From: a virus
Reading direction: 5' to 3' (one strand)
DNA length: 40,659 nucleotides
Virus record (IMG/VR): IMGVR_UViG_3300047319_000776
Span: 1 to 40,659 of that record
The notes beneath the pieces were generated by a model that was given only the letters and a program-made list of their open reading frames with translations, ran no database searches and was not told where the DNA came from. This document shows positions 1 through 40,659 of the stretch, one piece after another. Every line of letters begins with the position of its first letter. Position 1 is the first letter of the stretch. The position numbers and the translations under genes are program-made.

Positions 1-41
1 GTCAAATTTTTATCGGCGCGGGTTTTTCAATGGGGGTCGAA

Positions 42-233
42 ATGTCGTTAATTGACGCCGTGACACGCTATCAGCGTGCATTCCAAACGCTCGGCCTGCC
101 TGATGTTTCAGAGATACCACCCGATAAGGAGGAGGAAGCCGCCGCGTTGCTGATGCAAGCGGTCGATCTCAATCGACCATTCATGACCGACGCTGACTTT
201 CGCACGGCGCTCGGATTGACCGGCTCTCGATAA
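42..233 (+). CDS. small hypothetical protein upstream of terminase
   Basis: A 63-residue acidic protein that I do not recognise. The ATG at 42 is chosen because a GGGGG run lies five bases upstream; an in-frame ATG at 30 would add four residues. The sequence looks helical, with an acidic stretch (DKEEEA) near the middle. It ends one base before the terminase small subunit start, so it is very likely translated with the packaging genes. A role in packaging is suggested only by position. Confidence 0.65.
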   Translation: MSLIDAVTRYQRAFQTLGLPDVSEIPPDKEEEAAALLMQAVDLNRPFMTDADFRTALGLTGSR

Positions 234-234
234 G

Positions 235-723
235 ATGCGCGGCCCACCGCCTAAACCCACTCACCTAAAGCTGGTTACCGGCAACCCTGGCAGACGGCCG
301 ATCAACAAGAATGAGCCGAAGCCGAGCCGTGAGAAGCCACCATCGGCGCCCGCAGAGCTTTACGAGGACGCAAAGATTGAGTGGCGGCGGATCGTCCGCG
401 AGCTTCACCGGCTCGGGCTGTTGACCACGCTCGATCGCGCCGCGCTCGCCGCTTACTGCCAAGCCTGGGGTCGGTGGATCGTCGCCGAACGCGCCCTTGC
501 CGAGATGGCGAAGCGCGACATGCTGACGCACGGCTTGCTGATCAAGACGACGAACGGCAACGCGATCCAGAACCCGCTGGTCGGCACCGCCAACCGAGCC
601 ATGATGGCGATGATGCGTTGCGCTCTTGAATTCGGCATGACGCCGAGCGCGCGCAGCCGCCTGAGCAGCCCGCAAGGCGCGGACATGACCAACCCCTTCG
701 CCGAGTTCGGTAGCACCGGCTAA
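235..723 (+). CDS. terS: terminase small subunit, P27 family
   Basis: This 162-residue protein is the DNA-recognition subunit of the packaging motor. The N-terminus has the P27-type pattern of a basic Pro/Lys-rich segment with LVTGNPGRRP and NKNEP, followed by a helical domain with the family-typical stretch LTTLDRAALAAYCQAW. The length is usual for the family. The stop codon overlaps the start of the large subunit (TAATG), as is standard for terS-terL pairs. It would recognise the pac or cos site and load the large subunit onto phage DNA. Confidence is high from motif and gene order. Confidence 0.9.
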   Translation: MRGPPPKPTHLKLVTGNPGRRPINKNEPKPSREKPPSAPAELYEDAKIEWRRIVRELHRLGLLTTLDRAALAAYCQAWGRWIVAERALAEMAKRDMLTHGLLIKTTNGNAIQNPLVGTANRAMMAMMRCALEFGMTPSARSRLSSPQGADMTNPFAEFGSTG

Positions 724-2411
724 TGCCGCGCAAACGGGCGACCGAGCATCCGCACGTCGAGCGTGCCGAAGCTTATGTCGCCGACGTTCAATCGGGTCGC
801 CGGCCGGCTTGCCAGTGGGAACGGCTCGCCTGCGAGCGATGGATCAGGGATCGCCAAGGCGAGAAGGCTGGGCCCTACCGTTTCGAGCCGCTGATGGCGG
901 AGCGGGTTTGCCGGTTCATCGAGCGGCTGCCGCACACCAAGGGCGCCTGGGCGGCACGACACGAAGCGCTCCGGCTCGAAGGCTGGCAGTGCTTCGTCCT
1001 CGCGAATGCTTACGGCTGGCTACGCCGCTCGGACGGTAAGCGGCGCTTCCGCGAGGTCGTCACGATCGTCCCGCGCAAGAACGGCAAAAGCATCCTGTCC
1101 GCGGGCGTCGGTCTCTACATGCTCTGCGCCGATGGCGAGCATGGCGCGGAGATTTACTCCGGCGCTGGCACCGAGAAACAAGCCTGGGAGGTCTTCCGGC
1201 CGGCGCGGATGATGGCGGAAGGTCGGCCCGATCTCCGGCAGCATTTCGGCATCCAGGTCAATTCGTCGAATATCAACATCGTCGGCAACGGATCGCGGTT
1301 CACGCCGATGATCGGCAAGCCCGGTGATGGCGCCATGCCAAGCTGCGCGATCGTCGATGAATACCACGAGCACGATAGCCCCGATCAGTACGATACGATG
1401 CTGACCGGCATGGGTGCCCGCGAGCAACCGATGATGTGGGTGATCTCGACGGCGGGCGATAATCTGGCCGGGCCATGTTTCGACAAGATACTGACCTGCC
1501 GCAAGATACTGGAAGGTGTCATCGAGGACGACGAGAAATTCTTCATTGAGTATACGGTGGATCCCGAGGACGACTGGACGGCGCCCGAGGCGATCCTAAA
1601 GGCAAATCCCAATCTTGATGTATCGGTATCGAGCGAGTTCCTGCTCGCCCGCCAGCGCGAGGCGGTCCGCAACACCCGGGAGCAGGGCCGGTTCAAGACC
1701 AAGCACCTGAACCTATGGGTCAACGCCCGCGCCGCGTTCTTCAATATGCAAAGCTGGGCGACGTGCCGTAACTCGGACCTGCAGCTTGAGGACTTCGAGG
1801 GGCAACGTTGCAACATCGCGCTCGATCTCGCATCGAAGCAGGACATCGCCGCGATGCAAATCCTATTCGATCTCGGCGACGGCAGCTTCGCCACGTTCGG
1901 CCGCTACTATCTTCCCGAGGAGATCGTCGAGGAGCCGGGCAAGGATCATTACCGCGGCTGGGCGCTATCCGATCCGCCTAAGCTGATCCTGACGCAAGGC
2001 AACATGATTGACTTTGAGCGGATCGAGGAAGACCTCGACGATATCCGTCGCCGCTTTACGGTCGAAGAAATCACATTCGATCCCGCGCAGGCGACCATGC
2101 TGATGACGCGGTTGATGGCGAAGGGCGCGAAGGTCAGCGAGTTCCAGCAGACCGCGGCGAACTTTACCGAGCCGATGAAGCAGGTTGCGGCGCTGATCGA
2201 CGCCGGACGGCTCAAGCATAACAGCGACGCCAACGATCCTATGACGTGGATGATGTCGAACGTCACCGCGCGGCTCGACGGCAAAGATCAGGTGTTCCCC
2301 AGAAAGGAACGACCGGAAAACAAGATCGACGGGCCGATTGCGCTGATCATGACCATGCGGCTCGCGATGATCGAGCAGCCGCAATTCAACGTCGCGACGC
2401 TGATCGGCTAA
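723..2411 (+). CDS. terL: terminase large subunit
   Basis: This 562-residue protein is the packaging ATPase and nuclease. The ATPase domain has a Walker A-like PRKNGKS at residues 117-123 and a Walker B with catalytic glutamate, VDEYHE, at 211-216. The C-terminal RNase H-like nuclease begins with an acidic residue in ALDLASKQD (Asp368), followed by ITFDPAQA and, near the end, DGPIALIMTMRLAM. Length and motif order fit the HK97/P27-associated Terminase_1 family. It overlaps terS by one base and is followed 16 bases later by the capsid fusion gene. It acts at the portal vertex of the procapsid. Confidence 0.95.
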   Translation: MPRKRATEHPHVERAEAYVADVQSGRRPACQWERLACERWIRDRQGEKAGPYRFEPLMAERVCRFIERLPHTKGAWAARHEALRLEGWQCFVLANAYGWLRRSDGKRRFREVVTIVPRKNGKSILSAGVGLYMLCADGEHGAEIYSGAGTEKQAWEVFRPARMMAEGRPDLRQHFGIQVNSSNINIVGNGSRFTPMIGKPGDGAMPSCAIVDEYHEHDSPDQYDTMLTGMGAREQPMMWVISTAGDNLAGPCFDKILTCRKILEGVIEDDEKFFIEYTVDPEDDWTAPEAILKANPNLDVSVSSEFLLARQREAVRNTREQGRFKTKHLNLWVNARAAFFNMQSWATCRNSDLQLEDFEGQRCNIALDLASKQDIAAMQILFDLGDGSFATFGRYYLPEEIVEEPGKDHYRGWALSDPPKLILTQGNMIDFERIEEDLDDIRRRFTVEEITFDPAQATMLMTRLMAKGAKVSEFQQTAANFTEPMKQVAALIDAGRLKHNSDANDPMTWMMSNVTARLDGKDQVFPRKERPENKIDGPIALIMTMRLAMIEQPQFNVATLIG

Positions 2412-2427
2412 AGCGGAGATCAATACA

Positions 2428-4353
2428 ATGTCGTTGGTTCGCAAAACTGCCACCGGGAAGCAGGCGGGGACGCTTACCTACGTCCTCAGCGATGCCACCG
2501 TCGACCGCTATGGCGACGTGATCGAGCAGAACGGCTGGCGGCTTGATTCGTTCAATCGCAATCCGATCGCGCTGTTCAACCACAATCCGAATTCGCCGAT
2601 CGGCAAATGGCGCAACGTCCGCGTCGAGGACGGCCGGCTCGTGGGCGACCTTGAACCGGCGGCGCGCGGCACGTCGCAGCGGGTCGATGAGATACTCAGC
2701 CTGATCGAGCAGGACATTCTGCGCGCGACCAGCGTCGGGTTTCTTTCGGTCGAGAGCGAACCGCTTGATCCGAAGAAGCCTTATGCGGGCACGCGCTTCA
2801 TGCAGCAGGAATTGCTGGAGACCAGCATCGTCTCGGTGCCGGCCAATCCGGCCGCGCTGCAAGTCGCACGGTCACTCCACATTTCCGACGAAACCATCTC
2901 CATCGCCTTCGGCGGGCAAGCCGAAATGAGGCGACGGGATATGGCGAAAACCGGCGGGCAAGCCGTGATGAAACGCCATTCAAAGGCGCATAACCCAATG
3001 ACAACCCCAACCATCTCCCGACAAATCCAAGACGTGCAGGGCAAGCTCAACGTAGCGCGTGATGCGCTGCTTGAACTTGCCAAAGACCCCGAACATGAGG
3101 TCGACGAGGCCGACGGCTACCAGTCCGAGATCGAAGCGCTGACACAGCGGCTCGGATCGCTTGAGCGTACCGAGAGGGCGCTCGCGGCACGCGCCGGGGA
3201 GGATGATCCGACGCCGAAGCCGCAGCAGCAGCAATCGGCGGCGCTTGCCCGACGCCCGTTTAGCATCCCAGCAAAAGAGGTCGAGCCGCGCGATCTGCTG
3301 TGGCGTGGGCTTACCGCTCTGGTCAAATCCAGGGTGCAACACATTCCGCTCACTCAAGCGCTTGAGGAAGGATACCCTGAGCACGAGGCGACGGCGGTCG
3401 TTTGCCGTGCCGCGGTAGCCGGTGCGACCACGACAACGGCGGGATGGGCGGCCGAACTTGTCCAGTTGGCGCAGGCCGACTTTCTCGCCAACCTCGTGCC
3501 GACCTCGGTATTCCCGCGGCTGTCTGGCCTGGGTGCTTCGTTGGCATTCGGTCCGAACGCCGGGGCGATCAAGATACCGTCGCGCGCCACGACGCCCTCG
3601 ATCGGTGGCTCATTCGTCGCCGAAGGCGCGCCGATCCCGGTTCGCCGGCTCGGCACGACCAGCATCACCCTCTCGCCGCACAAGGTCGGCGGGCTGGCGG
3701 TGTTCTCCCGCGAAATCGCCATGTACTCGAACCCGGCGATCGAAAGCATCATCCGCGAGAACATCACGCTGGACACATCGATCAACATCGACGGTCTGTT
3801 GATTGATAACGTCGCGGTCTCGACAACGCGGCCGGCGGGACTAACCAATGGCGTCACGCCGCTCACCGCTTCGACGGCGCACAGCTACACCGCGATCCTT
3901 GCCGACCTCCAGGCGTTGACCAATCCGTTCTATGCGGTCAATGCCGGGCGGATATTGTGTCTGCTGCTCAATCCGGCGCAGGGACAACAACTGATCTTCG
4001 CGCCGGGGCCGACCGGCGTACCGTTCGGATGGACCCAACAGTTTACCGCACGGTTCAACGTGATTGAGTCAACAAGTGTGCCGTCAGGCCAAGTCTACAT
4101 GATCGACGCGGCGGACTTTGTTTCGGTCTCTGGCGCGCCGGAATTCGAGGTCAGCGAGGAAGCGACCCTCCACATGGAGGACACGACCCCGTTGAACATC
4201 GGCACCGCCGGATCGCCCGCGACTATCGCCGCTCCCACGCAATCGATGTTCCAGACCGCTCAGATCGCGGTTCGCATGCTCGCCAACGTCACCTGGGCGA
4301 TGCGGCGCGCCGGGATGGTTCAGTACATGACGGGCGTAAACTGGGGTCCGTAA
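2428..4353 (+). CDS. prohead protease-major capsid protein fusion
   Basis: A single 641-residue ORF carries two HK97-type functions. Residues 1-150 resemble the U35 prohead protease: LFNHNPNSPIGKW contains a candidate catalytic His52, LRATSVGF a candidate Ser102, and TSIVSVPANPAAL closes the domain. Residues 190-260 are helical and charged, like the scaffolding delta domain, followed by a Gln-rich linker. From about 335 to the end the HK97-fold capsid protein is visible (IKIPSRATTPSIGGSFVAEG, then the C-terminal VTWAMRRAGMVQYM). GGAG lies ten bases before the ATG. Fused protease-capsid polypeptides occur in other phages; self-cleavage would release the coat protein. Confidence 0.9.
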   Translation: MSLVRKTATGKQAGTLTYVLSDATVDRYGDVIEQNGWRLDSFNRNPIALFNHNPNSPIGKWRNVRVEDGRLVGDLEPAARGTSQRVDEILSLIEQDILRATSVGFLSVESEPLDPKKPYAGTRFMQQELLETSIVSVPANPAALQVARSLHISDETISIAFGGQAEMRRRDMAKTGGQAVMKRHSKAHNPMTTPTISRQIQDVQGKLNVARDALLELAKDPEHEVDEADGYQSEIEALTQRLGSLERTERALAARAGEDDPTPKPQQQQSAALARRPFSIPAKEVEPRDLLWRGLTALVKSRVQHIPLTQALEEGYPEHEATAVVCRAAVAGATTTTAGWAAELVQLAQADFLANLVPTSVFPRLSGLGASLAFGPNAGAIKIPSRATTPSIGGSFVAEGAPIPVRRLGTTSITLSPHKVGGLAVFSREIAMYSNPAIESIIRENITLDTSINIDGLLIDNVAVSTTRPAGLTNGVTPLTASTAHSYTAILADLQALTNPFYAVNAGRILCLLLNPAQGQQLIFAPGPTGVPFGWTQQFTARFNVIESTSVPSGQVYMIDAADFVSVSGAPEFEVSEEATLHMEDTTPLNIGTAGSPATIAAPTQSMFQTAQIAVRMLANVTWAMRRAGMVQYMTGVNWGP

Positions 4354-4407
4354 ACGGTTCGGGCGTAGGCGGGGCTTCGGCCCCGCCAATCTTTCGGAGG
4401 CGAAGAG

Positions 4408-4794
4408 ATGTCAGACAAGCCTGATGAACGTGCCGCGCCGGTTAATCAACCGACCCCGACGCAATTGATGGCGGACGGGTTCAAGATGATGGCGCACGGC
4501 AATGATCCGGAGGGAACGCCGGTCACTGGCCCGCCGGTCAATGTCGACGTCCCCTATGTGAGCGGAACGGGAGCGGTCGGGCAGGAGTTGCTGACGACGC
4601 TGGGGAACTGGAGCCAGGAGCCGACCCAGTACCGTGGCACTTGGTATAGCGACGGCACGACGCACGTAGGAGACGGCGCCAGCTATCTGATCGTGGCGAG
4701 CGATGTCGGGCACAGCATCACTTGCGTCGTAACGGCCAGTAACCCGTTCGGCTCGACCGATGCGCCGCACTCGAACGCCGTCCTGGTTTCATAG
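4408..4794 (+). CDS. Ig-like domain structural protein, possible capsid decoration
   Basis: A 128-residue protein. The first 45 residues are polar and Pro-rich. The rest is one bacterial Ig-like beta-sandwich recognisable from VGQELLTTLGNWS, the central tryptophan in TWYSDG, and ASDVGHSITCVVTASNPFG. Such domains are common on phage capsid and tail surfaces, where they may bind carbohydrates. A GGAGG ribosome binding site lies just upstream. Its place directly after the capsid gene suggests a decoration protein, but this is inference. It begins MSDKP, like the genes at 4807 and 22043. Confidence 0.8.
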   Translation: MSDKPDERAAPVNQPTPTQLMADGFKMMAHGNDPEGTPVTGPPVNVDVPYVSGTGAVGQELLTTLGNWSQEPTQYRGTWYSDGTTHVGDGASYLIVASDVGHSITCVVTASNPFGSTDAPHSNAVLVS

Positions 4795-4806
4795 GGAGCA
4801 AAGCAA

Positions 4807-5217
4807 ATGTCCGACAAACAGCCCAACGACAAGCGGCCCACTGATGAGCGGCCCCACGATCAGCGCCAACCTCATCAGCAGCAACCCGCCGACAAGCGGC
4901 CCGCCGCCGAGCAGCGACCGGCCGAGCAGCGCCACGCCTCACAGCATCCGGCCGACAAGCGCCCAACCGTTGACGAGCGTCGCGTCGCCGGTATGCGAGT
5001 GACGCCGACGCGCGAGGAGATAGAGCAGGAGCACGCCGAGCGGCTCGAAACGGTAAACAATCCTCCGCAGCCAACACCGACCCAGGCGGAAGCCGACGCG
5101 ATGATGGAGGGCGCATACGAACAGGGGCAGGAACCCGAAGCGGCGGCGCAAGCAAGGCGGGAACGTGAGACGCGCGACATGAAGCCGCAGGCTGGCGCCG
5201 ACTACAAAACGCGCTGA
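4807..5217 (+). CDS. disordered hydrophilic protein between capsid and portal
   Basis: A 136-residue protein rich in Gln, Pro, Arg, Asp and Lys, with short repeats of the form ADKRP and AEQRP in the first half and an acidic, helical second half. It has no membrane segment and no recognised domain. AGGGAGCAAAG precedes the ATG. Its stop overlaps the portal start (TGATG). It could be a scaffold or a minor head protein; the sequence alone does not decide this. Confidence 0.7.
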   Translation: MSDKQPNDKRPTDERPHDQRQPHQQQPADKRPAAEQRPAEQRHASQHPADKRPTVDERRVAGMRVTPTREEIEQEHAERLETVNNPPQPTPTQAEADAMMEGAYEQGQEPEAAAQARRERETRDMKPQAGADYKTR

Positions 5218-6647
5218 TGGGCAACTGGCTCGCCCGCATCCTGCCGTGGGGCCAGAAGCAGGTCGCAGCCGAAGGGCAATACCGCCCTGGCCCCTACATG
5301 CTGTCGCAGGGCTGGCTGAGCGCCAAGGCGGGCCGGGATTGGAACTGGTGGCAGACCGGCTATCGCTTGCAGCCCTACGGCGAGCGGCGGGCGATGGTCG
5401 AGGCGTGCGTCAGCGCATACTCGCAGACCGTGCCGATGTGTCCCGGCAATCATTGGCGCAAGCTCGGCAACGGTGGCCGCGAGCGCGTCGTCAATTCGGC
5501 GCTGACCCGCATCCTCCGCCAGCCAAACGATTACCAGAGTATCTCGGATTTCCTGCTGAACTTGACGCGGCGGCTCTATGAGCACGGCGAGGCGTTCGCG
5601 TTGGTTGCCCGAAACAACCGCGCCGAAATTGCCGAGTTGCACCTGATGCGGTTCGGCCGCGCACAGATCGCCGGAGATGGGTCCGTTTTCTACTCGCTGA
5701 GCGGCAACGAGATCGTCGACCGGCGGCTTGATCTCACTTTGTCGGAACCCGCCCCGGCGCGTGATGTGCTGCACGTCCGGTTGCATACACCGCGGCATCC
5801 GCTGCGGGGCGAAAGCCCGATACTCTCCGCAACGCTCGATCTCGCAATGTCGGGCGCCGCGCTCAACCAACAGATCGCGTTCTATCTCAACCAAGCGCGG
5901 CCGAGCTTTACGCTGCAAACAGATCAAACGATGACGGCGGAGCAGATCGAGGCCACCCGGCAGCGGTGGAACGATGTCAGCCAGGGCGACAATGCCGGCC
6001 TGACTGCAGTCCTTACCAATGGGCTTAAGGCGAACTCGATCGAGACCAGCGCGGTCGACGCGCAGCTTGCCGAAATGCTCAAGATGACGGACCAAAATAT
6101 CGCTTTAGCAATGAGAGTGCCGTTGCAGATACTCGGCATCGGCGGCCCGACCTATGCCTCGACCGAGTTGCTGATGCAATCGTGGATCGCCTCGGGTTTG
6201 GGGTTCACGCTCAACCACATCGAGGAAGCGATCGGGAACCTGTTCGGTCTCTACGGCCAGCCCGACGAATACCTGGAATTCGACACCCGCGCGTTGCTCC
6301 GCAGCGCCTACCGCGAGCGGATCGAAGCTCTCGCGCGGGGCGTCATCAGCGGCATTTACTCGCCCGACGAGGCGCGGGCGGAGGAGGACTTGCCGGCGGT
6401 CGAGGACGGCTACGGCGCGATGCCGCGCGTCCAGCAGCAGGTTGTCCCGCTATCCTATGGCGCGGACCTGAAGCCACCGTCGGCGGCCTCGCCAGCACCG
6501 CCGCCAGCCGCGGGTGGATCCGCCGATGGTGGCGGTTCATCAGCGGACAGCGGGGGTGGCGATGGAGCCGATCAGTCCAAGGGCGTCGTCGCTGCCTTCC
6601 GGCGGCGCACTCGCAGACCGAACGATCATGTCGACATCGCCGCTTGA
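5217..6647 (+). CDS. portal protein, HK97 family
   Basis: A 476-residue portal subunit, the dodecameric ring through which DNA enters and leaves the head. Family marks include [20 protein letters not shown]-like text near residues 60-80, [14 protein letters not shown], the stem segment [14 protein letters not shown], and the [15 protein letters not shown] region near 310-330 that precedes the crown. The C-terminal 50 residues are Pro/Ala/Gly/Ser-rich and disordered. The start overlaps the upstream stop (TGATG). The gene lies after, not before, the protease-capsid gene, which is not the usual HK97 order. Confidence 0.93.
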
Positions 6648-7497
6648 GTCGCTTGCCGAGGAACTGGGCGATTTCGCGCTCCGCGTCGAGCGCGGAGTCG
6701 AGCTTAGGCTTGCGGCGGCGCTTGCTGAAATCCGCGAGGAGACGGCGGCCCTCCGCGCCCAGCGGGCTGAAACCGAACTCAGCATCCAGCGCGCGATCGC
6801 CGAGAAGCTCGCGACGCTGCGAGACGGCCCGCCCGGACCGCCAGGAGAGCGCGGAGACCCGGGCGAGCGCGGTGAAGCTATCCAAGGGCCGGCCGGCGAG
6901 CGAGGCCTTGTAGGGCCTGCCGGAGCCGCCGGAGAGCAGGGGGTGCGCGGCGACCGCGGCGAGCCAGGGGAAGCCGGGCCGCGTGGAGAGCGCGGAGAGA
7001 CCGGCCCGGTCGGAAAGTTCTCGCCGCCGGTCGTGTGGGCGAAAGGGATCCACTACGAGGCCGCGCTCGTGACGCATGGCGGCTCGACCTATTGCGCGGC
7101 GCGAGATACCGCTGAGGCACCGCCGCATGAAGACTGGATTTGTCTCGCCGCGGCGGGCGCGGCCGGGATCGACGGGCAATCATTGACCATCCGCGGCATG
7201 TGGAACGCGACGACCGTCTACCGGACGATGGATGTCGTCGCGATCAATGGGTCGTCGTTCGTTGCGCGCGTCGATGATCCGGGGCCATGCCCGGGCGAGG
7301 GATGGCGCCTGATCGCGTCACAGGGCAATCGCGGCAAGCCTGGGGAAGCTGGCCCGAGAGGCGAACGCGGGCCGCCAGGGCGCGGCATAGCGGCGGCGGC
7401 GATCGACGACCAGGGCGTGCTGACGCTGACCCACGACGACGGCTCGACCGTCTCGTGCGACTTCTATCCGCTATTGGCCCGGTTGCGCCGCTCGTGA
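6628..7497 (+). CDS. collagen-like protein with two carbohydrate-binding-like modules
   Basis: A 289-residue protein. Residues 5-65 form a probable coiled coil. Residues 67-130 are an almost unbroken run of Gly-X-Y triplets ([16 protein letters not shown]). Two similar modules follow at about 133-175 and 188-230, each with the pattern W-x-Y-x-x-x-D/L-V-x-x-x-G-S-x-x-x-A-R ending in a tryptophan, as in CBM5/12-like chitin-binding modules. A short second collagen segment occupies 233-253. ATG 6628 is taken as start, overlapping the portal end by 20 bases; ATG 6562 and ATG 6514 are alternatives. It probably forms a trimeric fibre, perhaps on the head or neck. Confidence 0.85.
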
Positions 7498-8144
7498 GGC
7501 GACCGGCCGGCTATACCATCACCCGCGTCATCACACCGGCCGAGAGTCTGGCGCTGATGAGCCTCGACCAAGCGAAGACCGCGCTCGGCATCGATCCGGC
7601 CGACACGTCACAGGATGCCGCGATCCAGCAGGAGATCGACGCGGTGTCGGCCGCGATCAATCAATACTGCGACCGCGTATTCGTGCGGCAAACCTATCGC
7701 GACCAAATCCGCCGCGTCTGGGATTGGCTCGGACAGGGCCGGCCGCTCGAAACGCGGCAGTGGCCGATCCCGCTGGACGAAGGCGGCGTGCCGGTGCTGA
7801 CGGTGACCGAGGACGGCACGCTGCTCGATCCGGCGCTATGGGAGATCGAGATCGAGACCGGCTCGATCTATCGGCTCGACACTCAGGCGATGATCTACTC
7901 ATGGACCGGCCAAGTGACCTTGATCGATTACGATGCGGGTTATGATGTCATTCCGCCGGACGTGCAGGGCGCAGCGCTCGAATATCTGACCTCCCGCTGG
8001 TCGGCGCGCGGTCGCGACCCGGCGCTGCGCCGCGAAACGATTCCGGATGTCATTCAACAGGACTGGTACACCGATGCGACGACGCCCTCGATGTCGAGCA
8101 CCGTCCGCGACTGGCTCGCGCCCTACAGGAAGTGGGTCGTATGA
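7494..8144 (+). CDS. head-tail connector, gp6-like
   Basis: A 216-residue adaptor predicted to sit under the portal ring. The start is the GTG that overlaps the previous stop (GTGA), giving [13 protein letters not shown]. The helical pattern [12 protein letters not shown], followed by [19 protein letters not shown], is typical of gp6/DUF3168-neighbour connectors; the end has ALEYLTSRW. The next gene starts inside its stop codon (ATGA). Position between portal and tail genes supports the call. Confidence 0.8.
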
Positions 8145-8485
8145 CGCCGCGAACGATCATCACAAGTCTCGACAGGGCGCTCGCCCACACCGGCGAAAGC
8201 GTCACCTTGCAGCATACGACGATCGACGGCTCGACCGGCGGGATTACTGTCAGCGATGAGATCACCTGTCCGGCTCAGGTCCGCTCCTATGCGCCGCAGG
8301 ACCTCGCGGCGGGCGACGTGCAGGACATCCGGGTCATTCTCAGTCCGACCAGCCTCGCGGCCTTCGGCATTCCGGCCAAGGATGACCGCGTGATCATCCG
8401 CGGCAATCCGAGCAACGTCGAGCAGATCGGGCCGATCTACTACGGCGGGCAACTCGTGCGTGTGAACCTGCTGTGTCGGGGCTGA
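8141..8485 (+). CDS. head-tail joining (stopper-like) protein
   Basis: A 114-residue, beta-rich protein. ATG 8141 overlaps the connector stop and has GGAAGTGGG upstream; an in-frame GTG at 8132 is less likely. Text such as TLQHTTIDGSTG, a central DIRVILSPTSLAAFGIPAKD, and GPIYYGGQLVRVNLLCRG resembles SPP1 gp16-type head completion proteins. It would close the connector after packaging. The family is inferred from size, strand pattern and order. Confidence 0.65.
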   Translation: MTPRTIITSLDRALAHTGESVTLQHTTIDGSTGGITVSDEITCPAQVRSYAPQDLAAGDVQDIRVILSPTSLAAFGIPAKDDRVIIRGNPSNVEQIGPIYYGGQLVRVNLLCRG

Positions 8486-8501
8486 TGAAGGAGGCCGCGG
8501 A

Positions 8502-8675
8502 ATGAGCCTGCTATTGCTGGCCCTGCTGATCGTGATCCTGTTCGGCGGCCTCGGCGGCGGATACTACGGATATCGCGGCGGCTACTATGGCGGTTACGGC
8601 TACGGCGGCATTGGGCTGATTGTAATTGTGCTGCTAATCATCCTGCTGTTCGGCTACGGCCCGCGGTTCTGGTAG
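8502..8675 (+). CDS. small Gly/Tyr-rich membrane protein
   Basis: A 57-residue protein with two hydrophobic segments (residues 2-18 and 37-50) flanking a GGYYGYRGGYYGGYGYGG loop. A full AAGGAGG ribosome binding site at 8488-8494 precedes the ATG, and its TAG overlaps the following GTG start, so it is clearly a translated member of the late operon. It resembles the short DUF3309-like membrane proteins common in alphaproteobacteria. Function is unknown; a role in membrane-associated assembly or lysis is only a guess. Confidence 0.75.
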   Translation: MSLLLLALLIVILFGGLGGGYYGYRGGYYGGYGYGGIGLIVIVLLIILLFGYGPRFW

Positions 8676-9133
8676 TGGCCGATCAGCGCGAAGCCATCTT
8701 GTCGCGGCTGGTGACGGTCTGCGGCGCTGTCGAGGGCATCAACGCGGTCGATCGAAACCGGCTTGATGTCACCGAGATGCTGCGCCCTGCGGTGATCGTT
8801 CTCGACGGCTCCGAACACATGGTCACGGCGTCGCCGAGTAGCGGGCGGGACGCGACCGTATCCGAGAAGCAGCGCATGGAACTATTGCCGCAGGTTATCA
8901 TTGCGGTGCGCGGCAACGGCGGCGGCGAAGCCGGCACGCTCCTGACGCTCTACCGCAACAAGGTTCTCGCCGCGATCCTCAACGACACGGCGCTGCGGGC
9001 AAGCGTCACGACCAACGGCGGCATTCGCTACGAGGGCTGCGTCGTTCCACCACCCGACGCCGAGGCGCGCGAATACCGCATCGACCTCAATCTCGTGTTC
9101 ACCTACATCTTCAGCTTGGGCGACTTGCTCTGA
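8675..9133 (+). CDS. tail terminator-like protein
   Basis: A 152-residue protein starting at GTG 8675, which overlaps the previous TAG. The pattern of an N-terminal helix (REAILSRLVTVCGAV), a beta sheet (LRPAVIVLDGSEH) and an amphipathic helix before EYRIDLNLVFTYIF fits tail terminator/minor tail proteins that end tail tube polymerisation. Its stop overlaps the next start (TGATG). Assignment rests on fold pattern and position. Confidence 0.6.
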   Translation: MADQREAILSRLVTVCGAVEGINAVDRNRLDVTEMLRPAVIVLDGSEHMVTASPSSGRDATVSEKQRMELLPQVIIAVRGNGGGEAGTLLTLYRNKVLAAILNDTALRASVTTNGGIRYEGCVVPPPDAEAREYRIDLNLVFTYIFSLGDLL

Positions 9134-9642
9134 TGGCGCTGTTCGATGCGAAGGTCAAAACGAGCGGCATCGTCTTGTCGTTCGATAAGCTGCCGGAGGC
9201 GCTGCGCAACCGGCTCGCTGTCACGATCCGCGCGCTGACCGATGAATTGCTCGCCGAGGTCAAGGCCGGCGAGCCGCGGCGCACCGGACGGCTCCTGTCA
9301 ATGACCCGATCGTTCGTCGACGTTCAGGAAGGCTGGGTGCGCGGCCGGGTGCGCGTGCTCAGGAACGAAAGCGCGAACTTCGCCGCCGCGGCCGGGGCGC
9401 TTGAATACGGCGCGCCGGGTCGGCGTGGCGCCTTCCGGGTTCGAAGCTATCGACGGCGCTTGACACAGGTGTTCGGACACAAGGCGGCACAAAGCCAATC
9501 GATCCTGATCCACAGCTATACCCGGCGGGCTAAAATCCGTGAGATGCGGTTCCTACGCCGTCCGGCAGCCGCGATGCTGCCGCGTGCGCGGGCCGCGCTC
9601 GAAGCCGCCGTCGCCGATGCCATAAAAGACACCATGAAATAG
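9133..9642 (+). CDS. HK97 gp10-like tail component
   Basis: A 169-residue basic protein. An N-terminal helix with LPEALRNRLAVTIRALTDEL is followed by GEPRRTGRLLSMTRSFV, the RTG-type turn seen in HK97 gp10 family proteins, and by GALEYGAPGRRGAFRVRSY. The C-terminus is a long helix. It probably helps join head and tail. The terminator-like gene precedes it, the reverse of the usual order, so the two names could be swapped. Confidence 0.65.
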   Translation: MALFDAKVKTSGIVLSFDKLPEALRNRLAVTIRALTDELLAEVKAGEPRRTGRLLSMTRSFVDVQEGWVRGRVRVLRNESANFAAAAGALEYGAPGRRGAFRVRSYRRRLTQVFGHKAAQSQSILIHSYTRRAKIREMRFLRRPAAAMLPRARAALEAAVADAIKDTMK

Positions 9643-9653
9643 GAGAGCCACCG

Positions 9654-10187
9654 ATGTCTGGACCCGAGCCGCGCACCGCGACACCCGGCACCTTCAATGT
9701 TTTCGGCGCCGATCAGATCATCGCCAAGGTCAAATTCGTCGGGGCGAACGCGATCGGCCCGTCGATCACGATGGAGCTCACCAACGTGATGTTCCGACCG
9801 AACGCCGCGGTCGGCCTGATCCATGATGAATGGGGGCAACTGACCCTGACGGGCGAAGTGCTCGCCGATGATACCGGGATATTCGGGACCGTCACGCATC
9901 CCGACACGAGCTTGGTGTCGCCGCTTGTTGATATGTACTACATCGGCAAGGGCGTTGTCTCAATCCAGACTACCTCCGACGTTGCCTATCGCGATATCGG
10001 CAACGTGCCGACCTTTGAATTCACCCCCGCCGTGACGACGCTGCCGCACTACACGTCGCGCCACGGGGTCAAAGTGAAAGACCTGGAAGTGATCCACGAG
10101 AAGGCCGCGAGCCTCAACATCGTCATGGAAGAATTTACATACGACAACATGATGCTCGCGCTGCTCGGTCTACCGACCGGCGGCTGA
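9654..10187 (+). CDS. major tail tube protein
   Basis: A 177-residue beta-rich protein directly before the tail chaperone gene, the standard place for the tube subunit. It has a strong ribosome binding site (AGGAGAGCC) upstream. Strand-rich text such as AKVKFVGANAIGPSITMELT and VSIQTTSDVAYRD fits the tube fold. It would stack in rings around the tape measure to form a flexible siphovirus tail. No contractile sheath gene is seen. Confidence 0.75.
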   Translation: MSGPEPRTATPGTFNVFGADQIIAKVKFVGANAIGPSITMELTNVMFRPNAAVGLIHDEWGQLTLTGEVLADDTGIFGTVTHPDTSLVSPLVDMYYIGKGVVSIQTTSDVAYRDIGNVPTFEFTPAVTTLPHYTSRHGVKVKDLEVIHEKAASLNIVMEEFTYDNMMLALLGLPTGG

Positions 10188-10188
10188 C

Positions 10189-10641
10189 ATGGTTTCGTTG
10201 GTCGATATCGTTCCGCAGAAAAAGACCGTCCAGATCGCCGCAGGCGAGATCGAGTTGCGCGGTCTCGGCCTCCGGCAGATCGCCGATCTGCTGGCGCGCT
10301 TCCCCGAGTTGCGGAAGCTACTTGTCGAAGGCGCCCCGGCGATCGAGGTCGATACGCTGCTCGCGGACGCCCCCGCGGCAATCGGCACCATCATCGCTCA
10401 GTCCGCTGGGCAACCCGAGGCCGCCGATACGATCGCCGACGCGCTCTCGCTCGACGATCTGGCGGACTGTCTGATCGCAATCCGCGACCTGACGATGCCG
10501 AACGGCGTCGCCCCTTTCATGGACCGGATCACGCGGCTCGCCAGCGGCGCAGGCGGCGCCCCGCTTGGCAGGGGTCCGGATACGAATACGCCGCCGCGGC
10601 CGAACGGCTCATCGCCGCCGGCCATAGCGTCCGCGACGTGA
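10189..10641 (+). CDS. tail assembly chaperone (gpG-like)
   Basis: A 150-residue protein located between the tube and the tape measure, as for lambda gpG. The first 120 residues are helical (IELRGLGLRQIADLLARFPE, LSLDDLADCLIAIRDL), while the last 25 are Pro/Ser/Asn-rich, as often happens when the zero frame runs past a frameshift site. The next ORF, in the -1 frame, is open far upstream of this stop. The protein would coat the tape measure during tail assembly. Confidence 0.8.
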   Translation: MVSLVDIVPQKKTVQIAAGEIELRGLGLRQIADLLARFPELRKLLVEGAPAIEVDTLLADAPAAIGTIIAQSAGQPEAADTIADALSLDDLADCLIAIRDLTMPNGVAPFMDRITRLASGAGGAPLGRGPDTNTPPRPNGSSPPAIASAT

Positions 10642-10793
10642 TGGATTATACGCCGCGCCAGTTGCAGGCCTTGCTGGCCATCACCGGGGACCGCAAGCGG
10701 CAGGAGATGGGCGATCTGCTGAGCCTGCACGCGCTCGCCGCCCAAGGCGATCCGAAGGCGATCCGCGAGCAATTGAAGAAGTGGGAAACCTAA
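10641..10793 (+). CDS. tail chaperone -1 frameshift extension (gpT-like)
   Basis: The ATG at 10641 overlaps the gpG-like stop and gives a 50-residue ORF, but the same frame is open upstream to at least 10449 and already reads protein-like text (AWQGSGYEYAAAAERLIAAG) before the ATG. The extension continues with DYTPRQLQALLAI, as in gpT-type domains. The likely product is a gpGT fusion of about 200 residues made by a -1 shift between 10555 and 10575, where C4 (10559-10562) and G4 (10571-10574) runs lie. Separate translation from ATG 10641 is the alternative. Confidence 0.75.
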   Translation: MDYTPRQLQALLAITGDRKRQEMGDLLSLHALAAQGDPKAIREQLKKWET

Positions 10794-12581
10794 GTGGCCG
10801 ATAATCTGACCGTCACCATCGGCGCGGATAGCAGTAAGCTTCGCGCCGAGTTGGCTATCGTCAGCCAAGCGACCAAAGCAGCCACCAAAGAGCTAAATGC
10901 GCTGGCGGCGACTTTCAACAAGACGGGTCAGAGTGCCGATCGGATAGCGCTCGACGCCAAGGCACGGCAACTCGACCAATACAAACGATCCGCGTCGTCG
11001 CTCAATGCCGAGATCGCCAAGCTATCGCCGAGCTTTAACCGGGTGGGGAACAGCGCCGAACATGCGGCGTCTGGCCTGCAAGAGTTCATTCATCAGGGCC
11101 GCGGTCTTGGCCGGGTCGTTTCCGAGTTTTCGAGCCTAACCCGAAGCGTAGAGAGCTTCGGCGGTATCTTCGGCAGGATTACGGGCGGATTTGCCGGCGG
11201 TCTGTTCGGCGTCACCATTGGCAAGGCGTTCAGTTTAATCCGCGAATCGATCGACGAGGTATCCAAGGCACTCAGCGAACTCAAGAAAACGGCGGATGAG
11301 ATCGGGATAAAGCCGATCGCCCTGCAGGCCGCGCAGGACGTGGTGAAGGGTCTCGGCGAAGATGCCGACATCGCGACCAAAGCGATGCAAGGCATGAGTG
11401 CCCAGCTTGACGAGATACGCAAGAAATCAACCCAGCCGGTCGCGACAGGCGGTGTAAGCGTTCTCCGGGGCGGCGTCGGCGGACTAGCTGGTGTTCCTGG
11501 CGCTCCAGGCGTTCAGGTGTTTAGGGGCGGGCAGCAACAGCCGCGCGATTTCGGTCAACCGCTCGAAATGCTCGGGATCGCCCAGGCTCTCAAGCAACTG
11601 CCAAATACCGAGATCGGCAAGCTGCAAGCCTACACGATGCAACTGCAGGCGTTCGTTGCGCAGGCCAAGAACTTTGATCCGACCGCACTGAACCTAATTT
11701 CCAAAACTTTGTTCGGAGGTGTGCCGGCCGCGTCGATGTTAAAGGTCGCGCCGGCATTGCTGAAAGAGTGGCAAGCTCAAATCGTGGCACTCGAAGCCAC
11801 GCAGCGCGGCGCTACTGACGAAGCAGTCGAGAAGAATGACGAACTGATCGCATCGCAAAACCGGCTGGCGAAGGCGTGGTCCGGCTTGATGGCCACGATC
11901 GCGGAGCAGGCCCGCCCCGGCCAGATCGCGATCAACGACATGCTCGCGAAGCTACTGGACGGAACAGCGCTTGCTGCATTCAAGGAGGGCTGGACTCAGT
12001 TCTGTGCGCAGCTGGCGACCCAATCGAACTCTGCCTGGACGGCCTTCCTTGCGGGGACGCAGACCGCGGCGGACGGCTTCAAGACGATCTGGCAAGGCGC
12101 GCTCGACTGGCTGTCGAATGCGACTTCAACCGTGATCGCAGCGGCGAAATCTGCGGTTGCATCTACCGCGGCTGCGATCGGCTCCGCGGCAGCCAGCGGC
12201 GTCCCGTTCGCCGCGGGCGGCATGGTCCGTGGGAGCGGCAGCGGCACCAGCGACAGCATCCTTGCGCGGCTATCCAACGGCGAATTCGTCATGCGCGCCC
12301 AAGCGGTGCAGCATTGGGGACCGCAACTACTCGCCTCGCTCAACAGCTTGCGCAATCCCGGCTTCGCCCTCGGCGGGCTGGTCTCGGCGCCGCACTTTGC
12401 TGAAGGCGGTCCGGTGTCGGCCGGCGGCACCCCCGTGCACCTCCATCTCGGCGGCAATTCGTTTGCCCTCTCCGGCCATGACAACGTGGTCAACGCCCTG
12501 GTCGTCGAGGCGCATCGCCAGCAGATGCGATCCGCCGGAACCAAGCCGTCATGGTTCGCGGCGAGGCCGAGCGGTCGATGA
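10794..12581 (+). CDS. tail tape measure protein
   Basis: A 595-residue protein starting at GTG 10794. It begins with VTIGADSSKLRAELAIVSQ and a long helical region, has a central glycine-rich hydrophobic patch near 125-145, and ends with typical tape-measure text (VPFAAGGMVRGSGSGTSDS, LSNGEFVMRAQAVQHWGPQL). At roughly 0.15 nm per residue it predicts a tail near 90 nm. It sets tail length and exits during DNA ejection. The stop overlaps the next start (ATGA). No lysozyme or peptidase domain is visible in it. Confidence 0.9.
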   Translation: MADNLTVTIGADSSKLRAELAIVSQATKAATKELNALAATFNKTGQSADRIALDAKARQLDQYKRSASSLNAEIAKLSPSFNRVGNSAEHAASGLQEFIHQGRGLGRVVSEFSSLTRSVESFGGIFGRITGGFAGGLFGVTIGKAFSLIRESIDEVSKALSELKKTADEIGIKPIALQAAQDVVKGLGEDADIATKAMQGMSAQLDEIRKKSTQPVATGGVSVLRGGVGGLAGVPGAPGVQVFRGGQQQPRDFGQPLEMLGIAQALKQLPNTEIGKLQAYTMQLQAFVAQAKNFDPTALNLISKTLFGGVPAASMLKVAPALLKEWQAQIVALEATQRGATDEAVEKNDELIASQNRLAKAWSGLMATIAEQARPGQIAINDMLAKLLDGTALAAFKEGWTQFCAQLATQSNSAWTAFLAGTQTAADGFKTIWQGALDWLSNATSTVIAAAKSAVASTAAAIGSAAASGVPFAAGGMVRGSGSGTSDSILARLSNGEFVMRAQAVQHWGPQLLASLNSLRNPGFALGGLVSAPHFAEGGPVSAGGTPVHLHLGGNSFALSGHDNVVNALVVEAHRQQMRSAGTKPSWFAARPSGR

Positions 12582-13036
12582 GCTTCTCGACCTCGCTCGA
12601 TCTCCGTTTCGATCTCTCGGCCGCGGCGCCTGGGGTTAACCCCTATTCGGCGCGCGGCCTGCAAGGGACGCTCATGCCGATCGACGCCGCCAAGGGCACC
12701 GACAAGCTCGCCCGCACGGTCAACGGCACCCTGGTCGACATCTCCGCGCCGCAGATGCGCAAGTACCGGCTTGAGGTCAGCGGCAACGATCAAGCACCGG
12801 CCGCGCTCGACGGCTTGTGGGTCGGGATGATCGTCGTCGTCAGTTCCCTGGTCGAGCTTGCCTATCTGACTACGACCGGATTTTCCGGCCGCAACCCGGT
12901 CCCCGGCAGCGCTCGCGTCGAGGGCGCCTTCACCTATTACCGGCCGCAACTCACCATGATGGTCGTCGAGCATCAGATCGCGCGGCAGGAGTGGGAGCAG
13001 GCGGTGGCGTGGTCGCTCGCGCTGGAGGAAGTCTAG
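12578..13036 (+). CDS. distal tail protein, unknown family
   Basis: A 152-residue protein whose ATG overlaps the tape-measure stop. It is beta-rich with a central hydrophobic strand (MIVVVSSLVELAYLT) and ends WEQAVAWSLALEEV. Its position just after the tape measure is that of distal tail (Dit-like) or minor tail proteins. I do not recognise the family. It probably belongs to the tail tip. Confidence 0.7.
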   Translation: MSFSTSLDLRFDLSAAAPGVNPYSARGLQGTLMPIDAAKGTDKLARTVNGTLVDISAPQMRKYRLEVSGNDQAPAALDGLWVGMIVVVSSLVELAYLTTTGFSGRNPVPGSARVEGAFTYYRPQLTMMVVEHQIARQEWEQAVAWSLALEEV

Positions 13037-15817
13037 GTGCCGGGACCGTTCTATTTCGCCTGGGCCGGCGGCGCGATTGAGGAGCAGCTAACCCTTGCGA
13101 CCAACGGGACGACGCATGGCGCGCGCTTTGAAACGGTCACCCTGGTCGGCAATCTCGCAGCAGGCGCGCAGCAGCTAACCGATATCGCCAGTACGGCGAA
13201 CCTCTCGACCCAGGCGTTTTACCGCCTCGAGGGCGACGGCATCGACGCCGACTTCATTTTCGACGACAGCATTCTCAACGGCGTTCCGGGATCGATCAAT
13301 CTGAGCTCCACGGCGGGTGGTTCGGTTTCGTCCGGCCAATTTGTCGCGACGCAGGCGGCGACCATCGGCACGGTCCTGGGGACAACGACCCAGGGCAACA
13401 GTTCCCTAACCCTCGATGCCGGCGATCTCCCGGTCGGAACCTACGGCGTGTTCGGGACCGTCATCGGCGAAACAGATATCCCGATCGGCACGATCGACGG
13501 AACGACGATTACCACCGGCGGCGGCACCCTGATCGTTGGCGGGGCTTTCCTCGACTATGCCGGCGGCGGTAGCGGCGAAATCTACCTTTACGCGGCGACG
13601 CCGCACACCCAGACGGTCGTCGGCGATCTCGGCGAGCTTGAGGGCGTCACGACCTATACGATCGCTAGGCAGCCTGTGCGGGCGACGGCAAGCGGTCAGT
13701 TCCCGCTCGTGATCAGCGGCTTTCCGGTCGCCAACCCCGCGGTGGTTACCAGCATCCCATCGGGCGCGCTCATGAGCCTGACGCCGGGGCTGCTCTACAA
13801 TGTAACCGGCAACGGCATCCCGGTTGGGACGACGTTTGTCGCGCCAATGGGCGGGACCTCGATCACGCTCGATCTCCCGGCGACCGCATCCGACATCAAC
13901 GCAATCCTGACGATCACCGGACCGCGCACGCCGAACGCGCCGTTTGATGTCACAGTGCACAATCGCTTCGACGAAGACGTGGTAAGCCTGGAGATCGCCC
14001 AGGAGGAGGGTGGGCTTGCGACGCTGACGATCAGCATCAAGAACCCCGGAATCGGCTTGCTCGCGACCGGGCGGAACCTCTGGTGCTGGCTCAGTTGGGA
14101 CCGCGCCTGGAACCCGGCCGGGAACACCCCCGACATTCAACCGCTGTTCAACGGCCGGCTGATCGGCGTGCCGCGCCTTCAGGCCGGCGAGCTTGTCGAT
14201 CTACAATTTCTCGCCCGCCCGGATGATCTCAATGCGCAAAAGGTCGCGCTGGCAACCTCGCTTCAGGTGCTTCCCTATTACGATCCGATCTGGTTTGCCG
14301 GTGGCAGCAATATCGATACGGTGCTCGAATCGTATTCCGCGCTATGGCACATCGATCGCCGGACGCTGCAACTGACCATCAGCGACGTGCTTGAGGGCGA
14401 GGATGGCGTCGTCGATATCGGCGAGGACGTTTCGATCTATGACAACTTTAGCCTGTCCTATGGGCCGCCACCTTTGGTCGCAACCACGGTAACGGGGACC
14501 GTGAGCTGGTCGCAGCAGGCTTCGGGCGTCATCGATGTAACCGAGCAGATTATCGGCGCGTTCCACACTGCCGGTTCTTATTACGATCACGGCTTTAGCC
14601 GATCGCCATACAGCGAAGGTGGCGGAGGACTGATCCAGGTGCTTACCGGCGACGGGCTGCAATCCGACTGGCCGCGGCCGGGCATTACTATTGGCGCTGG
14701 CTGGTCATTGAGCACCGGAAGCGATCCGTCCGGTACGCCGCTTTGTTATATGTATGAGGCGACGTGGTTCCAGCCGACCGTCTATCGGCTGACCTATGAG
14801 GGGCACGGCGCCCCGTTGATCACGGTCGGTAGCACATTGGAGGAAGCCAATCTGGCAGCCTATTTGAACCCGGTGGCAACATTTACCATCGACTTCCCGC
14901 TCAATGTTTATAAGGTTCGGATGAACCTCGAATACAAAGCCGACCGGAAGCGAACCGAGACCGTTACCGCGGTCATGATGGCAGGTCTCCAATCGACGCT
15001 ATCGGACCCGGCGGAACAGGATCGCGAAGCTATCAGCCTGAGTTCCGAATTCGTCGGATTGAACGTCGATCTGGACGGCAGCATTCCCATCGGCAATGTC
15101 GCTTACCGCTCATATTTCCAGACCGAGCGGGGCGCGGCGTCGTTTGAATATCTCCTGCTCTCAGCGCGAGCGAAGCTGCGGGCGCGGGCGCGAGCGGTCG
15201 ACGTTACCTTCGCGGTGTCCTGGCGGCAGGCGCTCGACATCAGCCTGCGCCATAGCGTCCGCCTGACCGATCGCCGGCTCCCTGGGGGAACGGCGACGGG
15301 CAAGGTCAAAAGCTACAAGCTCACTTGCAGTGATGCCGGGACCATGCTCGGCGAGTTTACCCTCGGCTGCTCGATAGGAACTGGCGATGGAACCGCGCCC
15401 CAGGTCGGGACGCCAGCCTATGTCGATGCCGGCTATGTCAATTCCGGCTATCAGGTCATGACCGGCGCGCAGAACCCGGTCGGGGTCGATGACGACTTCG
15501 CCTATGAGACGCTCGACGACTTCGCGATTGTCGATGACAACCTCGATTTCACACGGCTAACCGCGACGCAGGCGGTTATTAACTGTACGGTGGTCAATGG
15601 GCTGACGGTACAAATCCCGTTACTAAATTCCTTCCAGGGAAGCACCGGGCCGAGCAACGGCGATCCGCGGACCGCGATGGCCAACACCAGCACGTCGGTG
15701 ACGCTCAACCTTCACCCGCTTCAGGGCGCCGAGTTCCACAGCGATTTCTTTCCGGCGATAACGCCGCTGAAGCTGCCGAAGACCATTGATCTCTCCGCGC
15801 CATCTCCGGGAGCATGA
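13037..15817 (+). CDS. tail hub / host-specificity protein
   Basis: A 926-residue protein from GTG 13037, three bases into the gap after the previous TAG. The N-terminal 300 residues are Gly/Thr/Ser-rich beta text. The middle (about 300-560) looks like a hub domain: VSLEIAQEEGGLATLTISIK, then NLWCWLSWDRAWNP and DVLEGEDGVVDIGED. The C-terminal third is again beta-rich and probably receptor-proximal. Size and position match the central tail-tip protein of siphoviruses. It likely trimerises at the tail end. Exact domain boundaries are uncertain. Confidence 0.75.
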   Translation: MPGPFYFAWAGGAIEEQLTLATNGTTHGARFETVTLVGNLAAGAQQLTDIASTANLSTQAFYRLEGDGIDADFIFDDSILNGVPGSINLSSTAGGSVSSGQFVATQAATIGTVLGTTTQGNSSLTLDAGDLPVGTYGVFGTVIGETDIPIGTIDGTTITTGGGTLIVGGAFLDYAGGGSGEIYLYAATPHTQTVVGDLGELEGVTTYTIARQPVRATASGQFPLVISGFPVANPAVVTSIPSGALMSLTPGLLYNVTGNGIPVGTTFVAPMGGTSITLDLPATASDINAILTITGPRTPNAPFDVTVHNRFDEDVVSLEIAQEEGGLATLTISIKNPGIGLLATGRNLWCWLSWDRAWNPAGNTPDIQPLFNGRLIGVPRLQAGELVDLQFLARPDDLNAQKVALATSLQVLPYYDPIWFAGGSNIDTVLESYSALWHIDRRTLQLTISDVLEGEDGVVDIGEDVSIYDNFSLSYGPPPLVATTVTGTVSWSQQASGVIDVTEQIIGAFHTAGSYYDHGFSRSPYSEGGGGLIQVLTGDGLQSDWPRPGITIGAGWSLSTGSDPSGTPLCYMYEATWFQPTVYRLTYEGHGAPLITVGSTLEEANLAAYLNPVATFTIDFPLNVYKVRMNLEYKADRKRTETVTAVMMAGLQSTLSDPAEQDREAISLSSEFVGLNVDLDGSIPIGNVAYRSYFQTERGAASFEYLLLSARAKLRARARAVDVTFAVSWRQALDISLRHSVRLTDRRLPGGTATGKVKSYKLTCSDAGTMLGEFTLGCSIGTGDGTAPQVGTPAYVDAGYVNSGYQVMTGAQNPVGVDDDFAYETLDDFAIVDDNLDFTRLTATQAVINCTVVNGLTVQIPLLNSFQGSTGPSNGDPRTAMANTSTSVTLNLHPLQGAEFHSDFFPAITPLKLPKTIDLSAPSPGA

Positions 15818-15821
15818 AACG

Positions 15822-16289
15822 ATGCCGAACCTCGAATATGTCATCCGGCCTTACCAAGCCCCGACACCGTTCGGGACCCGCGTCATCCCATCAAGCCCGT
15901 CGCGAGGGGCGGACCGCGCGTCGCTGACATGGGGCGCAACGGCGCAAGGCACGATCCCGCCAGCTGTACCGGCACCAGTGGCTCCCCCTGGCATGACGTA
16001 CCAATTCCAATGCTGCCAGGAGAAGCTACAGGAGCAGAGCCGGGTTACTGACACGATACGGATCATGGGAAACGATGGCGAAAGCTACGTCGATGTGGAA
16101 CGGCCTAAAATTATGCACCTAAAGAGAAACGAGAAACAGGACTGCGCGACCACGCTCGAACAGATGTCCGATGTCTATCATGGCATCAATCAAGTGCTCG
16201 ATGAGTTTACCGACGCTTTTGTCCACGGCGATACGACAGCGCTCGCCGGTGATGACTGCAACACGCAATGGACCCTGACGCCTCCATGA
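15822..16289 (+). CDS. tail-tip associated hypothetical protein
   Basis: A 155-residue protein with a Pro-rich N-terminal region (about residues 40-60), a CC pair in QFQCCQEKL, and a helical C-terminal half. GGGAG lies upstream of ATG 15822; a longer reading from 15786 would run into the hub gene. The stop overlaps the next start (ATGA). I do not recognise it. It is probably structural by position. Confidence 0.65.
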   Translation: MPNLEYVIRPYQAPTPFGTRVIPSSPSRGADRASLTWGATAQGTIPPAVPAPVAPPGMTYQFQCCQEKLQEQSRVTDTIRIMGNDGESYVDVERPKIMHLKRNEKQDCATTLEQMSDVYHGINQVLDEFTDAFVHGDTTALAGDDCNTQWTLTPP

Positions 16290-17125
16290 GCTTTTACGCC
16301 GAGTCGCCGTTCGACCCGATCGTCAACGTGCATTGGAAGAAGAAGAAAGATGACGGCGGCGGCGGTGTGCCACCTGATATCGTATGCGACCCTGACCTCT
16401 TTCCGTGCAGTGGGGGCGGGGATGTCTACGACCCCTCGTTTGACCACGTTGGGGGCTGGAGTTACTGGTTTCACCAAGTCTGGGGTGGCAAGCGGTGGGA
16501 CGGTTCCAGGTGGGTCGACGTGGCCGAGTCGATCTCCTTATATCCCCCGAACATTCCGCCTTATGATTACCCTGGCCTCACCGGATATTTTTTCGCCCAA
16601 TGCATGAAGGCGGCAAGAATTCAGCATAACGGTCCCAGCGTCGACAACGGCGGAACTCCGCTTTGGATTGCCGCTTGGTACACCGCGGGCGTTCACCCCC
16701 TCGACCGCTACGAGGATCGCACCTTAAAATTGTGGCGAGCAGCTGAAGACCCGGCAGGATCGAACGTCTACGTGGTCTTCGGGCCAAGGTATACGCCGAC
16801 CGTCATATCGTACAATGGCAGCATCCTCATTGAGCTTTCTCCGCCACCGGCGACGACATATCAGGTCGAAGCGAGCGCTACGCCTATTCGCGGCGCAACG
16901 ATCCAATTTGCATTGGGAAGCCTGCTTGAGCCTTTCCCTTGGCTCCCTGAGCCCTTTCCGCCGCCGCCAAAGGAACAGCCCTCACTGAGTCAAAACCAAT
17001 ACGATACCGCGCCTCCGCCCAGGCTAGTACAGCCACGGCTGCGTCGCCGGCCTGGGGTCCGAGTAGGACCGGGAACGCGCGATGCCCCCTATATTTGGAC
17101 TGTCAGCATCGAGTGTGGTGGATGA
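16286..17125 (+). CDS. tail-associated hypothetical protein, Trp/Tyr-rich
   Basis: A 279-residue protein unlike its neighbours in being rich in Trp and Tyr (GGWSYWFHQVWGGKRWDGSR) and having a lysine cluster, WKKKKDD, near the start. Residues around 225-265 are Pro-rich with basic RLRRRPGVR, suggesting a flexible C-terminus. ATG 16286 overlaps the upstream stop. No family is recognised. An aromatic surface would suit sugar binding, but this is speculation. Confidence 0.65.
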   Translation: MSFYAESPFDPIVNVHWKKKKDDGGGGVPPDIVCDPDLFPCSGGGDVYDPSFDHVGGWSYWFHQVWGGKRWDGSRWVDVAESISLYPPNIPPYDYPGLTGYFFAQCMKAARIQHNGPSVDNGGTPLWIAAWYTAGVHPLDRYEDRTLKLWRAAEDPAGSNVYVVFGPRYTPTVISYNGSILIELSPPPATTYQVEASATPIRGATIQFALGSLLEPFPWLPEPFPPPPKEQPSLSQNQYDTAPPPRLVQPRLRRRPGVRVGPGTRDAPYIWTVSIECGG

Positions 17126-17161
17126 CCGTCGCCGCCACGATCCCAGTTAGGTTAGCTTAGT

Positions 17162-19387
17162 ATGGACATTACTTTCCGCACGCTAGGCGCATGGGGCGGT
17201 GGCAAGGGCGCCAACCTTGAGGCGTCGGAAGTCGATAATAATTTCTGGGCGCTCGCCGAGGCGATCATCGCGCTTCAGAACAACCCGCCACAAGCAACCG
17301 GCATCGCTTCGATTACCGTCTCCGGCACGCAGATGACCATCTACCTCACCGATGGCACGGTGATGGGGCCATTTACGCTGCCGGTGCTGACGTTCCGGTG
17401 GCGCGGCGAGTTCGCCGCTGCGACGGCCTATGCGGTGCTGGACGTGTTTACCTTCAGCAGTACCAACCCGTGGCCCGATCCCGCCGGCAACGTCCGCTTT
17501 GGAATCTTTCTCGTTAACATCGCCGGCTCATGGCCGTATATGCAACCCGACCTCGAGGTCGGTGGCAAGCCGGTATATACGCAACTTTTCGGCTCGGTCG
17601 ATACGTTGCTGCGCACGCTCGGCGATGTGACGATCGACAGCGCGGACCCGATCAATCAGCCTGGAATACCGCGGGACCGGGACGTGCTGGTATGGCACGC
17701 CGACGATCAGTTCTGGCACAACGAAACGCTCGGCGATATGGCGTTTCAAGAGCCGTCAAACGTCCTCATTACCGGCGGCATAATCACCGGAATGCAGCCG
17801 CCCGCCGACCCGACTGACGTTGCGACGAAAGCCTACGTCGACGCCTTGCCCGCTGGGATGACGGCGCCCACCGGCACGATGATGGCAAACATCGTCGGGT
17901 ATACGGCGCCCGCGGTCCCGACCTCACTAAGTAACTTTCTGGACTACGCGCTACTGACGACGACGCGCGGCACCTTGCTGTACCGCGGCGGGCCAGGATG
18001 GATCGCTCTCCCCCCAGGCTCAAATGGACTGTTCCTTCAGACCCACGACGCCGGGGCCGACCCGACCTGGGAAGTCGGTGGGTCGGGCGTTACGTCGATC
18101 GCCGCCGGGACCGGGATCGATACCGGCGGCGCGCCGATCACGGCCAGTGGCGTGGTAGCGCTCGCGGCTGTTGCCGATAGCCGATTGCTCGCCAACGTCA
18201 GCGGCTCCTCGGCGATACCGACGCCGCAGACGCTATCCGCGATCCTCGACCACATCCTGACCAACGCGCGCGGGACGGTGCTTGTCCGCGGGATCAGCGG
18301 ATGGGTCGGCCTCGCGCCAGGAACCAGCGGCTACTATCTCAAGACGCAAGGCGCCGGCGCTGATGTGACCTGGGACGCCCCGGTCGGCTCGGGCACTGTG
18401 ACCTCAATCAGCGCCGGCACCGGGATCGACACCGGCGGTTCGCCGATCACCGCGACCGGCGCGGTCTCGCTCGCGGCAATCGCCAGCAACAACCTGTTGG
18501 CGAACCCGACCGGCGGCAGCGCCGCGCCCATCGCCACGACCGTCACGCTGTTGCTGGACCGGGTGGTCGGTTCGACCCAGGGGTCGGTAGCGTATCGCTC
18601 GGCGACCGCCTGGACGGCGCTCACGCCCGGCACCAGCGGCCAGATACTCACGACCGGTGGGGCCGCTGCCAACCCGGCCTGGGCGAACGCCCCGACTACC
18701 GGCGGCTCGGTGCCGAACGGTCGAATCATCTCGAACATCTCCGGCTCGACGGCGGTGCCGAGTGGCAACACGCTGAGCAACATCCTCGACTCGATCATCA
18801 GCAGCAGCCGCGGCACGCTGCTCTACCGAACCAATAGCGGCTGGGTCGGTCTCGCGCCGGGGACCTCGGGCCAAGTGCTTACGACAGGCGGCTCGGCCGC
18901 TGATCCAAGCTGGGCATCCAACGGCGGCAACAGCATCGCGATTGCGACACCGCATGCGCAGGATACGCTTTCTTACAATACGTCGAGCGGCAAATTTGAG
19001 AATGTCCGGCCGCGCTATGTCGTCGCCGCCTATGCTGCCGGCGTCATGGTCGGCGCATCGCAAAATCTGCTCTATCATAAGTTCAGCAAAGCCGTGACGA
19101 TCCCGGCGAACCTCGGGGCCTATCTCGGACACACGACCGAGGCGGGCGGCGGCGCTGCCGCGACCGGCTCGACGGCAATCGTCCTGGCGCGGGCGCTGGC
19201 GGGCACGCCCACGACGTTCTCGACCGTCGCGACGATCACCTACGCCGCTGGATCGGTCACAGGCTCGATGTCGACGCAGGCGGCGATCAGTTTCGCGCAG
19301 GGTGACGTCCTACGGATACGCGGACCGGCTTCGCCCGATCCGACCTTCGCGGACTTCCATCTGTCACTCGTGGGCTTTGAGACATGA
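17162..19387 (+). CDS. tail fibre protein with four repeated modules
   Basis: A 741-residue fibre. The first 90 residues are an attachment domain, then FRWRGEFAAATAYAVLDV resembles a carbohydrate-binding-like module. Residues from about 255 hold four imperfect repeats, each with RGTLLYR...GW..LAPGTSG..L.T.GA.ADP.W, separated in part by GTGIDTGG-P-ITA linkers. The C-terminal 120 residues form a separate domain likely to contact the host. The repeats look like a trimeric fibre shaft. Confidence 0.85.
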   Translation: MDITFRTLGAWGGGKGANLEASEVDNNFWALAEAIIALQNNPPQATGIASITVSGTQMTIYLTDGTVMGPFTLPVLTFRWRGEFAAATAYAVLDVFTFSSTNPWPDPAGNVRFGIFLVNIAGSWPYMQPDLEVGGKPVYTQLFGSVDTLLRTLGDVTIDSADPINQPGIPRDRDVLVWHADDQFWHNETLGDMAFQEPSNVLITGGIITGMQPPADPTDVATKAYVDALPAGMTAPTGTMMANIVGYTAPAVPTSLSNFLDYALLTTTRGTLLYRGGPGWIALPPGSNGLFLQTHDAGADPTWEVGGSGVTSIAAGTGIDTGGAPITASGVVALAAVADSRLLANVSGSSAIPTPQTLSAILDHILTNARGTVLVRGISGWVGLAPGTSGYYLKTQGAGADVTWDAPVGSGTVTSISAGTGIDTGGSPITATGAVSLAAIASNNLLANPTGGSAAPIATTVTLLLDRVVGSTQGSVAYRSATAWTALTPGTSGQILTTGGAAANPAWANAPTTGGSVPNGRIISNISGSTAVPSGNTLSNILDSIISSSRGTLLYRTNSGWVGLAPGTSGQVLTTGGSAADPSWASNGGNSIAIATPHAQDTLSYNTSSGKFENVRPRYVVAAYAAGVMVGASQNLLYHKFSKAVTIPANLGAYLGHTTEAGGGAAATGSTAIVLARALAGTPTTFSTVATITYAAGSVTGSMSTQAAISFAQGDVLRIRGPASPDPTFADFHLSLVGFET
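17924..18918 (+). repeat. four tandem imperfect modules inside the fibre gene
   Basis: The modules lie near 17924-18075, 18226-18381, 18544-18693 and 18773-18918. Each encodes about 50 residues with RGTLLYR- or RGTVLVR-like starts and PGTSG cores. Linkers 1 and 2 share an almost identical stretch around 18110 and 18416 encoding GTGIDTGG. Such repeats can recombine and change shaft length. Confidence 0.75.
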
Positions 19388-19409
19388 GCCGCCAACGGAG
19401 TAAGAAACC

Positions 19410-20069
19410 ATGACAGGGTTCACGGATCGAACCTCGCAGGGCATCCTTAACCACATCGCCGGCAAGACCTCGATCTATACGTTGCCGACAGCCTACGTCG
19501 CGCTATTCACTGCTGTCGGGAGCGATGCCGGCACCGGCTTCACCGAGGTCAGTGTCGGCGCCTATGCGCGCGTGGCTACCGCGGCCGGCGATTGGAACGC
19601 GGCCTCCGGCTCGGCGCCATCGCAGATATCGAATGCGAACACGCTGACCTTTCCCACCGCGACCGCGGACTGGGGCACGGTCATCGCCTTCGGACTGTAC
19701 GACGCATCGAGCGGTGGCAACCTGCTATGCTGGGATTTCTTCGGCAATTACCAATGGCTTCCGGCGACCGTCAGCGCCGCGTCGCCGGGGGTCATTACGG
19801 CGCATGCTCACGGGTTCTCGGCCGCTGATCTTGTCGAGTGGACGACCGAGTATGGCGGCACCAACCCAACGTTCAGCCAGAGCAACTTTACGGGGCCTTT
19901 GACCGTGACCAGCCCGTCGACCGATACGTTCACGGTTACCAATGCCTCGACCGCGGTCAACACCAGCGCGACGGGCAACGGCATGGTCCGCAAACTCGTG
20001 GCGCAAGCCGTCAACAACGGCGCTTCGGCCGCGTTCCCGGCCGGCTCGCTCATCATTACGTCGAGCTAA
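19410..20069 (+). CDS. phage tail fibre/tip attachment protein
   Basis: A 219-residue protein with the pattern of a widespread small tail fibre family: TSQGILNHIAGKT near the start, YVALFTAVGSDAGTGFTEVS, GAYARVA, and GTVIAFGLYDASSGGNLL. The C-terminal half is a second beta domain. GGAG lies upstream of the ATG. It probably forms part of the tail tip or a side fibre. Confidence 0.75.
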   Translation: MTGFTDRTSQGILNHIAGKTSIYTLPTAYVALFTAVGSDAGTGFTEVSVGAYARVATAAGDWNAASGSAPSQISNANTLTFPTATADWGTVIAFGLYDASSGGNLLCWDFFGNYQWLPATVSAASPGVITAHAHGFSAADLVEWTTEYGGTNPTFSQSNFTGPLTVTSPSTDTFTVTNASTAVNTSATGNGMVRKLVAQAVNNGASAAFPAGSLIITSS

Positions 20070-20073
20070 ATCG

Positions 20074-21570
20074 ATGGCGCTGTTGTTCGTCGAGGGGTTC
20101 GACAAGTACGGCCCGGCCAATACTAACGGCACCGCCATAGGCGCGATGCTGACGGGAGGCGAGTGGACATCCACCGGGACGCCGGCGAATGCACAGATCG
20201 TGGCAGGACTAAGTACCACGGGGTATGCTTTTCTTTTTGGCAGCAATGTCTCCATAGGCAAGACGCTCGCGACCAATTACTCGCGGCTGATCGGCGGTCT
20301 GCGTTTTAGCGGCTCACTGGGCGGGCAATCAGCCTTGATGCAGTTGCGCGATGGCGCAACCGCGCAGTGCTCGATTACGCTTGAGACGAACGGCGTTATC
20401 AATCTGCGTAACGGGGCCATAACCGGAACCATCCTTGCATCGGGCGCGCCGATTAGCGCCAATTCGACCCACTATATCGAATGGGACATCACCTTCGGCA
20501 ATTCTGCCGCATATCAGGTCTGGATCGACGGCGTATCGTTATTCAGCGGTACAGGCGACACGACAGGTTCTGCGAATAACTTCGCTAATGCGATTCTACT
20601 CGTACAGGCAGCCACTGGGACTTTTATCATTGATGATCTATACATATTCGACTCGACCGGCAGCGCCAGCAATGCGGTTTTGCTCAACTCGCCGCGCGTC
20701 GAGACAACGTTCCCAACGTCCGATAGTGCCGTGCAATTCGGTCTCGGCGCGGGAATCCTGGGATCGAACGCGCAGCGCGTAATAGCGACAAACGCCCCTA
20801 TCGCCGGATCGCTGGTGCTGCGGCGATTCACGCCCGCCGTATCTTGCACGCTCAACTCGATCACGATTATCCCAGGCGCGACCAGCGCTACGGCGAACTA
20901 TCGCGGCGTCGTCTATGCCGACAGCGGCGGCACTGCGCCGGGTACGCTGATGTCTTCGGGCACGCAGGTGACGGGGGTCACGGCGGTAACTGCGGCCACG
21001 CTACCCTTGACGACGCCGCAGAGCCTTGCGGCCGGCACGCAATACTGGCTCGGGTTCATCAACGATACCTCGGTCATCCTACAGGAATCGGACGGCGGCA
21101 ATCTCGGTTATCGGGCGGCGAATACCTATGCCTCGGGCGCTCCGGGCACTGCGCCGGCGATGACCAGCGCGCAAGCGAGCTATCTGTTGTGGGGCAATCT
21201 TACCGGCATCTCCGGGGCGAACTACTACGAGGTCAACCAGCAGCCGCCACCAGGGTCTCCCAGCTTCGTCTTCGACGCGACGGTCGGCCACGAGGACCTC
21301 TACAATTTCGGCGCGCTCAGCGTGATCCCCGCCAGCGTCTATGCGGTCGCGGTCAAAGCTTACTGCCAGCGCTCGGACTCCGGCGCGAAGACCGTCTCGA
21401 TGCGGATGAAATCCTCGACCACCGACAGCGGCGGAAGCTCGACCGGCCAAACGCCGGCCACAACCTATGGCTGGCTGACATCACTCTTTCCGACCGATCC
21501 GAACACATCGGCGCCCTGGACGGGGGCCGCGCTCAATGCCGCGACGGCCGGCTTCAAAGTCGATAGCTGA
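20074..21570 (+). CDS. tail protein with lectin-like N-terminal domain
   Basis: A 498-residue protein starting ATG 20074, four bases after the previous stop. The first 200 residues (LLFVEGFDKYG, then HYIEWDITFGNSAAYQVWID and FIIDDLYIFDS) look like a concanavalin A/LamG-type jelly roll that binds sugars. The rest is beta-rich, with an LPLTTPQSLAAGTQYWLGF segment. It is a good candidate for a receptor-binding protein. Longer upstream readings of the frame overlap the previous gene and are rejected. Confidence 0.75.
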   Translation: MALLFVEGFDKYGPANTNGTAIGAMLTGGEWTSTGTPANAQIVAGLSTTGYAFLFGSNVSIGKTLATNYSRLIGGLRFSGSLGGQSALMQLRDGATAQCSITLETNGVINLRNGAITGTILASGAPISANSTHYIEWDITFGNSAAYQVWIDGVSLFSGTGDTTGSANNFANAILLVQAATGTFIIDDLYIFDSTGSASNAVLLNSPRVETTFPTSDSAVQFGLGAGILGSNAQRVIATNAPIAGSLVLRRFTPAVSCTLNSITIIPGATSATANYRGVVYADSGGTAPGTLMSSGTQVTGVTAVTAATLPLTTPQSLAAGTQYWLGFINDTSVILQESDGGNLGYRAANTYASGAPGTAPAMTSAQASYLLWGNLTGISGANYYEVNQQPPPGSPSFVFDATVGHEDLYNFGALSVIPASVYAVAVKAYCQRSDSGAKTVSMRMKSSTTDSGGSSTGQTPATTYGWLTSLFPTDPNTSAPWTGAALNAATAGFKVDS

Positions 21571-21573
21571 TCT

Positions 21574-22035
21574 ATGACCGACGCCCGGCTCGGCGGCCTC
21601 GGGCGTGAAGCGCTTGTCGCCGATGCTGGGCAAGTCAGGCTCGGTGGCGTTGTCCGCGAAGCGCTGGTCGCCGGCATCGGCCTTGCTGCCACGGCAACGG
21701 CCCGGAGCAATGGGCGCAGCAACGCCAGCGTCGTCTTCGGCGGCGTCATTCTCAGCGCCTCGTGCAAGTCGCAGAGCCGGACCCGGGCCGGACCGCTCAG
21801 TCTCCACATCAACATCGCCGGCCGGGTCAAGGCGCGCTCCTCGATCCGCGCCAGCCTGCCGTCGACGCTCCTATTCGCCGGACGGGCAACGTCCCGCTCG
21901 GCGGCTCACTTGCTCGAATTCGGCGCGACGATCGTCGTCCTCGGCGGTAAGGCGAAGGCGCAAAGCGGGGCCGGCACCTTCGCGATCATCGCCAGCACGC
22001 GGACGCGGCAATACGCCGTCAGCATCATCAACTAG
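21574..22035 (+). CDS. small structural protein with internal repeats
   Basis: A 153-residue basic protein whose start repeats itself: RLGGLGREALVADAG is followed by RLGGVVREALVAGIG. The remainder alternates strands with SRSRT-type basic patches. It follows the last fibre gene by three bases. Short proteins with this LGG-REALV signature occur at the end of tail modules; the function is not known to me. Confidence 0.6.
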   Translation: MTDARLGGLGREALVADAGQVRLGGVVREALVAGIGLAATATARSNGRSNASVVFGGVILSASCKSQSRTRAGPLSLHINIAGRVKARSSIRASLPSTLLFAGRATSRSAAHLLEFGATIVVLGGKAKAQSGAGTFAIIASTRTRQYAVSIIN

Positions 22036-22042
22036 TCGCACA

Positions 22043-22273
22043 ATGTCGGACAAGCCGCACGATCCGCCGTCGCCGACTGATACCGGCGGCACGCTGGTCA
22101 GGATCAGCGAAAGATTGATCAGAGTCCTCCCGCCCGCGTTCTTGCTCCTGATCGTCATGAACTGCCTGTTCCTCGGCGCGATCACTTGGCAATACGACCA
22201 CAATGCGGAAGCGCGGAATGTGCTCCTGACCAAGATCGTCGAGCGCTGCCTGATTGCGCCGCCGCGGCCCTAG
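22043..22273 (+). CDS. single-pass membrane protein, holin-like candidate
   Basis: A 76-residue protein with a cytosolic polar N-terminus (MSDKPHDPPSP), one membrane segment at about residues 29-50 (LPPAFLLLIVMNCLFLGAIT), and a helical tail containing one cysteine (IVERCLIAPP). It is the last gene of the late operon, a usual place for lysis genes, but no endolysin adjoins it. It could be a holin, a spanin-like protein or an unrelated membrane protein. Confidence 0.65.
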   Translation: MSDKPHDPPSPTDTGGTLVRISERLIRVLPPAFLLLIVMNCLFLGAITWQYDHNAEARNVLLTKIVERCLIAPPRP

Positions 22274-22298
22274 GCGGGCGTACAGCCGCCCAAGCAAA

Positions 22299-22321
22299 AG
22301 GGGCGCCCAATGGACGCCCCT
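22299..22321 (-). terminator. intrinsic terminator of the integrase operon
   Basis: A seven-base stem (AGGGGCG / CGCCCCT) with a nine-base loop lies between convergent operons. Read on the minus strand it is followed by TTTTGCTTG, so it should end transcription coming from 22350. On the plus strand no T tract follows, so it may end late transcription only weakly. Confidence 0.65.
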
Positions 22322-22349
22322 CGCCGGCCGCGCCGTCTAGGCCCCGGTC

Positions 22350-22877
22350 CTAGCTTGCTAGTCGGCCGGCGAATTGCTCCAGCAACGCCCGAGCTTCCGC
22401 CTGGGCGTCAGGATCGGGCCGGCGTGATGGCACAACCTTCGACATCGTTCCGCTGAAGTCGCCGGCCGGCGTCGCGGTCGGCTTCACGCGCTCAGGTCCG
22501 AGGCCGGTGATCCTGCCCTCCGCGTCGCGCAAGATTTCCCGCATCGAGCAGAGCGCTTCATCGAGCGTCACCAGTTGCACCGCGATGACCTCGATGCGCC
22601 GTTCTGACTCGGACGGCAGCAAGTTCGGCATCGTTGCTTCCGGTGGCAATGTCCATGCCTCCGATATGCAACTAACCGCCTCCGCGTCATGCGCGACGGC
22701 GGCGAGTTGCACCATGCGATAAGCATCAGCCTTCTCCCCGCCGGCAACCATGATGGGGATCACCTGCCCGTCATGGCCCCGGATGACGAACATCGTGCGG
22801 AAGAAGCCTTGGAGCTTGAGATGCTTCGCGGCGAAGTCGCAGTCCCGCCGGAACGCCTTCACGAGCTTTGGCTTCAT
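22350..22877 (-). CDS. hypothetical protein, last gene of integrase operon
   Basis: A 175-residue protein starting MKPKLVKAFRRDCD, with a beta-rich middle (MFVIRGHDGQVIPIMVAGGE) and a helical region containing LVTLDEALCSMREILRDAEG. No known family is seen. ATG 22877 overlaps the upstream stop (ATGA). It is probably expressed in the lysogen with the integrase. Confidence 0.7.
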   Translation of the reverse strand: MKPKLVKAFRRDCDFAAKHLKLQGFFRTMFVIRGHDGQVIPIMVAGGEKADAYRMVQLAAVAHDAEAVSCISEAWTLPPEATMPNLLPSESERRIEVIAVQLVTLDEALCSMREILRDAEGRITGLGPERVKPTATPAGDFSGTMSKVVPSRRPDPDAQAEARALLEQFAGRLAS

Positions 22878-23146
22878 GGCGCCTGATCCGGAAAGCGCGC
22901 GCCGCCTCGCCCCTCGACGACAGCGCGAGCGCAAGCGTCCGCGTGGGACTGAAGCCGCTCAATCAGTTGCAGCGTTTGATTCGCCGTCAGCCCGATAAGG
23001 ACTTGACCGCAGTTCCCGCCAGGACGCGTGTTGAACGTCAACAGCACATCGCCCGTATCCGAGAACGTCGTCACGTTCGCATGGGCGGGTTCGTCGATCA
23101 GAACGATTCCGCCCGGTAGGATGTTGCCTGGAGTCGATGGTGGCAC
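22874..23146 (-). CDS. hypothetical protein
   Basis: A 90-residue protein from GTG 23146, two bases after the preceding stop. It has a glycine/proline-rich beginning (STPGNILPGGIVLIDEPAH), a beta strand and a final amphipathic helix (LTANQTLQLIERLQSHADA). It is not recognised. It overlaps the following gene by four bases. Confidence 0.65.
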   Translation of the reverse strand: MPPSTPGNILPGGIVLIDEPAHANVTTFSDTGDVLLTFNTRPGGNCGQVLIGLTANQTLQLIERLQSHADACARAVVEGRGGARFPDQAP

Positions 23147-23148
23147 GG

Positions 23149-23412
23149 TCAGTCCTCCCCCGCGAGCCGCACAAAGTGCAGGTTCCTTGAACCCACCATC
23201 TCCACGCGATTGACCTTGAAAAAACTAATCGTGCGGCGGACCTTGGGGCGGTCCCCATCCACGCTTTCGACCCAGACGTTGATAATGGTCGAGGCAGGCC
23301 CCGGACTTATGCCGGTCACCCTGTAAGTCTGGTCACGTGGCCGCTTATAATTGATCCGCATGATATAAACATCGCCGGGGACAAGATCGCCGGCTTGTTT
23401 GTATTCAGCCAT
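23149..23412 (-). CDS. hypothetical small beta-barrel-like protein
   Basis: An 87-residue protein starting MAEYKQAGDLVPGDVYIM; LVPGDVY is typical of short SH3-like barrels. The remainder alternates strands (YRVTGISPGPASTIINVWVE). A start at 23436 is possible but lacks support. It lies 13 bases after the secreted-protein gene. Function is unknown. Confidence 0.65.
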   Translation of the reverse strand: MAEYKQAGDLVPGDVYIMRINYKRPRDQTYRVTGISPGPASTIINVWVESVDGDRPKVRRTISFFKVNRVEMVGSRNLHFVRLAGED

Positions 23413-23425
23413 CAGACCACTCCCC

Positions 23426-23692
23426 CTAGCGTGCAATGAACTCCGCGTCGCGGCAGTTCGCCTGATCGATGGAGCGCTTCTCTCTCTGAGCTTTGAACGC
23501 TTCGTCCATACCGCACATCGCGCGCGCGTAAACGTCGCATTCCTCCAGTTGGGCGTGGGTCATCTGACCGATCGGCGTGTGCCTGCATGAAGGCCTGATT
23601 TGGTCTAGACTCTCCTGCCAGTTGGCCAGCGCGGGGCCGCAAAGCGCCGCGGCAAGCAGCCCAACGACGACGACGAATTTGATGCGGGCCAT
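23426..23692 (-). CDS. small secreted cysteine-containing protein
   Basis: An 88-residue protein with a clear signal peptide (MARIKFVVVVGLLAAALC, cleavage expected after ALA near residue 23). The mature part has four cysteines (PSCRH, EECD, AMCG, ANCRD), enough for two disulfides in the periplasm. The ATG overlaps the integrase stop (TGATG). As part of an operon likely to be on in the lysogen it may alter the host envelope; this is inference. Confidence 0.75.
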   Translation of the reverse strand: MARIKFVVVVGLLAAALCGPALANWQESLDQIRPSCRHTPIGQMTHAQLEECDVYARAMCGMDEAFKAQREKRSIDQANCRDAEFIAR

Positions 23693-25056
23693 CACGCCGC
23701 CTCCCTCAGTTGCACGACGTTGCTCGTGGTCGGCTCGGCCAGACCGGCGATCTCGAAAGCGGTACTCGCGCCGTCCAGCAGCAGGTCCGCCCAGGCGCAC
23801 GCAACGCGCAACCGATCGGGATCGGGCGCGCCGTCGAGGTCGGTGTCGTCATAATGCCGCGCCGCCAGCGACGGCCGGATCGGCAGGTGCGCCAGCATCA
23901 GGTCGATGATCGGTTCGTCGCGCCGGTCGCGCCGTTTCATGACCGTGTAGAACGTCGTCCGCCAGCCGTGGACGGTATGCCGCCCCGCCAGTTCGTCTGG
24001 CAGCGAGCGGTTCATCACTACGTTGACCACGGAAGCGTCGATAAAGCCGCCCTTCGCTCGACCGGGGAAACATGCCGGCGAGGCGATACCCAGGCCCCTA
24101 GCCAGCGCGCGCGCCGCGCAAAGCACCTCTATCGCCTGGGGTGCCAATGGGATGACGTGCGGCCGTTTCTTGCCGAGCTTGCCCTTCATCCGCTTGGCCG
24201 GAATCGTCCAGGTCCAACCGTCCGCCCCGTCGGTGATCTCGGACCACTCGGCCGCGAGGCCTTCCCGCTTGCGGACGGCGGTCAACGCGATCAGCCGGTG
24301 GGCGAGCTTGGCGAACGGCTGACCGTTGCTCAACATCTCGACCGCATCGAGGACGGCGCGCGCGTCCTCGATCGTTGTCACCGCCGGCCGGTTTACCTCG
24401 GCTTCGTCGCCGCGCACGCGCCGCGGCAAGTCCTCGGCGATGGTCCGCACCAGATTCTCGGTCACGCCGGTCTCGTGCTTGCGCCGTAGCGCGAAGTCGA
24501 ACATCGCCGACAAGTGCTGGCGGACATGCACCGCCTGGGTGCGATGCCGCTCGGAAAGATCGACCACCAGCGTCTCGATCTCGCCCGTCGTCACCCGGCC
24601 GATCGGACGCTCGCCAATCGCGGGATATACGTGGTTGGTCAGCCGGCCTGTGACGCACTTCGTAAAATGGGCAGACCAGCCCCGCGCCACGCTGGCGCGC
24701 TTGATCCAGGCATCGCCGATCGTCCGCACCGTCGCGGCCTCGGCGCCTTGTCGCGTCGCGCGTTGCTCGTGCCGCTCGATTGCCGGATCGCCGCCCGCTC
24801 GGACGGTCCGCTTGATCTCATCGCGCTTCGCCTTCGCTTCCTCGACGGTAAGCTCGGGCCAGCGGCCGACGATCGTCGCCTGATGCTTGCCGGCGACGTG
24901 GTAGTGAACCTGCCAGGACTTGGTTCCGTTCGGCGAGACCAGCAGATACAGCCCGTTGCCAAAGCGCAGCTTGGCGCCCGGCTTGGCGGTCTTGATCTCA
25001 GTGCCCTTGGCAAGCCTGCCGGCTTGCTGCGGGCGGGGGTGGGGTGTAGCGTTCAT
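23692..25056 (-). CDS. int: tyrosine integrase, P4 type
   Basis: A 454-residue site-specific recombinase. Residues 20-95 form the DUF4102-like arm-binding domain (KLRFGNGLYLLVSPNGTKSW). Residues 105-210 are the core-binding domain. The catalytic domain has Arg in ALTAVRKREGLAAEW (about 262), Lys near 289-291, HGWR (363-366), the second His in LMLAHLP (390) and the nucleophile Tyr402 in ARHYDD. ATG 25056 is chosen; longer readings to 25275 cross the hairpin at 25084-25114. It would insert the phage into the host chromosome, using sites probably in 25401-25645. Confidence 0.93.
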   Translation of the reverse strand: MNATPHPRPQQAGRLAKGTEIKTAKPGAKLRFGNGLYLLVSPNGTKSWQVHYHVAGKHQATIVGRWPELTVEEAKAKRDEIKRTVRAGGDPAIERHEQRATRQGAEAATVRTIGDAWIKRASVARGWSAHFTKCVTGRLTNHVYPAIGERPIGRVTTGEIETLVVDLSERHRTQAVHVRQHLSAMFDFALRRKHETGVTENLVRTIAEDLPRRVRGDEAEVNRPAVTTIEDARAVLDAVEMLSNGQPFAKLAHRLIALTAVRKREGLAAEWSEITDGADGWTWTIPAKRMKGKLGKKRPHVIPLAPQAIEVLCAARALARGLGIASPACFPGRAKGGFIDASVVNVVMNRSLPDELAGRHTVHGWRTTFYTVMKRRDRRDEPIIDLMLAHLPIRPSLAARHYDDTDLDGAPDPDRLRVACAWADLLLDGASTAFEIAGLAEPTTSNVVQLREAA

Positions 25057-25083
25057 TTCGGTCGAACCTTTCCAGTGAGTAAA

Positions 25084-25114
25084 AACGGCGTCCCTCCGCC
25101 AGAGGGGCGCCGTT
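25084..25114 (-). terminator. intrinsic terminator between small secreted gene and integrase
   Basis: A 12-base-pair stem (AACGGCGTCCCT / AGGGGCGCCGTT, one G-T pair) with a seven-base loop is followed on the minus strand by a T run. It lies 28 bases before the integrase ATG, so integrase probably depends on read-through or on its own promoter. It could also act as an attenuator. Confidence 0.75.
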
Positions 25115-25126
25115 GCTGTTTGTGGG

Positions 25127-25387
25127 CTAGTTGTGTCGAAGGCCGCTAAAGCGATCGATCGGCGGCCCGGCATCCTTGGGTGTGGTCTTTGTGGTGCAGG
25201 CGACGTTGATGCCGCCAGAACCGCAAAGCGTGTACGTTTTCGAATTGGGCGTCTCATAGGTGGACTGGCAGGCATAGACGCCCCGCGTCACCCGGCCGCA
25301 GCGGCTCTCGCCGGATGACTGGGCGTCTGCGCTGCCGCAGACAGCCACGGAGAGTAGCCCAGCGGCGGCGAGTAAGGCTTTGTGCAT
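25127..25387 (-). CDS. small secreted protein upstream of integrase
   Basis: An 86-residue protein with a signal peptide (MHKALLAAAGLLSVAVCGSA, cleavage near ADAQ). The mature part has four cysteines (ESRCG, YACQ, TLCG, VACT), suggesting two disulfides. It ends before a strong terminator and its promoter region carries the operator at 25456-25470. It is not homologous by eye to the secreted protein at 23426. It may be a lysogenic conversion factor, though its operator suggests repression in the lysogen. Confidence 0.7.
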   Translation of the reverse strand: MHKALLAAAGLLSVAVCGSADAQSSGESRCGRVTRGVYACQSTYETPNSKTYTLCGSGGINVACTTKTTPKDAGPPIDRFSGLRHN

Positions 25388-25430
25388 AGTCGGTTCCCTT
25401 TCATGCGAATCATGCGAAAATCATGCGGTA

Positions 25431-25445
25431 TGGAATGTCATTCCA
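25431..25445. repeat. perfect inverted repeat TGGAATG-T-CATTCCA
   Basis: Seven-base arms around a single T, between the TCATGCG cluster and the operator. It may be an Xis or regulator site. Confidence 0.5.
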
Positions 25446-25455
25446 GACGATCGTG

Positions 25456-25470
25456 TTGCCTATTAGGCAA
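25456..25470. promoter_or_regulatory. repressor operator O1
   Basis: TTGCCT-ATT-AGGCAA, a perfect palindrome extended by G and C on either side (GTTGCCTATTAGGCAAC). On the minus strand TTGATG and CACGAT lie on either side with 17 bases between, so it may occupy the spacer of the promoter for 25127 and the integrase, the same arrangement as at 30669-30697. Confidence 0.75.
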
Positions 25471-25845
25471 CTCATCAAGCGCCTAAGTTGCGGAAAAGGC
25501 AAGCTTTTGTCACCCAGCCGGGGCGTATGGTATGACTGGCCGTATTGTGGTGAACAATGCCGGTTTGGTGGGATAATCGCGTGATTTCAAACGGTTAGCC
25601 GAGGGGTTTGCGTTAACCATGCGAGAAATCATGCGACCGCGCATGGATGGTCCGCGTTGGTTGCATGAGTTGCAAGGCGCCGTCTCTCCGACCTGTCACC
25701 GCGAGCCGTCTACTGGAAGCGCGGTTAATCCTGATTAAGCGACGGCTACCCGGGGCGGCTCCTGCCAGATATTGCGTCCCCGTTCGATCGGTGTTTGCGT
25801 CCTGTCTAGACGTAGCCTCTGGCATCGAAGATTCGTTGCCTCCGT

Positions 25846-26154
25846 TCAATGCACCGTATGCCGGCCCGGCATATGGCCGAGCGCTTCGACCAGCGCGGTG
25901 CCGAGCAACGAGGTTGCTCGATCGTCGGCTAACTGAGGCGCGGCGCACACCATCGCCGCCAACGAGCGCAACACCGCCTCGGCCTGCTTGGTCGTCAGCA
26001 CCACCCGGAAGTCGCGATCGGTCAGCAGGATCACGTAATGGCCCTGCGCGGTATGTCCTAGCTCGACCATCAAGGTGTCCACCTCCGCGTCGTGCAGACG
26101 ACCGAATAGCTCCGCGACCGCCCTGGTGCCGCTGTAGCCACTGAACGTTCTCAC
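25846..26154 (-). CDS. hypothetical protein, last gene of left early operon
   Basis: A 102-residue protein from GTG 26154, overlapping the upstream stop (GTGA). The regular mix of strand and helix (GHYVILLTDRDFRVVLTTKQ, AEAVLRSLAAMVCAAP) supports a real fold, but no family is recognised. A palindrome TATGCCGG-C-CCGGCATA lies at 25857-25873 inside its 3' end and may take part in ending transcription. Confidence 0.65.
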   Translation of the reverse strand: MRTFSGYSGTRAVAELFGRLHDAEVDTLMVELGHTAQGHYVILLTDRDFRVVLTTKQAEAVLRSLAAMVCAAPQLADDRATSLLGTALVEALGHMPGRHTVH

Positions 26155-26309
26155 CGTTCGCCGCGCCAGATCGCGTCGAGCACATCAAGGTCGCTCTGAT
26201 TTGGAATACCAAGGCCGACGCCAACACTTGACCATCGCCGCGCCCAAACATGGACACGCCACGATCCCCATAGCCAGCGGATATGTCGAATGATCGGCCA
26301 CCGGCTCAT
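26151..26309 (-). CDS. tiny hypothetical protein, Trp/Arg-rich
   Basis: A 52-residue protein beginning MSRWPIIRHIRWLWGSWRV, rich in Trp and Arg and probably amphipathic or membrane-associated. ATG 26309 overlaps the stop of the upstream ORF (TGATG), and its own stop overlaps the next start. Translational coupling supports it. Function is unknown. Confidence 0.55.
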   Translation of the reverse strand: MSRWPIIRHIRWLWGSWRVHVWARRWSSVGVGLGIPNQSDLDVLDAIWRGER

Positions 26310-26542
26310 CACGGTCTCCCCTTCCGCTCGCGCACGTCCGGCGTCGGTGCCATGCGCGCCACTTCCTCGATCGATAGCGGCTTGCGCCATTGCAGCGTCG
26401 AGGTGTTGCCTTCGCCGACCGCCTCGATCAGCGCTTCGTCCGTTCCGACGTCGCGCATGATTCGATCCCGCGCCGCCTCAACCTCGCGTCTCAGTTTCAG
26501 GCTCCAACGGAGCACTGACACCGGTCCCGTCCGATCATGCAC
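26309..26542 (-). CDS. hypothetical protein, downstream half of a broken ORF
   Basis: A 77-residue reading from GTG 26542. The same frame continues upstream without any start codon through protein-like text (VYAGGRPLWQLSIAV) to a TGA at 26588-26590, and beyond that TGA it is the frame of the 43-residue ORF at 26588-26719. The two pieces probably come from one gene of about 136 codons. The visible part has basic helices (LKLRREVEAARDRIM). See the upstream piece. Confidence 0.55.
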   Translation of the reverse strand: MHDRTGPVSVLRWSLKLRREVEAARDRIMRDVGTDEALIEAVGEGNTSTLQWRKPLSIEEVARMAPTPDVRERKGRP

Positions 26543-26587
26543 AGCGATAGAAAGCTGCCAGAGCGGGCGACCACCGGCATAGACGCT

Positions 26588-26719
26588 TCACTCAAGTCCG
26601 AGGTTGACCGTGAGGCCCGCCGACATGACGCGACCGCAGCGCCAAAAGTGACCGGCGGTTATCTGCTTGAACGGATCGAACACCGGATGCGCGAGCGCGA
26701 ATTCGATCTGTGATCTCAT
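26588..26719 (-). pseudogene. upstream half of ORF interrupted by in-frame TGA
   Basis: A 43-residue ORF from ATG 26719, overlapping the upstream stop (ATGA). It reads MRSQIEFALAHPVFDPFK and ends GLTVNLGLE before TGA; the next in-frame codons continue as SVYAGGRPLWQLS. This suggests a nonsense mutation, a sequencing error, or stop read-through. If intact, one protein would span 26719 to 26309. Confidence 0.5.
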
Positions 26720-26970
26720 GTCCCCCGCCGATCCTCTGCCGCGAACAATTCGACGATCCGCGCGAGCACCTGTTTCCGCATAGCGATTCCGATATCAACC
26801 AACAGCTGTTGGTCTCTTATCGCCGCGCCCCCGACGATAACGCTTCCGTCAAGCGTCCGCATAACCGCCTCCAGGCGGACCGGCCCGACGCTCACCCACG
26901 CCGTCGCGATATCGTTCTCGCGCCGACCTCCGGTGTGGATCATAAGTTGCTCGATCTCGAATTCGTGCAT
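26716..26970 (-). CDS. hypothetical protein with strong ribosome binding site
   Basis: An 84-residue protein starting MHEFEIEQLMIHTGGRREND. AAGGAGGT lies six bases upstream of the ATG (26977-26984), one of the best in the operon. The text alternates strands and helices (LEAVMRTLDGSVIVGG, then MRKQVLARIVELFAAED). It is not recognised. Confidence 0.7.
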   Translation of the reverse strand: MHEFEIEQLMIHTGGRRENDIATAWVSVGPVRLEAVMRTLDGSVIVGGAAIRDQQLLVDIGIAMRKQVLARIVELFAAEDRRGT

Positions 26971-27221
26971 CGCTTTACCTCCTTCATCCTCGATCGCTTC
27001 GTCATGCCGGTTTTCCGGTGGCTACGCGGCGTCGCGCAGGCGACCGCTACGGTCGGACGCTCTGGCGCCGCAAGCCAGCCACGCCCTTCCGCGCAGGCGC
27101 GGCACCATGCCTGGGCCCTAGCACCGCGATCGATGAGCACGTCGCCCGGCGCATAGGTAGCCTCACAGCCTGGGGCGAACGTCATCGCCTTGCGGCCGCA
27201 AGCGCATCGCTGGAGCGTCAC
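26940..27221 (-). CDS. possible zinc-binding small protein
   Basis: A 93-residue reading from GTG 27221 with cysteines RCACG near residues 6-8, one at 19, and CRAC near 40-43, a pattern that could bind zinc. The C-terminal 30 residues are basic. It overlaps the next gene by 31 bases, so its true end or start may differ. It is coupled to the tiny ORF upstream (GTGA). Confidence 0.5.
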   Translation of the reverse strand: MTLQRCACGRKAMTFAPGCEATYAPGDVLIDRGARAQAWCRACAEGRGWLAAPERPTVAVACATPRSHRKTGMTKRSRMKEVKRCTNSRSSNL

Positions 27222-27292
27222 AGCACCAGGACGATCAAGCCGAACGCGATCCAGACCGTTCCGAGCAACGCGACCAAGCCGAGCAACCGCAC
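27218..27292 (-). CDS. 24-residue transmembrane peptide
   Basis: From GTG 27292, two bases after the preceding stop, the frame encodes one hydrophobic helix (RLLGLVALLGTVWIAFGLIV) and stops inside the next start codon (GTGA). Its tight fit between neighbours and full hydrophobicity suggest it is real; it is too short for codon statistics. Confidence 0.4.
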   Translation of the reverse strand: MRLLGLVALLGTVWIAFGLIVLVL

Positions 27293-27294
27293 GG

Positions 27295-27501
27295 TCAGCT
27301 ATCCTTCGCCATCGGATACATCATATCGGCGACAAGCTGTGCGGCTCTGCTAGTCAGAAAGGGCTTGTCGCAGCACGGGCACCTATCGAGCGGCAACCGC
27401 TCGCCGGCCGGCATGATGACGAGGCCGTCGATCCCTGGGAGGATCGCCAGCCCGTCGCTGCGCCTATTCTCGGTCCACCGTTGTTGTGGTTGATCGCTCA
27501 T
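27295..27501 (-). CDS. small zinc-ribbon-like protein
   Basis: A 68-residue protein (MSDQPQQRW start) with a CPCC motif in LDRCPCCDKPFLTSRAA, followed by a helix. One CxxC only, so metal binding would need a dimer or other residues. It overlaps the upstream gene by 38 bases. Function is unknown. Confidence 0.6.
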   Translation of the reverse strand: MSDQPQQRWTENRRSDGLAILPGIDGLVIMPAGERLPLDRCPCCDKPFLTSRAAQLVADMMYPMAKDS

Positions 27502-27679
27502 TGTGTTCCTCCAAATATCTGAGCACCGCTTCCATCACGTCCCACTGCCGGTCGATCTGGTTGCGCTTGTTGCGACCGGCGTCCGCCTTCCACTTGGGAT
27601 ACAGCGTCGCGCGCATCCGCAGTTCGCGCCGTACCTCCTCGATCATGTCGTCGATCGAGATCGGCAACAGGTCAGGCAT
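27464..27679 (-). CDS. small phage hypothetical protein
   Basis: A 71-residue helical protein starting MPDLLPISIDDMIEEVRREL and containing LRMRATLYPKWKADAGRNKR, a signature of short ORFs common in phage early operons. ATG 27679 overlaps the end of the excisionase-like gene. Function is unknown. Confidence 0.7.
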   Translation of the reverse strand: MPDLLPISIDDMIEEVRRELRMRATLYPKWKADAGRNKRNQIDRQWDVMEAVLRYLEEHNERSTTTTVDRE

Positions 27680-27911
27680 GACGCTTGTCCTGCGCATCGA
27701 CGAAGGCCACGTAATCGCTCGCGCGCCAGCGCTTGTATCGGCCGATTTCGATCGTCGGCCGGGGGAACTTACCCTCGTGCACCAGCCGGTATATCGACCG
27801 CTTGTCGAGGCTCATCAGGTCGGCGATCTGATCCACGTCGAGCAGTCTCGGCACGAGCTCACGGACGCTCGCTTCCTGATCGATCTCGACCAGCGTCGGC
27901 GCGGCCTTCAT
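27672..27911 (-). CDS. AlpA/excisionase-like HTH protein
   Basis: A 79-residue DNA-binding protein with a winged HTH of the MerR/AlpA type: LLDVDQIADLMSLDKRSIYR, then HEGKFPRP, GRYKRW and a final helix. P4-type integrases commonly work with AlpA-like directionality factors, so this is the best excisionase candidate, acting on sites near 25401-25645. It could equally be a transcription activator of the integrase. Confidence 0.8.
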   Translation of the reverse strand: MKAAPTLVEIDQEASVRELVPRLLDVDQIADLMSLDKRSIYRLVHEGKFPRPTIEIGRYKRWRASDYVAFVDAQDKRHA

Positions 27912-27912
27912 C

Positions 27913-28134
27913 TCAAGCCGCCGCACCGCGCACATGTAGTTGCGGCTGTCGCACATCCTCGATATCGAGTTGCTGCTCGCCGTGCCGCTCGCTGGGATCG
28001 TCTGGCATCTCGGCAATCCGATCGGACCAATACGTGGTTACGCGAACGCGACCCGCCACGCTTAGTTCGCGCAGATCGCGCAGCACGCGCTGCATCAGTT
28101 GAATCTCGTGGTCAGGCTTGTGCCGTGTGGTCAT
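27913..28134 (-). CDS. hypothetical early protein
   Basis: A 73-residue protein starting MTTRHKPDHEIQLMQRVLRD, helical at first and acidic at the end. ATG 28134 overlaps the Bet stop (ATGA), and it ends one base before the excisionase-like gene. The family is unknown. A role with Bet is suggested only by coupling. Confidence 0.65.
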   Translation of the reverse strand: MTTRHKPDHEIQLMQRVLRDLRELSVAGRVRVTTYWSDRIAEMPDDPSERHGEQQLDIEDVRQPQLHVRGAAA

Positions 28135-29312
28135 GTCGCGTTGCCTCCCTTCAATATCGCGCGCCGCGTTGCGATCGCTTCGTTGACGCGATCGAGATCG
28201 AGCGGAAACAGATCGCGCGTCTTGACCTTCCACGAAGCGCTGACCGTCAACGTGTCGAGTTCGTCGGCGTTCATCGCCTCGATCTCGGCAAGCAGTTCGC
28301 GGATCGGATCATCCGGCCAGTCGTCGCTCGGCGGCGGAACTTCATCGACCACCGTTCGGATACGCGCTTCGTTGATCCAATCTCTGATGTTTGCGCGAAT
28401 CAATTCCGGCGCCTTTTCCAGCGCGAGCTTCACGCGCGGATGGTTCTGGATCGCGATAACCTCGGCCTCGGTCGGAACGCTCGCCAGGACCGTCTGGACG
28501 TTCTTGACCCAGCGCGTGGCGTTCTGCTCCTCGAGCAACGCGAGACCGGCCGTAGCGTCGCCTGGGGGCGGCGGCGGGGGCGTCTGTTCGACCTGCCGGT
28601 CGCGGTCGATCATGCCGGGATCGCCCTGGTCAACCTTGCCCTCGATCGTCACGCCGCCCGTCTCGGTCTCGCGGTCCTCCATCTCCTCGGCGGTGTAGCC
28701 GGCCTCCTCGGGAAAGGCGGCGCGCAACACCGCAGCCTTGGTGCACTTGTGAAGCATCTGACGCGGCGCCTTGGTCCACCGCTCGTTGGGGATTTCGCTG
28801 CGGAAGCCGGCGCGGCCGTAGCACTCGATCCACCATAGTTGCTCGGTGAACTTGCGGGGCTGTCCGCCGATCAACCGATAAACCGTGAGCTTGCACCACT
28901 CGGGGAAATCGACGCTGAGCTCGGTCGTTTGCGTCGTGCCGTTGTCGTTTTCGGACGTGCCACGGAATGTCTTGGTAACGGTGGGGCCATATTCCGCCGC
29001 GTCCATGCCGGCCCACTGTTGGGTCCGCGCGGCGGTAATCTCGACCTCGTTGATCCCTTGCATCACCACCTGAACCTTGCGGCGCAGGCGCGAGTTATAC
29101 ATCGGCACCACATGCACCGGCCGCTTGTAGGGATCGAGATGGCGCACGGCACAGTATTCGACCACCGCCATGACGACTTCTGGCGTCTCGGCGTTGGGAT
29201 AGCATTCGCAGAGCGACCGCCAAGCCGCGTCGGTCCCGGCGAAGTTCGCTGGTTTGGTATACCTGGGCGCGATCGTAACCGCCTGCCGCTCGCGGGCTGC
29301 TGCCTGAGCCAT
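28131..29312 (-). CDS. bet: Bet single-strand annealing recombinase
   Basis: A 393-residue protein of the phage Bet/RecT superfamily. Diagnostic text lies between residues 55 and 100: AVRHLDPYKRPVHVVPMYNS, then LRRKVQVVMQGINEVEITA, and later WWIECYGRAGFRSEIPNERW and MLHKCTKAAVLRAAFPEE. A Pro-rich linker near 245 joins a C-terminal helical region that is longer than lambda Bet. It anneals single strands during phage recombination. A partner exonuclease is not adjacent; the VRR-NUC at 30966 is a candidate. Confidence 0.9.
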   Translation of the reverse strand: MAQAAARERQAVTIAPRYTKPANFAGTDAAWRSLCECYPNAETPEVVMAVVEYCAVRHLDPYKRPVHVVPMYNSRLRRKVQVVMQGINEVEITAARTQQWAGMDAAEYGPTVTKTFRGTSENDNGTTQTTELSVDFPEWCKLTVYRLIGGQPRKFTEQLWWIECYGRAGFRSEIPNERWTKAPRQMLHKCTKAAVLRAAFPEEAGYTAEEMEDRETETGGVTIEGKVDQGDPGMIDRDRQVEQTPPPPPPGDATAGLALLEEQNATRWVKNVQTVLASVPTEAEVIAIQNHPRVKLALEKAPELIRANIRDWINEARIRTVVDEVPPPSDDWPDDPIRELLAEIEAMNADELDTLTVSASWKVKTRDLFPLDLDRVNEAIATRRAILKGGNAT

Positions 29313-29315
29313 GTG

Positions 29316-29852
29316 TCAAAGCTTCCTGATCTGGAGATACGGCGCGGGATTCGACAACACCGCGCCGGGGATTACCACACCTTGCTCGAGGTCTTCGGCG
29401 AGCGGCGTTTTCATTAGTGTGCGTTCAATCCGGAAGTATTGATCGGGCACCAGTCCCTCGTCGGTGATCACGACGGAGGGGCGGCCCATGACCATACCGG
29501 CGCGGGCGAGCTTGGCGCGGTATGACTTCATATCGAGCGCGGTCAATAGCTGCTCGATGACCGTGCGGATCGTCTCGGCGCGCGCGCGATATCGATCGCG
29601 GCGCTGCACCATTTCGCGACGGAGGTTGTCCGCCTCAACCTCTCGCCGGTCGCACCACACAAGCGCGTCAATCGCGCGCTCTAGCAGCACTTCGGGATGC
29701 GTGATCTCGGCGTCGGCAAGCTCGCGGCTAATCCCTTCCTCATCGTCGGCTAGGACCGGATCGGCGGTATAAATCTCGCGCAACTGCTGCCATGCGGAGA
29801 CCGCACGTTCTAATTGCCAAGCCGAAGGAACCCGTGGTGCACTGTCGGACAT
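29316..29852 (-). CDS. siphovirus Gp157 family protein
   Basis: A 178-residue coiled-coil protein of the Gp157 family often found beside Bet/RecT genes. The central helix (NLRREMVQRRDRYRARAETI) and the C-terminal YLQIRKL, preceded by PGAVLSN, match the family layout. It is the first gene of the leftward early operon, 52 bases from operator O2. Family members are linked to phage recombination or resistance to host defence, without known mechanism. Confidence 0.85.
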   Translation of the reverse strand: MSDSAPRVPSAWQLERAVSAWQQLREIYTADPVLADDEEGISRELADAEITHPEVLLERAIDALVWCDRREVEADNLRREMVQRRDRYRARAETIRTVIEQLLTALDMKSYRAKLARAGMVMGRPSVVITDEGLVPDQYFRIERTLMKTPLAEDLEQGVVIPGAVLSNPAPYLQIRKL

Positions 29853-29903
29853 TCGTCAACTCCGCACGCTCGTTTGGGGGCCGTTCGCAGCCTAAGCGAA
29901 GAG

Positions 29904-29918
29904 TTGCCTAGAAGGCAA
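29904..29918. promoter_or_regulatory. repressor operator O2
   Basis: TTGCCT-AGA-AGGCAA, followed by a half-site-like AGGCAGG. It lies 52 bases upstream of the Gp157 start and should control the leftward early operon. A plus-strand promoter reading (TTGCCT, 17 bases, TAAATA at 29927-29932) is possible as well. Confidence 0.75.
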
Positions 29919-30000
29919 TAGGCAGGTAAATATGCTCATCAAACGATCGCTACTGATGATTGACAGATTGCCAGCAGCGCCCCACCATTCCGAGGTTGTG

Positions 30001-30015
30001 TCGCCTAAAAGGCAA
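30001..30015. promoter_or_regulatory. repressor operator O3
   Basis: TCGCCT-AAA-AGGCAA, one mismatch from the consensus. It lies between O2 and the basic ORF at 30107. A consensus TTGACA is at 29960-29965 but no good -10 follows. Confidence 0.65.
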
Positions 30016-30106
30016 CCGCTGGCAGCCGCAAGTGGCCGCGCGGGTGAGCGACGCGCAATCAGGATTTATCGCGGAAGGACGACCTCAAACCAGGAGACGT
30101 TCGTAA

Positions 30107-30283
30107 ATGCCCAAACGCAAAAGGGCTAAGGCTGTTTTCGAGGACGTGCCGCCGCTCCAGATGGTCGATCCTACGTACGCCGCGCGCGCTTTGGCGACGA
30201 TGGGGGAGAAGGCGGCACGGCTGGCCCGAAAAGCGCTGAAACGTAAGGGCTGTCGCGATAAGAAGCCAGCAACGCCTCCCTGA
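30107..30283 (+). CDS. small basic protein antisense to the repressor end
   Basis: A 58-residue Lys/Arg-rich protein (MPKRKRAKAVFEDVPPLQMV) with a good ribosome binding site (AGGAGA, about 9 bases upstream). Its 3' 113 bases overlap the repressor gene tail to tail. Being downstream of O3 it would be off in the lysogen. It may be an early nucleic-acid-binding protein, and its transcript would be antisense to the repressor mRNA. Confidence 0.5.
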   Translation: MPKRKRAKAVFEDVPPLQMVDPTYAARALATMGEKAARLARKALKRKGCRDKKPATPP

Positions 30284-30575
30284 GCTCCTGCCGCATATCA
30301 AGTCCTAGGCGACCGCGAAAGATGAAGTCGAGCGTGCAGCCGGTCGAGGCGCATATCAGGATCAGTGTTTCGATATTCGGCTGGCGGCTGCCATTTTCCC
30401 ACTTGTTGAGGATTTGCGGATTGATCAGCAATTCCCGCGCCCAATCGGCCTGGGTGTGGCCGAGAACCGCCCGCAGCATCCGCAATCGCGCACCCACCGC
30501 GACGAGCGTCGCACTGCTGATCGTCCGCTTCACCATACGGCGAGGATACTTTTTGCGGCGGATTCTCACTACCAT
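30171..30575 (-). CDS. XRE-family phage repressor
   Basis: A 134-residue protein with an HTH_XRE domain at about residues 25-85 (ARLRMLRAVLGHTQADWARE, then NKWENGSRQPNIETL). There is no LexA-like peptidase domain, so induction would not be by RecA-aided self-cleavage. ATG 30575 has AAAGGG upstream and lies 8 bases from operator O4; ATG 30536 is an alternative. It is the likely reader of TTGCCTnnnAGGCAA and probably represses its own gene. Confidence 0.8.
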   Translation of the reverse strand: MVVRIRRKKYPRRMVKRTISSATLVAVGARLRMLRAVLGHTQADWARELLINPQILNKWENGSRQPNIETLILICASTGCTLDFIFRGRLGLDMRQELREALLASYRDSPYVSALFGPAVPPSPPSSPKRARRT

Positions 30576-30582
30576 CGTCTAG

Positions 30583-30597
30583 TTGCCCTTTAGGCAA
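30583..30597. promoter_or_regulatory. repressor operator O4
   Basis: TTGCCC-TTT-AGGCAA, one mismatch. It covers the expected start of repressor transcription and touches the -10 box, consistent with autoregulation. Confidence 0.75.
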
Positions 30598-30626
30598 TTA
30601 TACCCGCTATCCACAAGCCCTGCCAA
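30597..30626 (-). promoter_or_regulatory. repressor promoter
   Basis: On the minus strand a TTGGCA -35 (30626-30621), an 18-base spacer and a perfect TATAAT -10 (30602-30597) precede the repressor start codon by about 20 bases. Confidence 0.75.
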
Positions 30627-30668
30627 TCAACCGCCGGTGGCAACGTGAATTCGCCATATCGCGCCAAC

Positions 30669-30697
30669 TTGACCGTTGCCTTGTAGGCAATTATCGT
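30669..30697 (+). promoter_or_regulatory. rightward early promoter with operator O5 in its spacer
   Basis: A TTGACC -35 at 30669-30674 and a TATCGT -10 at 30692-30697 are separated by 17 bases that contain operator O5 (TTGCCT-TGT-AGGCAA, 30676-30690). Bound repressor would block polymerase. The expected start site is near 30704, only a few bases from the ATG at 30708. Confidence 0.75.
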
Positions 30698-30707
30698 CCG
30701 TTTCCCC

Positions 30708-30956
30708 ATGCAACACAGCCGGATCATCGACGACCTTTCGGGACGCTTCGGCGGGCAGATCAGGCTCGCAGCGCGGCTTGGGTTGTCGAACACCACGATC
30801 AGCCATTGGCGCAACGACGACGGCATTCCGCCGCGCCATTGGCCGACGCTGCTGAAGCTCGCGAAGCGCGCGGGCTATAAGCTGACCCTCGGCCAGCTTG
30901 TGGCCGGACCCGCACGCCCCGCACGGAGTGACGTTAAGCCCTGCGAAGTCGGCTAG
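30708..30956 (+). CDS. Cro-like HTH regulator
   Basis: An 82-residue protein with an HTH of the Cro/YdaS kind: FGGQIRLAARLGLSNTTISH, then IPPRHWPTLLKLAKRAG. It is the first rightward early gene, divergent from the repressor. No Shine-Dalgarno sequence precedes the ATG, and the promoter places the transcript start within about five bases, so its mRNA may be leaderless. It probably shuts off the repressor or activates the lytic route. Confidence 0.8.
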   Translation: MQHSRIIDDLSGRFGGQIRLAARLGLSNTTISHWRNDDGIPPRHWPTLLKLAKRAGYKLTLGQLVAGPARPARSDVKPCEVG

Positions 30957-30965
30957 CTCGGTATC

Positions 30966-31472
30966 GTGGTCCGTGCGCGCTCATTGCGTCCGCCTGTTGA
31001 TGCCGTCCCGCTCCAGAACTGTGCGATACCGCACAAACCCCGCGTTCCGTTCCGGCTGACCGCGCCTATTCCGCCCGAGAATGACTTGCACGAGGCGGTG
31101 GCCGACGCGCTCGACCGGCTCCTAATGCCGCCGGCCCGCTGGACGACGTTTCCGGCGGGCCACGTCCCGTTGCCGGCGCGCTATGCGGTCAAGCTCGCGC
31201 GGCTCGGACTGAAACGAAACTGGCCCGACATTATTGTGCTGCACCGCAACATCTACGGGATCGAACTGAAGCGGCCGGGCGAGCGGTTGAGCATTGCGCG
31301 GTGGATCGTCAACCGGCGAACCGGCGCGCGCCGCTACGTCGAGGGGCAGCGCGAGGAATTCCCACGATTGGAAGCGGCCGGCATGCGGATCGCGGTCTGC
31401 GAGACCGTGGTCGCCGTGCTCGACGCGCTCGCGGCTTGGCAGGTTCCGTTGCGCGGACGGATTGCGGCATGA
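30966..31472 (+). CDS. VRR-NUC-like endonuclease
   Basis: A 168-residue protein from GTG 30966. The PD-(D/E)xK core is visible: Glu in PENDLHEA (39), Asp88 in NWPDIIVL, and E100-x-K102 in GIELKRPG, followed by a helix and VAVLDALAAW. Single-domain VRR-NUC proteins of this length are common beside phage primases and cleave branched or single-stranded DNA. It could resolve replication structures or supply the nuclease for Bet. The stop overlaps the next start (ATGA). Confidence 0.8.
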   Translation: MVRARSLRPPVDAVPLQNCAIPHKPRVPFRLTAPIPPENDLHEAVADALDRLLMPPARWTTFPAGHVPLPARYAVKLARLGLKRNWPDIIVLHRNIYGIELKRPGERLSIARWIVNRRTGARRYVEGQREEFPRLEAAGMRIAVCETVVAVLDALAAWQVPLRGRIAA

Positions 31473-32119
31473 CGCCGACCTTTACCTTTAACGCTCCATA
31501 TGAGCGTTCGGCCGTCTCGTTGTCGGCTCCGTGGCCCTACATAGCTGCGCCGATGCGCGAAAACCTCAAAGAACGCCTAGAATTAGGTTGCTACTGTCAG
31601 CACGATGCGCCACGCACTGCGAGCCTTACTCGGCGCTCAATTGCCGGCGCGGTTAGTATATACCTTCAATGTGACGCGTGCGGTGCGGCTATCGGCTCGG
31701 CTATGTCGAGGCAGCAGCATCCTAGATGGCAGGACTATCCGTCGTGGAATAACTTTCTTGCCGAACGCTACACAGCGGCACAGCGGGCGGGGTTCGATGC
31801 ATTGCCTAGCCGCGAAGCTCGCGAAGCCGCGCGCCTTGCTGAGTACCAAGCAAGGGCAGCGGACTATGAGGAATGGTGTCGCTCAAGTCCGGAATGGAAG
31901 GAGATTGCAAAGCTGGTTGCGTGGCGTTCGCGCGGACACTGTGAAGCTTGTCTAGCCGCAACGGCGACAGTCGTTCATCATTTGACATACAGCTTCGGCC
32001 GGCTACCGCCTGCTTGGCATTTGAAGGCAGTTTGCGACGGGTGCCATAGACGACTGCATGACGAAGCGGATGAGTGGTGTGACTACGGCATGGCACGAAG
32101 CGGCCATGATGACCGTTGA
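31469..32119 (+). CDS. HNH endonuclease with extra zinc-binding N-terminal motif
   Basis: A 216-residue protein. The C-terminal HNH/beta-beta-alpha nuclease reads RGHCEAC (158-161), VVHHLTY (His170-171) and CDGCHRRLHDE (189-199). The N-terminal half has CYC (41-43) and CDACG (68-72), perhaps a second zinc site. The middle is a charged helix. It overlaps the primase start by 14 bases. Its DNA target is unknown. Confidence 0.8.
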   Translation: MTPTFTFNAPYERSAVSLSAPWPYIAAPMRENLKERLELGCYCQHDAPRTASLTRRSIAGAVSIYLQCDACGAAIGSAMSRQQHPRWQDYPSWNNFLAERYTAAQRAGFDALPSREAREAARLAEYQARAADYEEWCRSSPEWKEIAKLVAWRSRGHCEACLAATATVVHHLTYSFGRLPPAWHLKAVCDGCHRRLHDEADEWCDYGMARSGHDDR

Positions 32120-34208
32120 TCAGGTCGCGGCGCTTCGTGCGCAACTATACGATGCGGGCTTTCGGCCTGTGCCAGTTTACAATTTTGATATCCCTGGACC
32201 ATCTCCCGGCAAACGGCCGTGGGGAGAGGGATGGCAGATCAACGCTCGCCGCGATCCGCCGCTTGCGGCTGTCGAACGCCCGAGGCCGGAAGCACTCAAC
32301 ACCGGCATCCTCTGTGACGGTCTACGCGCCATCGATCTCGATATTGACAATTGGACACTTGCACAGCGCTGTAGGGCGATCGCGCTCGATATGTTCGGCG
32401 AGGCGCCCGTTAGAACGCGCGGCAATTCGGCACGCTGTCTGATCGTCTATCGCGCCGCGATCGGCGAACCGACCAAGCAGACGCTATCCGGTCGGTCCGG
32501 CAAAATCGAAGTGCTAGGCTACGGGCAACAGTTTGTCGCGTTCGGCCGGCATCACGAGGGGGCCGATCTGGAATGGTTCCCTGATGCGCCGGGCCAGGAA
32601 ATGTTGGCCGCGCTGCCGGCGATTACCGAGGATCAGGTGACGGCATATCTCGCCGCATGTGCGCCGATTATCGCGGCAGACCCGCCTAGACCATCAAACG
32701 GCCAGGGTCATGAAACAAGCGCACCGCAAGCCGACGCTTTACGTATCGCAGCAGCGTTGCTCACAATAAGCAACGATAAGGCCGCAGACTGGGAGTGGTG
32801 GAACCGTATTGGGATGGCGACTTGGCGCGCCTGCGATGGCAGCGCGCTAGGTTGGGAAGCATTCAATGCGTGGTCATCACGCCATGCCGCATACAACGCA
32901 AAGGAAACAAGAGAGCGCTGGGAGCACTACGCACGCAGCCCACCGACAAAGGTGGGCGCTGGCACCTTGTTTCACCTCGCCAAACAGGCCCAGCAGCGAC
33001 ACGAACAGAAGCAACGCGAGGCCCCGTCGGCTGATTGGACTGATGGAGCGCAACGCAACAAAGAAGGCGAACTCCGATCTAACCTGTTCAACGCCGTGCT
33101 AGCATTCCTGCGTGCTCCGACTCTAGCGAAAGCCTTCGCTTTTGATGAGATGCAGCAAGTTCCGCTTATCTTGCGGCAACTGCCATACGCCCCACTGGAC
33201 GGTGGCAATCGGCCCGTCCGCGATACTGATGTGACGGCCGCGCAGAACTGGTTGCAGGCTATTGGGATGCGGTCACTCGGCAAAGATGCAACCTACCAAG
33301 CTCTCGAATTGTCCGCGCGCCTTCACGCGTTTCATCCAGTGCGCGATTGGCTGGAAAGCCTCGAATGGGACGGCGAGCGTCGTATAGTCGGGTGGCTGCA
33401 AGCCTATTTAGGCGTCGAGCACAACGAGTATGCACGACAGATCGGCGCAATGTTTCTCGTTAGTATGATCGCTCGTATCTACGCGCCGGGCTGCAAAGCC
33501 GATTACATGCTGGTGCTTGAAGGGCCGCAGGGCGCAATGAAATCAACCGCGTGCCGCATTCTGGGTGGGCGATGGTTCTCCGATAGTCTGCCGGATATCC
33601 GCTCGGGCAAAGATGTGTCGCAACACCTCAACGGCAAATGGCTGATTGAGGTCGCGGAAATGTCCTCGCTCGACAAAGCGGAGACCGCTCTGCTCAAGTC
33701 ATTCCTGACGCGGGACGTGGAGCGTTACCGTCCCAGCTATGGGCGTATGGAGGTCATACAGCCTCGCCAGTGCATTTTTATCGGCACTACAAATAAGACC
33801 GTCTACCTACGCGACGAAAGCGGCGGCAGACGGTTCTGGCCAGTCCAGGTGGGCGTAATCGACCTGGAGGGATTAGTACGTGATCGATCGCAGCTATTGG
33901 CTGAAGCTGTGCAACTTTTCAAGGCGAGCTATCCGTGGTGGCCCACGGCAGAATTCGAGGCACAGCACATCAGGCCCCGCCAGGATGAACGATACGAGGT
34001 CGATGTATGGGAGGATTTGATCGGGCAATATTTGGTCGGCCGCTCGCGCGCCCTGGTGCTCGAAATCGCAACCGAGGCTGTGGGATTAGAGCGCGCGAGA
34101 ATCGGCACACACGAACAACGCAGGGTTGCTGCGGCGCTGGAGCGCTTAGGCTGGGAGCGCGCCAAGCGCGGCACCAAGGGTCAGCGTTTCTGGGAGAAGA
34201 GGTCATGA
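32106..34208 (+). CDS. primase-polymerase / VirE-type helicase
   Basis: A 700-residue replication protein. Residues 5-190 resemble the bifunctional prim-pol domain, with the metal-binding DLDID at 77-81 and an FVAFG segment near 145. Residues 205-295 look like a PriCT linker domain (WWNRIGMATWRACDG). From about 400 a VirE-type helicase follows, with Walker A GPQGAMKST (473-481), WLIEVAEM (512-519) and TTNKTVYLRDESGGRRFWPV-type sensor text at 560-580. It probably primes and unwinds phage DNA at the repeats just downstream. ATG 32106 is used; ATG 32058 would overlap the HNH gene more. Confidence 0.88.
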   Translation: MMTVDQVAALRAQLYDAGFRPVPVYNFDIPGPSPGKRPWGEGWQINARRDPPLAAVERPRPEALNTGILCDGLRAIDLDIDNWTLAQRCRAIALDMFGEAPVRTRGNSARCLIVYRAAIGEPTKQTLSGRSGKIEVLGYGQQFVAFGRHHEGADLEWFPDAPGQEMLAALPAITEDQVTAYLAACAPIIAADPPRPSNGQGHETSAPQADALRIAAALLTISNDKAADWEWWNRIGMATWRACDGSALGWEAFNAWSSRHAAYNAKETRERWEHYARSPPTKVGAGTLFHLAKQAQQRHEQKQREAPSADWTDGAQRNKEGELRSNLFNAVLAFLRAPTLAKAFAFDEMQQVPLILRQLPYAPLDGGNRPVRDTDVTAAQNWLQAIGMRSLGKDATYQALELSARLHAFHPVRDWLESLEWDGERRIVGWLQAYLGVEHNEYARQIGAMFLVSMIARIYAPGCKADYMLVLEGPQGAMKSTACRILGGRWFSDSLPDIRSGKDVSQHLNGKWLIEVAEMSSLDKAETALLKSFLTRDVERYRPSYGRMEVIQPRQCIFIGTTNKTVYLRDESGGRRFWPVQVGVIDLEGLVRDRSQLLAEAVQLFKASYPWWPTAEFEAQHIRPRQDERYEVDVWEDLIGQYLVGRSRALVLEIATEAVGLERARIGTHEQRRVAAALERLGWERAKRGTKGQRFWEKRS

Positions 34209-34334
34209 CGCATGACGCACTCTGACGCACTCACCTGTACGAAGCAGTGAAAAATTTAGTGGCCAAAGCGCTCGCGCGAGCGGACGCGTTCACCGCCTCT
34301 ATGGTGAAATGCGTCGGAATCCGTCAGTGCGTCA
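34206..34334. other. iteron-like repeats, candidate replication origin
   Basis: TGACGCA-type units lie in tandem at 34206-34212, 34213-34222 and 34223-34232 (the last two are identical TGACGCACTC), and inverted copies are at 34310-34315 and 34328-34334. Between them are an A/T tract (GAAAAATTTAG near 34249) and a perfect 14-base palindrome at 34269-34282. This follows the replication gene directly, as iteron origins often do. Operator function is the alternative. Confidence 0.55.
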
Positions 34335-34375
34335 GCAGTTGAGGCAACCGGCTACCACCAACGGGAGGAAACGCC

Positions 34376-34582
34376 ATGCCAATCCAGCGCCCGCCGCAAC
34401 CACCGCCGCGGCCGACCGCGCTGAACCACGCGCCGCGCCTATCGGTCCCGACGCCGCCTAGTGCGTGGCGCGGACCGGCCGCGCAGGTCCAGCGGCCGCC
34501 GAAGCCGCCGATCGCGGCGCGCCAGCCGTGCGGCTTCTGCGGCCGCGTGCGGGCTTGGGTCGTGCGAAAGGTCGGGCGGTGA
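34376..34582 (+). CDS. Pro-rich small protein with CxxC end
   Basis: A 68-residue protein with GGGAGGAAA upstream of the ATG. The first 50 residues are Pro/Arg/Ala-rich, and the end has CGFCGRVRAWVV, a possible zinc knuckle half. Its stop overlaps GTG 34579. No family is recognised. Confidence 0.6.
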   Translation: MPIQRPPQPPPRPTALNHAPRLSVPTPPSAWRGPAAQVQRPPKPPIAARQPCGFCGRVRAWVVRKVGR

Positions 34583-34920
34583 ACCGCGCGCGGGCCGGCA
34601 GGGTTGAATCTGGGGGCGGATCGGCGCTAAATTCCCAGCAACCGGACGCCGCTATCAACGACGCCCGGCCGCCGGTTAGGCTCGGAAGCGGAACACGATG
34701 GTTAGGCGTATCCGCTTCCAGCCCACCCGGATCACGACGCGGACTTTCATCCTCGCGTTCTCCGGTGCGACTGCACCCTGTCCGGGCGGACCCGTCAGAG
34801 TTGCCCGGACTCGCGGGCAATCAGTCGCACACGGGACATACCACAACTCCACCATCTACTGAAACGAAACCGGCCTGGAACGGCGTCGGCTGGCCATCGC
34901 CCGACGACTTCTGGCCATGA
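34579..34920 (+). CDS. hypothetical protein, low complexity then Trp-rich end
   Basis: A 113-residue reading from GTG 34579. Most of it is Arg/Ser/Pro/Gly low complexity over a stretch full of inverted repeats, but the end (TKPAWNGVGWPSPDDFWP) looks like real protein and its stop overlaps the next start (ATGA). The true start may lie further in, for instance near 34769. Function is unknown. Confidence 0.45.
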   Translation: MNRARAGRVESGGGSALNSQQPDAAINDARPPVRLGSGTRWLGVSASSPPGSRRGLSSSRSPVRLHPVRADPSELPGLAGNQSHTGHTTTPPSTETKPAWNGVGWPSPDDFWP

Positions 34921-35444
34921 CCAGCAACGCGCCGTCGCTCGACCGGCTCCGCCATGCCGAGGCGATCGAGGCGCCGCGCGTCGATGCGGCGAGCTTCCGC
35001 CAAGGCTGGCGCGTCCGCTCGCGGCTCGACCGGTTGTTCGCCGATCGCCGGATCAGCGGCGAGGTCTGGCAGGCGGCGGTCGAGTATCGCGACGCCTGGG
35101 CGCGCGTCCTGGCCGGTGGCGGCGGCGAGCTTGGCGGCACGCGGATCAGCGGCGGCGCCGACGTGCACGACCGGCAGATCGCTTTGGTCGGCACGCTCGC
35201 GGTCTTGGTCGAGATCGAGCGGCGGCTCGGCCGTCTCCCGACCGCGCTCTGCGTTGCCTGCGTCGTCGAGGACCTGTCCTGGCCGGAGATCGGCCGGCGG
35301 TGCGGCCGGAGTAATCACACCGCGGTGACCTGGACCGTCTACGCCCTCCGCGCGCTCGCCGGCGCCTGGGCTACGCGGCGGGAAGGCGGTCTGGACGGGT
35401 TAGCGGAGCGGCGGGACGCTCGGCGCCGTCTACGGGCTTCCTAG
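34917..35444 (+). CDS. putative HTH regulator (sigma region 4-like)
   Basis: A 175-residue basic protein. The C-terminal part reads CVVEDLSWPEIGRRCGRSNH, then TAVTWTVYALRALAGAW, resembling a sigma-70 region 4 or ArpU-type HTH. The first half is helical and charged. It is the last gene before the cargo region and could regulate late genes. Family membership is inferred from the HTH pattern only. Confidence 0.6.
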   Translation: MTSNAPSLDRLRHAEAIEAPRVDAASFRQGWRVRSRLDRLFADRRISGEVWQAAVEYRDAWARVLAGGGGELGGTRISGGADVHDRQIALVGTLAVLVEIERRLGRLPTALCVACVVEDLSWPEIGRRCGRSNHTAVTWTVYALRALAGAWATRREGGLDGLAERRDARRRLRAS

Positions 35445-35476
35445 GGCCGGGACGGACCGTGTGGCAAATCGGCAAC

Positions 35477-35509
35477 ATTGCTCAAAACCCCCGGCGAGTT
35501 TTGAGCAAT
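35477..35509. repeat. 12-bp perfect inverted repeat
   Basis: ATTGCTCAAAAC and its exact complement GTTTTGAGCAAT flank CCCCGGCGA. No T run follows, so a protein-binding site or weak bidirectional terminator is more likely than a standard terminator. It lies 33 bases after the HTH gene in a 223-base gap. Confidence 0.65.
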
Positions 35510-35559
35510 GGGGAGAATCGGGAACGAAGCCGAGTCGTGACCTACGGTTAGTGAAGCGT

Positions 35560-35579
35560 GACATTTTAGGAAAAATGTC
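35560..35579. repeat. 8-bp inverted repeat GACATTTT/AAAATGTC
   Basis: The arms enclose AGGA. It is A/T-rich, in the same gap as the 12-bp inverted repeat, and may be an operator. A smaller GATTG/CAATC pair follows near 35584-35596. Confidence 0.5.
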
Positions 35580-35631
35580 GCTCGATTGTGGCAATCGCCC
35601 GGTTGCTCCGTGTCAGGCGCGAAATGGGGCA

Positions 35632-35642
35632 TTTTGAAGCCT
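35632..35642. repeat. direct repeat flanking the radical SAM gene, left copy
   Basis: TTTTGAAGCCT, followed by CACGC. The matching copy at 36594-36604 is followed by AGCT and then CACGC. The pair encloses the only minus-strand gene in this half of the window. Confidence 0.65.
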
Positions 35643-35665
35643 CACGCCCCGTGATGAGGTGAGGC
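35639..35665 (-). terminator. possible terminator after radical SAM gene
   Basis: GCCTCAC and GTGAGGC form a seven-base stem with a 13-base loop just past the stop codon. On the minus strand TTCAAAATG follows, a weak T tract. Confidence 0.4.
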
Positions 35666-35667
35666 GG

Positions 35668-36549
35668 TCAGATCAGCACCGTCTGCCGCTCATCAGCCCT
35701 ATCACTGGTCTTAGCCGAAGCGTCGTAGCCGGCGAAGTCGGTGTATTTCCAGAACCGGCCGTTGACCCAACGCTGCACCTGCTTAAGCCTGCGCTCGGTC
35801 CAGTCGAACCGGACATGCGGGCGCTTCTCCAGCGCATTCAGCTTGATGAACGGCTGGGCATACGGCTCGCCGCCCCAGGCGATCACCTCCCTGATCCGCT
35901 CCATGCACGCAGCAAACGGCTCGTTGCCGATCAGCGTGTAAACCTGCTTCTTGCGCGGGCTGACATCACGCAGCATCCGCATCACCCGCTCGACATCCGG
36001 CCGGTCGCGCGCTTCATCGAACGCAAAGCGCCACGGCCCCTGGTTGATCCCCCGCCATCGAGCGAACACGTCCTCATCGAACGTCGCCGGCTCGAACCCG
36101 CTCTGCGCATCCGCCAGCATCATACCAGTCGCCTTGTAGCGGCCGATGATGTGGTCCTGATACTCAGCCGGCAGGCCCGACAGGTTGTTGTCGCAAAGCA
36201 CCGGCCGCACCGGGAAGTCAGGCAGCAAGGTGAACGTCTTGCCCTCCATCTTCGGCACGATGCAGAACCAGCATCCGACCGGACAGCCCCGGCTTGCCAT
36301 CGTCGCCATCGGGTTGTGATGCACCAGGGCATCCGGCACATCGCCACCAAGCTCTGCCACGTCGGCCAGATAGTGCTTGCGGGTAAACACCCCAGGACCG
36401 CCAGCGCGCACCGTGTAGCCCTGCGCCCGATACCAGACGGCCCGCATGTAGGCGTCGTCCAGGCGCCACGAAAAGGCCACCGACAGGAACGCCGTCTCGC
36501 CTTCTGTCCACTCAGCGAGTCCGTTTACCCAGGTGCCTGTCGGCGTCAT
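35668..36549 (-). CDS. radical SAM enzyme
   Basis: A 293-residue protein with the canonical CxxxCxxC cluster-binding motif in SRGCPVGCWFCIVPK (Cys89, 93 and 96). The N-terminal 85 residues form a domain with FLSVAFSWRL and GVFTRKHYLADVAE. After the motif come LLPDFPVRPVLCDNNLSGLP and, near the end, IKLNALEKRPHVRFDW. It binds a 4Fe-4S cluster and cleaves S-adenosylmethionine; the substrate is unknown. It stands alone on the minus strand between direct repeats, as a moron would. DNA or tRNA modification are possibilities. Confidence 0.85.
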   Translation of the reverse strand: MTPTGTWVNGLAEWTEGETAFLSVAFSWRLDDAYMRAVWYRAQGYTVRAGGPGVFTRKHYLADVAELGGDVPDALVHHNPMATMASRGCPVGCWFCIVPKMEGKTFTLLPDFPVRPVLCDNNLSGLPAEYQDHIIGRYKATGMMLADAQSGFEPATFDEDVFARWRGINQGPWRFAFDEARDRPDVERVMRMLRDVSPRKKQVYTLIGNEPFAACMERIREVIAWGGEPYAQPFIKLNALEKRPHVRFDWTERRLKQVQRWVNGRFWKYTDFAGYDASAKTSDRADERQTVLI

Positions 36550-36593
36550 GTAGAGAAAATCATGCTACTTCTGTCTACTCTCCAAAATCAGCC

Positions 36594-36604
36594 TTTTGAA
36601 GCCT
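36594..36604. repeat. direct repeat flanking the radical SAM gene, right copy
   Basis: A second TTTTGAAGCCT, 45 bases upstream of the radical SAM start. It matches 35632-35642 exactly. A small inverted repeat CGTTGC/GCAACG is at 36678-36691. Confidence 0.65.
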
Positions 36605-36719
36605 AGCTCACGCGATCCGGCGCACGATTATTGCGCGGGCTTCCAATCGGTGGTAGCGATTCTGTCAGCCTAGCAGCCGTTGCGTGCAACGCCCCGGCCA
36701 GCGAACGCCAATTCATCCC

Positions 36720-37031
36720 ATGAAACGAGAACACTTCGAGCGCGGCGCCATCGTCGCATCTGCTGGTCGAACGTGGGTTATCTGGACCTATCCGCGAGGC
36801 CGCTATACCGATCCGCTGGCACTGCCAGTCGCGCCGCAGCACGGCCCGCGGCATCGCTCGCATGTCCGGATCGAGTTGCGCGGCCGTGTCGCCATGATCG
36901 CGACGCTCGATGCGGTTCCGCTCGACGCTTCCGAATGCGCGCTGCTCGGCCGCCTGCCGCTCGATACGATCGCGGAGATCGAATTAACGATGCGTCGCGC
37001 CGCTCAAGCGCGCGATCAGGAGCGGGTCTAA
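36720..37031 (+). CDS. small hypothetical protein, possibly MazF/PemK-like fold
   Basis: A 103-residue protein starting MKREHFERGAIVASAGRTWV. The order of strands (RGAIVASAGRTWVIWTYP, LALPVAP, VRIELRGRVAMIATLDAVPL) and the end LLGRLPLDTIAEIELTMRRA recall the MazF/PemK barrel, whose last helix follows LG-L. No antitoxin-like gene adjoins, so a toxin role is doubtful. It sits 3 bases before the beta-helix gene. Confidence 0.55.
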   Translation: MKREHFERGAIVASAGRTWVIWTYPRGRYTDPLALPVAPQHGPRHRSHVRIELRGRVAMIATLDAVPLDASECALLGRLPLDTIAEIELTMRRAAQARDQERV

Positions 37032-37034
37032 GCT

Positions 37035-38198
37035 ATGGCAGTTTTGACCGTTTCCGCTGGGCAAAGCATCCAGGCCGCGATCGACGCCGCGGCTCCCGGC
37101 GATACGATCGATGTGCAGACCGGCATTTATAGCGACCAGTTTCTTACCGTCCGCACATCGCTGACCCTGCAAGCGGTCGGCGGCGAAGTGGTGATGACCG
37201 AGGACACCTCGCCGCCCGATGGCAAAGCCATGATCACCGAGGGCGCGGCCGGCGTTTCGGTCGCGATCAATGGCTTCGACATATCGGGCGTATCGGTGGG
37301 TGATCAGAATGGCGCGGCGATCCGCTATGAGGGCGGCAATCTCTCGTTGTCGAATGATTATTTCCACAACAACCAAGAGGGCCTACTCGGCGCCGCAGAC
37401 CCGGCCGGTTCAATCTCGATTGACCATAGTGAATTCGCCTTCAATGGCGACGGTTCAGGCAGCACGCACAACATCTACGTCGGAGCCATCGCGGACTTCT
37501 CGCTCACCGATAGCTACATCCACGACGCCGTTGTCGGCCATGAGGTGAAGTCGCGCGCCGCCAACAACACGATAACCGGGGACCGCATCTTCGATAACAA
37601 CGGCTCGGCGAGCTATTCGATCGACCTACCGAACGGCGGCAACGCAACGATCAGCGGCAATACGATCGAGCAGGGACCGAACACGCAGAACCCCTTTATT
37701 GTCGCCTATGGCGAGGAGGGCGCGTCCAATCCCGGCACCGACGTGTCGATCGCTGGGAACACCATCGTCAACGATGATCCCCGCGGTTCCTTCCTGCTCA
37801 ATCCGAGCGGTGTCGCGCCAGCGTTCAGCAGCAATCAAGCGTTCGGCCTCGATGCGTCGAAGCTGCCGTCAGGAACGGTGCTGCTGGCCAACCGGCCAAG
37901 CCTCGACACGTCATCGCTGACCTTCATCAATCCTCCTTCGTCACCCACAGGATCAACGTCACCCCCAGAAACACCGCCACCGCCACCGCCAGTATCGCCA
38001 CCCCAGCCCATCCCACCGCCGCCTCCACCGCCAGCCGAAACGTTGGATCAGTACCACGTCATGGTGCTGGCTGATTTCAACGTCTACGCCGCCGCGCATC
38101 CGACGGTATGGATCAGCCCGACAGCGCTGACGGCGATCGTGACGGAAATCACCTCGACCTCGATCCTGACGCACGTTCCCGGCGACCTCTGGTCGTAA
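37035..38198 (+). CDS. right-handed beta-helix protein with Pro-rich linker
   Basis: A 387-residue protein. It opens with SIQAAIDAAAPGDTIDVQTG, the usual start of pectate-lyase-like beta-helices, and continues through Asn/Gly-rich coils (NDYFHNNQEG, GNTIEQGPN, IAGNTIVNDD) to about residue 275. A Pro-rich linker at about 300-335 joins a C-terminal domain of 50 residues. No signal peptide is seen. It could be a tailspike-type depolymerase encoded away from the tail genes, or host-derived cargo. No catalytic residues can be named. Confidence 0.75.
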   Translation: MAVLTVSAGQSIQAAIDAAAPGDTIDVQTGIYSDQFLTVRTSLTLQAVGGEVVMTEDTSPPDGKAMITEGAAGVSVAINGFDISGVSVGDQNGAAIRYEGGNLSLSNDYFHNNQEGLLGAADPAGSISIDHSEFAFNGDGSGSTHNIYVGAIADFSLTDSYIHDAVVGHEVKSRAANNTITGDRIFDNNGSASYSIDLPNGGNATISGNTIEQGPNTQNPFIVAYGEEGASNPGTDVSIAGNTIVNDDPRGSFLLNPSGVAPAFSSNQAFGLDASKLPSGTVLLANRPSLDTSSLTFINPPSSPTGSTSPPETPPPPPPVSPPQPIPPPPPPPAETLDQYHVMVLADFNVYAAAHPTVWISPTALTAIVTEITSTSILTHVPGDLWS

Positions 38199-38220
38199 CC
38201 TCCTGCAAGGAACCCTGCAC

Positions 38221-38883
38221 ATGCGTACCATGCTCCTCGCCGCTACGGTTCTCGGCTTCGCGGTCATTGCGCCGGCCGGCGCCACGCAGATCATCAGCTT
38301 CGGTCAGACTTCCGGCAGCAACACCGTCGTTGCGACCGACAACGGCACCGTAACCAACATCTCGATCACCAATGCTGGCGTGCTGATTGATCAGTTGTTC
38401 GGCGCCACAACACCACCCGCAATCGCCGCCGTAATGAACCTGACGGCGCACTCGATTGATGCTGCGCTATCGATTGGTAATGCCTTCTTGCAGCATTATT
38501 CGGGCAGCTTCTCGATCGTCGGCGCTGGCAACGTCAACGAACTTAGCGGCTCATTCAGCGACGCGGCATTCGGCACCTCGACCGGTAGTCAGTTGTCGAT
38601 CAACGTCGCGGCGCCACCCGACGCGCTGAGCCTGTCGTCCGATGTGATCCCGGCCGCCGACCTGACGCTGCCGGCATCGTTTACGCTGGCGATGTCCAAC
38701 ATTCCGGCACCGCCCAACGGACCGGGCCTGCATCTCGACGGCACCACGATCGCCGCATTCGACGCTTCGTTCTCCGGCGTCGCGAACGCGACCACCGTTG
38801 CCGCGCCCGAGCCAGTCTCGCTTGCGTTACTGTGCACCGGCTTGGCCGGTCTGGTCTTCGTCAAGCGGCGCAATGCCCGCTAG
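38221..38883 (+). CDS. PEP-CTERM secreted protein
   Basis: A 220-residue protein with a signal peptide (MRTMLLAATVLGFAVIAPAG, cleavage after ATA-like GAT) and a C-terminal PEP-CTERM sorting signal: APEPVSLALLCTGLAGLVFV followed by KRRNAR. The mature region is Ser/Thr/Ala-rich and beta-type. Such proteins are cut and exported by a host exosortase, often for extracellular polysaccharide. AAGGAA precedes the ATG. In a phage this is unusual and suggests cargo that acts on the host surface. It overlaps the ParB-like gene by 11 bases. Confidence 0.85.
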   Translation: MRTMLLAATVLGFAVIAPAGATQIISFGQTSGSNTVVATDNGTVTNISITNAGVLIDQLFGATTPPAIAAVMNLTAHSIDAALSIGNAFLQHYSGSFSIVGAGNVNELSGSFSDAAFGTSTGSQLSINVAAPPDALSLSSDVIPAADLTLPASFTLAMSNIPAPPNGPGLHLDGTTIAAFDASFSGVANATTVAAPEPVSLALLCTGLAGLVFVKRRNAR

Positions 38884-39553
38884 TCGCAAGGCGACATCAA
38901 AGCCGGCGCCGCCCAAGATCGAGTGGCCGGCGGATCAGGTCGAGCGGCGACCGATCGCCGAGCTTGTGCCGTATGCGCGCAATGCTCGATTGCATTCCGA
39001 CGCACAGATCGCACAGATCGCCGCGTCTATACGCGAGTGGGGCTGGACGATACCGGTTCTGGTAGATGAGACCGGCGCTTTGATCGCCGGCCACGGCCGC
39101 GTCCTCGCCGCGCGGCAGTTGGAGATCGAGGCGGTTCCGACGATGGTCGCTCGCGGCTGGTCGGAGGCGAAAATCAGGGCGTATCGGATCGCCGACAACA
39201 AGCTCGGCCTGAACGCCGGTTGGGACACCGCAATGCTCGGCCTGGAACTCGCCGACCTGCGAGACCTCGGCGCCGAGATAAACCTCACCGGCTTTGCCGC
39301 CTTTGAACTCGACGCGCTATTCGGCGACGGTGTTGCTGATCCCGACAAGCAGTGGGGTGGAATGCCGGAGTTCGAGAACGAAGATAAAACCGCATATCAG
39401 CGCATCGTCGTTCACTTCAAAGACCAGACCGCGGTCGACGCCTTCGCGGAACTGATCGGTCAGAAGATAACCGAGAAAACCCGCTTTCTGTGGTTCCCCG
39501 AGATCGAGATCGGGCATTACGCCGACAAGGAATATGCTACCGGTGAATCCTGA
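38873..39553 (+). CDS. ParB-like N-terminal domain protein
   Basis: A 226-residue protein. Residues 24-115 form a ParB/Srx-type domain: RRPIAELVPYARNARLHSD, then IREWGWTIPVLVDE and the GHGR motif (73-76). In many phages this domain is fused to a DNA methyltransferase; here no methylase follows. Instead, residues 165-226 (EDKTAYQRIVVHFKDQTAVD, then LTEKTR-like ITEKTRFLWFPEIEIG) form a different C-terminal region. It overlaps the next gene by 20 bases, so it probably works with the glycosyltransferase-like protein. Confidence 0.85.
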   Translation: MPASRKATSKPAPPKIEWPADQVERRPIAELVPYARNARLHSDAQIAQIAASIREWGWTIPVLVDETGALIAGHGRVLAARQLEIEAVPTMVARGWSEAKIRAYRIADNKLGLNAGWDTAMLGLELADLRDLGAEINLTGFAAFELDALFGDGVADPDKQWGGMPEFENEDKTAYQRIVVHFKDQTAVDAFAELIGQKITEKTRFLWFPEIEIGHYADKEYATGES

Positions 39554-40409
39554 ATTCCCGGTGTATATCGTCTCGAAGGGACGGCATGAAAGCCGACTGA
39601 CGGTGCGCAACCTTGAACGGATGGGCGTCCCCTACCGTATCGTGGTCGAGGAGCAGGAATATCGGGATTACGCCGCGGTCATCGACCCCGCGAAAATCCT
39701 GGTCTTGGATAAGCAATATCAGCGCTATTACGATCCGTGCGACCACCTCGGACCCGAGGTTAGCAAGGGATCGGGTCCGGCTCGGAACTTCGCCTGGGAT
39801 CATTCCGTCACGCTCGGTGCGGCGCGGCATTGGGTCATGGATGACAACCATGTGCGCGGCTTCTTTCGCTTTGACCGCAACCTCAAAGTGCCAGTCGCAG
39901 ACGGGACCATTTTTCGCTGCATGGAAGACTTTGTATCGCGATATCGGAATATCGGCATGGCAGGCCCGAACGATTTCCGATTTGCAGCACGAAAGACTAC
40001 GCCGCCGCCCTACACACTGAACACGCGGATTTATTCGTGCATCCTGATCCAGAACGATTTGCCGTTCCGCTGGCGCGCGCGTTTCAACGAAGATGCCGAC
40101 CTCTCGCTGCGGATGCTGAAAGCCGGACTATGCACGGTCCAGTTCAACGCCTTCCTGCAAGACAAAGCGAACACGCAGACCGTGAAGGGTGGCAACACCG
40201 AACTCTACAAGACGCATGGAACGCTCGCGAAATCTCGGCTCCTAGTCGCGCTCCATCCTGACGTTGCCAAGGTGGTCTGGCGGTTTAGCCGCTGGCACCA
40301 CGTCGTCGATTACAGTTCCTTCAAGGTGAACAAGCTGATCCTGGCGCCCGGCGTCGAGGTTCCGCGCGAGCCGAACAACTACGGCATGACGCTCAGGCAG
40401 GCGGCATGA
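39534..40409 (+). CDS. TET-associated-type glycosyltransferase (TAGT-like)
   Basis: A 291-residue protein resembling the TAGT family of GT-A-fold enzymes, linked to sugar addition to modified bases in phage DNA. It opens FPVYIVSKGRHESRLTVRNL and VPYRIVVEEQEYRDYA, has GSGPARNFAWDHS, a DxD-like HWVMDDNH (DDN at 103-105), and FNEDADLSLRMLKAG, the family's acceptor-side motif. AAGGA lies just upstream of the ATG. No TET, hydroxylase or base-synthesis gene is seen in the window, so its substrate is open. Confidence 0.8.
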   Translation: MLPVNPEFPVYIVSKGRHESRLTVRNLERMGVPYRIVVEEQEYRDYAAVIDPAKILVLDKQYQRYYDPCDHLGPEVSKGSGPARNFAWDHSVTLGAARHWVMDDNHVRGFFRFDRNLKVPVADGTIFRCMEDFVSRYRNIGMAGPNDFRFAARKTTPPPYTLNTRIYSCILIQNDLPFRWRARFNEDADLSLRMLKAGLCTVQFNAFLQDKANTQTVKGGNTELYKTHGTLAKSRLLVALHPDVAKVVWRFSRWHHVVDYSSFKVNKLILAPGVEVPREPNNYGMTLRQAA

Positions 40410-40410
40410 G

Positions 40411-40659
40411 ATGCCGCAACGTCCGCCAGTCCACATATCCCCGCATAGCAAGCGCGCTGCATGGTCTCACCCACGCGGCATGGAGACCAACACGAGTCGA
40501 GGCTATGGCGCTGCTTGGCGTACGCTTCGTGGGCGTGTTCTCGCTGAAGAACCGCACTGCCGTTACTGCCTCAAGGAAGGCAGGCACACCAGGGCAACGA
40601 CGGTTGACCACATCCGACCGAAGGCGAGAGGCGGAACGGACGCAAGGTCGAACCTATGC
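40411..40659 (+). CDS. HNH endonuclease, truncated by window end
   Basis: The first 83 codons of an HNH nuclease. It reads GYGAAWRTLRGRVLAEEPHC, RYC, then TTVDHIRPKARGGTDARSNL before the window stops at a cysteine codon. The expected CxxCH-type end is missing. HNH genes directly upstream of terS are common in HK97-like phages and aid cos cleavage. It starts one base after the glycosyltransferase stop. Confidence 0.88.
   Translation, partial: MPQRPPVHISPHSKRAAWSHPRGMETNTSRGYGAAWRTLRGRVLAEEPHCRYCLKEGRHTRATTVDHIRPKARGGTDARSNLC

Follow-up and report, generated by a model that had tools for sequence, protein, structure and literature searches.

Five copies of one 15-bp palindrome in a viral contig of 40,659 nucleotides (IMG/VR record IMGVR_UViG_3300047319_000776; the whole stretch analysed, hereafter the window) raise the question of which protein reads them and which promoters they control. 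The answer we favor, with a probability of about 0.88 judged from sequence comparison, is that they serve as operators for the XRE/CI-like repressor encoded by the phage itself; this repressor would bind them as a dimer and control the early and integrase promoters. Scanning the window for TTGCCTN3AGGCAA with at most one mismatch returned exactly five places, the same five listed by the sequence-only reading and no sixth, compared to 0.05-0.12 expected by chance from Markov models of orders 1-3 (100 simulations for each order). The reversed control pattern gave no site in the window, and the exact arms TTGCC-Nk-GGCAA, with k from 0 to 20, were found four times at k=5 and once each at k=10 and k=12. 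At up to three mismatches, 19 sites were observed versus 11.0 expected, and 3 of 100 shuffles scored as high, a signal weaker than that of the strict count. The description of all five sites as intergenic holds in that none lies inside an ORF judged to be a gene, small ORFs over the sites (e.g., 29932-30129) being judged to be probable chance frames. One correction concerns the neighboring genes: the site at 25456 adjoins an 86-codon ORF, and the integrase comes only after it. In addition, a conserved degenerate copy lies 32 bp from 25456.

Table 1. Coordinates of the putative operators, genes and repeats in the window.
Feature	Position	Strand	Remarks
Tyrosine integrase	23692..25056	-	Pfam Arm-DNA-bind_3, E 1.1e-18; PHROG integrase
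86-codon ORF	25127-25387		Signal-peptide-like start; nearest gene to 25456
AYCATGCGA repeats	25409..25636		Candidate integrase arm sites flanking putative attP; copies at 25409, 25616 and 25628
Integrase-side operator, TTGCCTATTAGGCAA	25456..25470		0 mismatches; spacer of leftward TTGATG-N17-CACGAT; AYCATGCGA repeats on either side
Degenerate sixth copy, TTGCGGAAAAGGCAA	25488..25502		2 mismatches; within conserved block
RecT/Bet-like single-strand annealing protein	28131..29312	-	Pfam RecT, E 3.5e-18; NCBIfam bet_lambda
Gp157-like protein	29316..29852	-	Leading gene of leftward operon; Pfam Sipho_Gp157, E 4.2e-11
PL operator, TTGCCTAGAAGGCAA	29904..29918		0 mismatches; upstream of leftward Gp157-RecT operon
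Basic-ORF operator, TCGCCTAAAAGGCAA	30001..30015		1 mismatch; 3' of rightward promoter-like TTGACA, upstream of basic ORF
Small basic ORF, 58 aa	30107..30283	+	Convergent with xre
xre, CI-like repressor, 134 aa	30171..30575	-	Pfam HTH_3, E 1.6e-10
xre-promoter operator, TTGCCCTTTAGGCAA	30583..30597		1 mismatch; core exact in 12/12 contigs
PR operator, TTGCCTTGTAGGCAA	30676..30690		0 mismatches; spacer of TTGACC-N17-TATCGT, upstream of Cro-like gene
Cro-like HTH protein, 82 aa	30708..30956	+	NCBIfam carph-isopro, NF046037, E 3.9e-14, above cutoff

The sites were compared among 12 contigs, namely the window and 11 contigs with an XRE of the same family; eight of the 11 encode an XRE 48-84% identical to that of the window, and the other three one that is 64-82% identical to another member. 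These contigs are not independent, as L016 and L017 hardly differ in this region and several share common ancestry. TTGCC-N5-GGCAA occurs at both the Cro and xre promoters in all 12 contigs and exactly at PL in 11, with the PL site being an exact TTGCCTN3AGGCAA in 10. The PR site is identical, centre included, in seven contigs, and in 10 of the 12 the operator fills the 17-bp spacer of TTGACC-N17-TAnnnT; the TTGACC geometry at PR is missing from L019 and L040, the former of which also has no clean site at PL. At the basic-ORF site, the form TCGCC..GGCAA was seen in five of the seven contigs with that slot assigned. Across five phages, the arms are 92-100% identical per site versus 29-63% for the 30-base flanks. 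A search of viral_contigs for the motif plus the -35 pattern found 17 contigs, comprising five known members (the contigs of L005, L014, L016, L017 and L018), one new member (L033) and 11 without a family XRE, so this pattern alone is insufficient to identify the system. The relative L033 (G008) carries ten exact cores versus four in the window, possibly representing a wider regulon.

The palindromes recur over the early promoters and over xre's own promoter, as these are predicted from sequence; the promoter scan found two versus 1.7 expected by chance, and the -10 elements are mostly weak. The xre site overlaps by one base the -10 element of TTGGCA-N18-TATAAT on the minus strand and lies 93 bp from the PR site, with a single site at each. 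A perfect full motif was found at the xre site in one of 12 contigs, compared to 17 of 24 for PR and PL together. This systematic imperfection suggests that xre would be self-limiting only at higher repressor concentration. A serious competitor, to which we give somewhat under even odds, is that the imperfection is kept for a built-in ribosome-binding AAGG and not for tuned affinity. AAGG in the xre sense is present at the site in seven of the 12 contigs, and in the window, as in several relatives, the site ends 7 nt ahead of the ATG, but AAGG is absent from the other five, four of which still have an imperfect site. Graded affinity across the sites is plausible, the clearer signal being the mismatched arms of the xre and basic-ORF sites. 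Its proposed basis, a separate central triplet at each site, is only partly supported: the PR centre is shared by seven of the 12 contigs, but the triplets are not all distinct, AAA at 30001 being the reverse complement of TTT at 30583.

The XRE protein consists of a basic N-terminal arm, an HTH at about residues 26-88 and a short C-terminal tail, which is all that follows the HTH in nine aligned members. Its HTH_3 score is 41.3 bits versus a cutoff of 23, PHROG repressor families also match, and its profile matches P22 C2 in the PDB (E 1.3e-4); the AF2 model has an HTH fold with a mean pLDDT of 77. No peptidase domain, including one of the LexA-like S24 type, was found in Pfam or NCBIfam. Residues Q42, N57 and K58 are invariant in 9/9 members and Q54 in 8/9. 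A scan of genome_contigs with the XRE alignment, directed at prophages in sequenced hosts, found no relative (24 pattern matches, none confirmed). The basic ORF overlaps the 3' end of xre by 113 nt and has a tblastn match in six of the 11 family contigs, with no family match in Pfam and PHROG profile searches. As for other genes, the nearest terminase is that of Komagataeibacter phage phiKM1 (60.5%), and the integrase, which probably starts at 25056 in an ORF open to 25275, has matches only below 60%, in plasmids.

The arms change with the repressor. The TTGCC-type site is absent from all eight related loci whose XRE is diverged or was not detected; seven of these have different arms in the same 5-N5-5 geometry, GGGGC in six and TTGCA in one, the latter type being represented by one phage only. 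In both types, the recognition helix of XRE differs from that of the TTGCC type. L055, without a TTGCC site, shares RecT (57%), ‘down’ (86%) and Cro (48%). Judged by these comparisons, the operator arms track the repressor, not the Cro-like protein nor the backbone, which, together with the conservation of sites at the same promoters in 12 contigs, strongly supports the earlier proposal that the phage repressor has a single family of operators. For MW202785 and OP596612, two named phages with weak XRE matches, the best repeats found de novo included no TTGCC-type site, nor was any of them convincing; the raw p-values of this search are poorly calibrated, with about 6 of 38 control windows scoring equally well, and slot position and recurrence were therefore relied on instead.

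It is appreciably less probable that the palindromes are read mainly by the Cro-like (carph-isopro) protein, or that this protein competes with XRE for the same sites. Its gene is divergent from xre and sits after an operator, among the structure matches listed its AF2 model comes nearest to Xfaso 1 Cro (3bd1, Z 8.8), and in lambdoid phages both proteins compete for shared sites. However, the PR operators of L007 and the window are the same, yet the L007 Cro is 44-46% identical (helix DDTQVCKW versus SNTTISHW), the recognition helix of the L033 Cro likewise differs, and the L055 Cro is 48% identical to that of L033, yet L055 has no TTGCC site.

The integrase-side operator is also present in L016 and L017, where the left-to-right interval of the AYCATGCGA repeats is 207 bp, as in the window; in viral_contigs, a 20-mer of this block hit no contigs besides those of L016 and L017. 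We consider it rather unlikely that the 25456/25488 pair is part of an attachment site, as integrase core-type sites or a crossover region, instead of an operator. Such a role would fit the position of the pair between repeats at a fixed interval, and a surrounding block that hardly differs between phages with integrases of about 60% identity. By contrast, the site at 25456 exactly matches the immunity operators and occupies a promoter-like spacer position as at PR, and genome_contigs has no match to a 19-mer taken from the middle of the block, leaving the block unsupported as a common attB, although the core may lie elsewhere or the host may be unsampled. The SOS control patterns GTTC-N7-GTTC and GAAC-N7-GAAC were absent from the window, and the CtrA-type pattern TTAA-N7-TTAA from the window, L015, L016 and L017. 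Finally, it is highly improbable that the palindromes arose by chance or act as hairpins in transcripts, for although RNA could fold into a 6-bp stem closed by a 3-base loop, the expected count is tiny, the arm spacing is fixed, the PR site between -35 and -10 is upstream of the transcript, and the arms differ by XRE type.

We propose that an XRE dimer would place one half-site on each TTGCC arm, the arm centres being 10 bp apart. In a lysogen, the repressor would sit in the spacers of PR and the integrase-side promoter, as well as at PL and the basic-ORF promoter, and the occupied operators would keep early and integrase transcription off. At the xre promoter, where the operator would cover the -10 end and the start site, it would exert the autorepression described above. 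Upon loss of the repressor, every promoter would be freed together, and the basic-ORF transcript might then oppose the 3' end of xre in an antisense step.

In lambdoid phages, the CI and Cro genes are divergent, with palindromic operators at PR and PL and three-site OR/OL. Similar to the immunity regions of lambda, 434 and P22, the window has divergent repressor and Cro-like genes with operators over early promoters; several operator specificities share one layout, and the XRE HTH resembles P22 C2. It differs in having a single operator per promoter, a 134-aa repressor without a detected peptidase domain, and additional operators at the integrase side and the convergent basic ORF. The repressor is short as in phage P2, and the XRE model resembles P2 C (2xcj) with a Z of 9.2 and an RMSD of 2.4 over 78 residues. 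In phage 186, a single protein, Apl, is reported to bind at att as well as in the pR-pL region, on direct repeats spaced one helix turn (PMC7498355). The sites here likewise lie at both the integrase side and early promoters, but they are inverted repeats whose likely reader is the repressor, not a directionality factor. Cluster A mycobacteriophage stoperators are described as numerous repressor sites over the phage genome, bound by a monomer on an asymmetric site (PMC9283540). The ten cores of L033/G008 might be comparable to these, whereas the sites here are symmetric and the window holds five only.

A title/abstract search, with most subscription journals outside its scope, found no description of this phage family among the papers listed, and a literature search found no paper on carph-isopro; among the matches listed for motif plus repressor, none was on phage operators, judged by title. 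The switch type is already known, whereas the phage family appears undescribed. A bolder and quite doubtful extension is that these phages form an undescribed family of immunity systems built on one 15-bp 5-N5-5 layout, with at least three specificities that change with the recognition helix of the repressor. In this scenario, the repressor would also silence a convergent promoter, and the transcript and small basic protein made from it would oppose xre, giving a double-negative loop. In G008, the operator would have spread to ten positions, both intergenic and within genes, as an analogue of stoperators with symmetric sites.

The analysis supplies the operator set, the layout and the likely reader for an apparently undescribed family of temperate phages. 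The three operator types on one layout constitute a natural experiment in which repressor specificity, and hence superinfection immunity, would shift while the promoters stay fixed, a change that could be tested using short synthetic DNA together with proteins of 134 aa. Moreover, should the integrase-side operator prove real, it would couple excision directly to the loss of repression.

The window carries five copies of the operator TTGCCTN3AGGCAA, all lying where the sequence-only reading had placed them, and a motif scan of the window revealed no further place with one mismatch or fewer. Markov models of order 1-3 predict only 0.05-0.12 sites in the window, compared to the five present, and a reversed control pattern gave no match there. 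Two relatives also retain a sixth, degenerate copy, which in the window occupies 25488-25502.

Genes and probable operators around the switch in the virus record of 40,659 bases
Feature	Coordinates	Strand	Description
Integrase-side operator	25456-25470
PL operator	29904-29918		leftward Gp157-RecT operon
Basic-ORF operator	30001-30015
xre operator	30583-30597
PR operator	30676-30690		Cro-like gene
xre	30171-30575	minus	HTH_3 protein, 134 aa
Cro-like protein gene			divergent from xre
Gp157-like and RecT-like genes			leftward of xre
Integrase gene			left of the Gp157-like and RecT-like genes
Basic ORF	30107-30283	plus	58 aa; convergent with xre, 113-nt overlap at xre 3' end; own operator
86-codon ORF	25127-25387	minus	signal-peptide-like start; between integrase-side operator and integrase

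The XRE profile matches P22 C2 and the structure model shows an XRE fold; no peptidase domain was detected in the protein. The basic ORF, found by tblastn in 6 of 11 family contigs, with candidates at the corresponding place in L019 and L033, possibly plays an antisense or anti-repressor role. The 86-codon ORF is possibly a lysogenic-conversion gene; contig L017 has a different sequence at its place.

Comparison among relatives strongly supports the reading of these sites as a phage repressor regulon. Scans with XRE, Cro and the motif identified 11 more contigs encoding the family XRE (L005, L014, L015, L016, L017, L018, L019, L033, L040, L043 and L045; other locus identifiers denote the same contigs, cut differently). 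The exact core TTGCC-N5-GGCAA is kept at PR and xre in 12/12 contigs and at PL in 11/12. Per-site identity among five phages is 92-100% for the arms, compared to 29-63% for the 30 bases on either side. A wider regulon is possible in the 34,596-base record G008 (L033, also L038 and L039), where Markov models predict 0.05-0.22 exact cores and ten are present, each with a spacing of 5, beside only two one-mismatch cores; three of the ten occupy immunity slots and seven lie elsewhere, some upstream of genes and others within coding frames.

TTGCC-N5-GGCAA is absent from eight related loci (L046-L052 and L055), in which the XRE either went undetected or reaches no more than 39% identity to a family member. 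The sharpest case is L055, with identities of 57% for RecT, 86% for the protein termed “down”, 48% for Cro and 37% for XRE: its 13.9 kb contain four exact TTGCA-N5-TGCAA sites, at xre, PL and two places towards the integrase, in addition to a degenerate copy at PR. Six loci, L046-L051, have GGGGC-N5-GCCCC at xre, where L048, L049 and L050 appear to be identical; in the loci read, every exact copy falls within the immunity region. The repressor-like ORF of L052 is different and longer, and this locus carries sites of neither type. Residues Q42, Q54 and K58 of XRE, which align with 434 contact residues, are kept in 9/9, 8/9 and 9/9 TTGCC-type XREs, respectively. As the arms and the XRE recognition helix both differ in TTGCA- and GGGGC-type loci, and the Cro recognition helix varies within the TTGCC type, XRE is the likely reader of these operators; the Cro-like protein may co-bind them.

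The proposed graded affinity is supported only in part. The centres read ATT, AGA, AAA, TTT and TGT, but the claim that each site has its own triplet fails, AAA and TTT being one triplet read on opposite strands. In the window the PL centre is AGA on the plus strand; four relatives have TCT, its reverse complement. The exact full motif is found at PL in 10/12 contigs, PR in 7/12 and xre in 1/12 (xre against PL and PR pooled, Fisher p = 0.0009, a guide only because related contigs were counted as independent). Almost every xre site departs from the motif at its inner pair, and almost every basic-ORF site at the second arm base, a pattern consistent with early promoters being repressed first and self-repression following later. 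In 7/12 contigs, part of the xre imperfection could reflect an AAGG built in ahead of the xre start.

All promoters named here are sequence-based predictions. At the predicted PR, TTGACC-N17-TATCGT, the operator occupies the whole spacer, and TTGACC-N17-TAnnnT is kept in 10/12 contigs (exceptions, L019 and L040). In the window, as in L016 and L017, the integrase-side operator takes the same spacer position in a predicted leftward TTGATG-N17-(C/T)ACGAT. The xre operator shares one base with TATAAT and stops 7 nt short of the ATG, and would thus overlie the start site. Since a promoter scan gave two promoter-like sites against 1.7 expected, near chance, the argument is carried by conservation.

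Site 25456 lies between AYCATGCGA repeats (25409-25636), candidate integrase arm sites, with a 207-bp interval common to the window, L016 and L017, which suggests attP; a 19-mer from the centre of the conserved block found no attB in genome_contigs.

Altogether, comparison strongly supports a phage switch of an ordinary kind, carried by an apparently undescribed phage family, and the switch family offers a useful set of operator specificities.

Follow-up and report, generated by a model that had tools for sequence, protein, structure and literature searches.

What do a ParB-like gene and a TET-associated-type glycosyltransferase (TAGT) gene do together, overlapping each other directly ahead of the packaging genes of a phage? 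The question is raised by the window analysed here, which is the whole of IMG/VR record IMGVR_UViG_3300047319_000776 (40,659 bases). The reading we favour, to which we assign a probability of about 0.7, is that the two genes encode a two-subunit phage DNA glycosyltransferase, in which the ParB protein and its C-terminal domain (MOD) would form the DNA-targeting adaptor and the TAGT the catalyst. Functional claims are based on homology and gene association.

Judging by its gene content, the phage is temperate: the set includes an integrase (23692-25275, - strand), an annealing protein, Gam-like genes, a repressor and a VapE-type primase-helicase. No end repeats were found in the 40,659-base record. 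The terminase small subunit, terS (235-723, + strand; phrog_83, E=7e-48), and large subunit, terL (723-2411, + strand; phrog_9, E=1.5e-156), open the record, and in the inferred circular order they are the next genes after an HNH endonuclease cut by the record end (40411-40659, + strand; PF01844, E=2.1e-8). The order is thus ParB-MOD, TAGT, HNH, terS, terL. The original prediction had an HNH gene directly after the ParB/TAGT pair and terS across the window end, and both were confirmed, the former by the PF01844 match and the latter by terS and terL at the window start. HNH also lies downstream of the cassette in the closest relative of the window (locus L287). We treat it as a neighbour and do not claim that it belongs to the modification cassette.

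The TAGT gene (39543-40409, + strand) matches PF20691 with 149.1 bits (cut-off 27.5) and E=2.1e-43 over model positions 1-205 of 205, which bears out the predicted family. Its motifs DDN (residues 103-105) and NED (residues 185-187, numbered from the ATG start) are invariant in 18 homologues. The model of a homologous fused MOD-TAGT protein matched GT-A enzymes weakly in Foldseek (TM 0.33-0.38); in the PDB, the closest folds are those of glycosyltransferases acting on glycans and proteins, with generic GT-A similarity only. It had been stated in advance that the prediction would fall if the enzyme belonged instead to a family of cell-wall or protein glycosylation; no such match was obtained, the best family being TAGT.

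Translation more likely starts at GTG 39543 than at the alternative ATG 39534, given that the former yields the family-typical start xNPxFPxYI and that AAGGA, likely the Shine-Dalgarno sequence of the TAGT, is present at 39527-39531 (+ strand) inside the 3' end of the ParB-MOD gene. Both overlapping ORFs of the original prediction were recovered, in different frames. L287 retains a TAGT start at a GTG that overlaps the ParB stop, and in 79 loci of the ParB type the distance from the ParB-MOD stop to the start of the TAGT domain ranges from -34 to +18 bases, a spacing consistent with translational coupling. A frame error between the two genes is ruled out by the overlap kept in L287 and by these 79 coupled loci.

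The TAGT family owes its name to an association with TET/JBP, which is not a requirement, given that T-even TAGTs occur without either. T-even glucosyl-hmC is made by gp42 together with an alpha-GT. TAGTs of T2 and T6 are reported to glycosylate DNA (PMC13216743, PMC13390438). In comparison with these beta-glucosyl-HMC-alpha-glucosyltransferases, the window protein has PF20691 in common and the D-D-N/D and E-D motifs align, but the T6 protein scores 39 bits against 149 for the window, which places the window clade far from the tested enzyme, and no MOD was seen in T6. The T-even TAGT adds a second glucose onto glucosyl-hmC (PMC13216743), whereas no such acceptor pathway was found in the window record. 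The TAGT-like proteins of Aeromonas phage Aeh1 and Vibrio phage Kuja belong to the same clade (51-53% identity), but carry MOD fused at the N-terminus and no ParB domain; these are large lytic myophages that have a nucleotide metabolism of their own. The Aeh1 glucosyltransferase listed as "presumably modifies DNA, unknown base" (PMC8056088) is probably this TAGT.

The two genes of the window are connected by MOD. The TAGTs of Kuja, Aeh1, PTm1, POP12 and Vibrio phages 1.076.O and 1.124.O carry about 100 additional N-terminal residues, and this extension aligns with the last ~70 residues of the window ParB protein. This C-terminal part (39340-39550, + strand; WGGMPEF...KTRFLWFP) follows the consensus W-x-GMPEF ... 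V-x-F ... F ... KTKS-x-WFP, for which Pfam, PHROGs (26 members scanned) and PDB sequences gave no convincing match. When IMG/VR was scanned with a MOD-only alignment, a TAGT was fused or downstream in 80/80 loci (best 80 of 165), the alignment being a strict version biased toward KTKS-x-WFP members. Among 167 non-redundant TAGT loci (85% identity), 88 have ParB-MOD, 52 a free MOD, 15 a fused MOD-TAGT and three another arrangement with MOD; the nine without MOD are contig-truncated or partial matches, and every locus with intact upstream sequence carries the domain. By these counts, MOD-TAGT linkage is obligate in this clade. The survey of TET-less genomes proposed with the original prediction thus found the ParB/TAGT pair together in about half of the clade, and the MOD adaptor in all of it. 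The family can do without ParB, given the 52 loci with free MOD and the 15 with the fusion, where MOD and TAGT occur in its absence. On the TAGT tree, the three architectures require 16 changes against 54 in shuffles, and are therefore stable but interconvertible. The fused MOD-TAGT of locus L058 was predicted as one confident unit (pLDDT 90.2, pTM 0.89). In bacterial genomes, a single-protein scan gave no match and an alignment scan gave 35 loci. Since the ParB tail and the N-terminal region of fused TAGTs are homologous, and since this tail always accompanies a TAGT, it would serve the TAGT, which supports the earlier suggestion that the ParB C-terminal region may guide the transferase.

The ParB-MOD protein itself (38873-39553, ATG start, + strand; 226 residues) combines MOD with an N-terminal ParB/Srx-fold domain. 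The proposed profile check succeeded in part: the phrog_620 match is strong (E=3.7e-48), while Pfam ParB_N remained below its cut-off (22.5 versus 26.3 bits). With the AF2 model (pLDDT 90.8, pTM 0.69), Foldseek retrieved Noc, CTP-bound ParB, PadC, KorB and sulfiredoxin from the PDB, with E~1e-7 for Noc, ParB, PadC and KorB. The motifs of the domain are N37, GHGR (73-76) and N109, and N37, G73 and N109 are near-invariant among 78 homologues. Chromosome and plasmid ParB, Noc, KorB and PadC have the ParB/Srx fold in common with the window protein at ~20% identity, but their CTP motif is GERR instead of GHGR, and the window protein differs in its C-terminal MOD and in having no ParA neighbour: no ParA partner was found among the annotated window genes, the neighbours being a PEP-CTERM protein and the TAGT. 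A plain partition ParB is therefore not supported, given the lack of a visible ParA, GHGR in place of GERR, and the identity of the genes that accompany this domain elsewhere.

These partners were surveyed with a query restricted to the ParB domain. The 80 best-scoring IMG/VR loci have an N6/N4-MTase in 40 cases, a C5-MTase in 15, Mom in 10, MOD-TAGT in five and a distant second TAGT branch in three; two reach the contig end, and five have none identified, a label that may hide others, as partner classes were searched by name. Hence, all identified partners in this best-scoring set (73/73) either modify DNA bases or are TAGTs. No class was presupposed, each having come up first among Pfam hits. 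The locus sets used here are the best-scoring subsets of longer hit lists (80 of 165, 597 and 239), and many contigs are fragments.

The position of the domain is also shared. In phage ParB-N6/N4 MTase fusions (phrog_498; MW202748, 65% ParB identity), the same ParB domain is found directly before terS-terL, as in the window cassette, but the effector is a fused methylase, with neither MOD nor TAGT; MW202748 and MW202867 present the order ParB-MTase, putative DNA-binding protein, terminase. Mom is an adenine carbamoylmethylase. Pairs of ParB and Mom (PF25680), such as that of Psychrobacter phage Y8A (ParB, overlapping Mom, terS, terL), have the same ParB domain, an overlapping effector gene and the pre-terminase slot in common with the window, but their ParB ends in another adaptor, which resembles MOD weakly at best (hhalign probability 22%). 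A window-type ParB is directly upstream of Mom in 75 of the 80 best-scoring Mom loci, with three truncated and two without it. In the second TAGT branch, ParB without MOD is present in 9/9 loci with upstream sequence, and TerL is downstream in 11/11. TerL was found at most 3 kb downstream in 59/76 ParB-MOD/TAGT, 23/29 ParB-MTase and 50/67 ParB+Mom loci, against 2/14 for fused MOD-TAGT and 0/44 for free MOD, where the TerL queries, mostly taken from ParB-type loci, may cause an undercount in the last figure and possibly bias the contrast.

This distribution suggests a common plug-in ParB platform for marking phage DNA, and the window presents its order, with ParB directly before a putative DNA-modifying effector and upstream of the terminase. 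The description of a "ParB without a methylase" in the original prediction is correct for this locus, but the ParB domain is a shared platform, and being methylase-free is one state of a swappable slot. If the platform is real, one adaptor logic would join methylases, Mom and DNA glycosyltransferases, effectors could be predicted for unassigned ORFs in the pre-terminase slot, and the question of how Mom and TAGT locate DNA could be approached.

The tails of the platform proteins differ by partner. In Mom loci (L367-L446 and L283:3989-5246), the ParB tail reads GDKxPFQQMTFTLxDEQ...NSNGNAL and is possibly a Mom-specific adaptor. That MOD and this tail are the same domain is doubtful, the profile similarity between them being weak. 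In Y8A, L283:4593-5246 is Mom (Pfam E=1.8e-55) although annotated as hypothetical, and the Y8A paper calls ORF69 Mom instead. Loci of the second TAGT branch (L339, L340, L348, L447-L457) have a ParB tail of the form EYAVIVC..DEWERLK...VRRGGYKKGS, set before terL. Many of the loci L288-L301, L323, L327, L335 and L360 have a zinc-ribbon ParB tail (CPKCGFRWSG-like) followed by a C5-cytosine methylase.

The closest relative offers a direct view of module exchange. Between the window and L287, ParB residues 1-125 are 94% identical, falling to 53% over residues 126-157, 49% in MOD and 65% in the TAGT, with flanking DNA at 81-91%. This profile indicates an exchange of the effector end, with the ParB in front of it left constant.

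In the mechanism we propose, catalysis would fall to the TAGT, a GT-A enzyme that carries the DDN and NED motifs. The ParB/Srx-fold domain (N37, GHGR 73-76, N109) would load on DNA, where it might act as a nucleotide-gated clamp or read a site, and MOD would dock the TAGT. The cassette would be expressed with the packaging genes, so that sugar would be put on phage DNA before encapsidation, where it would probably counter host restriction. A DNA glycosyltransferase is the most economical reading, because ParB otherwise partners DNA-base modifiers and TAGTs and because T2/T6 TAGTs glycosylate DNA. It is very unlikely that the TAGT acts instead on a phage or host protein, a tRNA or an envelope glycan, with ParB an incidental neighbour. 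GT-A folds are generic, those nearest in the PDB act on glycans and proteins, and an exported PEP-CTERM protein (38221-38883) is encoded upstream at the locus, all of which would suit a non-DNA target; yet the tail of ParB is a module that belongs to the TAGT N-terminus, ParB is otherwise the partner of DNA modifiers, and the second TAGT branch shows the same ParB arrangement.

Under the favoured reading of a DNA glycosyltransferase, the base that receives the sugar has to be considered. An acceptor-making enzyme was not found in most records, and the proposed chemistry is therefore incomplete. The acceptor may be a base that is already modified (5hmC, 5hmU or methylated), with a precursor supplied by the host or by a phage gene not recognised as such, in a TET- or T-even-like manner, a tentative reading that we put at somewhat less than even odds. 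All characterised TAGT chemistry is on a hydroxymethylated or already glucosylated pyrimidine (PMC13216743, PMC13390438), and TS-family genes are present in 10/53 records, including several large lytic relatives. Of the 21 ParB-type records, however, L024 alone has a TS-family match, which is partial, and C5-MTase was found in 2/53 records. TET/JBP was found in 0/53 records, the window included, in a search without a positive control, so that absence is likely rather than proven. Mycobacterium phage Cooper is a TET carrier. The 40.7-kb temperate window record, in which several small ORFs have no assignment, presents no recognisable base-synthesis or acceptor-making gene, and neither gp42-like (thymidylate-synthase-like) genes, TET (with the same lack of a control) nor C5-MTase, as would mark a T-even- or TET-type pathway; this agrees with the original prediction, in which no TET/JBP or base-synthesis enzyme was visible.

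A radical SAM gene of the window (35668-36549, - strand; phrog_9298, CPVGCWFC), in the same genome as the TAGT, might be counted in favour of a premodified base, as genes of this kind are also located between MOD and TAGT in L248 and L176. Proteins of this type are rare in phages (3 matches in 50,697 records), and as a general acceptor-maker radical SAM is ruled out, being present in 3/50 records only.

Alternatively, the TAGT may place sugar directly on a canonical base, e.g., on an exocyclic amine, which we consider rather doubtful. By analogy, the other effectors of the ParB slot (adenine and cytosine MTases, Mom) act directly on canonical bases, and most records have no acceptor-maker; even the large records G015 (177 kb) and G041 (184 kb) gave no TET- or TS-family match. 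Against it, we know of no DNA glycosyltransferase acting on an unmodified base, and the acceptor is a hydroxyl for the TAGTs and T-even GTs characterised so far. Of the two readings, we slightly favour the premade acceptor, given that a hydroxyl group is used in all known chemistry of the TAGT family. It is unlikely, in our estimate, that the pair represents an undescribed class, i.e., a direct canonical-base glycosyltransferase delivered by a ParB fold via MOD, among interchangeable pre-terminase effectors (methylases, Mom and both TAGT branches) of one ParB platform.

Several MOD/TAGT loci carry further sugar-related genes, which suggests elaborated sugars. A DXD glycosyltransferase (Gly_transf_sug) is beside or between MOD and TAGT in L130 (by Pfam) and in L112 and L116 (by eye), an epimerase gene is found at L134, and a second TAGT at L030, L113, L115 and L157. 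In L013:3478-5001, one ORF combines ParB, MOD and an FkbM-type methyltransferase, and is followed by the TAGT.

TAGT was already known as a DNA-modifying family; the MOD adaptor and the shared ParB platform appear to be new. We found no literature on MOD, on the ParB-MOD/TAGT pair or on the Mom/MTase/TAGT swap, although some of this may be covered by Iyer 2013 and Burke 2021. In a 2026 survey, 288 of 753 GT-carrying phage genomes had TAGT without alpha- or beta-GT, described as potentially novel transferases (PMC13216743). Of those 288 TAGT-only genomes, a testable part can be delimited by the MOD signature and the ParB slot, and sugar-modified DNA bears on restriction, CRISPR and type IV defence.

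Upstream of the cassette, the exported protein with a PEP-CTERM sorting signal (+ strand; Pfam E=0.0037, under the cut-off) is unusual phage cargo, and a PEP-CTERM gene is upstream of ParB in L287 as well. The PEP-CTERM gene and the radical SAM region flank the gene of a beta-helix protein (37035-38198, + strand) with a long proline-rich stretch near its C-terminus.
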